Assembly (NCBI RefSeq): GCF_000016165.1
Contig: NC_009253.1
Location: 1,956,332 to 2,020,331, forward strand
DNA from: Desulforamulus reducens MI-1
Lineage (GTDB): Bacteria > Bacillota > Desulfotomaculia > Desulfotomaculales > Desulfotomaculaceae
Length of the DNA: 64,000 nucleotides
Direction of reading: 5' to 3'
Part shown: positions 1 to 64,000 of the stretch, in pieces
Numbering within the stretch: position 1 is the first letter of the stretch
Layout: the number at the start of each line of letters is the position of its first letter
Translations under genes and position numbers: made by a program
The notes under the pieces: model-generated
What the model saw: the letters and a program-made list of their open reading frames with translations, nothing else
Told to the model about the DNA's origin: nothing
Databases searched by the model: none

Positions 1-152
<152 letters not shown>

Positions 153-213
153 TTAGTTTTGTATAATATAGATTTCTGCAGATAGATCTAATATCAAATT
201 TTTCAGCATCGTA

Positions 214-248
214 GAAACGACTAAAGCAAATTTAGCTTTAGTCGTTTC
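214..248. terminator. intrinsic terminator-like hairpin after thiolase
   Basis: A perfect 14-bp stem (214-227 with 235-248) around a 7-nt loop follows the thiolase stop. No long T tract follows, so termination strength is uncertain. Confidence 0.6.
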
Positions 249-441
249 AATACCCAACTTGTAACATACATCTATCATAATGGTGTTTTTTATATGAATT
301 AGAACTTATTCATTAGATAGTAACCATTAAAGGATGGAAATTGCCAATTTCATTATCTATCAAACAAGATTAATATAACAAAATATACAAAACTTACAGA
401 CTATTCAAAAAATATAAGCTATAATGTACGAAAGGGTGAAC

Positions 442-1785
442 ATGATGAGCTCCTATGCTGATGAGTACAAAAGGAAACTAGTATCTGCCGATGAGGCAGT
501 AAAGGTTATAAAGTCTGGTGATTGGATAGATTATGGTCAATTTGCTGGCCAAGTTATTAGCTTAGATAAAGCTTTGGCAGCCAGAAAAGAAGAATTAAAG
601 GATGTTAAAGTCCGCGCCATGATGAGGGTTTCTGGTATGCCAGAAATAATAAAAGCAGATCCCGAGGCCGAATCCTTCTCTTTTATGAGCTGGCACTGCA
701 GTGGTATAGATAGAAAGCTTTGTGATCAAAACCTCTGTCACTATCTGCCAATGACCTTCAGAGAACTTCCTGTCATGTATGAACGAGACTGTCATGTGGA
801 TGTAGGAATGACTCAGGTCTCACCTATGGATGAACATGGTTATTTCTATTTTGGTTTGCAGAATTCCGCAACTAAAAGAATGCTTGATAAAGCAAAGGTC
901 GTCATCGTAGAAGTAAACAAGAATCAACCAAAGGTTTTTGGCGGAAACGAAGAATGCATTCACATTTCCGAAGTGGATTATATTGTAGAACACGACTCAC
1001 CGATGCCACTCATTCCATCCGCTCCTATCTCTGAACTAGATAAGAAAATTGCCAGCTATATTGTACCGTTGATTGAAGATGGTTCCACGATTCAACTTGG
1101 TGTTGGTGGAATGCCAAATGCTGTGGGCAACGCCATTGCACAATCTGATCTGAAAGATCTGGGTATCCACACCGAAATGTTCGTGGATGCAATGGTCGAT
1201 ATGGTTGAAGCAGGCCGTGTCACTGGTAAGAAAAAGAATATTGATAAAGGAAAAATAGTTTTTACTTTCGGCTTAGGTTCTCAGAAACTGTATGACTTTG
1301 TGCACGCTAATCCCATGATTGCAACTTATCCCGTTGACTATTGTAACTACCCAAATTACATTGCCATGAATGACAAAGTTATAGCCATTAATAACATTAT
1401 TGAAATGGACCTTTTTGGTCAGGCTTGCTCTGAATCAGCTGGACCAAGACATATTAGCGGTACTGGTGGTCAGCTTGATTTTGGAGAGGGGGCGTACTTC
1501 TCCAAGGATGGAAAAGCCTTCTTATGTTTCTCCTCTACCTTTACTAAAAAAGACGGTACTTTGATGTCCCGTATTCGTCCAATGCTGACAGAAGGAGCGG
1601 TGGTTACTACACATCGTGCTGTAACAAACTATGTTGTTACAGAATATGGCATAGTCAATCTGAAAGGGCGCAGCACCTGGGAAAAAGCAGAGGCCTTGAT
1701 TTCAGTGGCCCACCCTGATTTCAGAGATCAATTAATCAAAGAAGCTCAGAAAATGAATATTTGGCGCAAAAGCAATAAGAAGTAA
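442..1785 (+). CDS. acetyl-CoA hydrolase/transferase family CoA-transferase
   Basis: A 447-residue family I CoA-transferase related to 4-hydroxybutyrate and butyryl-CoA:acetate CoA-transferases. These move CoA between acyl-CoA and free carboxylates through a glutamyl-CoA intermediate. Visible motifs are [10 protein letters not shown] near residue 220, HTEMFVDAM near 245 (its Glu sits where the family's catalytic Glu lies) and GTGGQLDF near 340. Length fits the family. The ATG at 442 follows AAAGGGTG at good spacing; an in-frame ATG at 424 lacks a ribosome site. A thiolase precedes it and an acetate permease follows, which suits acetate exchange. The donor and acceptor acids are not determined. 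Confidence 0.9.
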
Positions 1786-1805
1786 AAACATATTATTAAC
1801 CTCTT

Positions 1806-1835
1806 TAGTAGCCGACCACATCCGGTCGGCTACTA
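1806..1835. terminator. hairpin after the CoA-transferase gene
   Basis: A perfect 12-bp stem (1806-1817 with 1824-1835) with a 6-nt loop separates the CoA-transferase from the permease. Few T residues follow, so it may be a partial terminator or an mRNA-stabilising hairpin. Confidence 0.6.
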
Positions 1836-1936
1836 TTAAAACCAGGTGGTTATCAAACTGAATGAAAGGGGGAGATTATCAAGATCACTGTTGTGTAAGA
1901 GTAGGCCCGATTAAAAATTTTAAAGGAGGTTTTTTA

Positions 1937-2554
1937 ATGTCTCAAGGACACGGAACGGTGAATCCAGGACCGGCTGGTCTAGTTGCCCTCGCAATGGCTT
2001 GCTTTACTTTTTATGCAATACACACTGGAAAAGTTGATGGTTCAGCCGCACCCTTATTAGGTATTTGGTTAATTGGCGGTTTTGTAATCCAAGTTATTGT
2101 AGGTGTCATGGAGATAAACCACGGCAACGTACTAGGTGGTAACGTATTCACCTTCTTCTCCGCCTTCTTTATGTTGGTAACAGGCCTAGAGCTAATTTTC
2201 AAATTTTTTGCAGCTCAAAACGGCTGGACCATTGATTCCCGAATTGATGGTTGGGCATGGTTAGCACTAGCCATAGCGCTATTAACCTGGACCCCTGGTT
2301 ACTTAAAATCACCACTAAGCCTATTTTGTGCCGTGCTGGCACTTGATGTGGCTGTTCCTGTGGTTGCCCTCATGGACTTAGAGGTTCTTGGTCATGAATG
2401 GCATGTTATATCCGGAAACTTCCTTGGCCTAGGTGGGATCTTTGGTTTATACACAGCCTGGGGTATCGTATTAAACAGTGTTTTTGAAAAAACAATCATA
2501 CCACTTGGAGCACCGATTATAAAGCCTAAACAGACTAATACAGCATCAATGTAA
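1937..2554 (+). CDS. acetate uptake transporter, GPR1/FUN34/YaaH (SatP) family
   Basis: A 205-residue membrane protein with about six hydrophobic helices, the usual size for SatP/YaaH acetate permeases. The family signature appears near the N-terminus as NPGPAGLVALA (the canonical form is NPAPLGL). The ATG at 1937 follows AAAGGAGG at ideal spacing; the open frame extends upstream to 1862 but without a ribosome site. These proteins carry acetate or succinate with protons in six-helix oligomers. Placement after a thiolase and a CoA-transferase fits uptake or release of acetate or other short acids. Confidence 0.9.
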   Translation: MSQGHGTVNPGPAGLVALAMACFTFYAIHTGKVDGSAAPLLGIWLIGGFVIQVIVGVMEINHGNVLGGNVFTFFSAFFMLVTGLELIFKFFAAQNGWTIDSRIDGWAWLALAIALLTWTPGYLKSPLSLFCAVLALDVAVPVVALMDLEVLGHEWHVISGNFLGLGGIFGLYTAWGIVLNSVFEKTIIPLGAPIIKPKQTNTASM

Positions 2555-2620
2555 ACAAATGCTTTAATATTCTGAAAATTATTTTAAGCTTTTGTTTACC
2601 GATCTAATCTTTATAAATCC

Positions 2621-2653
2621 GGAGAAACAGGGGGGATTACCCACTGTTTCTCC
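2621..2653. terminator. hairpin after acetate permease
   Basis: A 10-bp perfect stem (2621-2630 with 2644-2653), extendable inward with one mismatch, lies 66 nt after the permease stop. Confidence 0.55.
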
Positions 2654-2725
2654 TAACCAATTGTATTTATAATTTTAACCCAAGATGTAGGGGTTTGGTC
2701 TCTTACTATTTTATCAATGTCAGTA

Positions 2726-2955
2726 TGCAACATTTGTTGCATTTCATCAGTAACCAAAAATTTTATTATTCCAAATTATAGTCAAACATAGAAGACATCT
2801 TATAACAATGAATAAGTGAGTAATTCTTAGTATTACTCATATAATCAAAGGATTATTAGTTTTTTAGCAAATTAACTTAAAACATAATTTTTATCTTATA
2901 TAAAAAGAAATGCATTAGTGTTTTAGCACAACTTTGTTGGTTGCAATAATGCAAC
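2726..2955. promoter_or_regulatory. palindromic upstream activator sites
   Basis: Two inverted repeats built on TTGCA lie upstream of a sigma-54 promoter. One is TGCAACA-TT-TGTTGCA (2726-2741) and the other GTTGCA-ATAA-TGCAAC (2940-2955); a further half site occurs near 2999. Distances of roughly 100 and 320 bp from the promoter suit enhancer binding by a sigma-54 activator. The activator is not encoded in the window. Confidence 0.6.
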
Positions 2956-3029
2956 TCTTGTTAATGTGGTGACAAAACCATATATAAATTAAATCCTATT
3001 GCAACTGGCTTATGGTCCTTGTAACAGAC

Positions 3030-3046
3030 TTGGTATGATATTTGCA
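3030..3046 (+). promoter_or_regulatory. sigma-54 (-24/-12) promoter
   Basis: TTGGTATGATATTTGCA carries the invariant GG (3032-3033) and GC (3044-3045) exactly 10 nt apart, the hallmark of sigma-54 promoters. Upstream palindromes support the call. Transcription would start near 3056 and run toward a terminator at 3282-3308. Confidence 0.7.
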
Positions 3047-3055
3047 TTTTATGAT

Positions 3056-3308
3056 AACAGTCAACTCCAACATAGTGGAGCAGCTAGATTTAGGTTCTTC
3101 TCTACAACTAAAAAGATATGGTTAAGAGAGAGACAATTGTAATTGTACTAATTAAAAACAAACGGTACCATGCTGACGGGTAGTATCCTAATGCGAACTG
3201 CACCTGGTTATGGTAGACAAGGCTAAAAATAAGGTGTTTTCCGCTTGGAGCCAATGGACCGAGACGGGGGGTGTTTATTTTAAAAACCTCTTGAGTCGGG
3301 AGGTTTTT
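3056..3308 (+). ncRNA. unassigned structured transcript or leader before the pantothenate genes
   Basis: About 250 nt between a sigma-54 promoter and an intrinsic terminator, with no convincing gene. It holds several small hairpins, for example CTCCA...TGGAG near 3064 and CTTGG...CCGAG near 3244-3272. A 21-codon open frame at 3118 lacks a good ribosome site. It could be a small RNA or a terminator-controlled leader for the downstream DUF2520/panB genes. I could not match it to a known riboswitch, T-box, 6S, SRP or tmRNA pattern. Confidence 0.4.
3282..3308 (+). terminator. intrinsic terminator upstream of DUF2520 gene
   Basis: AAAAACCTC (3282-3290) pairs with GAGGTTTTT (3300-3308) and runs into a T tract. 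It sits only 50 nt before the next start codon, so it could be an attenuator or the end of a separate RNA. Confidence 0.75.
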
Positions 3309-3358
3309 TGTATTTTGGGATAGCCTTATATACGAATTTGTCCTCGGGAGGAAATTTT

Positions 3359-4345
3359 ATGAAAAACAAACCTTCCTTTACTATTATTGGAGCTGGCAAA
3401 GTAGGAAGTGCCTTGGGTATCCTGTTAAAAGAGCGGGGATATACTCCTGCGGGAGTATTTAGTCGTACCCCATTAAACGCCCAGAAACTGGCGGAAAAAC
3501 TTCAAACGAAAAGATATAGTCAAGCCTCTGAGGCTGCTAAGGTGGCTGACATAGTTTTTATTACCACCACCGATAGGGAGATCGCCTCTACAGCCAGTAT
3601 GATTGCCCTAAAGGGAGGCTGTGGCCCCGGACAAATTCTTATTCATACCAGCGGGGCCCTTGCCAGTGATGTCATGCAGCCTGCCCGAGAACATGGAGCA
3701 TGGGCGATTTCGGTACATCCTTTACAGTCCTTTGCAGACGTTGAAAGTGCTAAAACTAACCTGCCAGGGTCTTGTTTTGCTCTGGAGGGGGATGAAGAAG
3801 CCATGGGCACTGCGCGTCAGTTAGTGGATGACCTTCAGGGCCAATATTTTACTATTAAAACAGAGGATAAGCCCCTATACCATGCTGCAGCGGTAGTGGC
3901 TTCTAACTACTTGGTATCTCTAATTCATTTAAGCACATCCATCTATCAAAGTCTTGGTTTGAGTGAAAAACAATCTTTGGATGCTCTGTTCCCATTAATC
4001 CAGGGAACAATCAATAATATTGCAAAGTCTGGACCTACAACAGCCCTTACTGGGCCAGTTGTCAGGGGAGACGGGGCCACCGTTATTAAGCATATGAAGG
4101 CACTAAAAGATCTAGACTGGCGAAATCAGGAGGCTTATCGCCATTTGGGACTTTATACGGTGGGTGTGGCCATTGAAAGTGGTCGCCTTTCACCCAAGGA
4201 GGGCACCGCCCTTAACAATATTTTTATGGAGGTAGAACAACATGAACAAAAGGGTAACCACTGCAGACTTCCGGCGTATGAAACAGGAGGGCAAATCCAT
4301 AGCCATGTTAACGGCCTACGATTATTCAATGGCTACACTGGTTGA
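3359..4345 (+). CDS. DUF2520 Rossmann-fold protein, candidate ketopantoate reductase (PanG-type)
   Basis: A 328-residue protein with an N-terminal NAD(P)-binding fold (GAGKVGSALG at about residues 11-20) and a helical C-terminal half typical of the Rossmann-like plus DUF2520 architecture. It starts at ATG 3359 behind GGGAGG. It lies directly upstream of panB, panC, panD and coaX. The cluster otherwise lacks ketopantoate reductase, the step from ketopantoate to pantoate. Non-PanE reductases called PanG are known from bacteria such as Francisella, and I recall them as related to this family, so that role is inferred. Odd: the frame runs about 100 nt into panB; homologues usually end near 4250, so the last 30 residues may be a lost-stop extension. 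Confidence 0.78.
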   Translation: MKNKPSFTIIGAGKVGSALGILLKERGYTPAGVFSRTPLNAQKLAEKLQTKRYSQASEAAKVADIVFITTTDREIASTASMIALKGGCGPGQILIHTSGALASDVMQPAREHGAWAISVHPLQSFADVESAKTNLPGSCFALEGDEEAMGTARQLVDDLQGQYFTIKTEDKPLYHAAAVVASNYLVSLIHLSTSIYQSLGLSEKQSLDALFPLIQGTINNIAKSGPTTALTGPVVRGDGATVIKHMKALKDLDWRNQEAYRHLGLYTVGVAIESGRLSPKEGTALNNIFMEVEQHEQKGNHCRLPAYETGGQIHSHVNGLRLFNGYTG

Positions 4346-5075
4346 CGCTTCCGGGATTGATGCTATCCTAGTGGGGGATTCCCTCGGCAATGTGGTTTTG
4401 GGGTACGATTCTACTGTGCCTGTTAACATGGATGATATGATCCATCACCTCAGAGCTGTCACTAGAGGGGTTAAAAGAGCTATGGTTGTCGGCGACATGC
4501 CCTTTTTGTCTTATCATATTTCCCGGGAAGAAAGTGTACGTAATGCAGGACGTCTAATGCAAGAGGGATTAGCCCATGCTGTAAAGTTAGAAGGTGGCTG
4601 CGAAGTGGCCGATACCGTAAAGGCTATCACAGATGCAGGTATCCCAGTAATGGGGCATTTAGGTCTAACGCCTCAGTCAGTTCACCAATTGGGCGGCTTT
4701 AAAGTACAGGGGAAGGACAGCGAAGCAGCCAAACGATTATTGGAAGATGCCAAACGACTTGAGCAGGCGGGTGTTTTTGCCATTGTACTGGAGTGCATCC
4801 CTCAGCAGTTGGCCAAAGTTATTACAGAATCTATCTCAGTGCCCACCATTGGCATTGGAGCGGGTGTAGACTGTGACGGTCAAGTTTTGGTAATTAATGA
4901 TCTGCTTGGGATGTTTTCAAATTTTACACCTAAATTTGTCAAACAATATGCCAAGTTAAAGGAACAAATTGTAGAGGCCTGTACTAGCTATGTAGAGGAG
5001 GTGAAAACCAAAGCTTTCCCAGGTCCCGAGCATGTCTTTAACATGAATGAAGATCAATTAAAAAAACTTTACTAA
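4242..5075 (+). CDS. panB: 3-methyl-2-oxobutanoate hydroxymethyltransferase
   Basis: A 277-residue PanB, full length for the family. It transfers a hydroxymethyl group from methylene-THF to alpha-ketoisovalerate to make ketopantoate, in the cytoplasm. Recognisable features are VGDSLGNVVLGYDST near residue 44 (metal and substrate binding), KLEGG, GHLGLTPQSVHQLGGF, and ECIP, whose Glu is the family's catalytic base. The ATG at 4242 follows GGAGGT and lies inside the end of the DUF2520 frame, so the two are probably translationally linked. panC follows after a hairpin. Confidence 0.97.
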   Translation: MNKRVTTADFRRMKQEGKSIAMLTAYDYSMATLVDASGIDAILVGDSLGNVVLGYDSTVPVNMDDMIHHLRAVTRGVKRAMVVGDMPFLSYHISREESVRNAGRLMQEGLAHAVKLEGGCEVADTVKAITDAGIPVMGHLGLTPQSVHQLGGFKVQGKDSEAAKRLLEDAKRLEQAGVFAIVLECIPQQLAKVITESISVPTIGIGAGVDCDGQVLVINDLLGMFSNFTPKFVKQYAKLKEQIVEACTSYVEEVKTKAFPGPEHVFNMNEDQLKKLY

Positions 5076-5096
5076 TATTTTCTTAATATTATCTAA

Positions 5097-5135
5097 GGTG
5101 TGGTGTTCTTCAAATATTTGAAATTACACCACACC
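5097..5135. terminator. long hairpin between panB and panC
   Basis: GGTGTGGTGT (5097-5106) pairs perfectly with ACACCACACC (5126-5135), and the loop contains a second small palindrome. No T tract follows, so mRNA processing or stability is as likely as termination. Confidence 0.5.
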
Positions 5136-5166
5136 ATTAAAAGAATTTATATAGGGTAGGTGTCCA

Positions 5167-6012
5167 ATGAGACTCTGCAAAACCATTGAAGAGATTCGTT
5201 TGTTACTAAACACAGTCCGGAATAAAGGTAAATATATTGGTCTAGTGCCAACCATGGGGTTTTTACATCAGGGGCATCTGTCCCTGGTTCACGAAGCTAA
5301 ACGACACTGTGACGTAGTGGTTATGAGTATTTTTGTAAATCCCACCCAGTTTGGGCCTAACGAAGATTATGATGCCTATCCCAGGGACCTGCAACGGGAT
5401 ACAAGTTTGGCAGCAGAAGCTGGAGTTGATATTATCTTTGCTCCCCCTGCAGAGGAGATGTATCCTCAGGAATTTAGTAGTTATGTGGATGTAACTGGAG
5501 TCAGCGAGTCCCTGTGTGGTGGCTCACGGCCGGGTCATTTTAGGGGAGTAGCCACGGTGGTAACTAAACTATTCAATATTATACAGCCCCAAGCTGCATT
5601 CTTTGGCCAAAAGGATTTCCAGCAAGTGTTGGTTATTAAGCGTATGGTCGCAGACTTAAACATGCACGTGAAAATTGTTGACGTTCCAATCATGCGGGAG
5701 ATTGACGGGTTAGCCTTAAGTTCCCGAAATATCTACCTATCTCCAGAGGAAAGACAGGCTGCTTTGGTGCTATACCGCAGTCTAATGCTAGCCCAAGAAT
5801 TGATAGTCAATGGCGAGCGCGAAATCCGTCGGATAAAGGAAGCGGTCATCAAGGCTATTGGTGCGGAACCTAGGGCTAACATTGATTACGTGGAAATACT
5901 TTCAATCCCTAATCTTACCCCAATTGATCAGCTAAAAGGAAAAGCCCTGTTGGCTCTGGCTGTACGTTTTGGAAAAACAAGATTGATTGATAATACTGTT
6001 TTGGAGGCTTAG
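5167..6012 (+). CDS. panC: pantoate--beta-alanine ligase (pantothenate synthetase)
   Basis: A 281-residue PanC that joins pantoate and beta-alanine with ATP through a pantoyl-adenylate. It shows the nucleotidyltransferase HxGH motif (HQGHLSL, near residue 34), [28 protein letters not shown] and the KMSKS-like LSSRN near residue 180. Full length. panD begins 4 nt after its stop, so panC-panD are co-translated. Together with panB, panD and the DUF2520 gene it closes the route to pantothenate. Confidence 0.97.
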
Positions 6013-6016
6013 AAAA

Positions 6017-6400
6017 TTGTTGTTATTTATGTTTAAATCCAAAATACACCGTGCCACAGTAACCGAAGCTAATTTAAACTATATGGGAAGCATTACTATA
6101 GATAAGGAACTAATGGATGCAGCAGGGATTTTGCCCAACGAGAAGGTTCAGGTGGTAAATAATAATAATGGAGCACGCCTAGAAACCTATGTAATTGAGG
6201 GTGAACCAGGGTCCGGTGTTATCTGCTTGAACGGAGCAGCAGCTCGACATGTCCAAATTGGAGATACCGTGATTATTATTGCTTATGGCATGTTGAATGA
6301 ACAGGAAGCTCGATATTTTACACCTAAGGTCGTCATGGTGGATGAAAGTAACCGCATTAACGAGGTTATTAACCAGGAAATTCACGGGGTATCTAGATAA
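6017..6400 (+). CDS. panD: aspartate 1-decarboxylase proenzyme
   Basis: A 127-residue pyruvoyl enzyme making beta-alanine from aspartate. The self-cleavage site is the Gly-Ser of NYMGSITI. I choose the TTG at 6017, 9 nt after GGAGG (6003-6007). It places the cleavage pair at Gly24-Ser25, the same numbering as in E. coli PanD, and [12 protein letters not shown] then aligns with the normal N-terminus. An ATG at 6029 would be too far from the ribosome site. The Ser becomes the pyruvoyl cofactor. coaX follows after about 100 nt. Confidence 0.96.
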
Positions 6401-6506
6401 TCTAAGCATTAAATTAAAGGAAACATGTTATCAACGAACGAATGCTAGAAGGGTTATTTTTTACAAGAACTCCTTGTATATAACAGAAAGAAAGGTGGGA
6501 AGAACC

Positions 6507-7316
6507 TTGATTCTAGCAGTGGACATAGGAAATACCAATATTGTTTTTGGAGTCTTGGATGATAAATCCTTGTATGCCAACTGGCGACTGGCCACTGACC
6601 GTAACCGGACAGCCGATGAATATGGCGTTTTGTTAACGGAACTCTTTTGTTTATCTAATATTAATATGAAAGAAGTGAAGGGGATTATCATCTCTTCAGT
6701 GGTTCCTCCCCTCAATCCCATACTGGAATTCATGTCTGAAAAATATTTTAATATCTCACCCATACAGGTGGGTCCTGGTATTCGTAGTGGTTTGCATATT
6801 AAAATGGACAACCCCCGGGAAGTAGGAGCTGACCGTATTGTTAACGCAGTGGCAGCCTATTCCCTATATGGTGGTCCGTTGATTATTGTGGATTTTGGTA
6901 CAGCCACCACTTTCTGCTGTGTAACTGCCAAGGGGGAATACCTGGGGGGAGCCATAGCTCCGGGAATTGGAATTTCTACCGAAGCATTATACACAAAAGC
7001 ATCAAAACTGCCACGTGTGGAATTATCCAAGCCTAGCTCTATCATTGGTAAAAACACCATAACTGCCATGCAAGCTGGCATTATTTATGGCTTTGCAGGT
7101 CAAGTTGAATTCATTGTAAGACGTATGAAAAAGGAAATGAGCACCGAGACTCAAGTCATTGCCACCGGAGGACTAGCGGAGGTTATGAGTCAAGAAACCT
7201 CGGTCATTGACAAAGTAAATCCAATTTTAACACTACAGGGACTGAAAATCATATACGATCGTAATCAACCGCATATTGGAACAGGGTACCATCTTATTGC
7301 GGATCGGTCTCGTTAG
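6507..7316 (+). CDS. coaX: type III pantothenate kinase
   Basis: A 269-residue CoaX, an ASKHA-fold kinase that phosphorylates pantothenate, the first committed step to coenzyme A. Motifs are [11 protein letters not shown] at the N-terminus (phosphate binding), [12 protein letters not shown], and DFGTATTF. Start is TTG 6507 behind AAAGGTGGG; the open frame reaches back to 6297 but overlaps panD. Type III kinases are insensitive to CoA feedback and common in Firmicutes. Its place after panBCD makes this a biosynthesis-to-activation cluster. An 18-bp terminator hairpin follows. Confidence 0.95.
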
Positions 7317-7328
7317 ACGGATAGTTCA

Positions 7329-7368
7329 TTAAAGCTGAACCCAGGAGCACTCCTGGGTTCAGCTTTAA
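7329..7368. terminator. terminator after coaX
   Basis: A perfect 18-bp stem (7329-7346 with 7351-7368) with a GCAC loop is followed by a T-rich run. It closes the pantothenate cluster. Confidence 0.9.
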
Positions 7369-7588
7369 TGTTTCTTATTTCTTTTGGCAAAACTAGCAAG
7401 ATCCCTTTCCTTTTGACAATAGGTCCATTCTTGGGGTGATATTAAATTAATTCTTTTCGGCTGTGGCTGCAATTCCTTTGCTATTTCCATATCTTTCTTC
7501 GGGGGTGCATAATCAAAGAAATATCCCATTACAAACACCTGCCTATCCCTTTTTGTATTGGAAGCAGGAAAAGGCTAGCCAAACAACT

Positions 7589-7804
7589 TTAATGAAGGTC
7601 CTGATATTCATCCTTTATTTCATTTCTAAAAGAACGAATACTTTCTTCACGCCTTTTGTTCTTTTCCATAATTGCTTGCCTTTGATCTCTACTTAATGAA
7701 TTGTTTTGCAGAGTTTCATGGGCTTCCTCTAAATTTTCAATGGTATCTTGAACCATCTCCTGGAGCTTCTCAACATTGTCATTTCTATTATCGGGTTTAG
7801 CCAA
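7589..7804 (-). CDS. tlp: small acid-soluble spore protein Tlp
   Basis: A 71-residue, highly charged helical protein matching the Tlp family: [15 protein letters not shown] at the start, [12 protein letters not shown] in the middle and [15 protein letters not shown] at the end. Tlp proteins are made in the forespore and bind spore contents. The start is TTG, behind AAAGGAGG on the minus strand. It is monocistronic, with a tRNA divergently placed beyond. This is the clearest evidence in the window for an endospore former. Forespore (sigma-G type) control is expected from the family; I did not identify the promoter. Confidence 0.92.
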
Positions 7805-7949
7805 TCCTATTCCTCCTTTTACTTGGTTTCTATCTTATTGTAAACAAATAATAAATAAATATTCTTTGATCAAAAGTTTTGAAATAAAGCACCTTAAACA
7901 CAGGGAATAAAAGGTTATTTTCATTTTTAAAATAAAATCAAAATAATTG

Positions 7950-7978
7950 TTGACGCAAGATATTACTTTTGATATACT
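7950..7978 (+). promoter_or_regulatory. sigma-A promoter of tRNA-Trp
   Basis: TTGACG (7950-7955) and TATACT (7973-7978) are separated by 17 bp, placing the start about 30 nt before the tRNA. Confidence 0.85.
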
Positions 7979-8015
7979 TACAAGTGCGTTAGGGAAAGCG
8001 AATTAAATAACTCGG

Positions 8016-8091
8016 GGGGGTATAGCTCAATTGGTAGAGTAGCGGTCTCCAAAACCGTTGGTTCTGGGTTCAAGTCCTAGTGCCCCCGCCA
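8016..8091 (+). tRNA. tRNA-Trp (CCA)
   Basis: A 76-nt cloverleaf. The acceptor GGGGGTA (8016-8022) pairs with TGCCCCC before G and an encoded CCA. The D-arm holds TAGCTCAATTGGTAGAGTA, the anticodon loop reads CTCCAAA with CCA, and the T-arm holds GGTTCAAGTCC. Its own promoter and terminator flank it. Confidence 0.97.
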
Positions 8092-8094
8092 TTG

Positions 8095-8124
8095 AAACCC
8101 CAGCGATTTAGTTCTCTGGGGTTT
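8095..8124 (+). terminator. terminator after tRNA-Trp
   Basis: AAACCCCAG (8095-8103) pairs with CTGGGGTTT (8116-8124), directly after the tRNA. Confidence 0.8.
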
Positions 8125-8310
8125 GTAAATTTCCAGTACAAGCTCAAAAAATCTAACTGCGGAATAAACATAGGAAGATAAGCAAAAATTTCCACAGCAA
8201 AAGGTAATGTGCCAGGTATTTCAAGGACTGTGATCTTTGTGCTATTAATATTTTAATGTCTAAGCAAAAAATATGCCCTGTATTGTGCAGCACAGGGTAT
8301 TTAAATGTAT

Positions 8311-8370
8311 GAGGGCTCTGTAACTTTTCCCTTTGGTGGAGTTGGTTACAAAGCGCTCTTTTTATTTTTA
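8311..8370 (+). terminator. terminator-like hairpin in the leader of the broken MFS gene
   Basis: A 14-nt stem with two mismatches (8311-8324 with 8345-8358) runs straight into a T-rich stretch. A second hairpin precedes it (about 8269-8301). The 390-nt gap between the tRNA and the MFS remnant holds nothing else I can assign; these could be relics of a regulated leader. Confidence 0.5.
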
Positions 8371-8510
8371 CCTTTACTATCTATACTATTTTTCCCAAAT
8401 TACCGATTGATCCCAGGGGGGATCATTTTTATTATGATAGAGTACACAAATACGTTACGAGAAAAATAAAGGAAATTGCAACTACAAAGTAAATTATCAT
8501 ATTTAAGAGT

Positions 8511-9167
8511 GTGATTGCATGTTGGGTTCTTTACGTTAAACCTGTTACTAAGGACATGGGTTTTACCAGAAGCACATTTGGCATATGTAACACCATCTTT
8601 TCGGGAGTAACCGTGTTCCTATCACCTTATTTGGGCAAATGGCTGGCCAAAAAGAATACTCGGCTAATTCATACTATCTGTGTTGTTGGTCTGGCGACCT
8701 CCTACGCTAGCTTTGCTTTAGCACAAAATATTACCCATTTTTATATAAGTGCTATCTTTATGGGTGCATTTTCCTGCGGTGCAGTAGCTTTGCCGGTTTC
8801 TATTGTCATTACCAACTGGTTTGCTAAGAAAAGAGGTTTGGCTATTAGTATTGCCCTTGCAGGCAGCGGTTTCGGTGGTGCTATTATCAGTCCCACAATG
8901 GCAGATATAATCCAAAATTATGGTTGGAGAACGTCTTACCTTGTATTTGCTGCTGCTATGCTAATAATCTGTTTGCCCATGATGTTCTTAATAAAAAAAT
9001 CCCCTGAAACTATGGGTCTTAAGGCCTACGGAGCGGACGAGGTTGCCGAGACTGCCCAAAAGACGGCAGTCCCCAAATTTGAGCTTAACATGACCCTTGG
9101 GGAAGTAAAAAAAACCATGGTTTCTTCTGGATCTATTTATTTGGCATGTTTTGCCTTTGCTTTGTAG
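8511..9167 (+). pseudogene. MFS transporter remnant, truncated at both ends
   Basis: This 218-residue frame covers only part of a 12-helix major facilitator protein, best resembling the oxalate/formate antiporter-like group. It begins just after the first helix (VLYVKPVTKDMGFTRSTF normally follows it) and stops after about helix 6-7. Recognisable parts are GKWLAKKNTR, the helix 4-5 block, and NYGWRTSYLVFAAAM. The GTG at 8511 has no ribosome site. A full transporter needs about 400 residues, so this is almost surely non-functional. The 3' side runs into a terminator shared with the convergent hydrogenase gene. Confidence 0.8.
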
Positions 9168-9225
9168 GTTTTGGGTCCCTAAGCCAGCTTGCAGCTTTCA
9201 AAGAAACCTTACTATAGGCTAAAAT

Positions 9226-9251
9226 AAAAAACCGGCTAACGCCGGTTTTTT
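9226..9251. terminator. bidirectional terminator
   Basis: AAAAAACCGGC (9226-9236), loop TAAC, then GCCGGTTTTTT (9241-9251). A and T tracts on either side let it act for both the MFS remnant and the convergent hydrogenase gene. Confidence 0.9.
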
Positions 9252-10638
9252 ATTTGGGTAATATGATACTTTCTCCAGCATGTTTTTCAACAGCCCTTGT
9301 TCCCACTGTGGATGCAACCATCGTCCCCGGTCCACCCACACAACCGCCTTCGCAGGCCATACATTCAATAAAAGTAAAATTAGAGTCTGATTTTTTTGCA
9401 GAGGTTTTTAATGTTGTTAGACATTGTCCTAAACCTTGCACCCGCAGAACATTCAGTTCCATTTCTCCCAGATGCTTGCGAACCGCCGTACTTACACCAC
9501 CGGCTCTGGCAAATAATCTGCCATTAGGAGACGCATCCTTTAATTCCACAGGCTCGAGGGAAGAGATTTCTAATTCAGATGCCGAGAATATTGCCGCTAA
9601 TTCTTCAAAGGTTAACACCATATCAATCTCATCACCATGGGTTGCTTCCTCTTTTTTTGCTATACAAGGACCTATAAAGACAGTTATTACTCTATTATCG
9701 TATCTTTCTTTAATCAGTTTGCCAGTTACACGCATGGGAGATAGGGTAGTGGAGATACAATCCTTCAATTCTGGTAATTTTAGTGACACAGCCTTTACAA
9801 CAGCCGGGCAGCATGAGTTTAACATAATTTTTTTATCTTCTGCATGAAGTTTAATCTCTCCAGCTTCTTCTTGGGCAACCATATCTGCCCCTAAAGCAGC
9901 TTCAATGACTTCATCAAAACCTAATTTCAAAAGTGCAGCTTTGATTTGGTCGGGACTAACCTTTAGACCAAATTGACCTGCTATGGCAGGCGCTATCACG
10001 GCCACATGCGGTTGCTCACTTACCCTAAGAGAACATATAACATCGATCATTTGGGAATGATCTGTGATGGCACCAAAGGGGCACACGGTGACGCATAAAC
10101 CACAGGATGCACACAACTCGTGGTCAATCACTGCCTTGCGGGAATCATCAACTTTTATGGCCTTTAGGGCACAGGCCCTTTCACAGGGACGGGTAACCTC
10201 AATGATAGCGTTATAAGGACAGGCATTAGCACATTTCCCACATTCCACACAGGAATTTTGATCAATAAAGGCGCGATTTTGAATTACTGATATGGCTTTC
10301 TTAGGGCAACTGTTTCTGCATGGATGTGCCACACAGTTTTGACAAGCATCTGTTACTACATATTTATTTAGCGAACATCCATTACAGGCTTCTGATATAA
10401 CCGTCACTCGATGTTCAGGTTGAATCAAGCCCACAGCAATCTTAATCCGTTCTTCCACAATTGCTCTTTCTTTATGGATGCAACAACGATAACGAGCCGG
10501 TCCGTCCGGTATGATTTCTTTTACAACTTGAGATATATCCATTTCCATAGGTACATCTAGAGGGTGGTTTAAAGCCCAGTGCGCTACTCTGGTAAAGATA
10601 TCTCTACGGAGTCTAGTCACTTCCGATACCGGATTCAT
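9250..10638 (-). CDS. [FeFe] hydrogenase, group B type, with N-terminal ferredoxin domains
   Basis: A 462-residue iron-only hydrogenase-like protein. The N-terminal half has several cysteine clusters for 4Fe-4S centres, including CVECGKCANACP and CASCGLCVTVCP. The C-terminal half carries the three H-cluster motifs: NSCCP, GPCIAKKEEA, and ECMACEGGCVGGPG. The modified first motif and the N-terminal layout fit the group B1/B3 monomeric family, common in anaerobic Firmicutes and poorly understood; a role in H2 turnover or redox balancing is inferred. The start is the ATG at 10638 behind AGGAGG; the frame extends to 10671 without support. No partner subunits are adjacent. Confidence 0.88.
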   Translation of the reverse strand: MNPVSEVTRLRRDIFTRVAHWALNHPLDVPMEMDISQVVKEIIPDGPARYRCCIHKERAIVEERIKIAVGLIQPEHRVTVISEACNGCSLNKYVVTDACQNCVAHPCRNSCPKKAISVIQNRAFIDQNSCVECGKCANACPYNAIIEVTRPCERACALKAIKVDDSRKAVIDHELCASCGLCVTVCPFGAITDHSQMIDVICSLRVSEQPHVAVIAPAIAGQFGLKVSPDQIKAALLKLGFDEVIEAALGADMVAQEEAGEIKLHAEDKKIMLNSCCPAVVKAVSLKLPELKDCISTTLSPMRVTGKLIKERYDNRVITVFIGPCIAKKEEATHGDEIDMVLTFEELAAIFSASELEISSLEPVELKDASPNGRLFARAGGVSTAVRKHLGEMELNVLRVQGLGQCLTTLKTSAKKSDSNFTFIECMACEGGCVGGPGTMVASTVGTRAVEKHAGESIILPK

Positions 10639-10889
10639 ATAATCTCCTCCTGTTTGATTCTGCTTGTGCAAATTATCTCATGTGGATTAATTGGGTGTCA
10701 ATTTTATCGATATATGTTCTAATTTAAAAAACTATCTGTTGATTTAGAAAAAAAGATAAGTGTATATTTATTCGTTAAACGTATAATTTTTAAACTATTC
10801 TTAATTGGCTGCAATCTAATGAAATTTGTACTAAAACCCTTGGATTCTATGTTTATATTATAAGAACATGGTTATTTTTAAACATTAAC

Positions 10890-10898
10890 ACCTTATAT
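10890..10898. repeat. left target duplication of the IS4 element
   Basis: ACCTTATAT abuts the left end of the insertion sequence and is repeated exactly at 12453-12461. Confidence 0.9.
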
Positions 10899-12452
10899 CA
10901 CTAGTGTTGCATAAAAAAATTTTTGTTTTGTCAAGTATAATGGAATATTTTGTCTACGAATAAATAAAAAATCTCCTTATAATTGAGATATAATAGGTAG
11001 TCCTGTCCATAATCTCAAAAATAAGGAGAACACGCATGGACAAGGATACCAGTAAATCCACATATAATCAACTATTTCAAGCAATTTATAATGAAAAATT
11101 TTTAAGCAATGTCAAAGAATCAGAAGTTGATGCTTACACGAAGAAGTTAACCGTTGTCAAACTAATTCAAATGATTTCCTATGCACAGTTAGAGCAACTT
11201 AAAGGTCTACGCCATATCAGTAACAGCTTGAACAATGATAATTTTAGATCAGCAGTAGGTTTAGATTCAATTAGTGCTTCACAGTTATCCCGTAAATTAA
11301 GAGAGTTATCTCCTGAATTAATTCAGTCTCTGTTTTCTGATATAGTCCATCAGTTTGGAACCCAAATCGGTTTTAAATCCATAAGGCATGAATTAGGTCG
11401 TATTTATCTGATAGACTCTTCAACCATAAGCCTTTGTCTTTCCCGATATAGATGGGCAGAGTTCAGAAAAACCAAAAGCGGAGTTAAATTACACCTCCGT
11501 ATCCAACTGTTTGAACAAGGGGTTCTACCAGACAAAGCAATAATTAAACCGGCCAAACCTGCTGACAAAACACAAATGGATGCCTTGGTTGTAGAAGAAG
11601 ATGCCCTAAACGTTTTTGACCGTGGCTACCTGGATTACAAGAAATTCGACAAATATTGTAATAACGGTACCAGATTTGTTAGTCGTCTAAAGAGTAATGC
11701 AATAGTTGAAACATTAGAGGAATTTCCAACAAACCCAGATAGCTTAATCAAAAAAGACCAAAAGGTAATCTTAGGCAAAGACGGCATAACCAAGATGCAA
11801 TACCCCTTGCGGCTAATAGAAACAGAGGATACCGAAGGTAAGCCTGTAATTATCATTACCAATGACTATGAGTTAAGTGCCGAGGAAATAAGCTATATAT
11901 ATCGCTACCGCTGGCAAATCGAATTATTCTTTAAGTGGATCAAACAACATCTCTGTGTAAAACACTTCTATGGTCTAAGCCAGCAGGCTGTGGAAAACCA
12001 ATTACTGATAGCGCTGATTACCTACTGTTTAATGATATTGCTTAAAATGAAAACCGGTTACGAGGGTCCGTTACTAAAAATTAAGATGTTGCTTAGCACA
12101 TGCCTTTACATAGAATTCTCTGAGTTTGTACGAAAACTCCAGCTCAAGTCAGGCCAAAGTTCAAGAGGACGACGGTGTATAGACCATGAAAAAGTCTACA
12201 ACATTACGTTAGTACAGGTACTACAAGGTGAGGCAGAACACCTGGATGATCTAACTTACGACCCGATAATAGCTTAGGAATTACATGATCTGAAAAATGT
12301 GGATAAAGGACTACCTCTTAAGTGGTTGTTCCTTTAGCACAAAGAGAAATAAGGTAATTGGTGTATACAACCAAATTATTACAAAATAATACAATGCAAT
12401 TTTCCATTTATTGACTTTTGATTTATACATTAGTTTTTATGCAACGCTAGTG
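10899..12452 (+). mobile_element. IS4-family insertion sequence, complete
   Basis: A 1554-bp element bounded by imperfect inverted repeats: CACTAGTGTTGCATAAAAA on the left and CACTAGCGTTGCATAAAAA read inward from the right (18/19 identical). A perfect 9-bp duplication, ACCTTATAT, flanks it. It holds one transposase gene. The near-identical ends and exact duplication point to a recent insertion between the hydrogenase gene and ddl. Confidence 0.93.
11036..12277 (+). CDS. IS4-family transposase
   Basis: A 413-residue DDE transposase. Catalytic residues are visible as D127 in YLIDSSTIS, D195 in VFDRGYLDY and E296 in YRWQIELFFKWIK, the last being the Y-R-E-K signature of IS4 proteins. The DDE domain is interrupted by a beta-rich insertion between D195 and E296, normal for the family. 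It starts at ATG 11036 behind AAGGAGA. The reading frame is intact, so the element may be active. Confidence 0.95.
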   Translation: MDKDTSKSTYNQLFQAIYNEKFLSNVKESEVDAYTKKLTVVKLIQMISYAQLEQLKGLRHISNSLNNDNFRSAVGLDSISASQLSRKLRELSPELIQSLFSDIVHQFGTQIGFKSIRHELGRIYLIDSSTISLCLSRYRWAEFRKTKSGVKLHLRIQLFEQGVLPDKAIIKPAKPADKTQMDALVVEEDALNVFDRGYLDYKKFDKYCNNGTRFVSRLKSNAIVETLEEFPTNPDSLIKKDQKVILGKDGITKMQYPLRLIETEDTEGKPVIIITNDYELSAEEISYIYRYRWQIELFFKWIKQHLCVKHFYGLSQQAVENQLLIALITYCLMILLKMKTGYEGPLLKIKMLLSTCLYIEFSEFVRKLQLKSGQSSRGRRCIDHEKVYNITLVQVLQGEAEHLDDLTYDPIIA

Positions 12453-12461
12453 ACCTTATAT
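12453..12461. repeat. right target duplication of the IS4 element
   Basis: An exact second copy of ACCTTATAT directly outside the right inverted repeat. Confidence 0.9.
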
Positions 12462-12655
12462 ATATTAATATGGAATTGCTTAAAAAGGTAGATTAGATTG
12501 TGAGTTTTTAACCGTGAATAATATAAATCCACAATTGAAAATATTATAACTTTTTAAAACATCCAAATTACGGCAAGGATTTTATCAGAAACCTGAGAAT
12601 ATAATAAAATTGTATTATGACCTGATGGATTTTATTTACTAGGAGGTGGAGGGAA

Positions 12656-13594
12656 TTGGCATTGCGTATAGGAGTTTTATGCGGTGGACGTTCCGCAGAA
12701 AGAGAGGTTTCCTTAAGGAGTGGTGAAGCAGTTTATCAAGCTTTAATGGCAGCAGGCTACAATGATGTAGTAAAAATAGATGTAGGTTATGATTTAGTAG
12801 AGCAGTTAAAGGGAAATGAGATTCAAGTTGCATTTTTAGCTCTCCATGGAAAATATGGTGAAGATGGCACCATTCAAGGCCTGCTGGAAATGCTGGACAT
12901 TCCATATACTGGGAGTGGGGTACTTGCCAGTGCTTTAGCTATCAACAAAATAGCTACAAAAAAAATATTTAAGATGGAAGGAATACCAACGCCTGCCTTT
13001 TCGGTGATAACAAAAAAAGAAGTGGAGGATAAAAGCTTACAAGAAGCTGCCCTTCGAGCAATAAAAGAGGTGGGTGTGCCAGCAGTGGTTAAAGCGAATA
13101 CCCAAGGCTCCACCATCGGTATTACATTTGTTCATGTGAAAGAAAAAATGGCTGAGGCCATTGAATCTGCCTTAAAGTATGACCAAGATGTACTGGTGGA
13201 ACAGTTTGTTGCAGGGACTGAAGTTACAGCCTCGGTTCTAGGCAATAATAGCCCTGAAGCTTTACCTTTGATCGAAATCACCTCTGTAACTGGAGTCTAT
13301 GATTATCAATCCAAATACACACCTGGCATGAGTGATCATATCATACCACCACGGTTACCCCAAGATATTCAGGAAAAAATAAAGGAACTGGCCATTAAAA
13401 GTTTTTTATCCCTTGGGTGTAGGGGACTTGGCCGCATAGACTTTATTATAAGAGATAATCAACCCTACGCTCTTGAGGTTAATACCTTACCGGGCATGAC
13501 CGCAACCAGTTTGTTCCCTGATGCTGCAAATTATGCAGGAATAAGTTTCCCAGAATTAACAGATCGTCTGATTAAACTGGCTTTGGAACAATAA
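12656..13594 (+). CDS. ddl: D-alanine--D-alanine ligase
   Basis: A 312-residue ATP-grasp enzyme that makes D-Ala-D-Ala for peptidoglycan. Signature regions are GGRSAEREVSLRSG near the N-terminus, ALHGKYGEDGTIQG, PYTGSGVLASALAINK, the ATP-binding block around VKANTQGSTIGI, and the C-terminal EVNTLPGMT with the metal-binding Glu and Asn. It starts at TTG 12656, 7 nt after AGGAGGTG. Length is slightly short of the longest Ddl forms but typical of the bacterial DdlB type. It is a single gene with its own terminator. Confidence 0.96.
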   Translation: MALRIGVLCGGRSAEREVSLRSGEAVYQALMAAGYNDVVKIDVGYDLVEQLKGNEIQVAFLALHGKYGEDGTIQGLLEMLDIPYTGSGVLASALAINKIATKKIFKMEGIPTPAFSVITKKEVEDKSLQEAALRAIKEVGVPAVVKANTQGSTIGITFVHVKEKMAEAIESALKYDQDVLVEQFVAGTEVTASVLGNNSPEALPLIEITSVTGVYDYQSKYTPGMSDHIIPPRLPQDIQEKIKELAIKSFLSLGCRGLGRIDFIIRDNQPYALEVNTLPGMTATSLFPDAANYAGISFPELTDRLIKLALEQ

Positions 13595-13625
13595 CCTTGA
13601 AGTTTTGCTTCAAAGAGTCTTTAAG

Positions 13626-13656
13626 AAAAAAAGGCGGGATTTTCCCGTCTTTTTTT
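13626..13656 (+). terminator. terminator after ddl
   Basis: An A-rich arm and GGCGGGA pair with TCCCGTC plus a long T tract (13626-13639 with 13643-13656). Confidence 0.92.
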
Positions 13657-13892
13657 GGCATATAGGCAAACAGGTTCTAAGGTTCTCCTCAAATGGGTGG
13701 ACTTACTTTATCCGAGGTTTACCAGACCCATATATTGGTGAAAATAAATTATATTAACAAAAAAACATATCCTTTATATTTAGGTTGTGATATTTATTGC
13801 TTTATGAAAAAGCAAGCAGGATTTTTTTACCCTGTAAAGAATTGTCTTACTAATCTGCCCATTTCGGGCGTACTTTACGGGGGGTGGCAGCT

Positions 13893-14087
13893 ATGGAGAA
13901 CAAAGAGAAAGAGTTGCGGTGTATCATATGCGGCAGGGTAATTGTTATGGAAAAGAGTAGCGATCCCTGGGAGGAAGAGGATGATTTTATTCCCAAGCCT
14001 AAAAAATCAATATCCTTTTGCCAACTTTGCGAAGCAAAACTCAGAAAAGAATCGGACGATCAAATGAAAGGGACAAAACCCATGTAA
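13893..14087 (+). CDS. small zinc-ribbon-like protein, DUF2197-like
   Basis: A 64-residue protein with two cysteine pairs, CIICG and FCQLC, separated by an acidic then basic stretch, so probably one zinc ribbon. It resembles short DUF2197-type proteins of Firmicutes; function unknown. Start is ATG 13893 after GGGGGGTGG (an in-frame GTG at 13884 overlaps that site). It lies 29 nt upstream of the UPF0182 gene and is probably co-transcribed. The 236 nt before it, back to the ddl terminator, contain no gene I can support. Confidence 0.7.
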   Translation: MENKEKELRCIICGRVIVMEKSSDPWEEEDDFIPKPKKSISFCQLCEAKLRKESDDQMKGTKPM

Positions 14088-14116
14088 ATCAGTAATTTTA
14101 AGCCGGAGGTGTTGTC

Positions 14117-16915
14117 GTGAGAGGGAAGTCTCGGTTTTCCCTCGGCCTAGTCATTTTAGCAGGAGCTTTATTGTTTTCCCTGATAGGCTGGGGTGCTGGA
14201 CTCTATATCGAGTGGTTGTGGTTTAAGACCCTTAATTATCAACAGGTTTTTTTAACAAGGCTCACATCGGAAATAGGACTGAGGGTTCTGGTAGGAATTA
14301 TTATGTTCCTACTCTTGCTGATCAACTTGATGTTGACTCGCAAATCAGTCTTGAAAGCAGTTGAATCTGCCAAGGCATTTCGACCTTTTCAACGGGATGA
14401 CGACAATGTAATTACAATTAATCCAAACCCTCAAATAGACTGGAGAGAACAAATAACACCAGGCCGATTAACCTTGGCTTTTACCTTGCTTAGTATGGCT
14501 CTGGGTTTCTTATATAGTTCATCTGTTGCCGGTGATTGGGTAACTATCCTACAGTATTTTAATCAATCTTCTTTTAACATAACTGACCCAATTTTTAATA
14601 AAAATTTAGGTTTCTATTTCTTTAGTTTACCGTTTTGGCATATTGTCTATCGAATATTGGCCTCTGCAATATTCCTCAACATTGTTTTAGTGGCATTGGT
14701 TTATCTTGTAACCGATACAGCCCGTGGAGGACTGGCAAAAATATTCCGTTTCCCCTCGGCCAGATACCATCTTTCTGTTTTGGCAGCTTTATTTTTTGTC
14801 ATAAAATCCTGGGGTTATCGTTTAGATCAATATGATCTGCTCTATTCGTCCACGGGTGTTGTACACGGGGCCGGTTATACAGATATTCACGCCACCTTGT
14901 TAGCTTATAAAGCTTTGATGATTCTCAGTTTGGTCACCGCAATCATCATTATTGCTAACATTTTCTTGAATCGTTTTCGTTTAACAGCCTATGCCATCGG
15001 TGGCTTACTGGTAACTTCCATCCTTCTCGGTTCAGTCTACCCGGCAATAATTCAAAAATTTGTGGTATTACCTAACGAATTTAACCGTGAGATACCCTAT
15101 ATTGCCAATAATATCAAATTTTCCCAGCAGGCCTATAATCTTGACAAAATAGAACAAAAGGACTTTCCTGCAGGGAGAACCCTGCAAGCCAAGGACATTC
15201 AGGAAAATAAAAATACAATCGATAATATTAGGCTATGGGATTGGCAACCACTTCGTCAAACCTATAGTCAACTTCAAGAAATGCGTCTTTATTATGAATT
15301 CAAGAATATTGATATAGACCGTTATGCAATAGACGAAGAGTATCGACAGATTATGATAGCTGTCCGAGAGATGAACCAGGACCAGTTGCCGCAACAGGCT
15401 AAAACTTGGATCAATCAAAGGTTAAAGTATACCCATGGCTACGGAATTGCCATGAGTCCGGTAAATGAGGTCTCAGGAGAAGGTTTACCACACTTCTTTC
15501 TCAAAGATATTCCACCTGTTGCCTCAACCAATATTAAAATTAATAGGCCGGAAATTTACTATGGTGAATCCGATGACGGCTATGTCATCGTAAATACAAA
15601 AACTGATGAATTTGACTATCCCAAGGGAGACGGCAATTCTTACAGTAAATATGAAGGTGACAGCGGCGTTAAAGTAAATTCTTTTTTTCGCAAATTACTG
15701 TTTGCCTTTACATTTGCTGACTATAAATTGTTATTTACAGGTGATATAACAAATGAGAGTCAAGTCCTCTTTTATCGGAATATCAAAGAAAGAATACCAA
15801 AAATCGCACCTTTCTTAAGTTACGATGCGGATCCCTATCCTGTTATCAATAATCAGGGTGAAATTTATTGGATGTGGGATGCCTATACCATTAGTAATAT
15901 GTACCCCTATTCAGAACCCTTTGACGACAGGGGTAACAACTATATACGAAATTCCGTAAAAGTTACCATGAATGCTTACAACGGGTCAGTTAATTTTTAT
16001 ATCTCGGATGCAGAGGATCCGATCATTAAAACCTATGCCAAGATATTCCCGGGCATGTTCAGACCATTATCCGAAATGCCGGAGGACCTTAAAAAACACA
16101 TACGCTATCCAGAAGATATGTTCCTTGTTCAGTCCCGGATGTATTCCCTGTATCATATGACAGACCCCCAGGTATTTTATAACAGGGAGGACAAGTGGAC
16201 ATTACCTACGGAGAAAGTAGGAGAAGAAGAAAAGGCCATGGACCCCTATTACACCATCACAGTGTTACCAGGGGAGAAAAATCCAGAATATCTCTTGATC
16301 ATGCCCTTTAACCCTCAGAACAAGAAAAATATGATTGCATGGCTGGGAGCACGCTCGGACGGAGAAAACTATGGCAAAATGGTTGTCTATGAGTTTCCTA
16401 AACAGGAACTGGTATACGGACCCATGCAAATAGAAGCCAGAATTGATCAAGATACAACTATATCCCAACAGCTATCCCTTTGGGATCAACGGGGTTCTTC
16501 GGTTATTCGAGGGAATTTGTTGGTTATCCCTGTAGAAGATTCACTGCTATATGTGGAACCTCTGTATCTACAATCCGAGCAAAGTAAAATGCCAGAATTA
16601 CGTAGGGTCATTGTAGCTTCCGGAGATAAAATTGTTATGGAGCCAACCTTAGAATTGGCTTTACAGAAGATTTACGGTGAAGGTGCTGTCTTGAAAGACC
16701 GTCCCCAGCAGGGTGTGCCGCCTGCCACAGATCAACCCGCTGGACAACAACCAGCACCCGAAAAGACTGTAAAGGAACTGGCAGCGGAAGCAAACCGGCT
16801 TTATGACGATGCCCAGGCTAAACTTAAGGCAGGGGATTGGGCTGGTTATGGCCAATCCTTAAACCAACTGAAAGACATTTTAACTAAATTGCAGAATCAA
16901 TCATTTTCTCAATAA
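14117..16915 (+). CDS. UPF0182 family large membrane protein
   Basis: A 932-residue protein of the UPF0182/COG1615 family. About seven transmembrane helices occupy the first 330 residues. A large domain with no further predicted membrane helices follows, presumably extracytoplasmic, with family blocks such as NEFNREIPYIANNI, RYPEDMF and FYNREDKW. A Pro/Gln-rich linker near residue 860 leads to a short helical tail (AAEANRLYDDAQAKLKAGDW), which is common at the end of this family. Function is unknown; orthologues are widespread in Actinobacteria, cyanobacteria and anaerobic Firmicutes. It starts at GTG 14117 after GGAGGTG. Confidence 0.93.
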   Translation: MRGKSRFSLGLVILAGALLFSLIGWGAGLYIEWLWFKTLNYQQVFLTRLTSEIGLRVLVGIIMFLLLLINLMLTRKSVLKAVESAKAFRPFQRDDDNVITINPNPQIDWREQITPGRLTLAFTLLSMALGFLYSSSVAGDWVTILQYFNQSSFNITDPIFNKNLGFYFFSLPFWHIVYRILASAIFLNIVLVALVYLVTDTARGGLAKIFRFPSARYHLSVLAALFFVIKSWGYRLDQYDLLYSSTGVVHGAGYTDIHATLLAYKALMILSLVTAIIIIANIFLNRFRLTAYAIGGLLVTSILLGSVYPAIIQKFVVLPNEFNREIPYIANNIKFSQQAYNLDKIEQKDFPAGRTLQAKDIQENKNTIDNIRLWDWQPLRQTYSQLQEMRLYYEFKNIDIDRYAIDEEYRQIMIAVREMNQDQLPQQAKTWINQRLKYTHGYGIAMSPVNEVSGEGLPHFFLKDIPPVASTNIKINRPEIYYGESDDGYVIVNTKTDEFDYPKGDGNSYSKYEGDSGVKVNSFFRKLLFAFTFADYKLLFTGDITNESQVLFYRNIKERIPKIAPFLSYDADPYPVINNQGEIYWMWDAYTISNMYPYSEPFDDRGNNYIRNSVKVTMNAYNGSVNFYISDAEDPIIKTYAKIFPGMFRPLSEMPEDLKKHIRYPEDMFLVQSRMYSLYHMTDPQVFYNREDKWTLPTEKVGEEEKAMDPYYTITVLPGEKNPEYLLIMPFNPQNKKNMIAWLGARSDGENYGKMVVYEFPKQELVYGPMQIEARIDQDTTISQQLSLWDQRGSSVIRGNLLVIPVEDSLLYVEPLYLQSEQSKMPELRRVIVASGDKIVMEPTLELALQKIYGEGAVLKDRPQQGVPPATDQPAGQQPAPEKTVKELAAEANRLYDDAQAKLKAGDWAGYGQSLNQLKDILTKLQNQSFSQ

Positions 16916-16918
16916 TTA

Positions 16919-16943
16919 AAAGGGCTGCGAAATGCAGTCCTTT
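16919..16943 (+). terminator. terminator after UPF0182 gene
   Basis: AAAGGGCTGC (16919-16928) pairs with GCAGTCCTTT (16934-16943) with one G-T pair; it directly follows the stop codon. Confidence 0.7.
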
Positions 16944-17021
16944 GATTATCTTCATTGTATTTTAACTTTGTGCATTTTGTGACAACCATGGTAAAATAAG
17001 TTAAAAACGCGAGGTGATACG

Positions 17022-18098
17022 ATGATTAAACGTGTAGCTGTACTTACCGGAGGGGGTGATGCCCCGGGCCTTAACGCAGTTATCCGAGCCATCGTCAAAA
17101 CTGCCATTCGGGAATATGGTGTAGAAGTTATTGGTTTTCGCGACGGGTTTAAAGGAGTTATGGAAAAACTTGTGACTCCACTCTCAGAGCGGGAGGTGTC
17201 TGGTATATTACCCCGAGGTGGCACCATTCTTGGTACCACGAACCGCGATAACCCCTTTCATTTCCAAGTTGGCGAAGGAGTATATGAAGATCGATCCGAC
17301 CAATGCATCGATATTATTAATCAGTATGCAGATGCATTAATTATCATAGGTGGAGATGGATCTCTGTCCATTGGCTTTGAGCTAGCCCAAAAGGGATTAA
17401 ATATTGTGGGATGTCCTAAGACCATTGATAATGATTTAGCAGTGGGAGAAGCCAAGACCTTTGGATTTGACACCGCCTATGCCTTTGCCACAGAAGCCCT
17501 GGACAGATTACACTCCACAGCAGAATCCCACCACCGTATTATTGTATTGGAAGTCATGGGCCGCTATGCAGGCCATATAGCACTGCATTCGGGTATTGCA
17601 GGGGGAGCTGATATCATCCTGCTTCCAGAAATCCCCTTTAGCTACGACAATATTATAAAGAAATTAGAAGAGCGACAGAATCAGAATAAGCGGTTTAGTC
17701 TAGTGGTGGTGGCAGAAGGGGCTAAAACTCGGGAAGGGGAACTGGTGGTACAAAATTATGTATCCCAAAGTCCAGATCCCATTCGTCTGGGGGGCATTGG
17801 AGAAGTTGTGGCTAAGGAGTTGGAGAGGCTAACCGGCATTGAATGTCGTGTTACAGTACTGGGACATTTGCAGAGGGGAGGCAGTCCAACCCCCCATGAT
17901 CGCATTCTTGCCACCCGATATGGCGTTGCTGCCATGGACCTTGTTGCTCAGGGCAAATTTGGTTCAGTGGTAGCGCTGGCCGGTGATAGTCTAAAACCTA
18001 TCCCCTTAGCTGAAGTTGCCAAGGGCATAAGAAAGGTTAATACCGCAGGTGATTTACTGAAGTGTGCCAAAAAAATTGGTATATCCTTTGGTGATTAG
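17022..18098 (+). CDS. pfkA: 6-phosphofructokinase, mixed-type (group III)
   Basis: A 358-residue phosphofructokinase that phosphorylates fructose-6-phosphate in glycolysis. It shows LTGGGDAPGLNAVIRA at the N-terminus, IIGGDGSLSIG, and GCPKTIDNDLAVGEAK, whose TIDND holds the catalytic Asp. The residue after GGD is Gly, as in ATP-dependent enzymes, but the residue before TIDND is Lys, as in PPi-dependent ones. This Gly/Lys pairing marks the mixed-substrate group III family; ATP use is more likely from the Gly. ATG 17022 follows GAGGTGAT. A ComFB-like gene follows closely. Confidence 0.93.
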   Translation: MIKRVAVLTGGGDAPGLNAVIRAIVKTAIREYGVEVIGFRDGFKGVMEKLVTPLSEREVSGILPRGGTILGTTNRDNPFHFQVGEGVYEDRSDQCIDIINQYADALIIIGGDGSLSIGFELAQKGLNIVGCPKTIDNDLAVGEAKTFGFDTAYAFATEALDRLHSTAESHHRIIVLEVMGRYAGHIALHSGIAGGADIILLPEIPFSYDNIIKKLEERQNQNKRFSLVVVAEGAKTREGELVVQNYVSQSPDPIRLGGIGEVVAKELERLTGIECRVTVLGHLQRGGSPTPHDRILATRYGVAAMDLVAQGKFGSVVALAGDSLKPIPLAEVAKGIRKVNTAGDLLKCAKKIGISFGD

Positions 18099-18123
18099 AT
18101 ATTTTTTAGGGGTGATAACGAAT

Positions 18124-18396
18124 ATGATCAAAAATTATATTGAACTAGCCGTAGAAGATATGTTGGATGATGTATTTATTAAATATGCAGCAAAAAACCC
18201 CGGCACTTGCACTTGCCCAAGATGCCGTTTAGATGTTATGGCAATTGCCCTTAACAATCTGCCAACGCGCTATGTGGTAACCGACGAGGGGGGAATCTAT
18301 ACTAAGGTGGCTATGGAACAAGTGGGGGGACGGGCCCAGGTTGTTGCAGCAATTCTAAATGGTATTCAGATTGTCCAAAAGAATCCAAGACATTAA
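18124..18396 (+). CDS. ComFB family protein
   Basis: A 90-residue protein matching the late-competence ComFB family: KNYIELAVEDMLDDV, CTCPRCRLDVMAIALNNLPTRYV, and a C-terminal helix. The conserved cysteines may bind a metal. ComFB-like proteins of cyanobacteria have been described as cyclic di-nucleotide receptors, so a second-messenger role is possible here; the window also has a GGDEF/HD-GYP protein. Start is ATG 18124 after GGGGTGAT; the frame extends back into pfkA without support. Probably co-transcribed with pfkA. Confidence 0.85.
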   Translation: MIKNYIELAVEDMLDDVFIKYAAKNPGTCTCPRCRLDVMAIALNNLPTRYVVTDEGGIYTKVAMEQVGGRAQVVAAILNGIQIVQKNPRH

Positions 18397-18471
18397 CACA
18401 TAGGATATGTCTAGAAAAACACTTCAATTGTTAATACTCTTAGTAGCATTATCATGTTAGGAGTGTTTTCC

Positions 18472-19644
18472 ATGAGAATCGGTATATTTACTGACAGCTA
18501 CAAACCCTATATTAGCGGAGTTGTACGATCCATAGAGCTTTTTACATCAGAATTTGAACAGATGGGACACGAGGTAATTATTTTTTCCCCCAACTATCCG
18601 GGGGTAGAAAAAGAAAAGAATGTCTATCGATTTCCCTCGGTGCCGTCTCTGGCCCATGATGATTTTTACCTTGCCCTGCCTTTTTCATGGGGCTTAAAAA
18701 ACTTCATTAAAGAGAAACCCCTTGACATTGTACATGTTCATTCACCCTTTATTCTGGGTCGGCTAGGTGCCAGGTTAGCAAAAAGAATGGGTATTCCATT
18801 AGTTTTTACCTATCATACGTTATATGACCAATATACCCATTACGTACCCTTGGGTAAAGATTTTAGCAAACAAATTACCCGTAAAATGTGTGTGAATTTT
18901 TGCAACCGTTGCCATTTAGTAATCACACCAACTGAAATAATATCTCATCATATCAAAAACATGGGGGTAACATCTCCGGTTAACTGGTTACCCACCGGGA
19001 TTGATCTATCTGAATTTTCCAACTCAGATAGGCACTGGCTTAAAAATACTTATAAAATAAACCCCCATGATATTGTAATGCTCTTTGTGGGTCGGGCCGG
19101 CAAGGAAAAGAATATCCCCTTTATAATTAAAAGTTTTTCACTGGTTCATAAACAACATCCCCACACTAAATTATTCCTAGTAGGAGAGGGTCCTGAATTA
19201 GATAACTTGAAAAACCTCGTCAAAAGCCTTCAGCTAGAGGATAGTGTAATATGGACCGGCAAACTACAACGTGAGGAATTAATAAAAGCCTACTGTGGGG
19301 CGGATCTGTTTGTATTTGGTTCCTTAACAGAAACCCAGGGATTGGTCATCGCAGAAGCAAAGGCAGCCGGTTTACCAGTAATTGCGGTAGATGCCTTCGG
19401 TGTATCCAATATGGTCTCTCATGAAGAAGATGGGTTTTTAGTACAACCAGATATCCAAATGTTTTACCAAAAAATAACACAGCTAATAAACAATCCAGAT
19501 TTAAGGAGAAAGATGAGTACAAATGCTCTCCGTAATGTACAAAAAATATCTTCCCATCAATGTGCCAAAAAGCTAGAAAACTACTATAATGAGCTTAAAA
19601 TTAAAGCCATGGTTGAAAAACAAAGGAAAGAAGCTTTGCTATAA
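18472..19644 (+). CDS. glycosyltransferase family 4 (GT-B), probably glycolipid-forming
   Basis: A 390-residue GT-B enzyme. It has the N-terminal acceptor domain (GIFTDSYKPYISGVVRSIE, HVHSPFILGRLG, YHTLYDQYTHY) and the C-terminal nucleotide-sugar domain with FVGRAGKEKN and the EAKAAGLPVIAVDAFG block containing the E-x7-E-type motif (ETQGLVIAE). Sequence style matches 1,2-diacylglycerol 3-glucosyltransferases, which make membrane glycolipids or lipoteichoic anchors; the acceptor is inferred only. ATG 18472 is preceded by AGGAG. No partner genes are adjacent. Confidence 0.88.
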   Translation: MRIGIFTDSYKPYISGVVRSIELFTSEFEQMGHEVIIFSPNYPGVEKEKNVYRFPSVPSLAHDDFYLALPFSWGLKNFIKEKPLDIVHVHSPFILGRLGARLAKRMGIPLVFTYHTLYDQYTHYVPLGKDFSKQITRKMCVNFCNRCHLVITPTEIISHHIKNMGVTSPVNWLPTGIDLSEFSNSDRHWLKNTYKINPHDIVMLFVGRAGKEKNIPFIIKSFSLVHKQHPHTKLFLVGEGPELDNLKNLVKSLQLEDSVIWTGKLQREELIKAYCGADLFVFGSLTETQGLVIAEAKAAGLPVIAVDAFGVSNMVSHEEDGFLVQPDIQMFYQKITQLINNPDLRRKMSTNALRNVQKISSHQCAKKLENYYNELKIKAMVEKQRKEALL

Positions 19645-19662
19645 ACAGCAATTGAGGAAGCC

Positions 19663-20292
19663 CTACTGGGGATCTTGATTGCTGCTAGATAAAATATCTT
19701 GTTTAATTTTTTTTAAGGTCTCAATGACTTCGTCCACTTGATCACCGTACATTTCAAAACTTATACTTTGTCGGTTTCTGTTATCCATGTTATCCTTTGT
19801 GGTAAGTTTGACCATTACAGTTTCCAGGGAATCATACCGATCAGTAGCAGGTTTTACTACTTTTTGAGCAATGAATTGATCCAATACATTTCCAATGGAC
19901 GTGCTATAAAAAGCATAGGCATTATGAAGCCTGTTGTTTAAGATAAATTTCTTTACAGTGCTAATTTTCTTTTGCAATGTGCCATGAACTGCTTTTCCGG
20001 CATCTTGGGCTTGGTTTAGCATCGTAAGTTCTTGATTCTCCAGCAACTTTAACGTAATGTCGATCACTTCATCTGTTATGGACTGAACCCTTTCCACAGA
20101 GTATTGGGCAAAGGCCCTTTGCACTTCTGGTGTAGTAGCGAAGGTTATGGCACAATCTGTATAATTGAAGGAGATGGTAGCCAGCCCTCTTTTTAACAAT
20201 TCACCAATAATTTCTGTAATATTAACAAATAAATCTGTATTTTTGTTAACCATTTCCTGCTCCAGATTGACTACTTTTGTTTGTTCTATCAT
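19663..20292 (-). CDS. uncharacterised helical protein
   Basis: A 209-residue protein I do not recognise. It is mostly alpha-helical by composition, with no cysteine cluster, signal peptide or membrane segment. A central block (YDSLETVMVKLTTKDNMDNR) precedes a charged helical tail. Start ATG is behind an AGGAGG-like site on the minus strand. It is transcribed toward the glycosyltransferase gene and overlaps no other gene. The codon pattern and clear ribosome site support a real gene; no function proposed. Confidence 0.7.
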   Translation of the reverse strand: MIEQTKVVNLEQEMVNKNTDLFVNITEIIGELLKRGLATISFNYTDCAITFATTPEVQRAFAQYSVERVQSITDEVIDITLKLLENQELTMLNQAQDAGKAVHGTLQKKISTVKKFILNNRLHNAYAFYSTSIGNVLDQFIAQKVVKPATDRYDSLETVMVKLTTKDNMDNRNRQSISFEMYGDQVDEVIETLKKIKQDILSSSNQDPQ

Positions 20293-20439
20293 AAAGAAGA
20301 ACTCCTCCTTGCTAAGATAATTACTGACTTATTATTCCCTTTAAAACAATATAAATAAGAGTTGTCACAAACTTATAAAGGATTTAAAATGTTTTTATGG
20401 AAGTATTGTTAGAGCTATGACAATGAGAGGGGATGTAGT

Positions 20440-20727
20440 ATGACATTACCAATTCTAAAAGCACTGATTGATTGGGACTATAATTTTGAAAATGAATTTA
20501 AACATCGGGACAAAGGATATACCTTTGTTATAGATGCCTGGGAATCTCCTAAACTATCCCTATATAAATTTACTCCCTTTGGTATTAAATGTGATCATTT
20601 GGAGACACAACCTCCTCAGGAGATGTTGGTGGCAGCTATCCAAGGACAAGAAGTATCAAAGGAAAAGGTATATCGTATTAATCAGGAAATCAAATCTTGG
20701 ATTGAGAAAAATATCTTAAAAGATTAA
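20440..20727 (+). CDS. hypothetical protein, 95 residues
   Basis: A small soluble protein beginning MTLPILKALIDWDYNFENEF, with a good ribosome site (GAGAGGGG) before ATG 20440. It is acidic at the N-terminus and lysine-rich at the end, without Cys clusters or membrane segments. I do not recognise the family. Downstream the 12-nt sequence GCCAAGGTAGTA occurs twice in tandem (near 20747 and 20759). Confidence 0.65.
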   Translation: MTLPILKALIDWDYNFENEFKHRDKGYTFVIDAWESPKLSLYKFTPFGIKCDHLETQPPQEMLVAAIQGQEVSKEKVYRINQEIKSWIEKNILKD

Positions 20728-20845
20728 TTTCTCATCCTGTTATTTTGCCAAGGTAGTATGCCAAGGTAGTAAGGGACAACTTTTAAATCATATCTTATCA
20801 TAATACAAGCCCAGCCATAGTTAGAGTTAGGGAGGTGTATATTCC

Positions 20846-20959
20846 TTGATCAGAGCTCTTTGTAGTTTTTTAAAAGTTTTTTCGGTTAGCCCTATTATAG
20901 AACTTATCATCTTTTCAGCTTTGGTAGGCTTGGTATTCCTATTTCAAATTGCCCTTTAA
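20846..20959 (+). CDS. small single-span membrane peptide
   Basis: A 37-residue open frame with start TTG 20846, placed 8 nt after GGGAGGTG, and a terminator after the stop. The N-terminus is basic, followed by one hydrophobic helix (IIELIIFSALVGLVFLFQIAL). The strong ribosome site plus own terminator make it a credible small membrane protein. I do not recognise it. Confidence 0.55.
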   Translation: MIRALCSFLKVFSVSPIIELIIFSALVGLVFLFQIAL

Positions 20960-20975
20960 TATTTTGTTTTGTATT

Positions 20976-20998
20976 AACCGACTTATGTCGGTTTTTTT
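20976..20998 (+). terminator. terminator after the small membrane peptide
   Basis: AACCGAC (20976-20982), loop TTAT, GTCGGTT (20987-20993), followed by six T. Confidence 0.85.
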
Positions 20999-21084
20999 AT
21001 TTTTACGTTCAATTAAAGCCCCCGCTGGAATATATATTAAATATCTTGATTAGAAAATCTGTTATTTTTGGGGGGAGAAACACT

Positions 21085-23211
21085 TTGGAGCAGGAATCAT
21101 TGAATAAAGAGCAAAGGACAAAAAAGCATAAATATTTTCTCGTTTCTGCAGTTGCATTTCTAGTCCTACTTTGTTCCTTATCCATTTGGACAGTGCTGAA
21201 ATACAATCGGGTATCAAACCAGTATGGCCTGGATTCTTTTCAATATAAAAAAAGTCAGAGAAGCGTTATTTACTCGGCCGACGGGGTTGTGCTGACTTAT
21301 CTTTATCACCAAAATAGAGACTATGTATCAATAGACCAGATTTCACAGCCAATGCAACAGGCCATTATTGCCATAGAAGACCACCGATTCCATGAGCATT
21401 TTGGGATTGATGTCATCGGTACCACAAGGGCACTCTACATAGATTTAATTTCTGGAGAGGCCCTTGAAGGCGGCAGCACCATTACCCAGCAATTAGTTCG
21501 AAATTTATTCTTATCATCAGAAAAAACACTCTCAAGAAAGATAACTGAAATGTTTCTTGCCATTAAAATGGAGGATCGATTTACCAAGGAAGAAATTTTG
21601 GAAATGTACTTAAATGAAATTTATTTTGGCAACGGATGCTATGGCATAGAAACAGCAGCATTAAAATATTTTGGCAAACATGCCAGCGAACTAAGTTTGC
21701 TGGAAGCCACAATGCTGGCAGGTATCCCCCAAGCACCTAGTAAATTAGATCCTATATATCATGCCCCAGAGAACCGGGCCCGCCAAAAGGATACACTGAA
21801 GAGAATGGTAGAATTATCATACATCACCAAGGAAGAGGCACATAACATACTCCAAAAAGAGATTTCCATTAAAAAACCAGATCGAAATGAAACCAGCACA
21901 GATTATAAATTCCCCTATTTTACCACCGAGGTTATCCGACAACTTGTTGATCGATATGGCAAGGAAAAAGTGTACAACGGTGGATTAAAGATTGTTACAA
22001 CCCTAGACTCCCGTGCCGCTGCCATAGCAGAAGAACTGGCTCGAAAAAAAATAAAACAATTTAAAGAATCAGGGATTTCCGCCTATAATATTTCTATTGT
22101 CTCAATTAACAACCAAGACGGGGCCGTAATTTCCTTGGTGGGTGGCAGTGATTTTAATCGTGACCAGAATAATTTAGCGATCATCCCCAGACAGCCTGGT
22201 TCAGCCATCAAACCCCTTCATTACGCAGGGGCCCTTGACAAAGGTATCATAAACGAAAATGCCCTTCTAAATGCCAGTTCAAGAAGTTTTGGTAAATATT
22301 ATGTCTCTTCCAATGTAAAGGCCAACGTTTCAGTTTGTGTGGCACTGAAAAATTCTATGAACGTGCCGTCAGTTGAAGTGGTAAATGCCCTTGGCATTCA
22401 AAAAACCATAGAAAACTTAAAAAGGTTTGGTATCACTACCATCAGCCAAAATGACTACAATCTGGCCATTGCCCTGGGAGGTATGTATAACGGCATTAAG
22501 CCCCTGGAGCTAGCCGCTGCCTATACAACATTCGCCCATGCAGGCATTTACAATAAACCATACATGATAAAAACTGTGGAAGAAGAGAATGGAAGTATTC
22601 TTTATCGTCACCAACCAGAAAACAAACAAATTATTTCTCCTCGAACAGCCCAGTTAATAACCCAAATGCTTGTGGAGGTGGTTCGGGGCGGCACCGGAAC
22701 CAGAGCGAATATATCTGGTAACGAGGCAGGAAAAACAGGCACTACCAATGATAGCCGTTGTTTATGGTTTGTGGGATTTAATCAAGATGTATCCACTGCA
22801 GTTTGGATTGGTAATAGTAACAATCAGCCGGTTTATGGCTTCCATGGCGGAGACCTGGCGGCACCTATATGGCGAGAATACACCGCCACATTAATCCAAA
22901 AACAAATTATTCATAAATCAGTTCGAATCTATCAGACAGTATTACCCATTAAACAAGTCTATGTTGAGCAGAATATTGAGAAAGATGAGCCGATGGAGGG
23001 CGAAAAGGGTAATAAAGCAGAAGATAACCAAACAAATGCGGGCAATGATACCCAAACCGATGAAAATAGTCAAAATACGCCCCCAAACAATAATGAAAAT
23101 ACAACTCCAGTTCAACCAGAGAACCAGGCACCTCTACCTGTAAGTTCCCCCACAGAAACCCCTGCAGTTCTGGACCAAGCAACAAGCAACACCGGCCTAG
23201 GGACTACTTAA
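21085..23211 (+). CDS. class A penicillin-binding protein (PBP1A family)
   Basis: A 708-residue bifunctional peptidoglycan synthase. After a short cytoplasmic part and one membrane helix comes the GT51 glycosyltransferase domain, with EDHRFHEHFG (catalytic Glu near residue 98), GGSTITQQLVRN and the NEIYFGNG block. The transpeptidase follows with SAIK (active Ser near 373), SMN and KTGT (near 549). A low-complexity Asn/Glu/Pro/Thr tail of about 80 residues ends the protein, probably in the wall space. Start is TTG 21085 behind GGGGGGAGA; the frame is open back to 21046. Confidence 0.94.
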   Translation: MEQESLNKEQRTKKHKYFLVSAVAFLVLLCSLSIWTVLKYNRVSNQYGLDSFQYKKSQRSVIYSADGVVLTYLYHQNRDYVSIDQISQPMQQAIIAIEDHRFHEHFGIDVIGTTRALYIDLISGEALEGGSTITQQLVRNLFLSSEKTLSRKITEMFLAIKMEDRFTKEEILEMYLNEIYFGNGCYGIETAALKYFGKHASELSLLEATMLAGIPQAPSKLDPIYHAPENRARQKDTLKRMVELSYITKEEAHNILQKEISIKKPDRNETSTDYKFPYFTTEVIRQLVDRYGKEKVYNGGLKIVTTLDSRAAAIAEELARKKIKQFKESGISAYNISIVSINNQDGAVISLVGGSDFNRDQNNLAIIPRQPGSAIKPLHYAGALDKGIINENALLNASSRSFGKYYVSSNVKANVSVCVALKNSMNVPSVEVVNALGIQKTIENLKRFGITTISQNDYNLAIALGGMYNGIKPLELAAAYTTFAHAGIYNKPYMIKTVEEENGSILYRHQPENKQIISPRTAQLITQMLVEVVRGGTGTRANISGNEAGKTGTTNDSRCLWFVGFNQDVSTAVWIGNSNNQPVYGFHGGDLAAPIWREYTATLIQKQIIHKSVRIYQTVLPIKQVYVEQNIEKDEPMEGEKGNKAEDNQTNAGNDTQTDENSQNTPPNNNENTTPVQPENQAPLPVSSPTETPAVLDQATSNTGLGTT

Positions 23212-23291
23212 TAGGCAGTGTACTTGGTATCTTTACCCTATAATGTTATAATAATTAATAATTGTATATTACCTTGAGAGGATGAATTCCA

Positions 23292-23729
23292 TTGAAGAAC
23301 CAATTAATGAATGATATGAAGGCGGCCATGAAGGCTAAGGATAAATTAAAGGTAGATACCATTCGCATGGCCAATGCAGCGATTAAGAATGCAGAAATTA
23401 ATGGCAGAAAAGAGCTCACAGAGAGCCAAGTAGTCGACATCATAGCAAAGGAAATTAAAATGCGTAGAGATGCCTTGGAAGAATATAAAAAGGCAAATCG
23501 GCCCGAAGATGTTGATAAACTAGAACAAGAAATTAATATATTGATGGAATATATGCCCACTCAACTTTCAGAAGAAGAATTAACAACCATTATAAAAGAA
23601 ACCATTCAGCAAACAGGAGCACAAAGCCCAAAGGATATGGGCAAGTTAATGGGGGCTCTCATGCCAAAGGTGAAGGGAAAGGCGGACGGTAAACTGGTCA
23701 GCAGTATTGTTAAAGATTTGCTGGGTTAG
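23292..23729 (+). CDS. YqeY/GatB-like domain protein
   Basis: A 145-residue stand-alone protein of the YqeY family, which resembles the C-terminal tRNA-binding domain of GatB amidotransferase. Helical blocks seen are KDKLKVDTIRMANAAIKNAE, RRDALEEYKKANRPE, EIEMEYMPTQLS-like spacing and KDMGKLMGALMPKVKGKADG. It starts at TTG 23292 after GAGAGGATG. Role unproven; proximity to rpsU or tRNA genes is common elsewhere but not here. A strong terminator follows. Confidence 0.9.
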   Translation: MKNQLMNDMKAAMKAKDKLKVDTIRMANAAIKNAEINGRKELTESQVVDIIAKEIKMRRDALEEYKKANRPEDVDKLEQEINILMEYMPTQLSEEELTTIIKETIQQTGAQSPKDMGKLMGALMPKVKGKADGKLVSSIVKDLLG

Positions 23730-23757
23730 ATTATATAATTATTTTAATTTTTCCAAT

Positions 23758-23803
23758 AAACAAAGCATCCCGAACACCACATGTGATCCGGGATGCTTTG
23801 TTT
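23758..23803 (+). terminator. terminator after yqeY
   Basis: A perfect 15-bp stem, 23758-23772 with 23789-23803. It also serves the convergent small gene. Confidence 0.85.
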
Positions 23804-23836
23804 ATTGTTTAGAAAAACTTGGTTGCTTGTGCCCTT

Positions 23837-24163
23837 TTATGCTAATATATAAAATTTTCCGTTTTCTTTTTTTACTTTGCCTTCCACCACAAGTCTGTTA
23901 ACAACATCTGCCAGAACTCCCATTTGTTTAATCCCTGCATATTTCATAATAGAACTTTTCCTTGCCTCTGGTCCCAGCTCTATAATTGCTAAGAATACTG
24001 CTTCTTTTTTTGAAGCAAGAAAATCTTCCACATATTGATGAGCCTTTTGGGTAAACTGCATATTTTCCGTCAAATAACCTTGTTTTTTCAAGGCTATGAC
24101 CTCACAATCCTCGGGTAAATGATCCATCATTAAATTTACATATAATTGTTCCTTTTCATCCAT
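23837..24163 (-). CDS. hypothetical protein, 108 residues
   Basis: A small soluble protein I do not recognise. The second half (AIIELGPEARKSSIMKYAG, then VVNRLVVEGKVKKENGKFY) has the spacing of a winged-helix: recognition helix, then a small beta wing. That suggests DNA binding, but the N-terminal half does not match a regulator I know. Start ATG is preceded by GGGGGTGTTG on the minus strand. Convergent with yqeY. Confidence 0.65.
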   Translation of the reverse strand: MDEKEQLYVNLMMDHLPEDCEVIALKKQGYLTENMQFTQKAHQYVEDFLASKKEAVFLAIIELGPEARKSSIMKYAGIKQMGVLADVVNRLVVEGKVKKENGKFYILA

Positions 24164-24315
24164 AAATCAACACCCCCATGTGAACTATTTTGTAGTATAA
24201 AATTTGATTTTCCATGGTAAGTTTCCTGCAAGGTCTAAAACACTTTCCACCAAAAAGGGGAAGTGGAATCTATGGAGAATTAAATATTTAAACATTTAGT
24301 CGGGGAGGTGGCGGA

Positions 24316-24564
24316 ATGAATTGTTCCTGCGGCGGTACCATGAAAGATACAAAAGAAATATATCCTGCCAAGTGGGGAGAATACCAGGTAGACATTAAGG
24401 GTGTAAAGGCATATCGTTGTGACGCCTGTGGCAAGTTGCTCTACGAACCCGAGGAAATTAATCTATTACTAAATCTTACTGTTTTATTGTCTGGTCTTTC
24501 CAAGGAGAAAAGGCCGAAGGTAATAGACTTTGAAAAATTTAGATCTTCACAACTAATTGATTAG
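24316..24564 (+). CDS. YgiT-type zinc finger protein
   Basis: An 82-residue protein with CSCGG near the N-terminus and RCDACGKLLY after a short beta region, the two-pair zinc knuckle of YgiT/MqsA N-terminal domains. Unlike MqsA it ends soon after, without a full HTH domain. In full toxin-antitoxin pairs a toxin gene lies adjacent; none is visible here. ATG 24316 follows GGGGAGGTGG. A 16-bp terminator stem follows. Confidence 0.82.
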   Translation: MNCSCGGTMKDTKEIYPAKWGEYQVDIKGVKAYRCDACGKLLYEPEEINLLLNLTVLLSGLSKEKRPKVIDFEKFRSSQLID

Positions 24565-24572
24565 TAAATATG

Positions 24573-24620
24573 AAAAAATAAACGCTTGCCAAGTCTCCGA
24601 CTGACAAGCGTTTATTTTTT
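24573..24620 (+). terminator. terminator after the YgiT-type gene
   Basis: A perfect 16-bp stem (24573-24588 with 24605-24620) with A and T tracts built into the arms. A second hairpin, GGCTTACGCC...GGCGTAAGCC, lies at about 24670-24704 and may end the convergent fetAB transcript. Confidence 0.88.
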
Positions 24621-24713
24621 TAGCAAGTCAGAAAGTATAAAACTTTCCAACTTGCATAAGGGCAACTAAGGCTTACGCCGTCGCCTAAAGGCTTGGCGTA
24701 AGCCAAGTTTTCT

Positions 24714-25511
24714 TTAACGACTGTATAAAAGATGGGGTTGCAAAGCACCATCGCTGGTAAAGAGTTTTTTGTAGGATAGCCCTACCATAATAAGACAACC
24801 TATGGCAACGGCTGTTGCAATCATTAACATTACAACAATTTGATAACGAACCGCTTCTCTGGGATCTGCCCCGCCCAGTATTTGCCCTGTCATCATCCCG
24901 GGTAAACTGACTAAACCAACCACCATTAAGGAATTAATGGTCGGGGTCATACCCGCCCGAATGGCCTCCCGAACGCTAGAGCGAACAGCTTCCCAGGGAG
25001 TTGCCCCAAAGGTTAGCAGGGCTTCAATTTCCCCTGAGCGAGCTCTTACCTCTCCGTAAAGGCGGTCGAGGGAAAGGGCAATACCATTCATTGAATTACC
25101 TAATATCATACCAAAAATAGGAATGGCGATGCGGGCAGAGTACCAGGGGTCCGGCGCAATAATCAACCCTGTCACAAAGGAACCCACTAGATAAGTGCTG
25201 GCTGAAAGAGATAAAAAGGCCAGGGTGGTGGGGTAATTTGGAACATTGGGTGTTCTTTTTACCGCAGCCCGAGCAGCGAAATAACACATAAAAGTAATAA
25301 TACCAACAACAAGCCAAAGTTTATTAATGGCAAAGATATAGGTCAGAGCATACCCTACCAAGGTGAGTTGCACAAAGGTACGTACCGTTCCCCAAAGTAA
25401 GGACTTTAACAGCCCCAACTTAAGAAAGGAAGCGATCCCCCCGGTTATCATAATCAGAACAACAGAAAAAGCCAATTGTAAATTAGAAATGGGAATGGTT
25501 GAATTGTCCAT
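24714..25511 (-). CDS. fetB: FetB/YbbM family ABC permease
   Basis: A 265-residue membrane protein of the UPF0014 family with about seven helices. Family blocks are GTVRTFVQLTLVGYAL, IPIFGMILGNSMNGIALSLDRL, ALLTFGATPWEAVRSSVREA, and VGLVSLPGMMTGQILGGADP. E. coli FetAB exports iron under oxidative stress, so an iron or metal export role is inferred. It begins 9 nt after the stop of the ATPase gene, forming a two-gene operon. Confidence 0.93.
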   Translation of the reverse strand: MDNSTIPISNLQLAFSVVLIMITGGIASFLKLGLLKSLLWGTVRTFVQLTLVGYALTYIFAINKLWLVVGIITFMCYFAARAAVKRTPNVPNYPTTLAFLSLSASTYLVGSFVTGLIIAPDPWYSARIAIPIFGMILGNSMNGIALSLDRLYGEVRARSGEIEALLTFGATPWEAVRSSVREAIRAGMTPTINSLMVVGLVSLPGMMTGQILGGADPREAVRYQIVVMLMIATAVAIGCLIMVGLSYKKLFTSDGALQPHLLYSR

Positions 25512-25520
25512 AAAAACCTC

Positions 25521-26162
25521 CTAACTAGGAACTATATCCAAAAAAGAAACCCAATCTAGAGTCTGGTAATCATGATTGTGAGAGATCAGCATAGCAGCAC
25601 GCCCGGGAGTCTTTAACCATTTTTTTAACAATGAGTAAAATACCTCTCTGGCTTGATCATCCAGGGCCGCAGTGGGTTCGTCCAGCAGTAAGATGGCAGG
25701 ATCAATCAGCATGGCTCTAATCAGTGCTACCCTTGCGGCTTCGCCCCCGGATAGTGTTTTGGCATCTTGTTCCCAAAGGGCAGGGGGCAAAAGCAACTGT
25801 TCCATGAGGTCCTGCGCCAGCTTGATTTTAAAAACTTTATCACTATGTATTCTTATTTCAAAGGGCCTTGCCAGATTACTGGCTATTGTTCCATCAAAGA
25901 GAACTGTTTTCTGTGCAAGATAGTGCACCTGGCAGCGCCAGTACGGTGGCGGAATATGGTCCCAGCTTTCTCCCCGGAGATGGACTCTGCCACCTTTGTT
26001 TGTTTGTAGTTTGGCCAGAATTCTCATTAGTGTTGATTTTCCTGCCCCCGAGGGTCCTCTAACCACCAACACCTCTCCTTCGTGCAAAGAACCCGAAACG
26101 TTTATATGACGCACAGGATCTATGCCGAGATCATAGGAAATATGTTCAAAAGCAAATAACAA
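25521..26162 (-). CDS. fetA: FetA family ABC ATP-binding protein
   Basis: A 213-residue ATPase partner of the FetB-like permease. Walker A is GPSGAGKST, the signature is LSGGEAARVALIRAML, Walker B is ILLLDEPTAALD, and the switch His lies in LISHNHD. It starts with ATG behind an AGGGGAG site on the minus strand. First gene of the operon; its promoter must lie in the 344-nt gap upstream. Confidence 0.92.
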   Translation of the reverse strand: MLFAFEHISYDLGIDPVRHINVSGSLHEGEVLVVRGPSGAGKSTLMRILAKLQTNKGGRVHLRGESWDHIPPPYWRCQVHYLAQKTVLFDGTIASNLARPFEIRIHSDKVFKIKLAQDLMEQLLLPPALWEQDAKTLSGGEAARVALIRAMLIDPAILLLDEPTAALDDQAREVFYSLLKKWLKTPGRAAMLISHNHDYQTLDWVSFLDIVPS

Positions 26163-26317
26163 TACAATCTCCCCTCTTAAATATCTTTAACCCCTCAAAA
26201 TACAGTCTCTTTATCCTTGACTTTCTCAATCTAACATAAATTAAGCAGAACTTCTATAACAAAGGACCAGAATTCCTTCAATAATTTTACCCACTAACCC
26301 AGACCAACTTTTACCGA

Positions 26318-26356
26318 AAAATTCCTTTTATTATATATCTGAATAAAAGGAATTTT
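26318..26356. terminator. hairpin in the gap before fetA
   Basis: AAAATTCCTTTTATT (26318-26332) pairs perfectly with its complement at 26342-26356. It lies midway in the 344-nt gap between fetA and the next gene; otherwise I see nothing in the gap. Confidence 0.6.
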
Positions 26357-26506
26357 CTCACATGCAAAGAATAATCTATCCAAAACCATTTTCGCAACCC
26401 AAAACCCTGTCTTGGTTTGTGAAAAATCGCAATCAAAGAGACATCAGTGAACCACCCGGAAAATCTCCTGTTTTCTGAAAGTTAAAAAACAGAAGGAGGG
26501 TTTGTA

Positions 26507-26872
26507 TTGACTGATAATACTAGCAAAAAGGATTGTGTATTGGGTTTTATACAATTAATAAAAGAGACTGCCCCCAAAGAGATGACAAGAATATTCACCC
26601 AGGGAGGATGCTACCGTTTCCATTTAATCCTAAAGGTTGTATTTCCCGAAGCAAAACCCTATAAAGTGGGTTTTTGCCGAAACCCTAAACAAATGGGGAG
26701 AGAGGATTTTATCCCCCTTCATGTCATTAGCAAAATAGGTAACCGTTTCTATGATATAAACGGAGAGTTTAAGCTAAAAAACCAGAAAAGATATAATATA
26801 TTGGCAGAGATGACCGAAGCTGATATAAATCAGGCCGAGAAATTTAGTTTTGTTATCAAGCGTATCATTTAG
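26507..26872 (+). CDS. hypothetical protein, 121 residues
   Basis: A small basic protein, not recognised. Start TTG 26507 follows AGAAGGAGGG. Visible features are a DUF-like central stretch (GGCYRFHLILKVVFPEAKPY) and RFYDINGEF, reminiscent of short proteins seen in prophage or plasmid regions. Its stop overlaps the stop of the convergent hexokinase gene by 4 nt, an unusually tight tail-to-tail arrangement without space for a terminator. Confidence 0.65.
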   Translation: MTDNTSKKDCVLGFIQLIKETAPKEMTRIFTQGGCYRFHLILKVVFPEAKPYKVGFCRNPKQMGREDFIPLHVISKIGNRFYDINGEFKLKNQKRYNILAEMTEADINQAEKFSFVIKRII

Positions 26873-28200
26873 TTGCCCTTGACTTGCAGGGATTTCATTC
26901 TTGCTGCAGCAATGGCAGCCCCTACACCCGAAGCATCTCTTATATATTTCAACACTATATTAGCCGCTTTATCTTCATATATGTTGCTAAAGATTTCAAG
27001 GATGCCTTGCAAAAAAAAGGGCATGTTTTGAAACATTGAACCATCAATACCAATAACCTGTCGGGACTTAAGCTCTGGATCAATATGCTGCAATACCCCT
27101 AAAAAGGTTGCAGCAATTAAACGGGATGCCCTGCAAATTACCGTTTGTGCAATGCACCGCAGGGCGATCAATTCATCCGCCGAAGGACTTTTGACACACC
27201 ATTTTACACCAACCCAATGGGCTAAATCCAACAGATCATCTGGTTTGTGGTTACCCCGGATCATTAATGAAACCTCCGGCGCTTGGATGGAAAATGGCTC
27301 ATCAATGCCATTAATACCCCTTGAAAAAAGCATTTTTTCAGCTACGAAATCCAAAATAATTAAGCGAACAATCTCACCAACATACCGACCCGATACCGCT
27401 TTCTCAAGCTGTTGCAGATTAGGCTGTTCACTGGCTTCATTTAACACCAGGTCAAAGGTTGTCAGCGGAAATTTATTAAAATTACCCGATTCCATATTTA
27501 TAATCACCGGACCTGCCGCAGCCTCCAAGTAACAAGTATTATGTCCTGTGCCACAAATGGAACCTATATTGGCACAGTCATTCCCGTAGGCAGCTGTCAG
27601 AAGCGTGGCTGTGGTATCATTGATAATTGACAAGGGTTGAACATTCCTTATCGATTTCCTTTTAAGAGCATTTTCCAGCAAAGACGTCACCTCTTTCCCC
27701 TCCGTCCCCGCTGTTTTAAATTCCTTTGTCCAATTGATTAAAATCGCCCGGGCAGGGTCGATTTGTTTGGTGGGAAAGGAAAAGGTGTGGCCCAGAAAAT
27801 AATGTGTTTTGTTATCGATCAGCTTAACAATTTGCTCAACAATGAAATCAAATAATTCTTCCCCAGATGTACATTCTAAAGTATAGTCGTAACTTCCAGC
27901 TGGGTCACAAAGCATAACAGAATGGTTTTTTCTAATTCTGTAACGTCCTTTTCCTAAAAGTTCCACCAACTGAATTCGCACATTTGTTCCCCCGAAATCA
28001 ACTGCAAGAAATTCACCCGTTTCTTGGCCTGTTGGGGGTGTTATAAAGGTATGTAGCATTTTGAGGGAACTATCCCCAGACTGGCCGGCAACCATCTCCG
28101 CCCGAAAATTCCGTGCAATATCATTGACCATGCCAAGGGATAGATAAAAATCCTTTTCAATCTGATTTAGTTTTCTTGCTAGTCTACCCACAAAAACCAC
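26869..28200 (-). CDS. eukaryotic-type hexokinase
   Basis: A 443-residue hexokinase of the family otherwise typical of eukaryotes, not the usual bacterial ROK or Glk type. Motifs are DFGGTNVRIQLVEL (phosphate 1), FSFPTKQ, INWTKEF, IINDTTATLL (catalytic Asp), GTGHNTCYLE, and NMESGNF, each close to the eukaryotic signature. It phosphorylates glucose or other hexoses in the cytoplasm. It lacks the regulatory second half of animal enzymes. A phosphofructokinase gene lies 9 kb away. Bacterial members are known but uncommon, so horizontal transfer into this lineage is plausible. Confidence 0.92.
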   Translation of the reverse strand: MVFVGRLARKLNQIEKDFYLSLGMVNDIARNFRAEMVAGQSGDSSLKMLHTFITPPTGQETGEFLAVDFGGTNVRIQLVELLGKGRYRIRKNHSVMLCDPAGSYDYTLECTSGEELFDFIVEQIVKLIDNKTHYFLGHTFSFPTKQIDPARAILINWTKEFKTAGTEGKEVTSLLENALKRKSIRNVQPLSIINDTTATLLTAAYGNDCANIGSICGTGHNTCYLEAAAGPVIINMESGNFNKFPLTTFDLVLNEASEQPNLQQLEKAVSGRYVGEIVRLIILDFVAEKMLFSRGINGIDEPFSIQAPEVSLMIRGNHKPDDLLDLAHWVGVKWCVKSPSADELIALRCIAQTVICRASRLIAATFLGVLQHIDPELKSRQVIGIDGSMFQNMPFFLQGILEIFSNIYEDKAANIVLKYIRDASGVGAAIAAARMKSLQVKGN

Positions 28201-28426
28201 CCCACTACAGAAAGAGATTATTTATTCAATCTTTATGCCAATAACCCTATTATACAAAAAACCTCTAATTAACAAACATACTCTCTTAGGAATATTATGG
28301 CGTCATACTTCAAGGCTTAATTATCAAGTTTAAAAACAACCCTCTACAAATAGTCATATTTTTGACATATACCATCAACATTGCAACTATTACAACACGA
28401 TCGAACAATTTACTACCTTTTGGTTG

Positions 28427-28454
28427 TTGTTTTTTTCGGACATTATGATATAAT
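28427..28454 (+). promoter_or_regulatory. probable sigma-A promoter
   Basis: TTGTTT (28427-28432) and a perfect TATAAT (28449-28454) are 16 bp apart, upstream of the small gene at 28473. The preceding 220 nt hold no other assignable feature. Confidence 0.55.
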
Positions 28455-28472
28455 TTCCAGGGTGATTTTTTT

Positions 28473-28733
28473 GTGAAAGAGCAAAAAGAAACTATTTTAA
28501 ATAGCATGAGAGAAGCAATTGATCATAACCAACTAGACAAATTATGGAGATTAGCCGTAATAGATCCCTCGGGCTTTTTTTCATTACTTTGTACTAGGTA
28601 TCTTTACAAAAAACGCATGGAAAAACTATATTTTCATCTTTCTTCCTTTGATCCTGTGAAAATGGACAAATTCCAACGCCTTATGCTTGCCCGAATAGAA
28701 AACGACCTGGGAACCGGGCTTTTTAGAAGGTAA
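28473..28733 (+). CDS. hypothetical protein, 86 residues
   Basis: A small protein beginning MKEQKETILNSMREAID (GTG start at 28473). It is helical and basic; it ends FQRLMLARIENDLGTGLFRR. No cysteines in a metal pattern and no membrane helix. I do not recognise it. It lies 66 nt before an ABC-F gene and may share its transcript. Confidence 0.6.
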   Translation: MKEQKETILNSMREAIDHNQLDKLWRLAVIDPSGFFSLLCTRYLYKKRMEKLYFHLSSFDPVKMDKFQRLMLARIENDLGTGLFRR

Positions 28734-28798
28734 ATCTTCAAGGCCAAGCTCTTAGACTATAAGACTACAGAAATATTCAGGCGTAAAGGAGAAAGTAT

Positions 28799-30355
28799 AT
28801 GAGTTTATTAACTGTAGAAAATGTAACACATGGATTTGGCGGCAGAACCATTCTAGAGGATGCATCCTTTCGTCTTTTAAAAGGGGAGCATGTTGGCTTG
28901 GTTGGGGCCAACGGAGAAGGAAAGTCAACCTTCCTAAATATTATTACCGGCGAACTAACTCCCGACCAAGGGAAAGTGGAGTGGTCAAATCGTGTTACAG
29001 TTGGTTACTTAGATCAACATACAATATTAACCAGAGGCAAAACCATTCGTGAAGTTTTACGGGAAGCCTTTCGGAGCATGTTTGATCTGGAAGCGGAAAT
29101 GCTTAAAATATATGAGAAAATGGGTGAAGCATCCACATCAGAAGTAAACCAGATGATGGAAGATGTAGGAGACATCCAGAATATACTTGAGCATAATGGT
29201 TTCTATACCATCGATGCGAAAATCGAAGAAATTAGTAATGGTTTAGGATTGTCAGATATTGGTTTGGATAAAGATGTTAGTGATTTGAGTGGTGGACAAA
29301 GAACCAAAGTTCTTCTAACAAAATTGCTCCTACAGAATCCTGCCATTTTAATTTTGGACGAACCAACAAATTACTTGGACTTTGAACATGTTGAATGGCT
29401 CAAGAGGTACCTCATAAACTACGAAAATGCCTTTATACTTGTTTCCCACGATGTGCCTTTTATGAATGATGTGGTCAATGTTATTTATCACGTGGAAAAC
29501 AGTTTACTTACAAGATACACCGGAACTTACATTCAATTCCTACAGGCCCATGAATTAAAGAAACAGCAAGAACGCAAGGCCTACGAAAAGCAGCAAAAGG
29601 AAGTAGAAAGATTAGAGGATTTTATTGCCCGAAACAAAGCTAGGATTTCAACCACCGGTCGGGCCAAAAGTCGCCAGAAGCAATTGGAAAAGATGGATAT
29701 TCTTGAAAAACCCAAAGAAAAAATAAAGCCAACCTTTCGGTTTACAGAAGCCAGGACTCCAGGTAGAATTATTTTTGAGGCAATAGACCTCGTTTTAGGG
29801 TATGCCGAACCCTTAACTCAACCCCTTAACATTACCTTAGAAAGAAACCAGAAGGTAGCCATCCGTGGGGTGAACGGATTAGGGAAATCTACTCTGTTAA
29901 AAACCTTGATGGGTGTTATCAAGCCCTATAACGGATATGTAAAATTAGGCGAGAGTATCTACCCGGGGTATTTCGAACAAGAAAGCAGCAGAGACAACGA
30001 TAACACCGCCATGGAAGAAATCTGGAATGATTATCCAGGCCTTAGCAACTACGAAGTTCGGCAGGCCCTTGCCAAATGTGGTTTAACAAACGAACATATC
30101 ACCAGCCAAATGATGGTATTAAGCGGTGGAGAAAATGCAAAGGTTCGGCTGTGCAAACTTATGCTCAAAGACGTAAACTGGTTGATACTGGATGAACCGA
30201 CCAACCACCTGGATGTTGACGCAAAGGACGAATTGAAAAGGGCTCTGAAGGAGTTTAAAGGAACCGTTGTTTTAGTTTCTCACGAACCAGAATTCTATGA
30301 AGAATGGGTAACGGATATATGGAACCTTGAGGATTGGACAACTAAAATCGTCTAG
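28799..30355 (+). CDS. ABC-F family ATPase (first)
   Basis: A 518-residue protein with two ABC ATPase domains and no membrane region, joined by a charged helical linker (about residues 245-310), the ABC-F hallmark. Walker A GANGEGKST and GVNGLGKST; signatures LSGGQRTKV and LSGGENAKV; Walker B ILILDEPTNYLD and WLILDEPTNHLD. ABC-F proteins act on the ribosome E site to rescue stalls or protect from antibiotics. Which function applies cannot be told from sequence alone. It starts at ATG 28799 after AAGGAGAAAG. Confidence 0.93.
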   Translation: MSLLTVENVTHGFGGRTILEDASFRLLKGEHVGLVGANGEGKSTFLNIITGELTPDQGKVEWSNRVTVGYLDQHTILTRGKTIREVLREAFRSMFDLEAEMLKIYEKMGEASTSEVNQMMEDVGDIQNILEHNGFYTIDAKIEEISNGLGLSDIGLDKDVSDLSGGQRTKVLLTKLLLQNPAILILDEPTNYLDFEHVEWLKRYLINYENAFILVSHDVPFMNDVVNVIYHVENSLLTRYTGTYIQFLQAHELKKQQERKAYEKQQKEVERLEDFIARNKARISTTGRAKSRQKQLEKMDILEKPKEKIKPTFRFTEARTPGRIIFEAIDLVLGYAEPLTQPLNITLERNQKVAIRGVNGLGKSTLLKTLMGVIKPYNGYVKLGESIYPGYFEQESSRDNDNTAMEEIWNDYPGLSNYEVRQALAKCGLTNEHITSQMMVLSGGENAKVRLCKLMLKDVNWLILDEPTNHLDVDAKDELKRALKEFKGTVVLVSHEPEFYEEWVTDIWNLEDWTTKIV

Positions 30356-30417
30356 CTTTATTTGGCACACACTCTTAAACCAGAGATTGTGTGCTTTTTT
30401 ACTCCGGGTTACCCCCT

Positions 30418-30951
30418 TTATAAGAGTTCGTTAATCATACCAAAAACATCTTTGCTGCGAAGTATACCCACCAACCTTCCTGCCCCATTAATAACAGGGA
30501 TCGAGTTTACTTTATGCTTAACCATTAACTCCACCGCACTCATAATGTCATTATCTGTTTTAACAGAAACCAATCTTCTGCTCCTCATTATCTTCTTTAC
30601 AGGAATTCCTGCAGCTGATTTATAGGTTTCATCCAGAAAATAAAGCCAATAATAGGAGTTGAACACGTTTTCGTTCTCCTTCTTAACTAGAACCAGGGCC
30701 TCTAATATGGATTTTAAGGTTAAAATACCTACCAATTCTTTGTTTTGATTCACCACCAAGAGCGAGGCATGGCCATGGACATTTCCTTGTTCATCTAAAA
30801 AGAAGGATTTTTTCAAGGAATCAATCGCTTCTTTAACAGTGGCATTTTGATGAACAGTGGAGTACTCATGAATGGGAGTCATAACTTCCCGTACTGGTAT
30901 TTTCTTCAGACTTACCAACCCCTTTGGCAAAACTTTATAAACCTTATACAT
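30418..30951 (-). CDS. tandem CBS-domain protein
   Basis: A 177-residue protein made of two CBS domains. The first holds VREVMTPIHEYSTVHQNATV and GILTLKSILEAL; the second VKKIMRSRRLVSV and IPVINGAGRLVGILRSKDV. CBS pairs bind adenosine ligands and regulate partner proteins. No catalytic domain is attached. It is convergent with the first ABC-F gene; no partner is obvious. Confidence 0.88.
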   Translation of the reverse strand: MYKVYKVLPKGLVSLKKIPVREVMTPIHEYSTVHQNATVKEAIDSLKKSFFLDEQGNVHGHASLLVVNQNKELVGILTLKSILEALVLVKKENENVFNSYYWLYFLDETYKSAAGIPVKKIMRSRRLVSVKTDNDIMSAVELMVKHKVNSIPVINGAGRLVGILRSKDVFGMINELL

Positions 30952-30988
30952 TTATATAGATTTATGCTTAATTAAAAGGTGACATACA

Positions 30989-31018
30989 TTGTTATTACTT
31001 TCAAGTCTTTTCTATAAT
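30989..31018 (+). promoter_or_regulatory. probable sigma-A promoter of the second ABC-F leader
   Basis: TTGTTA (30989-30994) and TATAAT (31013-31018) with an 18-bp spacer, followed by a roughly 330-nt leader before the ABC-F start. Confidence 0.55.
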
Positions 31019-31122
31019 TTGCCTGTGCTTAGATTAGAGAGAAATATCAAAATGTATGAGAAGGTTTTTAAAAAGGGAAGCTAGGGATAATCTAACTTTT
31101 ATATTGAGGTGAGGAGATATCC

Positions 31123-31185
31123 ATGAAAGAAAATGATAATGTTTTAAAATTCACCGCTGATGTCAAAGGTTTAAAACAAACTTAA
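31123..31185 (+). CDS. putative leader peptide upstream of ABC-F gene
   Basis: A 20-codon open frame (MKENDNVLKFTADVKGLKQT) preceded by GAGGTGAGGAG at good spacing. It sits in a 300-nt leader of the second ABC-F gene and is followed by a hairpin of AGTTAACA (31196-31203) with TGTTAACT (31217-31224), and more GTTAA repeats downstream that could pair alternatively. Leader peptides with antibiotic-sensed attenuation control several ABC-F resistance genes; here that is an inference. No T tract is obvious. Confidence 0.5.
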   Translation: MKENDNVLKFTADVKGLKQT

Positions 31186-31357
31186 ATTACTCGCTAGTTA
31201 ACATAATTATGTTATCTGTTAACTGAACAATTTTGCTGTTAAGCAAATACTGAATGTTCATTGGTTAAAGAGGAATTCAGGAATAGACACACACAAATTG
31301 ACTGTGCTACATTAATAAAGAAGAAATTTAAATGATTTGGGAGAAAAAGAGAAGAGT

Positions 31358-33277
31358 ATGAATTTACTAACAGTTGAAGAGCTATCAAAAAGCTTTGGCA
31401 TAAAAAATATTTTTGATAAAGTTTCCTTTGGTATTGCAGACGGCGAAAAGATTGGTCTGGTTGGCATAAATGGTACCGGAAAATCTACTCTCCTAAAGGT
31501 GTTGGCCGGCAAAGAGACGGCCGACCATGGGAAAATCACCATGGTCAATAACCTGCAGGTAGAATACTTGCCCCAGAACCCCCTTTTTGATGAAAAGGCA
31601 ACGGTAATTCAACAGGTCTTTAAAGGTGATTCTCCAGTTATGCATTTATTGCTTGAGTACAAAAAATCTATTGACCTATTAAATAGCAACCCCGGTGATC
31701 AAGAGTTGCAAAAACAGATGCTTCAGTTGGGACAGCAGATGGACTCAATGGATGCTTGGCAATTGGAAAGTGAGGCCAAAACCGTCCTCACTAAATTGGG
31801 AATCAGTAATTTTAATAGCCCCGTTGCTGCTCTCTCCGGCGGTCAAAGAAAAAGGGTGTCTTTGGCCAGTGCCTTAATCAATCCTGCGAATTTATTAATT
31901 TTAGATGAACCCACAAACCATATAGACAACGAAACCATAGCCTGGTTGGAACAGTACTTACAAAAACGCAAAGGTGCTCTTCTGATGATTACCCACGACC
32001 GTTATTTCCTAGACCGAGTGGTTGATACAATTTGGGAGTTGGATAATGCACAACTTTACCAATATAAAGGGAACTATAGCACCTTTCTCCAGTTAAAAGC
32101 AGCAAGGGAGGAGCAACAAGAATCCTCCGAGAAAAAAAGGCAAAATATACTGCGCAAGGAGCTGGCCTGGATCCAACGGGGAGCAAAGGCCCGTTCCACC
32201 AAACAAAAGGCTAGGATTAATCGTTTTGAATTGCTTAAGGAATCAAATCCTGAGCTTAGTCAAAGTAAGCTGGAGATTTCTGTGGAAGCCAGCCGGTTAG
32301 GAAAAAAAGTAATTGAATTAAAGCATATTAGCAAAAAATTTGATCATATCGAAATCCTTCGTGATTTTAACTATATTTTTGCCAAAAATGACCGTGTGGG
32401 GATTGTTGGCCCAAACGGTAGCGGCAAGACAACCCTGCTAAACATCATCGCGAGAAGACTAACACCGGATAGCGGAAAGGTGGAACAGGGAACAACCGTA
32501 AAAATTGGCTACTTTTCCCAAGACAACGCCCAGTTAAATGAGGGAATTAGGGTTATTGATTACATTAAGGAAGTGGCAGAGTATCTGCCAACTTCTGATG
32601 GTGGCATGATTAGTGCTTCCCAGATGTTGGATCGATTTTTATTCCCCCCAAAGGTCCAATGGACAACCATTTCTAAACTATCCGGCGGAGAAAAAAGAAG
32701 ATTGTATTTATTAAGAATTTTAATGGAATGTCCCAATGTGTTGCTTTTTGATGAACCAACCAACGATCTGGACATTCAGACCTTAACGATTTTAGAAGAT
32801 TATTTAGATGATTTTAACGGTACTTTAATGGTAGTTTCCCATGACCGCTACTTTCTAGATAGAACAGTCGAAAAAATACTAGCTTTTTCAGATAATGGTG
32901 AGATAATCGACTTTGTGGGAAACTATTCGGAATACCAGAAATTTATACAAAACAAACGCCAGGAACAAGAAAGAACAAATGACAAGCCTGAGAAAAAAAA
33001 TAAGCAACAATCCGTAGAAAAGAAAAAAGAAAAATCTCTTAAATTTACTTACAAAGAGCAGAAAGAATTCGAACAGATTGAAGATGTTATAGCTGAGGTA
33101 GAAGGAGAATTGGAAGTTGTTCAACAAAAAATAAACGAAGCTGGCAGTGATTATGAAGCATTGCAAAAATTACTGACCTCCCAGCAAGGGTTGGAGAACC
33201 GTTTAGAAGAGTTAATGAACCGCTGGACTTATTTAAATGAATTGGCTGAAGAAATAGAGAAAAAGAATAAACGTTAA
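31358..33277 (+). CDS. ABC-F family ATPase (second, Uup/YfmR-like)
   Basis: A 639-residue ABC-F protein. Two ATPase domains carry GINGTGKST and GPNGSGKTT, the signatures LSGGQRKRV and LSGGEKRRL, and Walker B boxes LLILDEPTNHID and VLLFDEPTNDLD. A C-terminal Lys/Glu-rich coiled coil of about 110 residues (from near residue 530) is the Uup/YfmR hallmark. Such proteins act at the ribosome and in DNA-structure tolerance. ATG 31358 gives the family N-terminus MNLLTVEELSKSFG; an in-frame TTG at 31337 is less likely. Confidence 0.93.
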   Translation: MNLLTVEELSKSFGIKNIFDKVSFGIADGEKIGLVGINGTGKSTLLKVLAGKETADHGKITMVNNLQVEYLPQNPLFDEKATVIQQVFKGDSPVMHLLLEYKKSIDLLNSNPGDQELQKQMLQLGQQMDSMDAWQLESEAKTVLTKLGISNFNSPVAALSGGQRKRVSLASALINPANLLILDEPTNHIDNETIAWLEQYLQKRKGALLMITHDRYFLDRVVDTIWELDNAQLYQYKGNYSTFLQLKAAREEQQESSEKKRQNILRKELAWIQRGAKARSTKQKARINRFELLKESNPELSQSKLEISVEASRLGKKVIELKHISKKFDHIEILRDFNYIFAKNDRVGIVGPNGSGKTTLLNIIARRLTPDSGKVEQGTTVKIGYFSQDNAQLNEGIRVIDYIKEVAEYLPTSDGGMISASQMLDRFLFPPKVQWTTISKLSGGEKRRLYLLRILMECPNVLLFDEPTNDLDIQTLTILEDYLDDFNGTLMVVSHDRYFLDRTVEKILAFSDNGEIIDFVGNYSEYQKFIQNKRQEQERTNDKPEKKNKQQSVEKKKEKSLKFTYKEQKEFEQIEDVIAEVEGELEVVQQKINEAGSDYEALQKLLTSQQGLENRLEELMNRWTYLNELAEEIEKKNKR

Positions 33278-33461
33278 AGGACGTGTATTTCTTTATAAAT
33301 GTAGCAACAAAGAGGCCATTCCGAATTGACAAAAGGGTCTCTTTCTTTGTTATCAACTTTTTCAGGACACATTTTGTGTTGCACATTTTCCCATATCGGG
33401 TTAAAATCTTCTGGTGTCATAATACTTTTTACAGTTCAAGAATACGGGGGGATATAAGGAG

Positions 33462-34937
33462 ATGATAAGTTCCCAAAAAACTCCTATCATTGATGCCTTA
33501 AAAAAATATGCCAATGATAGGACAATTCGATTTCATATGCCCGGTCATAAGGGAAGCCAAGCTACACACAACAAAGCTGTCTCTTTCTTAGGTAGTCAAG
33601 CCTTTTTAGCTGATGTAACAAATGTACCCGGTATGGATGATTTACACCAACCCCACGGGGTTATTCAGGAGGCGCAAACTTTGGCTTCCGAAACCTTTGG
33701 TGCTGACCAAACTTACTTTCTAATAAACGGCAGTTCCTGTGGTCTTCAGGCCGTGGTCATGGCAACTTGTAATCCCGGCGAAAAAATCTTGGTACCTAGG
33801 AACATCCATCGGTCGATTCTGAGCGGGATTATTCTTAGTGGTGCTATTCCTGTCTTTTTCCTGCCAGAATATGATCATGAGTACGGGATTCCTCTGGGAA
33901 CATCCCCAGAGTGCATTGAAAACTGTCTAAAAATGCACCCAGATGCTAGGGCAGTATTACTGGTATACCCTACTTATCAGGGCATCGTGTCAGATATTGA
34001 GAAAATTGCCCGGATTGTTCATCAATATGATATCCCCTTACTAGTGGATGAGGCCCACGGACCTCACTTTCTTTTTCATGACGATATGCCTAAAACCGCA
34101 TTGGAAGCTGGTGCCGATGCTTCGGTTCAGGGCACCCATAAAATATTAACCTCCTTTACCCAAGCTTCCATGCTTCATATTAAAGGAAATCGCGTTAACA
34201 GACAAAGGTTAGAAGGTACCTTGAAGATTTTACAAAGCACCAGTACATCCTACCTTCTACTGGCCTCTTTGGATGGGGCGAGGTCCCAGATGGACTGTCA
34301 AGGAAGGGAATTGGTACAAGAGGCACTAGAAACCTCTGCTTTTTTAAGAAAGGAAATTAAAAAACTACCAGGATACCAAGTTCTTGGCAAGGAACTGATT
34401 GGCAGGCCTGGTGTCTTTGGAATAGATCCGACAAAAATCAACATATGCGTCAACAAACTTCTGGTCAGTGGTCTTTGGGCAGAACAATGGCTAAGACAAA
34501 AATATCATATTCAGGTAGAGATGGCGGATATTTTCAACGTACTTCTACTTGTCACCTCTGGCAATTCACAGAGTGATGCGGAATACCTTTTGCGAGCCCT
34601 TAAGGAACTGTCTGAGTACCTTCATGCAAATAAGGAGTTAACGAAAGATTTCTCTACCATTAAAGGTATAAACCCACTGCCATCTATTCCCGAACTTGCT
34701 ATGTCACCTAGGGATGCCTTCTTAACTTCTTCTACACCTGTTTCGCTGGAGAATGCCCTGGGTCATATCAGTGCTGAGGTTATAACCTGTTATCCGCCAG
34801 GTATTCCAGTAATTTGTCCCGGGGAGAGATTTACATCAGAAATTATTCATTATCTCCAGGCAATGAAGGAGATGAATATACATTTCCAAGGTAGCTACGA
34901 TGCTGACTTAAAGACTGTATTAGTAATAAAGGACTAA
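33462..34937 (+). CDS. Orn/Lys/Arg decarboxylase family PLP enzyme
   Basis: A 491-residue fold-type I enzyme with the N-terminal signature FHMPGHKGS, the PLP region LINGSSCGLQA, VDEAHGPHF (the Asp that contacts the pyridine N), and GTHKILTSFTQ with the Schiff-base Lys. The C-terminal decarboxylase domain closes with ITCYPPGIPVICPGE. Members include SpeA-type arginine decarboxylase and YaaO-like proteins; arginine, lysine or ornithine could be the substrate. ATG 33462 follows AAGGAG. Monocistronic. Confidence 0.9.
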   Translation: MISSQKTPIIDALKKYANDRTIRFHMPGHKGSQATHNKAVSFLGSQAFLADVTNVPGMDDLHQPHGVIQEAQTLASETFGADQTYFLINGSSCGLQAVVMATCNPGEKILVPRNIHRSILSGIILSGAIPVFFLPEYDHEYGIPLGTSPECIENCLKMHPDARAVLLVYPTYQGIVSDIEKIARIVHQYDIPLLVDEAHGPHFLFHDDMPKTALEAGADASVQGTHKILTSFTQASMLHIKGNRVNRQRLEGTLKILQSTSTSYLLLASLDGARSQMDCQGRELVQEALETSAFLRKEIKKLPGYQVLGKELIGRPGVFGIDPTKINICVNKLLVSGLWAEQWLRQKYHIQVEMADIFNVLLLVTSGNSQSDAEYLLRALKELSEYLHANKELTKDFSTIKGINPLPSIPELAMSPRDAFLTSSTPVSLENALGHISAEVITCYPPGIPVICPGERFTSEIIHYLQAMKEMNIHFQGSYDADLKTVLVIKD

Positions 34938-35073
34938 TTTTAATAATTTTAACTAAACCACTCAATAGCAGGCACTGAAGTTCCTGCTATTTTTATCATT
35001 TTATTTGAGATTAAGAGTTTAATTGACTTGAAAAAATAGAGAGTGTATCCAGAATTTTTAGTTGTTAAAGCAA

Positions 35074-35108
35074 GGCCAGCACGGGTTCGATTCCCATCAC
35101 CCGCTCCA
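35074..35108 (+). pseudogene. 3' fragment of a tRNA-Gly (integration scar)
   Basis: Only the 3' end of a tRNA is present: end of the anticodon stem, variable loop, T-arm ACGGG-TTCGATT-CCCAT (one C-A mismatch in the stem), then the 3' acceptor strand CACCCGC, T and CCA. It matches typical Firmicute tRNA-Gly 3' ends. The 5' part is missing (no GCGGGTG partner upstream). Such fragments commonly mark where an integrating element used a tRNA gene. The rest of the 360-nt gap between the decarboxylase and RNase J genes shows nothing else. Confidence 0.75.
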
Positions 35109-35299
35109 CCAATAAATAGCAAAATTAGAAATACTGTTACTGTAACCATAAAAAATCCGTTCAGGATATTTTATGGTTTTATTATTTGTTTGCAAAATCT
35201 TGGTATAAATTGCCTTTTAGAACACTTTTAAGTATAATTGAAAGGTCTTATGTAAGCAGTTGCTTTCTTACTTAATAATAGATTTCAACAGGAGGTGTC

Positions 35300-36982
35300 A
35301 TGTTGGCAAAACAACCTGCATTAGCAGTTATTCCTTTAGGTGGGCTAGGGGAAATTGGCAAAAATATGACTGCAGTGAGGTATGGTGAACATATTATACT
35401 GATTGATTGTGGACTGGCCTTTCCAGAAGAAGAAATGATGGGCATTGACATTGTTCTGCCGGACTATACCTATCTGCTGGATAACAAAGAAAAGATATTG
35501 GCTGTACTCTTGACCCACGGCCACGAAGACCATATTGGTGGTTTACCTTATTTTTTAAAACAAATAAATGTACCAGTATATGGCTCGCGTTTGGCTCTGG
35601 GATTGGTGGATCGAAAACTAAAGGAACATCGGATAGAACGGCAATCGGATTTAAGACCCATTATACCTCGGGATATGATAGAGATTGGACCCTTTACAGT
35701 TGAGTTTATCCGAGTCTCCCACAGTATTCCGGATGCTATGGCCTTAGCTATTCATAGCCCAGTGGGCACCTTAGTCCACACTGGTGATTTTAAGGTAGAC
35801 CATACTCCGGTAGATGGGGATGTCATAGACTTACATAAATTTGCTTCCTTGGGTGAGCGTGGTGTACTGGTGTTAATGTCCGATAGTACCAATGTGGAGC
35901 GGCCTGGTTATACCCTATCCGAACGATTAGTTGGCAAATCCTTTGACGAGTACTTTCTGGAGGCCAAAGAGCGAGTTATTATTGCTTCCTTTGCCTCCAA
36001 CATCCACAGGCTGCAACAGGCTATTCTAACTGCCCATAAATACGGAAGACGGGTGGCCGTGGCGGGGCGCAGCATGGTAAATGTCCTATCGGTTGCCAAC
36101 GAGTTGGGCTACCTTCATATCCCAAAGGATATTCTTATAGAACTTGATGAAGTCAACAAGTTGCCCAAAAACGAAGTGGTCATTCTTACTACTGGAAGTC
36201 AAGGGGAGCCAATGTCTGCCTTAACCCGAATGGCCTTTGGAGAACATCGCCAGGTAGAGGTACTGCCAGGGGATACGGTGATAATTTCGGCCACGCCCAT
36301 TCCTGGCAACGAAAAATTAGTTTCCCGTATTATTAATCAGCTTTTTAAACTGGGATGTTCAGTAGTTTACGAAGGTAGTTCCGATATCCATGTCTCCGGT
36401 CACCCTAGCCAGGAAGAATTAAAGCTTATGCTAAATCTGCTTCGGCCCAAATATTTTATCCCGGTACACGGAGAATATCGCATGCTGAAAAAGCATGCTG
36501 AGCTGGCCCAAGATTTAGGGATTCCCGGCGAAAACATCTTCGTGGGAGAAATTGGTCAGGTTTTTGAGTTTACCCGCCGTTATGGCCGATTGGCTGGTCG
36601 TGTTCACGCCGGCAGGGTTCTGGTGGATGGGTTAGGTGTGGGTGACGTAGGCAACATTGTTCTGCGAGATCGACGGGACATGGCCCAGGAAGGGATTTTA
36701 ATCGTGGTGGTCACCATGGACAAACATACCCACCAGGTACTGGCAGGGCCCGATGTAGTATCCCGGGGCTTTGTTTATGTCAGAGAGTCGGAAGCCTTAA
36801 TGGAGGAAGCTCGGAAGAAAGTGAATGTTGCCCTAGAAAAGTGTATCAATCAAGGACATTGTGGCTGGTCCTATATTAAACAAGAAATCAAAGGTGCTCT
36901 GGGAAAGTTTTTATACGAAAAAACCCGTCGCAGGCCAATGATCTTGCCAATTATTATGGAAGTTGATAAAACAACAACCTAG
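35300..36982 (+). CDS. ribonuclease J
   Basis: A 560-residue metallo-beta-lactamase/beta-CASP RNase of the RNase J family, a 5'-3' exonuclease and endonuclease for mRNA decay in Firmicutes. Metal motif HGHEDHIGG, HTGDFKVD, DSTNVERPG, the beta-CASP blocks (ASFASNIHRLQQ) and PVHGEYRML are present, followed by the C-terminal dimer domain. Start ATG 35300 is behind GGAGGTG. A single gene here; RNase J1 and J2 are often paired elsewhere. Confidence 0.95.
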   Translation: MLAKQPALAVIPLGGLGEIGKNMTAVRYGEHIILIDCGLAFPEEEMMGIDIVLPDYTYLLDNKEKILAVLLTHGHEDHIGGLPYFLKQINVPVYGSRLALGLVDRKLKEHRIERQSDLRPIIPRDMIEIGPFTVEFIRVSHSIPDAMALAIHSPVGTLVHTGDFKVDHTPVDGDVIDLHKFASLGERGVLVLMSDSTNVERPGYTLSERLVGKSFDEYFLEAKERVIIASFASNIHRLQQAILTAHKYGRRVAVAGRSMVNVLSVANELGYLHIPKDILIELDEVNKLPKNEVVILTTGSQGEPMSALTRMAFGEHRQVEVLPGDTVIISATPIPGNEKLVSRIINQLFKLGCSVVYEGSSDIHVSGHPSQEELKLMLNLLRPKYFIPVHGEYRMLKKHAELAQDLGIPGENIFVGEIGQVFEFTRRYGRLAGRVHAGRVLVDGLGVGDVGNIVLRDRRDMAQEGILIVVVTMDKHTHQVLAGPDVVSRGFVYVRESEALMEEARKKVNVALEKCINQGHCGWSYIKQEIKGALGKFLYEKTRRRPMILPIIMEVDKTTT

Positions 36983-36992
36983 TTTATGTAGC

Positions 36993-37025
36993 AAGAACCG
37001 CCCCAACTATCAGGGCGGTTCTTTG
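36993..37025 (+). terminator. terminator after RNase J
   Basis: AAGAACCGCCC (36993-37003) pairs perfectly with GGGCGGTTCTT (37013-37023). The following 245 nt up to the DUF262 gene contain nothing else I can assign. Confidence 0.85.
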
Positions 37026-37271
37026 TATAATACAGAAATTCATAGCGATTCTGGAACAGAGGTGTAAAATACACGCAGATAATGTCTTATAGGTCAAAAG
37101 AATAGTTTATTTTAAATTGCCACTAGTTCATGACACCAAGAAAGGGACTAGAAAGTTGTTGGCGAATGAAGCAATAATGTGGCAAAATAAGGATGGGTAA
37201 GCCATACCAAACAGACAATACAAGTAATTTGGATTTTATAGCTATTTCAAATAGCGAAAGGGGACTCCAGC

Positions 37272-39047
37272 ATGAACACTATTCAATCCGAAGACTTTTC
37301 TCTGAATAAATTACTTCAGGACTACTATATGGTTCCCAGCTATCAAAGGGAATACGTTTGGCAACCCAAACAGGTAAATCAACTGCTAGAAGATGTATTA
37401 GAAGCCAAGGGTGATTTCCCAAAATCCGAGGGGAATGAATACTTTATTGGAAGTATTGTGGTTTGCGAATCAAAACATGCTGATAAACAGAGTGTACTTG
37501 AGGTTATTGATGGCCAACAAAGGTTGACAACCATCATAATTATCCTTTGTGCAATAAGGGATCGTATCAAAGATATTAACCAAAACGCTGATGTCTCAGC
37601 CGTTAATAAATATATTATAAATTCAAATATTGATTTTTATGGTAACGCCGTTGAAACAATGAAACTTTCTCTTCAGTACGAAGAAAGCGAAGGTATCCTC
37701 GAAAAATTAGGCAAGGGTTTAAATGAAAGCAAAATACAAAGTACATCCAATTCTGTTAACAATATTATTAATGCTTATTTTTCTGCCAAGGAATTTTTAA
37801 GTCAAAATTTTTCCAGTGACGAAATGGGCGTAAGGGGTTATTTTGGCTACCTCATTAACAAAGTAAAAGTAATACGAGTTCAGACCCTAAGTGTTGCTCA
37901 GGCATTGAAAATTTTTGAAACCATTAACGATCGAGGCGTCGGTCTCAATTCCATGGACTTATTAAAGAACTTAATGTTTATGCATGTGAAAGCAGGCGAA
38001 TTTGATAGACTAAAAGATAAGTGGAAAAGCATTGTTGTTGAGTTAGAACGCCAAAAAGAAAAACCTCTGCGATTTTTGAGATATTACATCATGGGTAATT
38101 TTGGTGTTGAAGAAATTACTGAAGATAGAATTTACGATTGGTTTATCCAAAATGAAGACAAATGCGGCTACAAAAAAGACCCCTTTACTTTTGTTAACCA
38201 GTTAACAGAAAATGTTAGGGCCTATGGACAATACATGGCTGGAAAAAACCCCGATGGAACACCCAATCGTTATCTGGATAATCTAAGATATTTTTGTGGC
38301 GCAGCCAGACAGCATTTAATTCTCTTATTAGCTGCTCGAAAACTGGAACCAGCATTATTGGAGAAACTTAGCCGTCAAATCGAAAACTTATTCTTTTGTT
38401 ATATCATCACTCGGGAGCCTACCAAAACCTTTGAGAAGAAATTTGCTAGGTGGTCCTTGGATTTACTTAAAATCAAGACCGAAGTTGAGCTGGACGACTT
38501 CCTAAACAAATATATCGAAACGGAAAAGAAAAAAAAGAAGTCCAGTTTCGAACACGACCTTGGTGTTTTAACTCAATATGATATTCAGCAGTATCGGATC
38601 CGCTATATTCTGGCTAAACTTACCCAATCCTTGGACGAAAAAGCCTGGGGATCAAGTCCTGCATTAATTAGTCTGGATGCCTATCTCCATAAAGGTGTAG
38701 ATATTGAACATATCTTGCCCCAAAACCCATCAGCAATGGTAAAATCATCCTTTGATCTACCCGATCAATACCAAAGTTATATCGGTCGGCTGGGTAATCT
38801 AACATTGCTGGAAAAATCCATTAATGCCTCTGTATCCAACGGTTTATATCAGGAAAAAAGAAAGTCCTATGAAAAGAGTCATTTTGTATTAACCCAAGCC
38901 ATATCTAAAAAGCCCCAAATTGGTATTAACACTCAAATCAATCGAGCTGTTTGCATACTGCGCTCTTATGACCAATGGACTTCAAAAGATATTGAAGATC
39001 GCCAAAAATTACTGGTAGAATTGGCTTTGAATGCTTGGGATATGTAG
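37272..39047 (+). CDS. DUF262/DUF1524 protein, candidate defence nuclease (GmrSD-like)
   Basis: A 591-residue protein. The N-terminus is a DUF262 (ParB/sulfiredoxin-like) domain with VPSYQREYVW and the signature DGQQRLTT, as in GmrS NTP-sensing domains. The C-terminus is DUF1524 with an HNH-like nuclease motif, DIEHILPQNP ... LGNLTLLEKSIN. Fused GmrSD enzymes cleave phage DNA with modified cytosines. This copy has both parts but sits alone beside a membrane protease and an HD protein, so a defence role is inferred. ATG 37272; a weak AGGGGAC site precedes it. Confidence 0.85.
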   Translation: MNTIQSEDFSLNKLLQDYYMVPSYQREYVWQPKQVNQLLEDVLEAKGDFPKSEGNEYFIGSIVVCESKHADKQSVLEVIDGQQRLTTIIIILCAIRDRIKDINQNADVSAVNKYIINSNIDFYGNAVETMKLSLQYEESEGILEKLGKGLNESKIQSTSNSVNNIINAYFSAKEFLSQNFSSDEMGVRGYFGYLINKVKVIRVQTLSVAQALKIFETINDRGVGLNSMDLLKNLMFMHVKAGEFDRLKDKWKSIVVELERQKEKPLRFLRYYIMGNFGVEEITEDRIYDWFIQNEDKCGYKKDPFTFVNQLTENVRAYGQYMAGKNPDGTPNRYLDNLRYFCGAARQHLILLLAARKLEPALLEKLSRQIENLFFCYIITREPTKTFEKKFARWSLDLLKIKTEVELDDFLNKYIETEKKKKKSSFEHDLGVLTQYDIQQYRIRYILAKLTQSLDEKAWGSSPALISLDAYLHKGVDIEHILPQNPSAMVKSSFDLPDQYQSYIGRLGNLTLLEKSINASVSNGLYQEKRKSYEKSHFVLTQAISKKPQIGINTQINRAVCILRSYDQWTSKDIEDRQKLLVELALNAWDM

Positions 39048-39064
39048 TGATAGGAGATTTGCCA

Positions 39065-39946
39065 ATGGACAACTATAAGAATGATGAAAACACCAATGAA
39101 CTAACCACTAATGAACAAACCGCTCCTCACTGGGAAGAAGAAAGTATGCCAGAAACAGAAAAGAAAAAAAGTATTTTATCAAAGCTAGGTATTGTTGGCA
39201 TTTTACTTGCTGCTTTAAAATTTGGCAAGCTGGCAACCCTAGGCAAGTTTCTCTTAGCTGCTTTAAAGGCATCAAAGTTTGCTGGTACAATAATTAGCAT
39301 GGCTTTAACCATTGTGATTTACGCTCAAGTATATGGCTGGTTTTTTGCCATTGGTTTTGTGGCATCGATTTTTGTGCATGAAATGGGTCACTATATAACC
39401 AGCAAAAAAATTGGTATGAATGTAACAGCACCCATGTTCATACCGTTCATAGGTGCATTTATTGGCATGAAAGAAGCACCCCGGAGTGTTAAGGAAGAGG
39501 CCCTCTCAGCCCTGGGCGGGCCGTTAGCCGGGGCCTTTGCCACGCTGATTTGTCTGACCTTCTATTATTTAACTAAAACTCCCTATTGGGTAGGCTTGGC
39601 CTATGTAAGTGCCTTCCTAAACCTTTTTAACCTATTACCCTTTGGTCCTCTGGATGGCGGCAGAATTACAAAGGCGTTATCCCCGATGATTTGGGTCATA
39701 GGATTAGTCCTAACCATTGTTTTAATTATAAAATTAAAGTCGTTTATACTGGTTTTGGTTTTAATTGTAGGCATTGTTGAAGTGGTATCCATGATAAGAA
39801 ATAAATCCGAAACTGCTAAATACCTTGAAGTTGATCCAGGGTTTCGTCTAAAGATAGGCCTTTCATATATGGGGTTATTAGTGATCTTAGCCATTTTTAT
39901 GATGTATTCCTTTGATATTTCTCAAGAATTTATAAAATCCCATTAA
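39065..39946 (+). CDS. site-2 protease family (M50) membrane protease
   Basis: A 293-residue integral membrane metalloprotease. After a charged cytoplasmic N-terminus come five to six helices. The zinc motif is HEMGHY and the second metal ligand block is LLPFGPLDGGR, the NPxDG-type motif of S2P proteases. These cut membrane proteins, for example anti-sigma factors. ATG 39065 follows AGGAG; an upstream TTG at 39035 overlaps the DUF262 gene and is unlikely. It begins 18 nt after that gene, so the two may be co-expressed. Substrate unknown. Confidence 0.87.
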   Translation: MDNYKNDENTNELTTNEQTAPHWEEESMPETEKKKSILSKLGIVGILLAALKFGKLATLGKFLLAALKASKFAGTIISMALTIVIYAQVYGWFFAIGFVASIFVHEMGHYITSKKIGMNVTAPMFIPFIGAFIGMKEAPRSVKEEALSALGGPLAGAFATLICLTFYYLTKTPYWVGLAYVSAFLNLFNLLPFGPLDGGRITKALSPMIWVIGLVLTIVLIIKLKSFILVLVLIVGIVEVVSMIRNKSETAKYLEVDPGFRLKIGLSYMGLLVILAIFMMYSFDISQEFIKSH

Positions 39947-39996
39947 GGGGTAGCTTTCATATCTACTCAGAGGATGGTAATAAGGAGGAGGTTTCT

Positions 39997-40470
39997 ATGA
40001 ATAGGGTTTTTCAAATACAGTGCACAATGTTAAAGAAAATTGCAGAATTTGAGGGTGACACAGCCCAAAGGGATCTGCCCTTGGACTGGGAAAGGATCCA
40101 TCTGGTCAGTTGTGCAAAAATAGGTCAGATTCTTGCTATAAAACGTGGGGTTGATTTGGAGATGGCTGCCATAGCTTGTTCAATACACGACTATGGCCGC
40201 ATTATAACAGGAAAACAAAATAACCATGCCGCTGCGGGTTATGAACCCTTAAAAGAATTTTTAGCGAAGTGTGGTTTTTTTACCCCGCACGAAATAGAAA
40301 TACTGGCAGTGGCTGCAAAGAATCATAGCAGCAAAAAAGAAGTAGGAAGTCCTTTAGAAGAAATAGTAAAAGATGCCGACGTCCTGGACTGTTATCAATA
40401 CAATATGCCCATAGAAAGAGAAGAGCAAAAGAAACGTCTGGAAAATATCCTCCAGGAAATTAAACTTTGA
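39997..40470 (+). CDS. HD-domain protein
   Basis: A 157-residue small HD-superfamily protein. His in HLVSCAKIG, the HD pair in CSIHDYGRI, and KDADVLD give the H...HD...D metal set for phosphohydrolase activity on a phosphate ester. No other domain is attached. ATG 39997 follows AAGGAGGAGG. It follows the M50 protease gene by 51 nt. Substrate unknown; it is the last gene before the transposon. Confidence 0.85.
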   Translation: MNRVFQIQCTMLKKIAEFEGDTAQRDLPLDWERIHLVSCAKIGQILAIKRGVDLEMAAIACSIHDYGRIITGKQNNHAAAGYEPLKEFLAKCGFFTPHEIEILAVAAKNHSSKKEVGSPLEEIVKDADVLDCYQYNMPIEREEQKKRLENILQEIKL

Positions 40471-40536
40471 TCGAAAAACTAACAAAGATATTTTTTCTAC
40501 AGTTGGTTATGGTGACCAACTGTTTTATTTTCAAAC

Positions 40537-40560
40537 CAAGGGGTACCGCCAAAAAATGTT
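40537..40560. repeat. stray partial Tn3-type terminal repeat
   Basis: GGGGTACCGCCAA (40541-40553 region) matches the outermost bases of the transposon end that begins at 40622, but the sequence then diverges. It lies 80 bp outside the transposon and could be a relic of an earlier related insertion. Confidence 0.5.
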
Positions 40561-40621
40561 GATTTCGTAGGGCTTCTCCTATATTTAATCCCGGTGAATC
40601 TTGAGATTTTAGATTATAAAA

Positions 40622-40660
40622 GGGGTACCGCCAACATTTCCGACAAAACCCACTCTAAGG
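40622..40660. repeat. left terminal inverted repeat of Tn3-family transposon
   Basis: 39 bp beginning GGGGTACCGCCAACATTT and ending CTAAGG. It matches the right end (52397-52435, inverted) at 37 of 39 positions and closely resembles the Tn4430 terminal repeat. The bases outside are TAAAA on the left and TAAAT on the right, a 4/5 match to a 5-bp target duplication. Confidence 0.95.
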
Positions 40661-40704
40661 AACCCACTTGAAAATAATCAATGATTATACCCACGCTAAG
40701 AATT

Positions 40705-40738
40705 GAGGAGTTATACAAAATAACTCCTCTTATTTTTG
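40705..40738 (+). terminator. terminator inside transposon left end
   Basis: GAGGAGTTAT (40705-40714) pairs with ATAACTCCTC (40720-40729) and runs into TTATTTTT. It blocks read-in to tnpI from outside. Just before it, CCACGCTAAG (40691-40700) repeats the inner part of the terminal repeat. Confidence 0.8.
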
Positions 40739-40748
40739 TATAAATTTT

Positions 40749-40822
40749 GTGCAACATAAAATAAATTATGTTGTGCTTAATCAATTAATTAGGTATTATT
40801 TTACTATCAAGTGCAACATAAT
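40749..40822. repeat. TnpI resolution site (IRS-like): inverted and direct repeats
   Basis: CAACATAA (40752-40759) and its inverted copy TTATGTTG (40766-40773) face each other across 6 bp, the size of a tyrosine-recombinase core. A third, direct copy GTGCAACATAA lies at 40811-40821. Tn4430 has the same arrangement: two inverted core motifs and direct accessory motifs bound by TnpI. A fourth motif was not clear. Confidence 0.8.
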
Positions 40823-40862
40823 TTACCAGACAATAAAGAGCTGAGAAAAAGGGTTGAAATGA

Positions 40863-41714
40863 ATGTCAGGAATTGAAGAGTTCAAAAGTTATTTATTAAA
40901 CCAGGATAAAAGCATAAATACTATAAAGTCTTATGTCAGCCATGTTGAAGACTATTCAAGGTGGTTTCAAGAAAGCTTTGGCATAAGCTTTACAAAACTA
41001 TACCGTGAAAACATACTTGATTTTAAAAGCTATTTACTAAATATTAAAAATCTAAATGCAAAAAGCATTAACGCAAAACTTGCAGCTCTCATGAAATTAA
41101 ATGAATTTATTTTAAGCAAAAATATACAAGAAGATATAGTTGTGTTTAAAACGGATTATATAAAAGTACAAACGGAATATGCCAGTCCAGCAATAATTAC
41201 AAGGCAGGATGTAGAATCGTTTCGTCAAACGATACTTGAAAATGAAAGCAAAAGAGACTATGCCATAGTTACACTCCTTGCCTATTCCGGAATGCGTATC
41301 TCGGAGGCGGTAAATTTAAAGCTCTCCGATGTAAACCTTACGGCCAGAGAAATAGTAGTCCGTTACGGCAAAGGGAAAAAGCAGAGACTGGTTATTATTA
41401 ATGACAAGGTAGTAAACGCTATAAAAACTTACTTAAGTGAACGGACAAAGTTGAGAAACAGAGACAGCGAATACCTTTTTGTAAGCAGGGAATCCTGCCG
41501 GATCAGCAGAACAAGGATAAACCATATATTTAACGGTTACAGCGATAAAATTACACCGCATATGTTACGACACTTCTTCTGTTCTTATGCTCTTGAAAAA
41601 GGCTGGTCGGTGCATGAAGTTGCAGGACAGGCCGGTCATGCGAATATTCATACCACGCTAATTTACACCAACCCATCTATGGAAGAAATGAAAAGAAAAT
41701 CAAACTTACTGTAA
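40863..41714 (+). CDS. tnpI: TnpI-type tyrosine recombinase
   Basis: A 283-residue integrase/recombinase, the size of Tn4430 TnpI. The N-terminal SAM-like core-binding domain (residues 1-90) precedes the catalytic domain with R145 (SGMRISEAV), K172 (GKGKKQR), H233 and R236 (HMLRHFF), H259 (GHANIHTT) and nucleophile Y268. All catalytic residues are present. It resolves transposon cointegrates at the repeats just upstream. The 5' end (start ATG 40863) overlaps a possible upstream ATG; a weak ribosome site (AAAAAGGG) precedes it. Confidence 0.92.
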   Translation: MSGIEEFKSYLLNQDKSINTIKSYVSHVEDYSRWFQESFGISFTKLYRENILDFKSYLLNIKNLNAKSINAKLAALMKLNEFILSKNIQEDIVVFKTDYIKVQTEYASPAIITRQDVESFRQTILENESKRDYAIVTLLAYSGMRISEAVNLKLSDVNLTAREIVVRYGKGKKQRLVIINDKVVNAIKTYLSERTKLRNRDSEYLFVSRESCRISRTRINHIFNGYSDKITPHMLRHFFCSYALEKGWSVHEVAGQAGHANIHTTLIYTNPSMEEMKRKSNLL

Positions 41715-41729
41715 AGGGTTTGAAGAAAA

Positions 41730-43568
41730 TTGGCTTCTCCAGAAATATTATTAACTGAAGAACAAAGGCTTGAGTTCACACAAATATCACCGGATATAAG
41801 CGAGTGGGAAATAGCAAAGTATTATACCTTTACGGATTATGATTTGGAAATCATTAACCGGCACCGTAGAGACTATAATAGGCTCGGCTTTGCTGTACAA
41901 TTGGCACATTTACGTTATCCCGGCTGGACCTTTAGCAATAATGGGGAAATTCCTAGTAGAGTTTTGTCCTATATTTCAGAACAGGTAATTGTTGATCCAA
42001 AAGCACTCCAATTATATGCCCAGAGGGAAAACACCAGGCTTGAGTACCTTCAGGAAATTCGTGAAATTTATAAATACCGAAACTTCTCCGAAAATGAGCT
42101 TGAATATGTTAAGCAACTTTTGCTTGTTAGTGCTATGGAAAACGACAATGCTATATATTTAGTGCGAATAGCTGTAGAAGAACTAAGTAAGAAAAAAATT
42201 ATTCTTCCTGGAATAACAACTCTTGAAAAGATAACTATTGAAGCAAGAACCGAAGCATACAATAGGGTTATCAAAATAGTGAATGAATCAATTACTCCTG
42301 AACAAAAAACAAAACTGGACGAATTTATTGAATCCCCATTTGAGAATAATAAAACCGTTCTGGCATGGCTCAAAGAAGACCCACACTACCCATCACCAAA
42401 GGAATTTATAAAAGTTGTTGACCGCCTTAATAAAATAAGGGAACTTAATCTTAATATCAATATTGCAGAAATACACCCCAACAGGGTGCGTCAGCTTTCA
42501 AGACTTGGCTCAAAATATGAACCTCATTCCTTCCGACGTTTCGATGAGGACAAGAGGTACGCTATGTTGGCCCTGTACATTTATGACCTTTCCCAAACCT
42601 TGGTGGACCGGGCTATTGAAATCAATGATAGACTAATAAATGAATTTCTGTCAAAGGGACGTAAGAAGCAAGAGGAAATACAAAAGCAAAATGGAAAAGC
42701 CTTGAATGAAAAGGTCGTTCACTATGTAAATTTGGTAAAGGCATTAGTAAAAGCCCGAACCGAAGGGCTAGACCCCTACAAGACTATCGAGTCATATGTA
42801 ATGCCATGGAATAAACTTTTGACATCAGGTGAAGAAGCAGATAAATTAGCAAGGCCCATTGATTATGATTATCTTGACTTGTTAGATAATAGATATAATT
42901 ACCTCCGTAAGTATACACCGAAATTACTGGAATTTATTGAATTCGGCTCTAGTAATAGTTCACTCAAATCTTTAATTGAAGCCATAAACACTATTAATAA
43001 AATGAACCAGAATAATAAAAAAAGTGTTCCTGATGACGCTCCATTTTCCTTTATCCCAAACCGTTGGAATAAAAACGTTTTCGAAAAGGATGGCTCAATT
43101 AACCGCCATTATTATGAAATGGCTGCACTAACAGAGTTAAGAAACCGTATACGTTCAGGAGATGTATCAGTAGTAGGAAGCCGTAATTATAAAGATTTTG
43201 ATGACTATTTAATACCAAAAAGCGAATGGGAGGCTACAAAGCTTACCGAATCGAAACTGGCAGTCAACTTGTCTGTTGACGAGTATATGAAGGAACGGGT
43301 TGAGAGCTTAATTAGGAGACTGGATTGGGTATCAAAGAATGTTGGAAAGTTATCTGGTGTAAGACTGGAAAATGGAAATATTCATGTTGATAAACTTGAA
43401 AAAGATGTCCCTGATGAGGCGAATGAATTAAGCAGAGAGCTTTATGGCCTCCTTCCTAGAATTAAGCTGCCCGAACTGTTAATCGAAGTATCAAACTGGA
43501 CAGGCTTTGACAGACATTTTATTCATGCCTCAACGAGAAACCCACCAAAGAACGAAGAAAAACCATAG
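41730..43568 (+). pseudogene. tnpA: Tn3-family transposase TnpA, N-terminal part (frameshifted)
   Basis: The first 612 codons of a Tn3-type transposase: DUF4158-like N-terminal DNA-binding domains (EWEIAKYYTFTDYDLEIINRH region) up to ASTRNPPKNEE, where the RNase H-like catalytic domain should begin. The frame then stops (TAG at 43566). The continuation lies in the -1 frame: GAA GAA AAA then ACC ATA GTG ATG reads KTIVMATLMAMGTNIGL. So one base is missing or a -1 shift is needed at an A-run. Without it the protein lacks the DDE domain. It starts at TTG 41730. Confidence 0.88.
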
Positions 43569-44698
43569 TGATGGCTACCTTAATGGCCATGGGAACCAAC
43601 ATAGGGCTAGTAAAAATGGCCGACTCAACACCTGGTATAACATATCGGCAGATGGCTAATGCCGCACAATGGCGAATGTATGACGATGCGTTGAAAAAGG
43701 TCCAGGCAGTTTTAGTAAATTATCAGCACAAACTTTTGCTTGCGTCATACTGGGGGGATGGCACAACATCTTCATCAGACGGAATGCGTGTCCAGGTAGG
43801 AGTATCTTCTATGCACGCAGAACACAATCCTCATTATGGTTCAGGCAAAGGCACCACAATGTACCGGTTTGTTTCAGACCAGTTTTCTTCGTACTATGAC
43901 AAAGTAATTAATACAAATGACAGGGATGCAATCCATATAGTTGATGGTTTACTTGGACATGAAACGGAACTTAGCATAGAGCAGCATTCTACTGATACCG
44001 CCGGATATACAGATTTGGTATTTGGTTTGACTCATTTGCTAGGTTTTCGGTTTGCACCTAGGATAAGGGATTTATCTGATCTAAAACTGTACGCACTTAC
44101 AAAGCTCTGCGATTATCCAAAGCTTGAAGACGTCTTACAGGGCCGTATAAGTATTAAAAAAATAAAAGAAAACTATGATGATGTTTTACGATTAGCCCAT
44201 TCCATACAAAAAGGTAAAGTAACCGCATCATTAATTATGAGCAAGCTCGGTTCCTATGCCAGGCAAAATGCACTGGCAACAGCCCTCCGGGAAATGGGCC
44301 GTATTGAAAAAACCATCTTTATTCTTGATTATATTTCCAGTGAAGATATGCGTCGTAAAATACACCGCATATTGAACAAAGGGGAATTGATGAATTCTCT
44401 GGCCAGGGCTGTATTTTTTGCAAAGCGTGGAGAAATGCGGGAACGAGACCTGCAGGACCAACTTCAACGGACAAGTGCGTTAAGTATAATAATGAACTCT
44501 GTAAGTGTCTGGAATACTACATACCTTGAAAAAGCTATAGAATACCTGAAATCCAAAAAGCAATTTGATGATAGTCTTTTAAGGCATATATCTCCATTGG
44601 GATGGGAACACATTAATTTTATAGGGGATTATTACTTCAATGCTAAGAATGTACCTGAGCAAAACACATTAAGACCACTTAATGTAAATCCTAATTAG
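43568..44698 (+). pseudogene. tnpA: Tn3-family transposase TnpA, catalytic C-terminal part
   Basis: 376 codons carrying the catalytic core: WGDGTTSSSDGMRVQVG with the first Asp, HIVDGLLGHETEL with the second, and the helical end with FFAKRGEMRERDLQDQLQR. All belong to the Tn3 DDE domain. It begins at a GTG overlapping the stop of the upstream part by one base, so limited reinitiation is conceivable. Together with the upstream part it gives about 988 residues, the length of Tn4430 TnpA. A -1 frameshift or sequencing error explains the split. Confidence 0.88.
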
Positions 44699-44727
44699 TA
44701 ATTAACCTTGAGGGGAGGGGCTTTACA

Positions 44728-44991
44728 ATGTTATGGAAAGAGGTAAAAAACATATATCCTAATCAATGGGTGATTATTGAAGCTATTGAAGCTCATACAG
44801 AAGAGAATAAAAGGATCGTAGATCAAATAACAGTAGTAGACAATTTCCAGGACGATAATAACAAGGCTTTACTGAAATATTTACAATTGCACCGAAAGCA
44901 TAGGGAAAGAGAACTATACGTTGTCCATACTTCACGTCCCGAATTAGATATTATCGAACAAAAATGGATTGGGGTGCGGGCCGACGTATGA
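44728..44991 (+). CDS. hypothetical protein paired with an aspartic protease
   Basis: An 87-residue soluble protein (MLWKEVKNIYPNQWVIIEA start) with a strong ribosome site, GAGGGGAGGGG. I do not recognise a named family, though such small partners beside retropepsin-like proteins recur in Firmicutes. Its TGA overlaps the ATG of the next gene (ATGA), so the two are translationally coupled. Part of the transposon cargo, directly after tnpA. Confidence 0.75.
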   Translation: MLWKEVKNIYPNQWVIIEAIEAHTEENKRIVDQITVVDNFQDDNNKALLKYLQLHRKHRERELYVVHTSRPELDIIEQKWIGVRADV

Positions 44992-45362
44992 ATTTAAAAC
45001 TAAAATACGGGCTGCCTTTCACTACTGTTGTACTGACTCACAAAGGAAAATCGCTTAGTTTTGATAATTTCTTGATAGATACTGGCTCTGCATCTACGAT
45101 CATTGCTGCTGAAATTGCTGTGGAATTAGGTTTGGGTCCAGAACCATTGGATGTTATCAGAAAAATTCGCGGTGTTGGTGGAACAGAATATGTATATGAG
45201 AAGCATATAAGTAAAATCCAGTTAGGTACTAAAAAACTGACCCAATTTAAAATACAAATTGGTGACATGGACTATGGATTTGAGATTGACGGAATACTGG
45301 GAATGGATTATTTAATGAAATCTAAAGTTGTTATAGATTTGGAAAACATGATACTTGTGTAA
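44988..45362 (+). CDS. retropepsin-like aspartic protease
   Basis: A 124-residue protein of the pepsin-like retroviral protease fold: FLIDTGSAST with the catalytic DTGS near residue 30, IRGVGGTEYVYEK as the flap region, and IDGILGMDYL as the second conserved psi-loop. Such single-domain proteins act as homodimers. The start is ATG 44988 within the stop of its partner; the frame extends to 44964. Substrate unknown. The gap of about 270 nt to the IS256 element holds one 9-bp hairpin (45402-45410 with 45445-45453), otherwise nothing assigned. Confidence 0.85.
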   Translation: MNLKLKYGLPFTTVVLTHKGKSLSFDNFLIDTGSASTIIAAEIAVELGLGPEPLDVIRKIRGVGGTEYVYEKHISKIQLGTKKLTQFKIQIGDMDYGFEIDGILGMDYLMKSKVVIDLENMILV

Positions 45363-45631
45363 GCTACGCTTATTAAGCCAATCGTTAATCAATTTCTAAT
45401 TGCTGTGGGCCTGAGCGCAAATGGTGTTGTTTGATGCAAAAGCAGCCCACAGCCAAACACCGGGGAGTGAGGGCAGAATCTATATTTCTGCTACGTATGG
45501 CTAATTTTTGTAGGAGTAAAACATAGGTGGCCCATCTGGAGGCCAGTCGGGATATCTTAAAATACTAATAAGACGTTTATCATTGGATTAAGTGAGGACC
45601 CAAATGATCTAAGTAATAATGCTGGATTTAC

Positions 45632-45639
45632 AATAACTG
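45632..45639. repeat. IS256 target duplication, left copy
   Basis: AATAACTG immediately outside the left inverted repeat; the exact second copy is at 47157-47164. Confidence 0.88.
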
Positions 45640-47156
45640 GGGAGTGTAAATAATTCTGTGTAAATGGCTTTTTATTAAATTGTTTGCCTAGGATTATTTT
45701 TCCAGTAAATGGTGATAATATTCATGGCTCTTGCCTAACTGGAGGATAGGGCACTGCTGGAGAGCAACCTGAGCGCCAATTAGGTTTCTGCCGAGAGTAG
45801 GGGTAACTTTAGGGTTGCCCCTTTAATATTTACCCTACTCTTGGGAGAACTAAAGCGGTAAACTCTGGGGCGAAGCCCCAATTTATTATCCAACGTCTCT
45901 TTGGTCAAGGCGATCACCAAAAAATATCAAAAACTGGGATATGCATTCTCGCCATTCCCTTAAAGGCATGGTCCATTTCTTAGATGCATCAAGTGTGGCG
46001 AGATAGAGCATTTTTACTAATGCCTCATCCGAAGGATAGGCTGTTTTTGTTTTAGTTACTTTCCTTAGTTGCCGGTGGTAACCTTCAATAACATTAGTTG
46101 TATATATCATTCTACGTATTCCCCGGGGATACTGAAAATACGTGGTTAACTCAACCCAATTGTTTTCCCAAGATTTAATTACTACGGGATATTTACTACC
46201 CCACTTTTCTTTGAACTCCTCAAAGGCAAACTCTGCCTCTTCTATGGTTAATGCCTGATAAACTTTCTTTAAATCTTTCATTAGCTCCTTTCGATACTTG
46301 TAAGGTACATATTTAAGGGAATTGCGTATTTGATGTATCACACAGAGTTGAATTTGTGTTTTTGGGAAAGCAGTATTGATAGCCTCAGAAAAGCCGGAAA
46401 GCCCGTCTTTACAAGCAATAAGAATATCTTCTACACCACGGCTTTTAAGGTCGTTGCACACACCCAGCCAGAACTTAGAACTCTCATGTTCACCGACCCA
46501 AATGCCCAATATTTCCTTATGTCCATCCATAGTGATGCCTAAAACACTATAGGCAGCTTTATTAATTATCCTGTTGTCCTGGCGCACCTTGAAGTGAATA
46601 GCATCTAAGAACACGATTGGATATACCCTATCTAAGGGTCTAGACTGCCACTCTATTACCATTGGCATGATTTTGTCGGTAATTCTGCTAACCATAGTTG
46701 GTGAAACATCGATACCATAAATATCACGCATATGGTCTTCAATATCCCTAGTAGACATCCCTTTGCCATACATTGCGATAACCTGATCTTCCAACTGATT
46801 GGAGGTTGTTTGGTATTTCTTTAGAATTTGAGGTTCAAACTCCCCGTTACGATCCCGGGGAATCTCAAGTTCTGTTTTACCGAACGTAGTCTTAACATTC
46901 TTTTTACTGTAACCATTACGATTATTACCACTGTTTATACCAGCAGTATCATGCTTTTCATAACCCAGATGTTCGTCCATCTCCGCTTCAAATACTTCTT
47001 GTAGTGTGTCCTTAAATAGGTCCCTAAGTTTCTCCTGAACATCTTCAACTGTACGACAACCTTTTGCTAGTTCCTTAATAAAAGACGAGTTTTGCATAAA
47101 TGATAACCTCCCTTAGTGGTAAGTATTACCATTTACACAAAACTCGTTACGTTCTC
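45640..47156 (-). mobile_element. IS256-family insertion sequence, complete
   Basis: A 1517-bp element. Its ends share imperfect 28-bp inverted repeats converging on TGTGTAAATGG (left end GGGAGTGTAAAT..., right end inverted GAGAACGTAACG...). It is flanked by an exact 8-bp target duplication, AATAACTG (45632-45639 and 47157-47164), as expected for IS256. It sits within the cargo of the larger transposon, so it came in later. The left non-coding end is long (246 nt) and contains hairpins. Confidence 0.93.
45886..47097 (-). CDS. IS256-family transposase
   Basis: A 403-residue DDE transposase of the mutator/IS256 type. Catalytic residues are D165 (YPIVFLDAIHFK), D231 (ACKDGLSGF) and E338 (TNVIEGYHRQLRK). 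The conserved zinc-like CVIH spacing (CxxH) lies between the second Asp and the Glu. The frame is intact with a GGGAGG ribosome site on the minus strand, so it may be active. Confidence 0.95.
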   Translation of the reverse strand: MQNSSFIKELAKGCRTVEDVQEKLRDLFKDTLQEVFEAEMDEHLGYEKHDTAGINSGNNRNGYSKKNVKTTFGKTELEIPRDRNGEFEPQILKKYQTTSNQLEDQVIAMYGKGMSTRDIEDHMRDIYGIDVSPTMVSRITDKIMPMVIEWQSRPLDRVYPIVFLDAIHFKVRQDNRIINKAAYSVLGITMDGHKEILGIWVGEHESSKFWLGVCNDLKSRGVEDILIACKDGLSGFSEAINTAFPKTQIQLCVIHQIRNSLKYVPYKYRKELMKDLKKVYQALTIEEAEFAFEEFKEKWGSKYPVVIKSWENNWVELTTYFQYPRGIRRMIYTTNVIEGYHRQLRKVTKTKTAYPSDEALVKMLYLATLDASKKWTMPLREWRECISQFLIFFGDRLDQRDVG

Positions 47157-47164
47157 AATAACTG
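47157..47164. repeat. IS256 target duplication, right copy
   Basis: An exact second AATAACTG just outside the right inverted repeat. Confidence 0.88.
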
Positions 47165-47359
47165 TTTTAAATAAGAATAAGATTAAACTAGATGAACCTA
47201 TGAAAATACTAGGGTCTTCTTTTTAACTATTTCAACCATTCGTAAGATTACATTTCCATGAATCTTCTTTAAGTAATCCTCTCTCAACTCAACTTATTAT
47301 TGTTTATTGAAATAATGTAAAACCATGTCAAATAATGTTATTATTTTGCGATATTTTTA

Positions 47360-47387
47360 TGAAACCAATAATCCTCCTTTTGTATCT
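47360..47387 (+). promoter_or_regulatory. ECF-sigma-like promoter
   Basis: TGAAAC (47360-47365), 16 nt, then GTATCT (47382-47387) approximates the TGAAAC-N16-CGTA pattern of sigma-W type ECF factors. An ECF sigma gene lies in the same transposon. Match is imperfect. Confidence 0.45.
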
Positions 47388-47395
47388 TAGATATA

Positions 47396-47519
47396 GCAGT
47401 TAATTTTTTAACTGCGGAAGGAGGTAATGTTCTATGAGTAGATGCAATTAAGTAAGTGGTTTGAATAGGTACCTATGGAAAGCCTGCCAGCCAATCCAAG
47501 TAAACCTATTAAACCACTT
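47396..47519 (+). promoter_or_regulatory. structured leader with tiny ORF, attenuator-like
   Basis: Upstream of the exported-protein gene: a stem GCAGTTAA/TTAACTGC (47396-47403 with 47408-47415), then GGAGG and a 5-codon frame MSRCN (47434-47451), then a 16-bp stem with one bulge (47454-47470 with 47504-47519) around a 33-nt loop, followed by a T-rich run. The pattern resembles transcription attenuation; no known riboswitch class matched. Confidence 0.5.
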
Positions 47520-47579
47520 ATAGTTTTATTCCCTATTTTTTGGTTCCACTTTATTAAATTCAGGAGGAGAGAGTAGATA

Positions 47580-48224
47580 ATGTTAAACAAAAAGATAATA
47601 AGTATTTTTATTATGCTACTAATATGTTCCCTGTCATTTGGTAGTATGGCTTTTGCTGCTGAAGATCAAGGTATAGTCACTGACAATCAAACTCAAGTTG
47701 ACAAGGTAAAGGCAGAGAAGTATAAGGAAATTTCTAAAAAATATAAATTAGAACGTGTACAAAAAGCCCCTGACAAAGTAATTCCTGTTAAAGTAAATAG
47801 CCCAGAAGAGTTAGAATCACTTCTTCAATCTGCAAGTAAGATTAAGATTGAAAGGGTACCTGTTTCTAATAACGAAAGTACAGTTTCTGGGACCCAAAGC
47901 ATAGTATCACCAAGTTCCACATATACAACATATACCACTGATTCCTACAAAGTTGGTATTGCTGGTTATGTATATTTAAAAGCAAGAGTTGAAAAAGGTA
48001 CTAGCACTATCTTAAGTGTTTCTCCTTACACTAGTTTCACTGGTTTTACTTGGGGATTTGATTGGGATGAATACAACATCGGCTCATCTATCGTATCCGG
48101 TGGTAAGGATTTTGAGTCTTGGGCTTCTGGTGGCTTAGAATATTACTTACTAGTTGATAATGATCTAATGAGGTACTATATTCAAGAAATAGACTTAGAA
48201 GGTTATACAACAGTATTCCATTAA
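47580..48224 (+). CDS. exported protein of unknown function
   Basis: A 214-residue protein with a clear signal peptide (MLNKKIISIFIMLLICSLSF then AFAAED, a likely AxA cleavage site). The mature part has a charged helical stretch (residues 40-90), a Ser/Thr-rich segment, and a beta-rich aromatic C-terminal half (GFTWGFDWDEYNIGSS). No known enzymatic motif; I do not recognise the family. ATG 47580 follows AGGAGGAG. Cargo of the Tn3 transposon; expression may depend on the ECF-like promoter and the leader upstream. Confidence 0.75.
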   Translation: MLNKKIISIFIMLLICSLSFGSMAFAAEDQGIVTDNQTQVDKVKAEKYKEISKKYKLERVQKAPDKVIPVKVNSPEELESLLQSASKIKIERVPVSNNESTVSGTQSIVSPSSTYTTYTTDSYKVGIAGYVYLKARVEKGTSTILSVSPYTSFTGFTWGFDWDEYNIGSSIVSGGKDFESWASGGLEYYLLVDNDLMRYYIQEIDLEGYTTVFH

Positions 48225-48234
48225 AATTAATGTA

Positions 48235-48268
48235 TGAGCTGCAAGTGAAAAACTTGTAGCTCATTTGT
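48235..48268 (+). terminator. terminator after exported-protein gene
   Basis: TGAGCTGCAAG (48235-48245) pairs with CTTGTAGCTCA (48253-48263) with one G-T pair, then T-rich. Confidence 0.8.
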
Positions 48269-48341
48269 ATTAAAATATTCTGGGATTCCGTTTTATAATG
48301 TAAAATATAGGAATATAATAAATTTTATAGGTGGTGAAATC

Positions 48342-48560
48342 ATGGGATTTAATATTACTTTATTAGCTCAGCTACTTAATTTTGTAGTTCTGTTTTTGGT
48401 TATATACCTTATATATAAATTGTTTAGATACTGGATCAATAACATTAATTGTGCTAATAATCAAAGAAAAGAAATCATTAAAAAACTTGACGATATAACG
48501 GAAAGCAATAATAGGATATTAGAGTTGCTTAAAAATAATGATAATAACATCAAAAGCTAA
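48342..48560 (+). CDS. small single-span membrane protein
   Basis: A 72-residue protein with one hydrophobic helix (residues about 8-27) followed by a basic, Asn-rich cytoplasmic coiled segment (KEIIKKLDDITESNNRILEL). ATG 48342 follows AGGTGGTG. Function unknown; transposon cargo. Similar small helper proteins are common beside secreted or bacteriocin-like genes, but nothing here proves that. Confidence 0.65.
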   Translation: MGFNITLLAQLLNFVVLFLVIYLIYKLFRYWINNINCANNQRKEIIKKLDDITESNNRILELLKNNDNNIKS

Positions 48561-48685
48561 GGTATATTTGTTGAAAATAATAAAAATTTCTGAAACCAAA
48601 AAGCTACCTTCTTAATCTAGATACTGATAAAAAAATTAAGGAGCATTCCTGTAAGGAAATAAAATGGTCTTTGTAAAAGAAAAGC

Positions 48686-48753
48686 ACCTCCTGTAATATA
48701 CTGGGTGTCGAGCTATCTAGGCGACCGACCCCTAATTTAATCACACAGGAGGT
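48686..48753 (+). promoter_or_regulatory. RBS-sequestering repeat before IS110 transposase
   Basis: ACCTCCTGT (48686-48694) is the exact complement of ACAGGAGGT (48745-48753), which is the transposase ribosome site. Pairing would limit transposase translation. Confidence 0.65.
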
Positions 48754-48761
48754 ACTTCAAA

Positions 48762-50045
48762 ATGAATTATAAACAAAAACAAAGAATTGAGCAACTCACT
48801 GAATCAACTTTAATTATTGGAGCCGATATTGCCAAATCTAAACACGTGGCACGTGCCCAGGATTTTAGGGGTATCGAGTTGGGGAAACGCTTGGTCTTTG
48901 ACAACACTAGGGCGGGCTTAACCAAGCTGATGCATTGGATTAGAACCTTGATGGTAGAGCACGGTAAGGATCATGCTCTGGTAGGTATCGAACCCACAGG
49001 ACACTACTGGTTACCAATGGCTGAGTTTTTGCGCAAAGAAGGTGTACCAGTTGTAGTTGTAAATCCGTTGCATGTTAAGAGAAGCAAGGAATTAGATGAT
49101 AACTCGCCCACAAAGAACGACATCAAAGATGCAAGGGTAATTGCCCAATTAGTAAAAGATGGCCGTTACTCAGAACCCAACTTACCCACAGGTGTCTATG
49201 CGGAACTGCGGGTGGGAATGGTTCAAAGGGACCGTCTTAATCAAGACCTTAACCGAGTAAAAGGTAGAATCCACAACTGGCTTGACCGGTACTTCCCCGA
49301 GTACACAAGTGTTTTCAAAGATTGGGAAGGCAAAGCATCCTTGATGATATTAAATACTTGTCCACTCCCCCGGGAAGTCATCAAAACAGGCACAGAGGCA
49401 ATTGTAACCCTGTGGAAAACTGAGATTAAACGGGCAGTTGGTATAAAAAGAGCTAACAAACTAATGCAGGTTGCTAGAGAATCCATCGGACTATCCACAG
49501 GGATAGAGTTTGCCCGTCATGAAATAAGGATGCTACTTGAACAATATGACATCCTGTGCAAACAGATGGAAATCCTGATGGAAGCAGTTCAAGAGTTACT
49601 GCAACAAATACCTGGAAGCACAGAAATGATGACCATTCCAGGAGTCGGTTTGGTTACAGTAGCCGGATTTCTTGCAGAAGTAGGCGACTTAAAAGGATAT
49701 GAACATGGGCAACAAATCATAAAGTTGGCGGGCCTAAACCTAAAAGAGAACAGTTCTGGTAAACACAAGGGACAATCACGAATCAGTAAACGGGGGCGCC
49801 CCCGGCTGCGGGCCTTGTTATTTAAGACTGTGTTAGTCATGGTTGCAAAAAACCGAGAGTTTAAGGCCATCCACCAATATTTAATAACAAGGCATGGAAA
49901 TCCCTTAAAGAAAAAGCAATCCATAGTTGCCCTCTGTGGAAAATTGATTCGTATTTTGTTCACCATAGGCAGTAAACAAACTCCATATGACGCGGAGCAA
50001 GTATTAGGCGTTGTTCGCCAAGTTCAATTACAGGAAGCTGCTTAA
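48762..50045 (+). CDS. IS110-family transposase (DEDD recombinase)
   Basis: A 427-residue IS110-type recombinase. The N-terminal RuvC-like domain shows D22 (IGADIAKSKH), E77 (GIEPTGHYW) and D120/D123 (KNDIKDARVIAQL), the DEDD set. The C-terminal transposase_20 domain has MMTIPGVGLVTVAGFL and SGKHKGQSRISKRG, which carries the conserved serine nucleophile region. Intact frame; ATG 48762 behind AGGAGGT. These elements use a structured RNA from their non-coding end to choose targets. Confidence 0.95.
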   Translation: MNYKQKQRIEQLTESTLIIGADIAKSKHVARAQDFRGIELGKRLVFDNTRAGLTKLMHWIRTLMVEHGKDHALVGIEPTGHYWLPMAEFLRKEGVPVVVVNPLHVKRSKELDDNSPTKNDIKDARVIAQLVKDGRYSEPNLPTGVYAELRVGMVQRDRLNQDLNRVKGRIHNWLDRYFPEYTSVFKDWEGKASLMILNTCPLPREVIKTGTEAIVTLWKTEIKRAVGIKRANKLMQVARESIGLSTGIEFARHEIRMLLEQYDILCKQMEILMEAVQELLQQIPGSTEMMTIPGVGLVTVAGFLAEVGDLKGYEHGQQIIKLAGLNLKENSSGKHKGQSRISKRGRPRLRALLFKTVLVMVAKNREFKAIHQYLITRHGNPLKKKQSIVALCGKLIRILFTIGSKQTPYDAEQVLGVVRQVQLQEAA

Positions 50046-50330
50046 GAGGCTTTTAAATACTAACACTTATTCACAATGAATTGAACAGACAGACGAAGCA
50101 CGGAGAAGCCGGGAACTAAATTTTCCATACGGGCATGACCCAGCAAAGGAGCAACCCTGGCCTCCACCCCTTGAGAGGTAGAACGAAGGAATGTAAGGGC
50201 CAATTATTGGACCCCATGAGACGTGGGAGGTAAACCACAAGGGTATATGTGGAGATCCAATGTGCAGCCATAATCTGTAAAATTAGGCGTAGCCTTTGAT
50301 TGGCTACACCCCCACCAACCATATAATGTA
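50046..50330 (+). ncRNA. IS110-element 3' non-coding end, candidate guide RNA
   Basis: About 285 nt after the transposase stop, without a gene, rich in hairpins: GGGCCAA/TTGG-CCC (near 50198-50216), CCAC/GTGG (near 50235-50252) and GTAGCC/GGCTAC (near 50288-50306). A long structured 3' end is the mark of IS1111-type members, whose seekRNA is encoded there. Element ends cannot be fixed from one copy because IS110 elements lack target duplication. Confidence 0.45.
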
Positions 50331-50436
50331 ATTTATTTAAAATTATTCCTTTGAACCTTGTTTGTATGTGCTTGAAATTGTAAGAATGAGTGAGTAAATG
50401 AAAGAAAAATTTATTTTATTGAGGGAGGTGGTTTTT

Positions 50437-50871
50437 ATGTTCAAAAGAATCAAATCGTTTGCAATTCTACTGGTAGGGTTAATGATCCTTTCAATAGGAC
50501 AACCCGTAATGGCTAATGAGGGCGGGAGTAATATAGGGGTTGTAAACCCAATGGCTTATCAATACCTATTTGACTGTTCCTCTCTGTACACATTAAATGG
50601 TACTAGCATCGGTGTTTCAGGCACCACTCAGACCTATACCAATGTAAGTAAAATTACCACTACAGTCTATCTAGAGAAGAAGACTTCTAGTGGGTGGTCT
50701 GTAGTAAAGAGTTGGACAAGTAGTACAAATAGTTCCTCTTACTCAAGCACCAGCGGTAGCTATATAGGAATACCTGGTACAACATATAGGGTAAGATCTT
50801 TACACATAGCAAGCAACGGCGGTTTAACTGAAACTAATTCTTCTTACACCAGTTCCTTTACTGTAGATTAA
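50437..50871 (+). CDS. exported protein, DUF6147-like
   Basis: A 144-residue secreted protein. Signal peptide MFKRIKSFAILLVGLMILSI ends near VMANE. The mature part is beta-rich, Ser/Thr-rich and contains TTVYLEKKTSSGWSVVKSW and a closing TYRVRSLHIAS, a spacing like DUF6147 secreted proteins of Bacilli and Clostridia. Start ATG 50437 after GAGGGAGGTGG; the frame extends to 50398. Its 3' end overlaps the convergent anti-sigma gene by 14 nt. Cargo of the transposon; function unknown. Confidence 0.72.
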   Translation: MFKRIKSFAILLVGLMILSIGQPVMANEGGSNIGVVNPMAYQYLFDCSSLYTLNGTSIGVSGTTQTYTNVSKITTTVYLEKKTSSGWSVVKSWTSSTNSSSYSSTSGSYIGIPGTTYRVRSLHIASNGGLTETNSSYTSSFTVD

Positions 50872-51589
50872 CCCTTCTTAAAGAAGTGGCCAGAATAAAT
50901 AGGTTTTCTTGGTTTAATGGGCCTGTTATGGTAACAAAAACATCTCTGTCAACCCAGCATAGCTGTTTTTTACCATCCTTAAAAGTTAATAAATTTGCAT
51001 TCTGTCCCTTGACATTAACTTTTTCTAATACTGCATCCTCTGTATCGTAGGATGTTGCCTGATTAAAGTCACCAATTATATTAATCTCGCTGATATTTAC
51101 CAGCTCAGAATTTGTGGTTTTTAAAAATAACATAACTTTAGTAGAATCCCCGACCTTTTGAGTCATGGCTTTTTCAAGATTATACTGGCCAGTAAGGTCT
51201 GCTGGTAGCAAAACTTCATAGGGTACTTCTTTTAAGGCTTGGGCAACCTCTGGTTTCAGAGAGTTCTCCAAGTCTTTTTCTTTTTCCTGTGTACTAAAGG
51301 ATATCTGGGCAGTCTGTACTTTGCCGGCAACAAAAGATTTGATAGTCTCTAAAAACTTTAAATTTAATGCGGTTCCTTCTTTTGGCAGGAAACAAAGTCC
51401 AGCTACCAGAAGAAAAACTAATGAACAAGCTATACCTGTCCATTTAGAGGTGAATTTAGGCTTAGAGTTATACTTATTGTTAAACTTTTCCCAGGCTAAA
51501 TCCATATCCACGTCAGTTTCTTTTTGGGCTCGTTCCTTAAGAGATTTTTTAATTAGTTCATCAATGGAAGTATATTTATGTTCACTCAA
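50858..51589 (-). CDS. anti-sigma factor-like membrane protein (DUF4367)
   Basis: A 243-residue protein with a cytoplasmic N-terminus of about 50 residues, one transmembrane helix (IACSLVFLLVAGLCFL), and an external domain like DUF4367 (VKGQNANLLTFKDGKKQLCW, then the final ITGPLNQENLFILATSL). Its start overlaps the end of the upstream ECF sigma gene by 8 nt, the usual sigma/anti-sigma coupling. The N-terminal part presumably binds the sigma factor; a signal at the surface would release it. Confidence 0.83.
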   Translation of the reverse strand: MSEHKYTSIDELIKKSLKERAQKETDVDMDLAWEKFNNKYNSKPKFTSKWTGIACSLVFLLVAGLCFLPKEGTALNLKFLETIKSFVAGKVQTAQISFSTQEKEKDLENSLKPEVAQALKEVPYEVLLPADLTGQYNLEKAMTQKVGDSTKVMLFLKTTNSELVNISEINIIGDFNQATSYDTEDAVLEKVNVKGQNANLLTFKDGKKQLCWVDRDVFVTITGPLNQENLFILATSLRRVNLQ

Positions 51590-52118
51590 CCTTCAACCCA
51601 CCTTCCGAGGTACCTATTACGTACCCTTCTTTAACTAAATGGTTTTTGATAAGAATCCTAGCTCTATATAATAGTGTTTTAACCGTTCCCTCTGGTTTTT
51701 GAATCAAAATAGAGATATCCTTTACCTTCATTTCCTGATAGTAATAAAGATGAATTATCTGTTTCATAACGGGGTCTAGAGTATCTATTGCTTTATTTAC
51801 CGCAGAAATAGTATCCTTCGAACTTACCACATATTCCGGAGACTTTTCTATAGAGTCAACAATTGGGCCAATTAGCTCTATACTAACCACTTTTTTATAT
51901 TTATTTAATATACTATTTACATTATTTATTGTGATTTTCTTTATCCACGCCTCAATTTTTTCTGGATCTCTTAGTTGGTCTATGTTTTGAATTGCCTTAT
52001 AGATTGCTTCTTGTGCCGCCTCCTCAGAAATTGCGGCATCACCACAATAAAAATAAGCGGCTTGGAAGGCAGGCTCATAATACAATTCAAAAATTAATTT
52101 ACTAAATTCCTTATTCAC
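51582..52118 (-). CDS. ECF RNA polymerase sigma factor
   Basis: A 178-residue sigma-70 family ECF factor. Region 2 covers the N-terminal half (YYCGDAAISEEAAQEAIYKA, IEAWIKKITIN) and region 4 the C-terminal half, with QIIHLYYYQEMKVKDISILI and the HTH PEGTVKTLLYRARILIKNHL. No region 3. First gene of a two-gene operon with the DUF4367 anti-sigma. Targets may include the exported proteins in the same transposon, via a TGAAAC-N16 promoter near 47360; this is inference. Confidence 0.9.
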   Translation of the reverse strand: MNKEFSKLIFELYYEPAFQAAYFYCGDAAISEEAAQEAIYKAIQNIDQLRDPEKIEAWIKKITINNVNSILNKYKKVVSIELIGPIVDSIEKSPEYVVSSKDTISAVNKAIDTLDPVMKQIIHLYYYQEMKVKDISILIQKPEGTVKTLLYRARILIKNHLVKEGYVIGTSEGGLKVE

Positions 52119-52246
52119 CTTTTTTTATTGCCTAAAATCTTATTAAATATTGACATAATAGCCCCCTGAGAGGTTTTGGTAAATTTATCTAATATTTTTA
52201 CAATAATACTATTAGATTCCTCTTGTAAGCTTCCTTTTTTAAAAGG

Positions 52247-52275
52247 GGTAACACCAGCGTCGTGTCAGTGTTACC
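52247..52275. repeat. hairpin near transposon right end
   Basis: GGTAACAC (52247-52254) and GTGTTACC (52268-52275) are perfect inverted repeats in the 278-nt gap between the sigma gene and the right terminal repeat. Role unknown; no gene seen in the gap. Confidence 0.6.
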
Positions 52276-52396
52276 ACCCACGCAGAATGGCGGAAAAGGA
52301 ATTAATGCCAATGGCATGGGGGGAAAAATCATATGATATGCAGGAAAAATGAATGTTTTAACGTGGGTTAAATCAATACTATTTTACCAGTTATAA

Positions 52397-52435
52397 CCTT
52401 AGCGTGGATTTTGTCGGAAATGTTGGCGGTACCCC
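52397..52435. repeat. right terminal inverted repeat of Tn3-family transposon
   Basis: The inverted 39-bp partner of 40622-40660, differing at two positions. Read inward it begins GGGGTACCGCCAACATTT and ends CCACGCTAAGG. The following 256 nt to the next gene are AT-rich without an assigned feature. Confidence 0.95.
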
Positions 52436-52691
52436 TAAATGAAAACCGTTATATTTATTAAACCTATGGGGACTGCCTTTCAAATTTTAAAATTTTTATT
52501 ATATTTTTACATATGACATTAAACGACAATAAATCTAAAGGGAAATCCAACAATTATTAGAATTTTTTAAATATTAAATTTAAAAACGGTATGATAGAGG
52601 CTATATTTTTTCTTGTTTTTTACTAATTTGTCAGGATAATTATACTATAATAAAATGACCAAGTTACGTTTTAGAAAAGGGGAGTTAGCTC

Positions 52692-53351
52692 TTGAAAAGG
52701 TATCTAACGAAGCAACAACTGAAGTTTCTCGACCAGGAGCTACAGTACCACCAAAAGTCAGGGCTTATTTCTGAAGCCCAAAGACTGGATATACTATCAG
52801 TCTATGAACCACAGCAACAATTAAGCTTTGTCCGCATCATCCTAACCATCGGGGCCCTTCTGGTGGGTCTTGGGATATTATCCTTTATTGCTTCAAACTG
52901 GGCAGAATTAGGTAAATTAACTAAGTTTTCCATGATCTTAACAATTTTTCTGGGTCCCTATGATCCCCGTGACTTACTACGGGGCGACCATGTCATATTG
53001 AAATATCAAATTTCAGAAATACCGGTATCCATGCTGCCATCTGAGCTAAGGGAAACCGAGAGAGATTCCTTCGAGGAAGTCTATGTGTTACTGAAAAAAA
53101 ACGGAAACCATTATGATTTTAATAATGTAAAACTATATAAGCCAGATACCGGGTACTATCTCAAGGGCAAACTGCAGTATTTCAGTAAAAACCAAAGGGA
53201 TCAAGAAGTTGCCCATATCGACTACAGTTTAGATAAATTCTTCGTGCCCGAAAATACCGGGATGGAATTGGAGGATAAATCCCACCGAGGGGAGTTAACT
53301 GCCAGAGTGAAGATTTTAAATGGTTATGCATATTTGATAAATGTTGAATAA
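52692..53351 (+). pseudogene. DUF2157 / GDYXXLXY in-frame fusion after deletion
   Basis: A 219-residue chimera. Residues 1-85 are the start of a DUF2157 membrane protein (KSGLISEAQRLDILSVY, then ILTIGALLVGLGILSFIASN), which normally runs to about 350 residues. At LTIFLG-PYDPRDLLRGDH the frame passes straight into the GDYXXLXY family (DPRDLLRGDHVILKYQ, FFVPENTGMELE, and the C-terminal RVKILNGYAYLINV). The two families are normally encoded by adjacent genes. An internal in-frame deletion of most DUF2157 and the start of the next gene explains the join. Whether the chimera functions is unknown. Confidence 0.8.
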
Positions 53352-53385
53352 AAGGCATCTTTGTAAATGAAAGGAGTTGAAGGGA

Positions 53386-55302
53386 TTGCAGGGATATGCC
53401 GGTAGCATGTTGGAGATTGATCTTTCATCGGGCAATATAAAGACAAGAAAGGTTACCTCTGATTTTGCCAAGAGTTATATTGGGGGTATTGGCTTTAATG
53501 CCAAAATACTTTACGATGAATTGCCACCCGGAATTGACCCATTTAGTGAGGAAAACATCTTGGCCTTTGGTGTAGGTACTTTAGTGGGTTCTCCTTTCCC
53601 AACCAGTGCAAGAACGGAAGCTTCCGCCAAATCTCCTTTAACAAACCGGTTTGGCACCTCCAATTCAGGAGCCTTTTTCGGTATGCAATTAAAATGTGCC
53701 GGATTCGATGCCCTGATCATTAAGGGCAAGGCTAAAAAGCCTGTTTATGTTCTTATTGACAATGATAGAGTTGACATTTATGATGCTACCCCTTTATGGG
53801 GCAAAGAAACCTGGGATGCTATTGATAGTCTAAAATCCCAACACCAAGGTGTTGAAATAGCTATAATTGGACCAGCCGGAGAGGATTTAGTACGGTTTGC
53901 CAATATTGAAAACGGGTATTATAACGGCTGGGGAAGAACCGGCTTAGGAGCTGTTATGGGCTCAAAGCAACTCAAAGCAATAGCTGTAAGAGGAACGAAA
54001 GGAATATTAACTAACAATCCTAAAGCCCTTTTAGCAACCACCCTGGAAGCCCAGAATTTGATCAAGTCAGCGTCTTCCTATGGTGCATTCTGCCATTATG
54101 GCAGTATGTTGGCAACTATCCCCTACGGAAACTTCAAGGCCCTATCGGCTCATAATTTCAGCAAAGGAACCCTGCCAAATTGGAATGAGCGTTTTGGTAG
54201 ACAAGTTGTTGATGAATACAGCAGCAGACATATAGGCTGTCAATCCTGTATCATTGCCTGCGCGCACTGGGTTGAAATTAAAGAAGGTAAATACAAGGGC
54301 ACGGAACTTAAGGATATGGAGATAAGTCCCACAGTTGCCTTTGGTGGAAATGTCGGTCTTAGTCTAGAGGCAACGGTGGTGGCCAGTAAATTATGCCGCC
54401 AGAACGGTTTAGATATGCTCAGCACTGGCGGGGTTATTGCCTTTGCCATAGAACTCTTCCAAAAGGGAATCATAACCAGAGAAGACTTGGGCTACGATCT
54501 TTCCTTTGGAGATGATGAGGCAGCATTTCGGTTATTAAATGACATCGTTAAGAGGAACGGTGTTGGTAACATCCTAGCAGAAGGCACAAAAAGAGCTGCC
54601 AGCCAACTTAAGGGTTCGGAGCAATGTGCTATCCATATAAAGGGCCTGGAAGTACCTATGATTGACCCTCGTAATAGGTGGTCCACCTGGACCCTGGGAT
54701 TGTTAACCAATATTAGGGGTGGAGATCATCTACGTTGTAGAAACCCCGTGGAAAATTTACGTTTCAATGAAAATAAACACGATTATATAAAAGAGCGCTT
54801 TGGCCACAAAGGGCCTATGTACGATCAATTAGATATGCCAGAAGATCTAAAAAAGGATATTATCGACCTTGATGGTGACCTCGTAGATATCGCCAAGATG
54901 TCTAAATGGGCAGAAGATCTAATAAATCTTTACAATGCCATAGGCATTTGTATTAGGCCACCGGTTTTAGAGAAGATTGGCCCCACCATCCTGTCAGAAG
55001 CCTATACGGTTCATACCGGCATTAAAATAACACCAGAAGATTTGATAAAGAGCGCCGAAAGAAGCTGGAATTTAATAAAGCTTTTTAATATCCGAGAAGG
55101 TGAAGATATCAAAGAAACCAAATTTCCTAGGCGCTTCTTTGATGAAGAATTGTATGGTAAGGTTTTAGACGAAGAAAAAGTACAAAGGGTTTTAGAGAAA
55201 TACTTTGTAGCCCGTGGCTGGGAACCATCCACCGGAAAGCCCACAAAGGAGAAGCTTCGCGAATTAGGGTTGGAAGAATTACTTTTTCAAGGGGGCGATT
55301 AA
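53386..55302 (+). CDS. tungsten-containing aldehyde:ferredoxin oxidoreductase
   Basis: A 638-residue AOR-family enzyme that oxidises aldehydes to carboxylates with ferredoxin, using a tungstopterin and a 4Fe-4S cluster. N-terminal GGIGFNAKILYDELPPG, ARTEASAKSPLT and the pterin-binding EISPTVAFGGN region are present. Cluster cysteines appear in the CQSCIIACAHW block. Start TTG 53386 after AAGGAG is better spaced than TTG 53377. An Fe-S protein gene follows by 3 nt, which fits AorB-like electron transfer. An acid-to-aldehyde role with the CoA-transferase module is possible. Confidence 0.9.
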   Translation: MQGYAGSMLEIDLSSGNIKTRKVTSDFAKSYIGGIGFNAKILYDELPPGIDPFSEENILAFGVGTLVGSPFPTSARTEASAKSPLTNRFGTSNSGAFFGMQLKCAGFDALIIKGKAKKPVYVLIDNDRVDIYDATPLWGKETWDAIDSLKSQHQGVEIAIIGPAGEDLVRFANIENGYYNGWGRTGLGAVMGSKQLKAIAVRGTKGILTNNPKALLATTLEAQNLIKSASSYGAFCHYGSMLATIPYGNFKALSAHNFSKGTLPNWNERFGRQVVDEYSSRHIGCQSCIIACAHWVEIKEGKYKGTELKDMEISPTVAFGGNVGLSLEATVVASKLCRQNGLDMLSTGGVIAFAIELFQKGIITREDLGYDLSFGDDEAAFRLLNDIVKRNGVGNILAEGTKRAASQLKGSEQCAIHIKGLEVPMIDPRNRWSTWTLGLLTNIRGGDHLRCRNPVENLRFNENKHDYIKERFGHKGPMYDQLDMPEDLKKDIIDLDGDLVDIAKMSKWAEDLINLYNAIGICIRPPVLEKIGPTILSEAYTVHTGIKITPEDLIKSAERSWNLIKLFNIREGEDIKETKFPRRFFDEELYGKVLDEEKVQRVLEKYFVARGWEPSTGKPTKEKLRELGLEELLFQGGD

Positions 55303-55305
55303 GAG

Positions 55306-55785
55306 ATGGGTAAAGTCCTACTCGTTAATCATCTAAGATGTGTGGGTTGCGGCACTTGCGAAGTGGTTTGTTCCCTTGTCCACGAGGGAATCTGTTCACC
55401 TGTCTTATCCCGTATAAGAATTGTACGGCATGAGAAAAAAGGGTACCATATTCCTATAACCTGTGCTTCTTGTGAAAAAGCCCCATGTATAGAAGCCTGC
55501 CCCATGGAAGCTATTCAAAAGGATAAAGAAACCGGCGGGGTAATCCTCCATCAGGACCAATGTATTGGTTGCAAGCAATGTATTCAGTCATGTCCCTTTG
55601 GCCATATCAATTTTAACTTTGAAAAGGGTACTGCCTTTAAATGTGATCTCTGTCAAGGAGACCCTCAGTGTGTAAAATTTTGCTGGACGCAGGCAATCAG
55701 CTTTACCTCATTAGACGCTGCCATTGATGCAAAACGACAAACCTTTGCTGATCGAATTATGAAAGAGCTTAAGCAAGAAACCTAG
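55306..55785 (+). CDS. 4Fe-4S ferredoxin-type subunit of the aldehyde oxidoreductase
   Basis: A 159-residue protein with cysteine-rich motifs for about four 4Fe-4S centres: CVGCGTCEVVCS, CASCEKAPCIEACP, CIGCKQCIQSCP and CDLCQGDPQCVKFC. This matches the DMSO-reductase type Fe-S subunit (HycB-like) found beside tungsten AORs, carrying electrons to or from the catalytic subunit. It starts 3 nt after the AOR stop, one operon. A terminator hairpin follows at 55806-55827. Confidence 0.92.
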   Translation: MGKVLLVNHLRCVGCGTCEVVCSLVHEGICSPVLSRIRIVRHEKKGYHIPITCASCEKAPCIEACPMEAIQKDKETGGVILHQDQCIGCKQCIQSCPFGHINFNFEKGTAFKCDLCQGDPQCVKFCWTQAISFTSLDAAIDAKRQTFADRIMKELKQET

Positions 55786-55805
55786 GGTCAACACAAGTAT
55801 TAACT

Positions 55806-55834
55806 GCCAACAACCAAATTTGTTGGCTTTTTTT
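55806..55834 (+). terminator. terminator after the AOR operon
   Basis: GCCAACAA (55806-55813) pairs with TTGTTGGC (55820-55827), followed by seven or more T. Confidence 0.9.
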
Positions 55835-55846
55835 ATTAATAAAACC

Positions 55847-55898
55847 TTGCATACCACACATACGTTTGATATACTTCAAGCCAAACGTACGTGTGGTA
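55847..55898 (+). promoter_or_regulatory. recX promoter covered by a 17-bp inverted repeat
   Basis: TTGCAT (55847-55852), 17 bp, TATACT (55870-55875) form a sigma-A promoter. A long inverted repeat, TACCACACATACGTTTG (55852-55868) with its complement at 55882-55898 (16/17 matching), flanks the -10. It is operator-like; it does not match the Bacillus LexA box. Confidence 0.7.
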
Positions 55899-55933
55899 CA
55901 AAACAGTCAAAACAGCTAAAAAAGGATGTTAAA

Positions 55934-56566
55934 ATGAGTATTGTTACAGCTCTAGAAGTGCAGAAAAAGAACAACCAAAGATATAGTCTCTTTCTTGATG
56001 GCAAATATGCCTTCGGTGTCCATGAGGACACTCTTATTCAATTTCAATTGTTTAATATCATTGGCAAAGAACTGCCTGACTATATTATTCAGCAAATTAT
56101 CCGGGCAGAAAACAAACACCAGATCATCAGTTATGCGATATCACTTCTCTCCTACCGCGCCAGAAGTAGCCATGAGTTAAGAACCCGAATGAGGGATAAG
56201 GGATATCAAGTTGCTGTTGTTGAGGAAACCATCGAAACGTTACAAAGACTGGGATACATTGATGATATTGAATTTGCTAAGGTTTTTATAAATGATCGGC
56301 AACGATTAAAAAAGGTCGGCAAAAAATTAATTCGACAAGAACTTTGGCAAAAAGGTATATCCAAAGATATCATTAATGATCTTCTTGAACAAGCAACCGA
56401 TGATGAGCAGGAATATCAAAGGGCTAAAACTCTCGCCATAAAGAAAATAACATCTTATAGAAAAGATGATGAACGGACTAAACAGAGAAAATTGTATAGC
56501 TATCTTATCAGAAAAGGATATTCATTTAGCATAGCATCTTCTGTTATTAAAGAACTTTTTTCTTGA
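55934..56566 (+). CDS. recX: regulatory protein RecX
   Basis: A 210-residue RecX, the modulator of RecA filaments. The three-helix repeats are visible: YAISLLSYRARSSHELRTRM, GYIDDIEFAKVFINDR with LKKVGKKLIRQELWQKGI, and the C-terminal RKLYSYLIRKGYSFSIASSVI. ATG 55934 follows AAAGGATG; the frame extends back to 55820 through the promoter and is not real there. RecA is not in this window. The long palindrome over the promoter suggests its own repressor control. Confidence 0.92.
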   Translation: MSIVTALEVQKKNNQRYSLFLDGKYAFGVHEDTLIQFQLFNIIGKELPDYIIQQIIRAENKHQIISYAISLLSYRARSSHELRTRMRDKGYQVAVVEETIETLQRLGYIDDIEFAKVFINDRQRLKKVGKKLIRQELWQKGISKDIINDLLEQATDDEQEYQRAKTLAIKKITSYRKDDERTKQRKLYSYLIRKGYSFSIASSVIKELFS

Positions 56567-56595
56567 AGAGGCCGGACTTTGCCAAACAAAATAAG

Positions 56596-56624
56596 TTGAC
56601 AAATGGCTTGATAGTTAGTATTAC
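56596..56624 (+). promoter_or_regulatory. sigma-A promoter of the T-box leader
   Basis: TTGACA (56596-56601), 17 bp, TATTAC (56619-56624). Confidence 0.65.
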
Positions 56625-56644
56625 ATACCACAATATAAAAAAGT

Positions 56645-56775
56645 GATGATTGGAAATAGTAGAAGCCACAAAACTTTCAGAGAGCCGAAGGTTGGTGAGA
56701 TTCGGTAGTTTTTAGGTTTTGAACTCGTCCATAAACTGCGGCCCGACAATATAGGGTGTGCCGGAGTTCCACCGT
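56645..56775 (+). promoter_or_regulatory. T-box leader, probably leucine-specific, truncated
   Basis: Stem I distal elements are present (AGAGAGCCGAAGGTTGGTGA then GATTCGG), and a degraded T-box core AGGGTGTGCCGG (normally AGGGTGGTACCGCG) lies at 56753-56764. GAACTCGTCC supplies CTC (Leu) as a plausible specifier near 56724. The leader runs directly into the interior of a leuA fragment, with no gene start, so regulator and gene were joined by a deletion. Confidence 0.68.
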
Positions 56776-56795
56776 TATCAGGATAGATGTCCTTG

Positions 56796-57226
56796 CTACC
56801 GGATGTCCAGTACTCAACCGAAGATGCATCCAGAACAGATTTTGAATATTGTGGAATACCATTGAAGCAGTTGTAAAAGCAGGGGCGACCATCATTAACG
56901 TTCCTGATACGGTGGGGTATGCTGTACCAGAGGAGTTTGGAGAATTAATCAGAAATATCCATGATTGTCTTAAAAACTTAAATGATAAGGTATTATTAAG
57001 TGTTCACTGTCATAACGATCTGGGGTTAGCCACGGCCAATACTCTTATTGCGGTAAAGAACGGAGCCGATAAGGTGGAATGTACAGGAAGGGTGAATATA
57101 AAAGTTACCTGCGGCAGTGATAAAATTTATTCGGCCCGGGCATCAGATACAAATATCATCAAGGCGAGTGCCCTGGCCTTTATTAACGGAATTAATAACA
57201 TAAGTCTAGAAAGTATAAACCATTAA
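56796..57226 (+). pseudogene. leuA: leuA (2-isopropylmalate synthase) remnant
   Basis: Pieces of a roughly 510-codon gene. The segment begins mid-gene ([16 protein letters not shown]). A one-base loss near 56849 shifts frame into [24 protein letters not shown]. The metal site [13 protein letters not shown] follows. After [10 protein letters not shown] the sequence jumps in frame to the C-terminal regulatory domain end ([34 protein letters not shown]). So the N-terminal third and the middle are gone. 2-isopropylmalate synthase opens leucine synthesis; this copy cannot work. Confidence 0.85.
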
Positions 57227-57252
57227 AGTTCAAGGTTAAATATATTGACTTA

Positions 57253-57280
57253 TTGACACTAAGAAAAAATATGGTATGTT
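57253..57280 (+). promoter_or_regulatory. sigma-A promoter of the cobalamin riboswitch
   Basis: TTGACA (57253-57258), 16 bp, TATGTT (57275-57280), just upstream of the riboswitch. Confidence 0.6.
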
Positions 57281-57302
57281 TGCCATAATTTAATCCACCA
57301 TC

Positions 57303-57472
57303 CAGGTGCCCTTAAGGGGGAGAATAGGGAAGACCGGACGAAAGCAAATATTTTTCGGAAACGGCGCGGTCCTGCCACTGTAGTCGGTAAGCTGCCAGAA
57401 GCCACGGGGTTTAGACCCTGGAAAGCTCTGACCATAGCGATGACCCGATAGCCAGGAGACCTGCCAGGATGG
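57303..57472 (+). promoter_or_regulatory. cobalamin riboswitch
   Basis: The core elements are in order: AGGTGCCC, GGGGGAGAATAGGGAAG, CGGCGCGGTCCTGCCACTGT, GAAGCCACGGGG, and the B12 box AGCCAGGAGACCTGCC (about 57450-57465). It binds adenosylcobalamin or relatives and controls downstream expression. A terminator hairpin follows at 57500-57534, so it acts at transcription. Confidence 0.93.
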
Positions 57473-57499
57473 GTTGCAATTATTTATGTGAGATGATGG

Positions 57500-57536
57500 A
57501 AAAATCTCCAGCCTTTTGAAGGTTGGAGATTTTTAT
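57500..57536 (+). terminator. riboswitch terminator
   Basis: AAAAATCTCCAGCC (57500-57513) pairs with GGTTGGAGATTTTT (57521-57534), with T tract in the arm. It is the expression platform of the cobalamin riboswitch. Confidence 0.88.
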
Positions 57537-57570
57537 TTTTTAATCTTAAATAAAGAAAGGATGGTATTTA

Positions 57571-57735
57571 ATGTCTAATTCTTCATTCTCGGGAGGCTGG
57601 ACAACTCGACGTCTAACTTACCTGGCCATGTTTATTGCTTTATCAACTGTAGGGGCAAGCATAAAGATTCCCAGCATTGTTTATGGGGCCAGCCAATGGT
57701 ACTACTGCCACTTTAGTAGCTTCTTCTCCAGATAG
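57571..57735 (+). pseudogene. truncated ECF transporter S component (cobalamin-controlled)
   Basis: Only the first 36-40 codons of an S component remain (RRLTYLAMFIALSTVGASIKI), followed by unrelated residues to a stop. The lost remainder, about 130 codons of membrane helices, was removed by a deletion ending in the 3' end of the ABC permease gene. Control by a cobalamin riboswitch suggests vitamin B12 or precursor uptake, as in other B12-regulated S components. ATG 57571 follows AAAGGATG. Confidence 0.75.
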
Positions 57736-58508
57736 GCTACCGCCAGGTACATGACTGCGGCCGCAACAATCAGTACAGTGACGCTAGTCATAACTAGATC
57801 CAGTTTAAATACCTGGCTGCCATAAACTATAAGGTAGCCAAGACCGGCTTTCGAGACAAGAAATTCGCCCATAATAACTCCTACCCAGGAAAGACCGACA
57901 TTTACTTTAAGGGCAGCTATAATATTAGGCAGGCTGGCCGGGAGAATTACTTTACATAAAATTTGATATTTATTTGCTCCGAAGGTTTTTAATAATTTTA
58001 TTTTGTCTTGATCCACGGTTAAAAACCCGTTGAGCAGGCTGATAATGGTAACGACAATAGAAATTAGCAGGGCCATGGCAATAATGGCAGGCTGGCCGTT
58101 ACCAAGCCAGACAATGATAATAGGACCCAGCGCCACCTTAGGTAAGGCGTTAAGAACCACCAGGTATGGTTCGGATACTTTATTCAGAAAATCCGACCAC
58201 CAGAGCATGATAGCAATTAAAATACCGCCTAATGTTCCTACGGCAAATCCAATAAAGGTTTCCCAAATGGTTATACCTAAATGTAGGTAAAGATGGCCAT
58301 CATAATGCAGGTTTTTTAAAGTAGTAATCATACGAGACGGCTGGCTGGTAATAAAGGGGTCTATCCAGTGCATTTTAGCAGATATTTCCCATAGCACAAA
58401 AACAGCTACTAGAATAAAAAGTTGGGTGGTTAAAACTGCTATTTTACGACGTCTCACTTGTTTTAGATATGCCTGACGCTCAGGAGAAAGATTAAGTTTT
58501 GGGTTCAT
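57702..58508 (-). CDS. ABC transporter permease, SsuC/TauC type
   Basis: A 268-residue inner-membrane permease of the BPD_transp_1 family with about six helices. The EAA-like loop reads LLKTFGANKYQILCKVILPASLPNIIAALKVN, with the conserved Gly, and the N-terminal region has WEISAKMHWIDPF. Together with the upstream ATPase and lipoprotein it forms a SsuABC/TauABC-like importer; substrate could be an alkanesulfonate, nitrate-like or pyrimidine compound. It overlaps the ATPase gene by 17 nt. Confidence 0.9.
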   Translation of the reverse strand: MNPKLNLSPERQAYLKQVRRRKIAVLTTQLFILVAVFVLWEISAKMHWIDPFITSQPSRMITTLKNLHYDGHLYLHLGITIWETFIGFAVGTLGGILIAIMLWWSDFLNKVSEPYLVVLNALPKVALGPIIIVWLGNGQPAIIAMALLISIVVTIISLLNGFLTVDQDKIKLLKTFGANKYQILCKVILPASLPNIIAALKVNVGLSWVGVIMGEFLVSKAGLGYLIVYGSQVFKLDLVMTSVTVLIVAAAVMYLAVAYLEKKLLKWQ

Positions 58509-59247
58509 CTATTTCCAACTCCTTCCACACAAGGTCAAAATAGTGGCGAAAGCGATCGTCCTTCCTATTTTCCAGTGGCGGCAGGTTTGGCCTGATAAGT
58601 TCTATATTATAGATGTTTTTAACTACAGCTGGTCGCCGGGACAAGATAACAATATGGTCTGACATGGATATAGCCTCCGCAATATCGTGAGTAACGATGA
58701 TCGCAGTTTTATTTTCCTTCTTTAAAATACTCCAAACTTCATCTACAACCGTTAGGCGGGTTTGGTAGTCCAGTGCTGAGAAGGCTTCATCCAGCAAAAG
58801 GATATCGGGATTAACTGCCAGGGTACGGATCAACGCGGCACGCTGGCGCATACCTCCTGATAGCTGGTTAGGGTAATGGTGTATAAAATCTTCCAGTCCG
58901 TAGGTCTTTAACAGGCGTTCTACATTACTGCAGGCTACCTTTAAATCCTGCCCTTGTATTTCCGGGCCGATAAGGCAGTTACTTAAAATTGTACGCCATT
59001 CAAAGAGATGATCCCGCTGTAACATGTATCCCACTCTGCCGTTAACTTTTACCTCTCCTTTAGAGGGTCTGATGAGGCCGGAAATTATATTTAAAATAGT
59101 AGACTTCCCACAACCACTGGGGCCGACAATACTTACAAATTTACCGCTGAATACATCAAGGGAAATGTTGCTTATGGCCTTGGTCTCACCTTCAGGTGAT
59201 TGAAAGTTCATAGCTATGTCCTGTAAGCTAACTTTTATTTTTGTCAT
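58492..59247 (-). CDS. ABC transporter ATP-binding protein, SsuB/TauB type
   Basis: A 251-residue ATPase with GPSGCGKST, LSGGMRQRAALIRTLAV, LLLDEAFSALD and VTHDIAEAISMSDH (switch His). It energises import by the adjacent permease. ATG 59247 follows AGAGGTGAT; an in-frame GTG at 59259 is not preceded by a ribosome site. Middle gene of the minus-strand operon. Confidence 0.92.
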   Translation of the reverse strand: MTKIKVSLQDIAMNFQSPEGETKAISNISLDVFSGKFVSIVGPSGCGKSTILNIISGLIRPSKGEVKVNGRVGYMLQRDHLFEWRTILSNCLIGPEIQGQDLKVACSNVERLLKTYGLEDFIHHYPNQLSGGMRQRAALIRTLAVNPDILLLDEAFSALDYQTRLTVVDEVWSILKKENKTAIIVTHDIAEAISMSDHIVILSRRPAVVKNIYNIELIRPNLPPLENRKDDRFRHYFDLVWKELEIDEPKT

Positions 59248-59316
59248 TCTTATTATCACCTCTTGAGCACAAAACGGCAGCTTTGTAACTGCTACCGTTC
59301 TGATCAGGATAATAGG

Positions 59317-60339
59317 TTATTTTTTTGAGATAACTGTTTTTTCAGCATACTCGTGTGTTATTAGGACATTAGGTTCCACCGGCTTATCTAATTCTCCGGC
59401 CACCTGAATAATCTCTTGCAGGTAATTGAAGGCTTGGTTATCCATTACCGGATTAGTGTTCCAGGTGTCCTGGGATTTGTAGCGTTCAATGACCGCTGCC
59501 AGGAGGTCCAGGTCGGTGTCAGGGAAGAAGGGCTGAATGGAGGATGCAATTTCTTGCGGGCTGTGATTAGCAACCCAGAGCTGAGCTTTGTATAGGGCAT
59601 TGGTAAACTTCTGGATGACTTCAGGATTTTTTTCCATGAAACTATTTTGCGCCATGTAAACGGTGTAGGGAATTTCGCCGCTGGACTGGCCCAAGGAGGC
59701 CACTACGTAGCCGGCCTTTTCTTTTTCCATTAGGCTGGCAGTAGGTTCAAAAAGGGCTACATAGTCACCGGTACCACCCTTAAAGGCACCTGCGGTGGCA
59801 GTAAACTGCAGGTTAGTTATTATATTAACGTCTTTACCCGGAGTGAGACCGTGTTTTTTCAAGACATATTCTAGTACCATTTCAGGAACACCACCAGGAC
59901 GTCCACCGATAATAGTTTTACCTTTCAAATTTTCCCACTCAAATTCGGGTTCCTGGTTTCTTCCCACCAGGAAAGAACCATCTTTTTTGGTAAGTTGGGC
60001 AAAATTAATAACATAATCTTGCTTTTTCTGGTTATATACATACACTGTGGCTTCCGGCCCGGCCAAACCGATGTCGGCAGCATTGGAAAGTAATGCAGTC
60101 ATTACTTTGTCTGCACCTTGGCCGGTTGTGAGTTCAATATCCAGACCCTCTTCTTTAAAGAAACCTTCATTGATGGCCACGTACTGAGGAGCATAGAAAA
60201 TGGAGTGTACAACTTCACAAAGTCGAACCTTGGTCAATTCTCCGCTGGTTTTACCGGTATCATTTGTACAGCCGCTAAATACTGCAAGGACTAGGGACAT
60301 AAGTGCTATGACAACTAGTATGCTTTTAAATTTTTGCAA
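59317..60339 (-). CDS. ABC transporter substrate-binding lipoprotein (SsuA/NMT1-like)
   Basis: A 340-residue lipoprotein: signal peptide with lipobox AVFSGC, then a periplasmic-binding fold of the NMT1/SsuA type (APQYVAINEGFFKEEGLDIEL, GQGADKVMTALLSNAADIG, IGGRPGGVPEMVLEYVLKKHG). First gene of the operon, start TTG 60339 behind AAGGAGGG. Ligand unknown; family members bind sulfonates, thiamine precursors or similar. It would deliver substrate to the permease-ATPase pair. Confidence 0.9.
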   Translation of the reverse strand: MQKFKSILVVIALMSLVLAVFSGCTNDTGKTSGELTKVRLCEVVHSIFYAPQYVAINEGFFKEEGLDIELTTGQGADKVMTALLSNAADIGLAGPEATVYVYNQKKQDYVINFAQLTKKDGSFLVGRNQEPEFEWENLKGKTIIGGRPGGVPEMVLEYVLKKHGLTPGKDVNIITNLQFTATAGAFKGGTGDYVALFEPTASLMEKEKAGYVVASLGQSSGEIPYTVYMAQNSFMEKNPEVIQKFTNALYKAQLWVANHSPQEIASSIQPFFPDTDLDLLAAVIERYKSQDTWNTNPVMDNQAFNYLQEIIQVAGELDKPVEPNVLITHEYAEKTVISKK

Positions 60340-60482
60340 TACTATCCCTCCTTGTTTTGTCTAGGATCAGACAAATTAGCAAACTTACCTCTGCTTTTTG
60401 TTTTTATTATATGGTTGATATCCAAACACTGTGATTTAGCGGCAGCAGGTAATATTAGTTAATTTGAAGAATAAATTATTCC

Positions 60483-60776
60483 TTCAGAACAAAAAACCTC
60501 CTGCAACTTTTTTACCAAGGTAAAAGTGATGGAGAAATTCAAAAGCTAATGGGCATAGGCAGTACATCTACTATTCGGAATCACCGTTTTGTATTAAAAG
60601 ACAAAGAACGTCAAGCCAAATTAATCCTTGCAATAATGGAACTCTTAAAGGATAAGCACAGTCAGCAGGATAAACGACAGTCCAGTAATTTGCCCTTGCA
60701 AAAAACAGTTAGAATAACAAATAATCACTACCATAAGAGATCCAAATGGGATGGAGGAAAAAGATATGGATCGTAG
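60483..60776 (+). pseudogene. DUF2087-like transcription regulator fragment
   Basis: Only the DNA-binding region remains: TKNLLQLFYQGKSDGEIQKL (LuxR-like HTH), then GSTSTIRNHRFVLKDKERQA. The usual N-terminal zinc finger and helical part is missing, and a TGA lies in frame at 60465. A GIY-YIG gene follows, the usual neighbour of such regulators. The ATG at 60549 begins inside the HTH, without a good ribosome site, so a working protein is unlikely. Confidence 0.7.
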
Positions 60777-61134
60777 AAAAGAATTAAAGCAACAGTATAA
60801 GCAAATGAAAACGGAGGGCGGGGTATATCAGATCAAAAACACAAAAAACCAGAAGGTGTTAGTAATTGCCACTCCAAACCTAAAAACTATGATTGGCAGA
60901 AAAGTTGAGTTGAGAGGAGGAGGACACAAAAATAAACAACTTCAAGAGGACTGGAATACATTTGGTGAAGAGGCCTTTGTTTTTGAAGTATTAGAGGTTT
61001 TAGAAGAAAAGGAAGAGGGGTTCTTTGATAAAGCTGATGAGTTGAAAAAACTCGAAAAAAAATGGCTCGAAAAGCTCCAACCCTTTGGAGAACACGGATA
61101 TAATAAAATATCTAAAAGAGAACAAGCTAAGTAA
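60766..61134 (+). CDS. GIY-YIG nuclease superfamily protein
   Basis: A roughly 122-residue protein with a GIY-YIG-like fold: GGVYQIKNTKNQKVLVIATP near residue 20, GGGHKNKQLQEDWNTFGEEAF, and EKKWLEKLQPFGEHGYNK. It starts at ATG 60766 after GGAGGAAAAG (an upstream ATG at 60751 lies in the same frame). These small proteins often accompany DUF2087-type regulators; the partner here is truncated. Function unknown. Confidence 0.8.
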   Translation: MDRRKELKQQYKQMKTEGGVYQIKNTKNQKVLVIATPNLKTMIGRKVELRGGGHKNKQLQEDWNTFGEEAFVFEVLEVLEEKEEGFFDKADELKKLEKKWLEKLQPFGEHGYNKISKREQAK

Positions 61135-61175
61135 AAGAAGAATTAAATAATTTTTAAAATAGAAAGAGATAATAT

Positions 61176-62618
61176 ATGGATGAAATTGTCACAAAATCTT
61201 CTTCAACAGTTAAATCGCCATCAGAAACAAGCATAGAAGAGGGTAATTCTCAAGGGCAACATTTAGATAGCCAACCTGTATGGCGCTCAATGCTTGTTTT
61301 TCTCGTGCCGCTGATTCTTAGTAATATACTACAGTCAGTGGGACAACTGGTTGGTACTATTGTTGTAGGCAGATGGCTCGGAGTAAACGCCTTAGCCGCA
61401 ATTTCAGCCTTCTTTCCTCTATTCTTTTTGCTCGTTTCTTTCACCATTGGCATAGGGGCTGGTAGCTCAATCCTGATCGGGCAAGCCTATGGTGCACGTA
61501 ACGAAGAGAGGATGAAGGCCGTCGTCGGGACAACACTCACATTTACCTTCCTACTTGGCCTGACACTGACCTTAATAGGCGGCATCTTTACCCGAGATAT
61601 ACTGAATTTAATGGGAACCCCAGCAAATATCATCGACACCAGCGTCCACTATGCACGAATCTTGTTCTGGTCTATGCCAGTCATGTTTTTATATTTTGCC
61701 TACACAACTTTTATGCGAGGTACAGGTGATTCCAAAACTCCCTTCTACACATTGATCGTCAGCACCATACTGGACCTGGGCCTGTTACCATTTTTGATCT
61801 TTGGGTGGTTGGGAGTGCCAAAGTTTGGCCTATATGGTGCAGCCTACGCATCGGTAGCATCGACGGCGATTACATTTGTTTTAATGCTGATTTATCTTAA
61901 CAAAACCAACCATCCATTACAATTTGATGCTTCCGTAAGGCAGCACCTTAGAATAGATTTTGGTTTATTAAAGTTGCTACTCCGCCTCGGCATTCCATCA
62001 AGTATTAACATGATACTAGTATCGCTTTCAGAAATAGCGGTTATTACATTTGTAAACCGATTTGGTTCCGATGCCACCGCAGCTTATGGCGCTGTAAATC
62101 AGGTCGTAAGTTATGTACAGATGCCAGCGATAAGTCTGGGCATTGCCGTATCCATCTTCGCCTCACAGTCCATCGGGGCAAATCGGCTTGATCGGCTAAA
62201 AGATGTGATTAGAGCCGGGGTTTTACTCAACTACTTTATCGGCGGAATAATCGTTTTATTGGTTTATCTGTTTTCCCAAGATATTTTATCCTGGTTTTTA
62301 ACAAGTAAGAACACTTTGCAGATTGCCCATAGTCTCCTTATTATTACTCTATGGAGCTATTTAGTCTTTGGACACGCTCAGATTATTACTGCTACCATGC
62401 GTGCCAGCGGAACTGTCCTCTGGCCAACAGTGTTCAGCGTGCTTTCTATATGGTGTGTCGAGGTGCCAGTGGCCTACGGCCTGTCCAATTTTACTAGCCT
62501 TGGCATTCAGGGAATATGGATAGGTTATCCTGTGGCATTCCTTGTCAATCTAGTTTTACAATATACGTACTATAGGTGGTCATGGAATAAGAAGCGTATT
62601 ACAAGACTTATCCATTAA
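61176..62618 (+). CDS. MATE family efflux transporter
   Basis: A 480-residue membrane protein with 12 predicted helices in two homologous halves. Typical MATE blocks are PLILSNILQSVGQLVGTIVVG, GAGSSILIGQAYGARNEERM, TFMRGTGDSKTPF, and a second half with GIPSSINMILVSLSEI and ATMRASGTVLWPT. A 35-residue polar N-terminal extension is present. It exports drugs or toxic compounds with Na+ or H+. Weak AGAAAGAG ribosome site precedes the ATG. Confidence 0.93.
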   Translation: MDEIVTKSSSTVKSPSETSIEEGNSQGQHLDSQPVWRSMLVFLVPLILSNILQSVGQLVGTIVVGRWLGVNALAAISAFFPLFFLLVSFTIGIGAGSSILIGQAYGARNEERMKAVVGTTLTFTFLLGLTLTLIGGIFTRDILNLMGTPANIIDTSVHYARILFWSMPVMFLYFAYTTFMRGTGDSKTPFYTLIVSTILDLGLLPFLIFGWLGVPKFGLYGAAYASVASTAITFVLMLIYLNKTNHPLQFDASVRQHLRIDFGLLKLLLRLGIPSSINMILVSLSEIAVITFVNRFGSDATAAYGAVNQVVSYVQMPAISLGIAVSIFASQSIGANRLDRLKDVIRAGVLLNYFIGGIIVLLVYLFSQDILSWFLTSKNTLQIAHSLLIITLWSYLVFGHAQIITATMRASGTVLWPTVFSVLSIWCVEVPVAYGLSNFTSLGIQGIWIGYPVAFLVNLVLQYTYYRWSWNKKRITRLIH

Positions 62619-62625
62619 AACCATG

Positions 62626-62657
62626 GGGCACTTTAGCTATCAATAGCTAAAGTGCCC
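62626..62657. terminator. terminator between convergent genes
   Basis: A 14-bp perfect stem, GGGCACTTTAGCTA (62626-62639) with its complement at 62644-62657, TCAA loop. Confidence 0.8.
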
Positions 62658-62710
62658 GTTGATTAATATACTGATGCATTTTTAACATTAAATCCTACAT
62701 AAGCCAGGCC

Positions 62711-64000
62711 TTATTGTTCATATATATTAATAAATTTTTCTAAGAAGGTTTTTGTCAGAAACGGGTCAAATTGTGTTCCGCTGTTTTGTAAAACCTCTCT
62801 TTTGGCTTCTTCCACACTAATGGAACGCTTATAAATCCTATCGTGTGTCATGACATCAAAGGAATCCACAATTGCCAACAATCTGGCCATATAAGGGATT
62901 TCTTCCCCCTTTAACCCTCTGGGGTAACCATTACCATCCCAGCGTTCTCGCAAGGCCAAAATCGCTTCGGCAGCAACAGCTTCGCCTATGGACTGAGCCA
63001 TTCTATAACCAATTTCACTATGTGACTTTATGATTTCCCACTCTTCGTGTATTAGACTACTGGGCTTTAAAAGTATTTCTTCGGGAATTGCAACCTTACC
63101 AACATCATGGAGGGATACTAATAGCATAAGATGGTTCATTTCCGGCGAGCCTGCCTTAACACCCACTAATTTAGCAAACTTTACGGCCATATCCCTTACT
63201 CTCTCAACATGTCCCTGGGTTTCAAAACCTCGCTCTTGCTGTACTTTTTCAATATTCATGATGATCTTATGGCGAACAGCCTTGCTTTCCAGTAATTTAT
63301 TTTTGTACATTTTATTTTCTGCCTGGCCAAAGATCTTACAGAAATTAGTATCTAAAGAATCTACCGTTGCCGTTCCCATTGCCACACTAATGGCAATAGG
63401 ATTCCTCCCGGAATGCTGGCAAAGATTATTAATCCTAGTGACAACCTCCTGACAAAACTTCTCGTTGGTGTTGGGGAGAATAATGAGAAATTCATCCCCA
63501 CCCCAGCGGGCCACGACGTCTGTTTTGCGACAGCTCTTTTTCAATACATTGGCTGTATCAATAATTAGTTGATCACCTTTTTCATGTCCAAAAACATCAT
63601 TAATTAACTTTAGGCCGTTTATATCTGCCAGAATAATGCTAAAGGGAAGATTCTCGGGATGAAGCATCTCAGGAATCACTCTGTCGATGTAGGCCCGGTT
63701 ATATAAACTTGTAAGACTGTCATAAAAGCTTAAATATTCTATCTGAGCATCTGACTTAATTTTTTCGGTGACGTCCGTAAGAATTAGAAACAGGATCTCC
63801 TCGTGATTATCCTCCTGGCCGATAAGCTTGTATTCAACATTGATATTTTTATCATTGATAAACAGTGTATGGGGAAGTTTGCTTAGAAGAGAATCTTTTT
63901 CTTCAACGTCATTGGAATTAAAGATGGATGATAAAGTTTTCTCAATTTGTATTCTGGTAGGGAAATCACTCCCAGTATCAATTAACAAATCAACTATATT
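62711..64000 (-). CDS. GGDEF plus HD-GYP cyclic di-GMP protein, 5' end outside window
   Basis: At least 429 residues, open to the window edge, so the start lies beyond 64000. The N-terminal part looks like the end of a PAS domain (ILFLILTDVTEKI). GGDEF follows with RWGGDEFLIILPNT and DINGLKLINDVFGHEKGDQ, so cyclase activity is likely. The HD-GYP domain has SLHDVGKVAIPEEIL, HSEIGYRMAQS and RERWDGNGYPRGLKGEEIP; the HHE-type position reads LRERWDG without a His, so phosphodiesterase activity is uncertain. Confidence 0.9.
   Translation of the reverse strand, partial: NIVDLLIDTGSDFPTRIQIEKTLSSIFNSNDVEEKDSLLSKLPHTLFINDKNINVEYKLIGQEDNHEEILFLILTDVTEKIKSDAQIEYLSFYDSLTSLYNRAYIDRVIPEMLHPENLPFSIILADINGLKLINDVFGHEKGDQLIIDTANVLKKSCRKTDVVARWGGDEFLIILPNTNEKFCQEVVTRINNLCQHSGRNPIAISVAMGTATVDSLDTNFCKIFGQAENKMYKNKLLESKAVRHKIIMNIEKVQQERGFETQGHVERVRDMAVKFAKLVGVKAGSPEMNHLMLLVSLHDVGKVAIPEEILLKPSSLIHEEWEIIKSHSEIGYRMAQSIGEAVAAEAILALRERWDGNGYPRGLKGEEIPYMARLLAIVDSFDVMTHDRIYKRSISVEEAKREVLQNSGTQFDPFLTKTFLEKFINIYEQ

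Follow-up and report, generated by a model that had tools for sequence, protein, structure and literature searches.

A second pantothenate operon with a retained pan RNA leader, probably rewired to sigma-54 and tied to a beta-oxidation activator, in Desulforamulus reducens MI-1

Two described systems are among the closest to the locus reported here. The first is the pan motif RNA (RF01749; Weinberg et al., 2010, PMC2864571), which is made of simple tandem stems for which protein binding is as possible as a role as a ligand-binding aptamer; the passage on the motif in that paper suggests binding of a dimeric protein, a 2022 review states that no coenzyme A (CoA) riboswitch is known, and the literature that we found neither identifies a ligand or protein partner of the motif nor answers what it senses. 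The second is the family of CrbR regulons of Clostridium (PMC6615313), in which sigma-54 control of crt-hbd-thl-bcd-etf has already been predicted, so that sigma-54 control of beta-oxidation genes is not in itself new; the main text of that paper mentions no pantothenate gene for CrbR. Our analysis makes it likely that features of both are combined in a second pantothenate operon of D. reducens MI-1, which is rewired to sigma-54, attenuated by a pan RNA and tied to the activator of a beta-oxidation cluster. We have high confidence in the anatomy of this operon: its sequence elements, the architecture of its promoter and sites, the family matches, its status as a second copy and the loss of a promoter relative to its orthologues are all read directly from the DNA.

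The window, that is, the whole 64-kb stretch analysed, corresponds to C1:1956332-2020331 of the closed 3,608,104-base genome, and pattern counts are genome-wide where no other scope is given. The features upstream of the predicted transcript start, which is expected near 3056 from the position of the -24/-12 element, are:

424 to 1785, plus strand: CoA-transferase gene of the upstream beta-oxidation cluster (best match TIGR03948, under its cut-off)
1937 to 2554, plus strand: GPR1/FUN34/YaaH-type transporter gene, acetate uptake-like, a context gene
2726 to 2741, plus strand: distal predicted activator site, a perfect palindrome (TGCAACATTTGTTGCA) lying 305 nt before the -24 element
2940 to 2955, plus strand: proximal predicted activator site, GTTGCAATAATGCAAC, lying 91 nt before the -24 element
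3030 to 3046, plus strand: sigma-54 -24/-12 promoter TTGGTATGATATTTGCA, with GG at 3032-3033, N10 and GC at 3044-3045

The first-pass annotation had proposed a GG-N10-GC promoter preceded by two TTGCA-based palindromes, and all three elements are indeed there. TTGGTATGATATTTGCA fits GG-N10-GC within a TTGGCAT-N5-TTGCT-like sigma-54 consensus, for which a clostridial version has been published, and it is the window's only 12/12 match, against an expectation of 0.3 in Markov sequence. Its 16-base core TGGTATGATATTTGCA has two copies in the genome, one at the pan leader and an identical one upstream of etfB at C1:1948172. The palindrome TGCAACA-N2-TGTTGCA likewise has two exact copies and none with one mismatch, while the perfect form of GTTGCA-N4-TGCAAC is found once, at the window pan locus. 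TGGTATGATATTTGCA and TGCAACATTTGTTGCA are paired at both of their occurrences, upstream of etfB and upstream of the pan leader, and this pairing is far beyond chance. A hairpin at 2621-2653 (about -23 kcal/mol, without a T-run) lies downstream of the transporter gene, where it may either protect the transcript coming from upstream or terminate it.

The etfB gene is the first of a butyrate beta-oxidation operon located 11 kb upstream, in the order etfB, etfA, 3-hydroxybutyryl-CoA dehydrogenase, enoyl-CoA hydratase, acyl-CoA dehydrogenase, HdrD-like protein and thiolase; a cluster of the same gene order, Dred_1778-1784, is expressed according to the D. reducens MI-1 proteome (PMC4759654). The distal palindrome TGCAACATTTGTTGCA of etfB lies 317 nt upstream of its -24 element, the equivalent distance at the pan locus being 305 nt. 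A promoter of this design occurs a third time, as TGGTATGAGACTTGCA, between the activator gene of this cluster and a gene for an Fe-S oxidoreductase, and the proximal sites stand at -91 (pan), -103 (etfB) and -103 (Fe-S oxidoreductase gene) relative to the -24 element. When the three regions are aligned, the sites are common to all and the remaining sequence has diverged, which suggests a maintained function and not a recent copy. Taken from the DNA, these features give us good confidence that the pan and beta-oxidation operons would share one regulon.

The neighbouring activator gene (C1:1943149-1945245, 698 aa) stands at the head of the beta-oxidation cluster and encodes CBS, two PAS, sigma-54 activation (AAA+) and helix-turn-helix domains. 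The search for a sigma-54 activator with TGCAACA-type sites that the first-pass annotation had called for leads to a gene heading the very cluster that shares those sites, and its binding to them is predicted. The genome holds one rpoN gene and 17 sigma-54 activators, two of which are close paralogues of this one (67% and 56% identical) and could compete for the pan and etfB sites. It is unlikely that the promoter is real and another activator, a close paralogue or another of the 17, is in control: one of the paralogues does stand beside another set of beta-oxidation genes, but neither perfect distal site lies outside the cluster adjoining the neighbouring activator gene, and paired sites are absent from other sigma-54 promoters, save for single looser ones (e.g. 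at an alcohol dehydrogenase gene, C1:2491459). The 67% paralogue, also a CBS-PAS protein (C1:432985-435081; L197:7986-10082), is encoded immediately before genes for thiolase, enoyl-CoA hydratase, acyl-CoA dehydrogenase and CoA-transferase, with which it forms a second activator/beta-oxidation pair in the genome; the 56% paralogue (C1:1928038-1930131; L198) has consensus sigma-54 sites nearby, at C1:1930584 and C1:1933714. Searched at an E-value of 1e-150, the eight remaining genomes of the genus yielded no orthologue of the neighbouring activator. The activator gene is also immediately preceded by a minus-strand gene for a DDE transposase (L038:1193-2647), and for these reasons the regulatory cluster may be mobile or laterally acquired.

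The genes downstream of the promoter form a second, full copy of the pantothenate operon, best explained as an additional module for the pantothenate-to-phosphopantothenate route:

3359 to 4345, plus strand: DUF2520/Rossmann-like gene, perhaps a ketopantoate reductase
4242 to 5075, plus strand: panB (TIGR00222)
5167 to 6012, plus strand: panC (TIGR00018)
6029 to 6400, plus strand: panD (TIGR00223)
6501 to 7316, plus strand: coaX, type III pantothenate kinase, one of two genome copies

Two panB genes are found in this genome only within its family, and the genome has two pan motifs. The other pan copy (C1:168083) still has cca as its neighbour, as do all eight further pan loci of the genus, and is thus the ancestral one; the window copy has no cca. 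The window operon ends in coaX; at the ancestral locus, the other coaX (76% identical) comes after nad genes. Since the window copy falls inside the genus (support 100/99) and yet is not sister to the 168-kb copy, it is either an old paralogue or received from a relative, in a tree too poorly resolved for the event to be dated or located. That the entire operon was duplicated recently was ruled out, since the proteins of the two operons are 69-88% identical and the copies are not tree sisters.

In a genus alignment, each of the nine other copies has TATTAT a few bases before its pan motif; this box is broken in the window copy, where the orthologous -10/-35 elements are destroyed; what remains is a 4/6 match to a sigma-A -10, TACCAT, near 3166-3171, which could give basal transcription of the operon. 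Across the class we surveyed 108 pan-motif loci, counting as a sigma-54 site any match of 11/12 or better within 600 nt upstream. TAnnAT stands immediately upstream of the motif at 93 of these loci (16% in shuffles), and the script scan found a sigma-54 site at one alone, the window copy, in keeping with the earlier remark that it would be unusual for sigma-54 to control pantothenate genes. A scan of the contig collection, which may not include the window's own genome, for independent pairs of sigma-54 site and pan motif at gaps of 5-35 and 110-140 returned none; the plasmid collection gave no match, and two more perfect palindromes in the class were dismissed for their unrelated contexts. It is quite improbable that the sigma-54 element is decorative and that transcription of the second operon comes from residual sigma-A activity or from read-through out of the upstream cluster. 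The TACCAT hexamer and the upstream genes on the same strand speak for such transcription, but the orthologous -10/-35 is lost, the intervening 0.8-kb gap contains the strong hairpin at 2621-2653, and two perfect activator sites with matching spacing are not expected by chance.

Between promoter and operon lie the following elements:

3056 to 3308, plus strand: predicted attenuated leader transcript of ~253 nt, bounded from the promoter and terminator positions
3177 to 3271, plus strand: pan motif RNA (RF01749; 56.0 bits against a gathering cut-off of 36.2; full length 1-92)
about 3177-3204 and about 3241-3269, plus strand: pan motif hairpins P1 and P2 of the covariance-model alignment
3258 to 3300, plus strand: predicted antiterminator, CCGA..GGGGGGUGUUU paired with AAAACCUCUU..UCGG, exclusive with P2 and the terminator
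3282 to 3308, plus strand: intrinsic terminator, AAAAACCTCTTGAGTCGGGAGGTTTTT then TGTATTTT, ending 50 nt before the DUF2520 ATG (3359)

The first-pass annotation had described this stretch as about 250 nt without a convincing gene. No credible ORF was found in the leader, as it had said, but it had overlooked the known pan motif RF01749, here with its two hairpins, their conserved interruptions and a position upstream of pan genes, as well as the setting, a second pan operon whose promoter and sites are shared with a nearby beta-oxidation operon and its activator gene. A pan motif followed by a terminator in such a gene-free stretch indicates an attenuator leader and not a small RNA. The intrinsic terminator placed 50 nt ahead of the DUF2520/panB genes is confirmed, and the conserved structure to be sought upstream of panB/DUF2520 and the suggested terminator-controlled leader for pantothenate synthesis both find their counterpart in this known RNA, which has terminators downstream at nearly all pan loci of the class. 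That the short transcript is instead a sigma-54-dependent small RNA, the other option then offered, which would act in trans with pan read-through secondary, is very improbable. Although promoter and terminator bound ~253 nt ahead of a gene, 3177-3308 is conserved in cis as a leader of pan genes, a search of 40 other genomes gave no relatives for the 120 nt that only this transcript has, and the terminator is also present at sigma-A-driven copies. Conservation in close relatives, which that annotation had made a condition, holds for the leader RNA but not for the promoter region (0 of 40 other genomes), and the rewired pan promoter is known from one species. Several other genera (L069, L090, L148; G028, G029, G030, G033) carry the pan motif twice, before panC, panB or panD separately; the motif has thus followed the split pan genes. 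The window also contains a cobalamin riboswitch (RF00174, 57287-57482, 78 bits).

A terminator lies within 95 nt of the pan motif at 105 of the 108 class loci, as against 13 of 216 control stretches. The full window leader folds into P1, P2 and the terminator at -39.1 kcal/mol, and an alternative fold, in which the terminator 5' arm is bound by the 3' strand of P2 together with the GGGGGGUGUUU that follows it, reaches -36.6 kcal/mol, so that the two forms are predicted to be of similar stability. By predicted energies, leaders ending at 3293, 3297 and 3300 prefer the antiterminator and the terminator form wins by 3308. The mutually exclusive antiterminator is predicted for the window leader and for most of the genus. 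Across the class, the duplex of P2 and terminator arm has a median of -10.6 kcal/mol (-4.2 for linker controls), a pairing that is only modestly better than with shuffled arms, with z below -1 at 38% of loci. We thus hold attenuation by a choice between P2 and antiterminator with moderate confidence, as a prediction of folding models.

In our model, the second pan operon would have lost its sigma-A promoter and be read from a sigma-54 promoter of the etfB-operon design. Here we infer transcription, the activator among the 17 that binds, antitermination and the signals. The neighbouring CBS-PAS-PAS-AAA+ activator would most likely bind the TGCAAC/GTTGCA palindromes and open both the pan and the etfB promoters, so that the supply of CoA precursors would rise together with acyl-CoA metabolism; to judge from the shared design, CoA supply probably rises once acyl-CoA metabolism is switched on. 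The sigma-54 transcript would then cross the retained pan RNA and terminator, a second, feedback-like layer. If P2 is stabilised by a metabolite or protein, the terminator would form and only the ~253-nt leader would be made; if not, the 3' strand of P2 would pair with the terminator 5' arm and the pan genes would be read. It is a tentative extension of this model, and rather doubtful, that the pan RNA attenuates the CoA pathway by truly sensing a ligand (pantothenate, phosphopantothenate or CoA) and works in series with the sigma-54 activator of acyl-CoA metabolism, and our confidence in any particular ligand is low. If true, initiation would be set by demand and elongation by product.

The locus offers a natural case of a second-copy biosynthetic operon probably placed under a catabolic sigma-54 regulon with its leader RNA retained, linking the supply of a cofactor to the pathway that consumes it and extending predicted sigma-54 control to pantothenate/CoA precursor synthesis in Firmicutes. 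As its two copies carry the same RNA behind different promoters, initiation can be separated from attenuation, which opens a route to finding what the pan motif senses.

Among known systems, a computational link between sigma-54 and a pantothenate gene has also been made for panD in Flavobacteriia (PMC12316311), there in another phylum and by COG enrichment, in a passage that brings in neither a pan motif nor beta-oxidation. The CrbR regulons (PMC6615313) likewise combine a sigma-54 activator with upstream sites at butyryl-CoA genes, but the sites reported for CrbR consist of TGT/ACA repeats spaced by 10-12 bp, whereas those of the window are TGCAAC/GTTGCA pairs with a 4-bp spacer. The ancestral pan operon of Desulforamulus (C1:168083) has the same DUF2520-panB-panC-panD order after a pan motif and terminator, and differs in its sigma-A-like promoter, its cca neighbour and a coaX about 8 kb away after the nad genes. 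The RF01749 motif of PMC2864571 resembles the window leader in its tandem conserved hairpins directly upstream of pantothenate genes. The choice between terminator and antiterminator proposed here is not part of that paper's passage on the motif, and the window copy lies 120 nt downstream of a predicted sigma-54 start in place of a position a few bases after a sigma-A -10 box.
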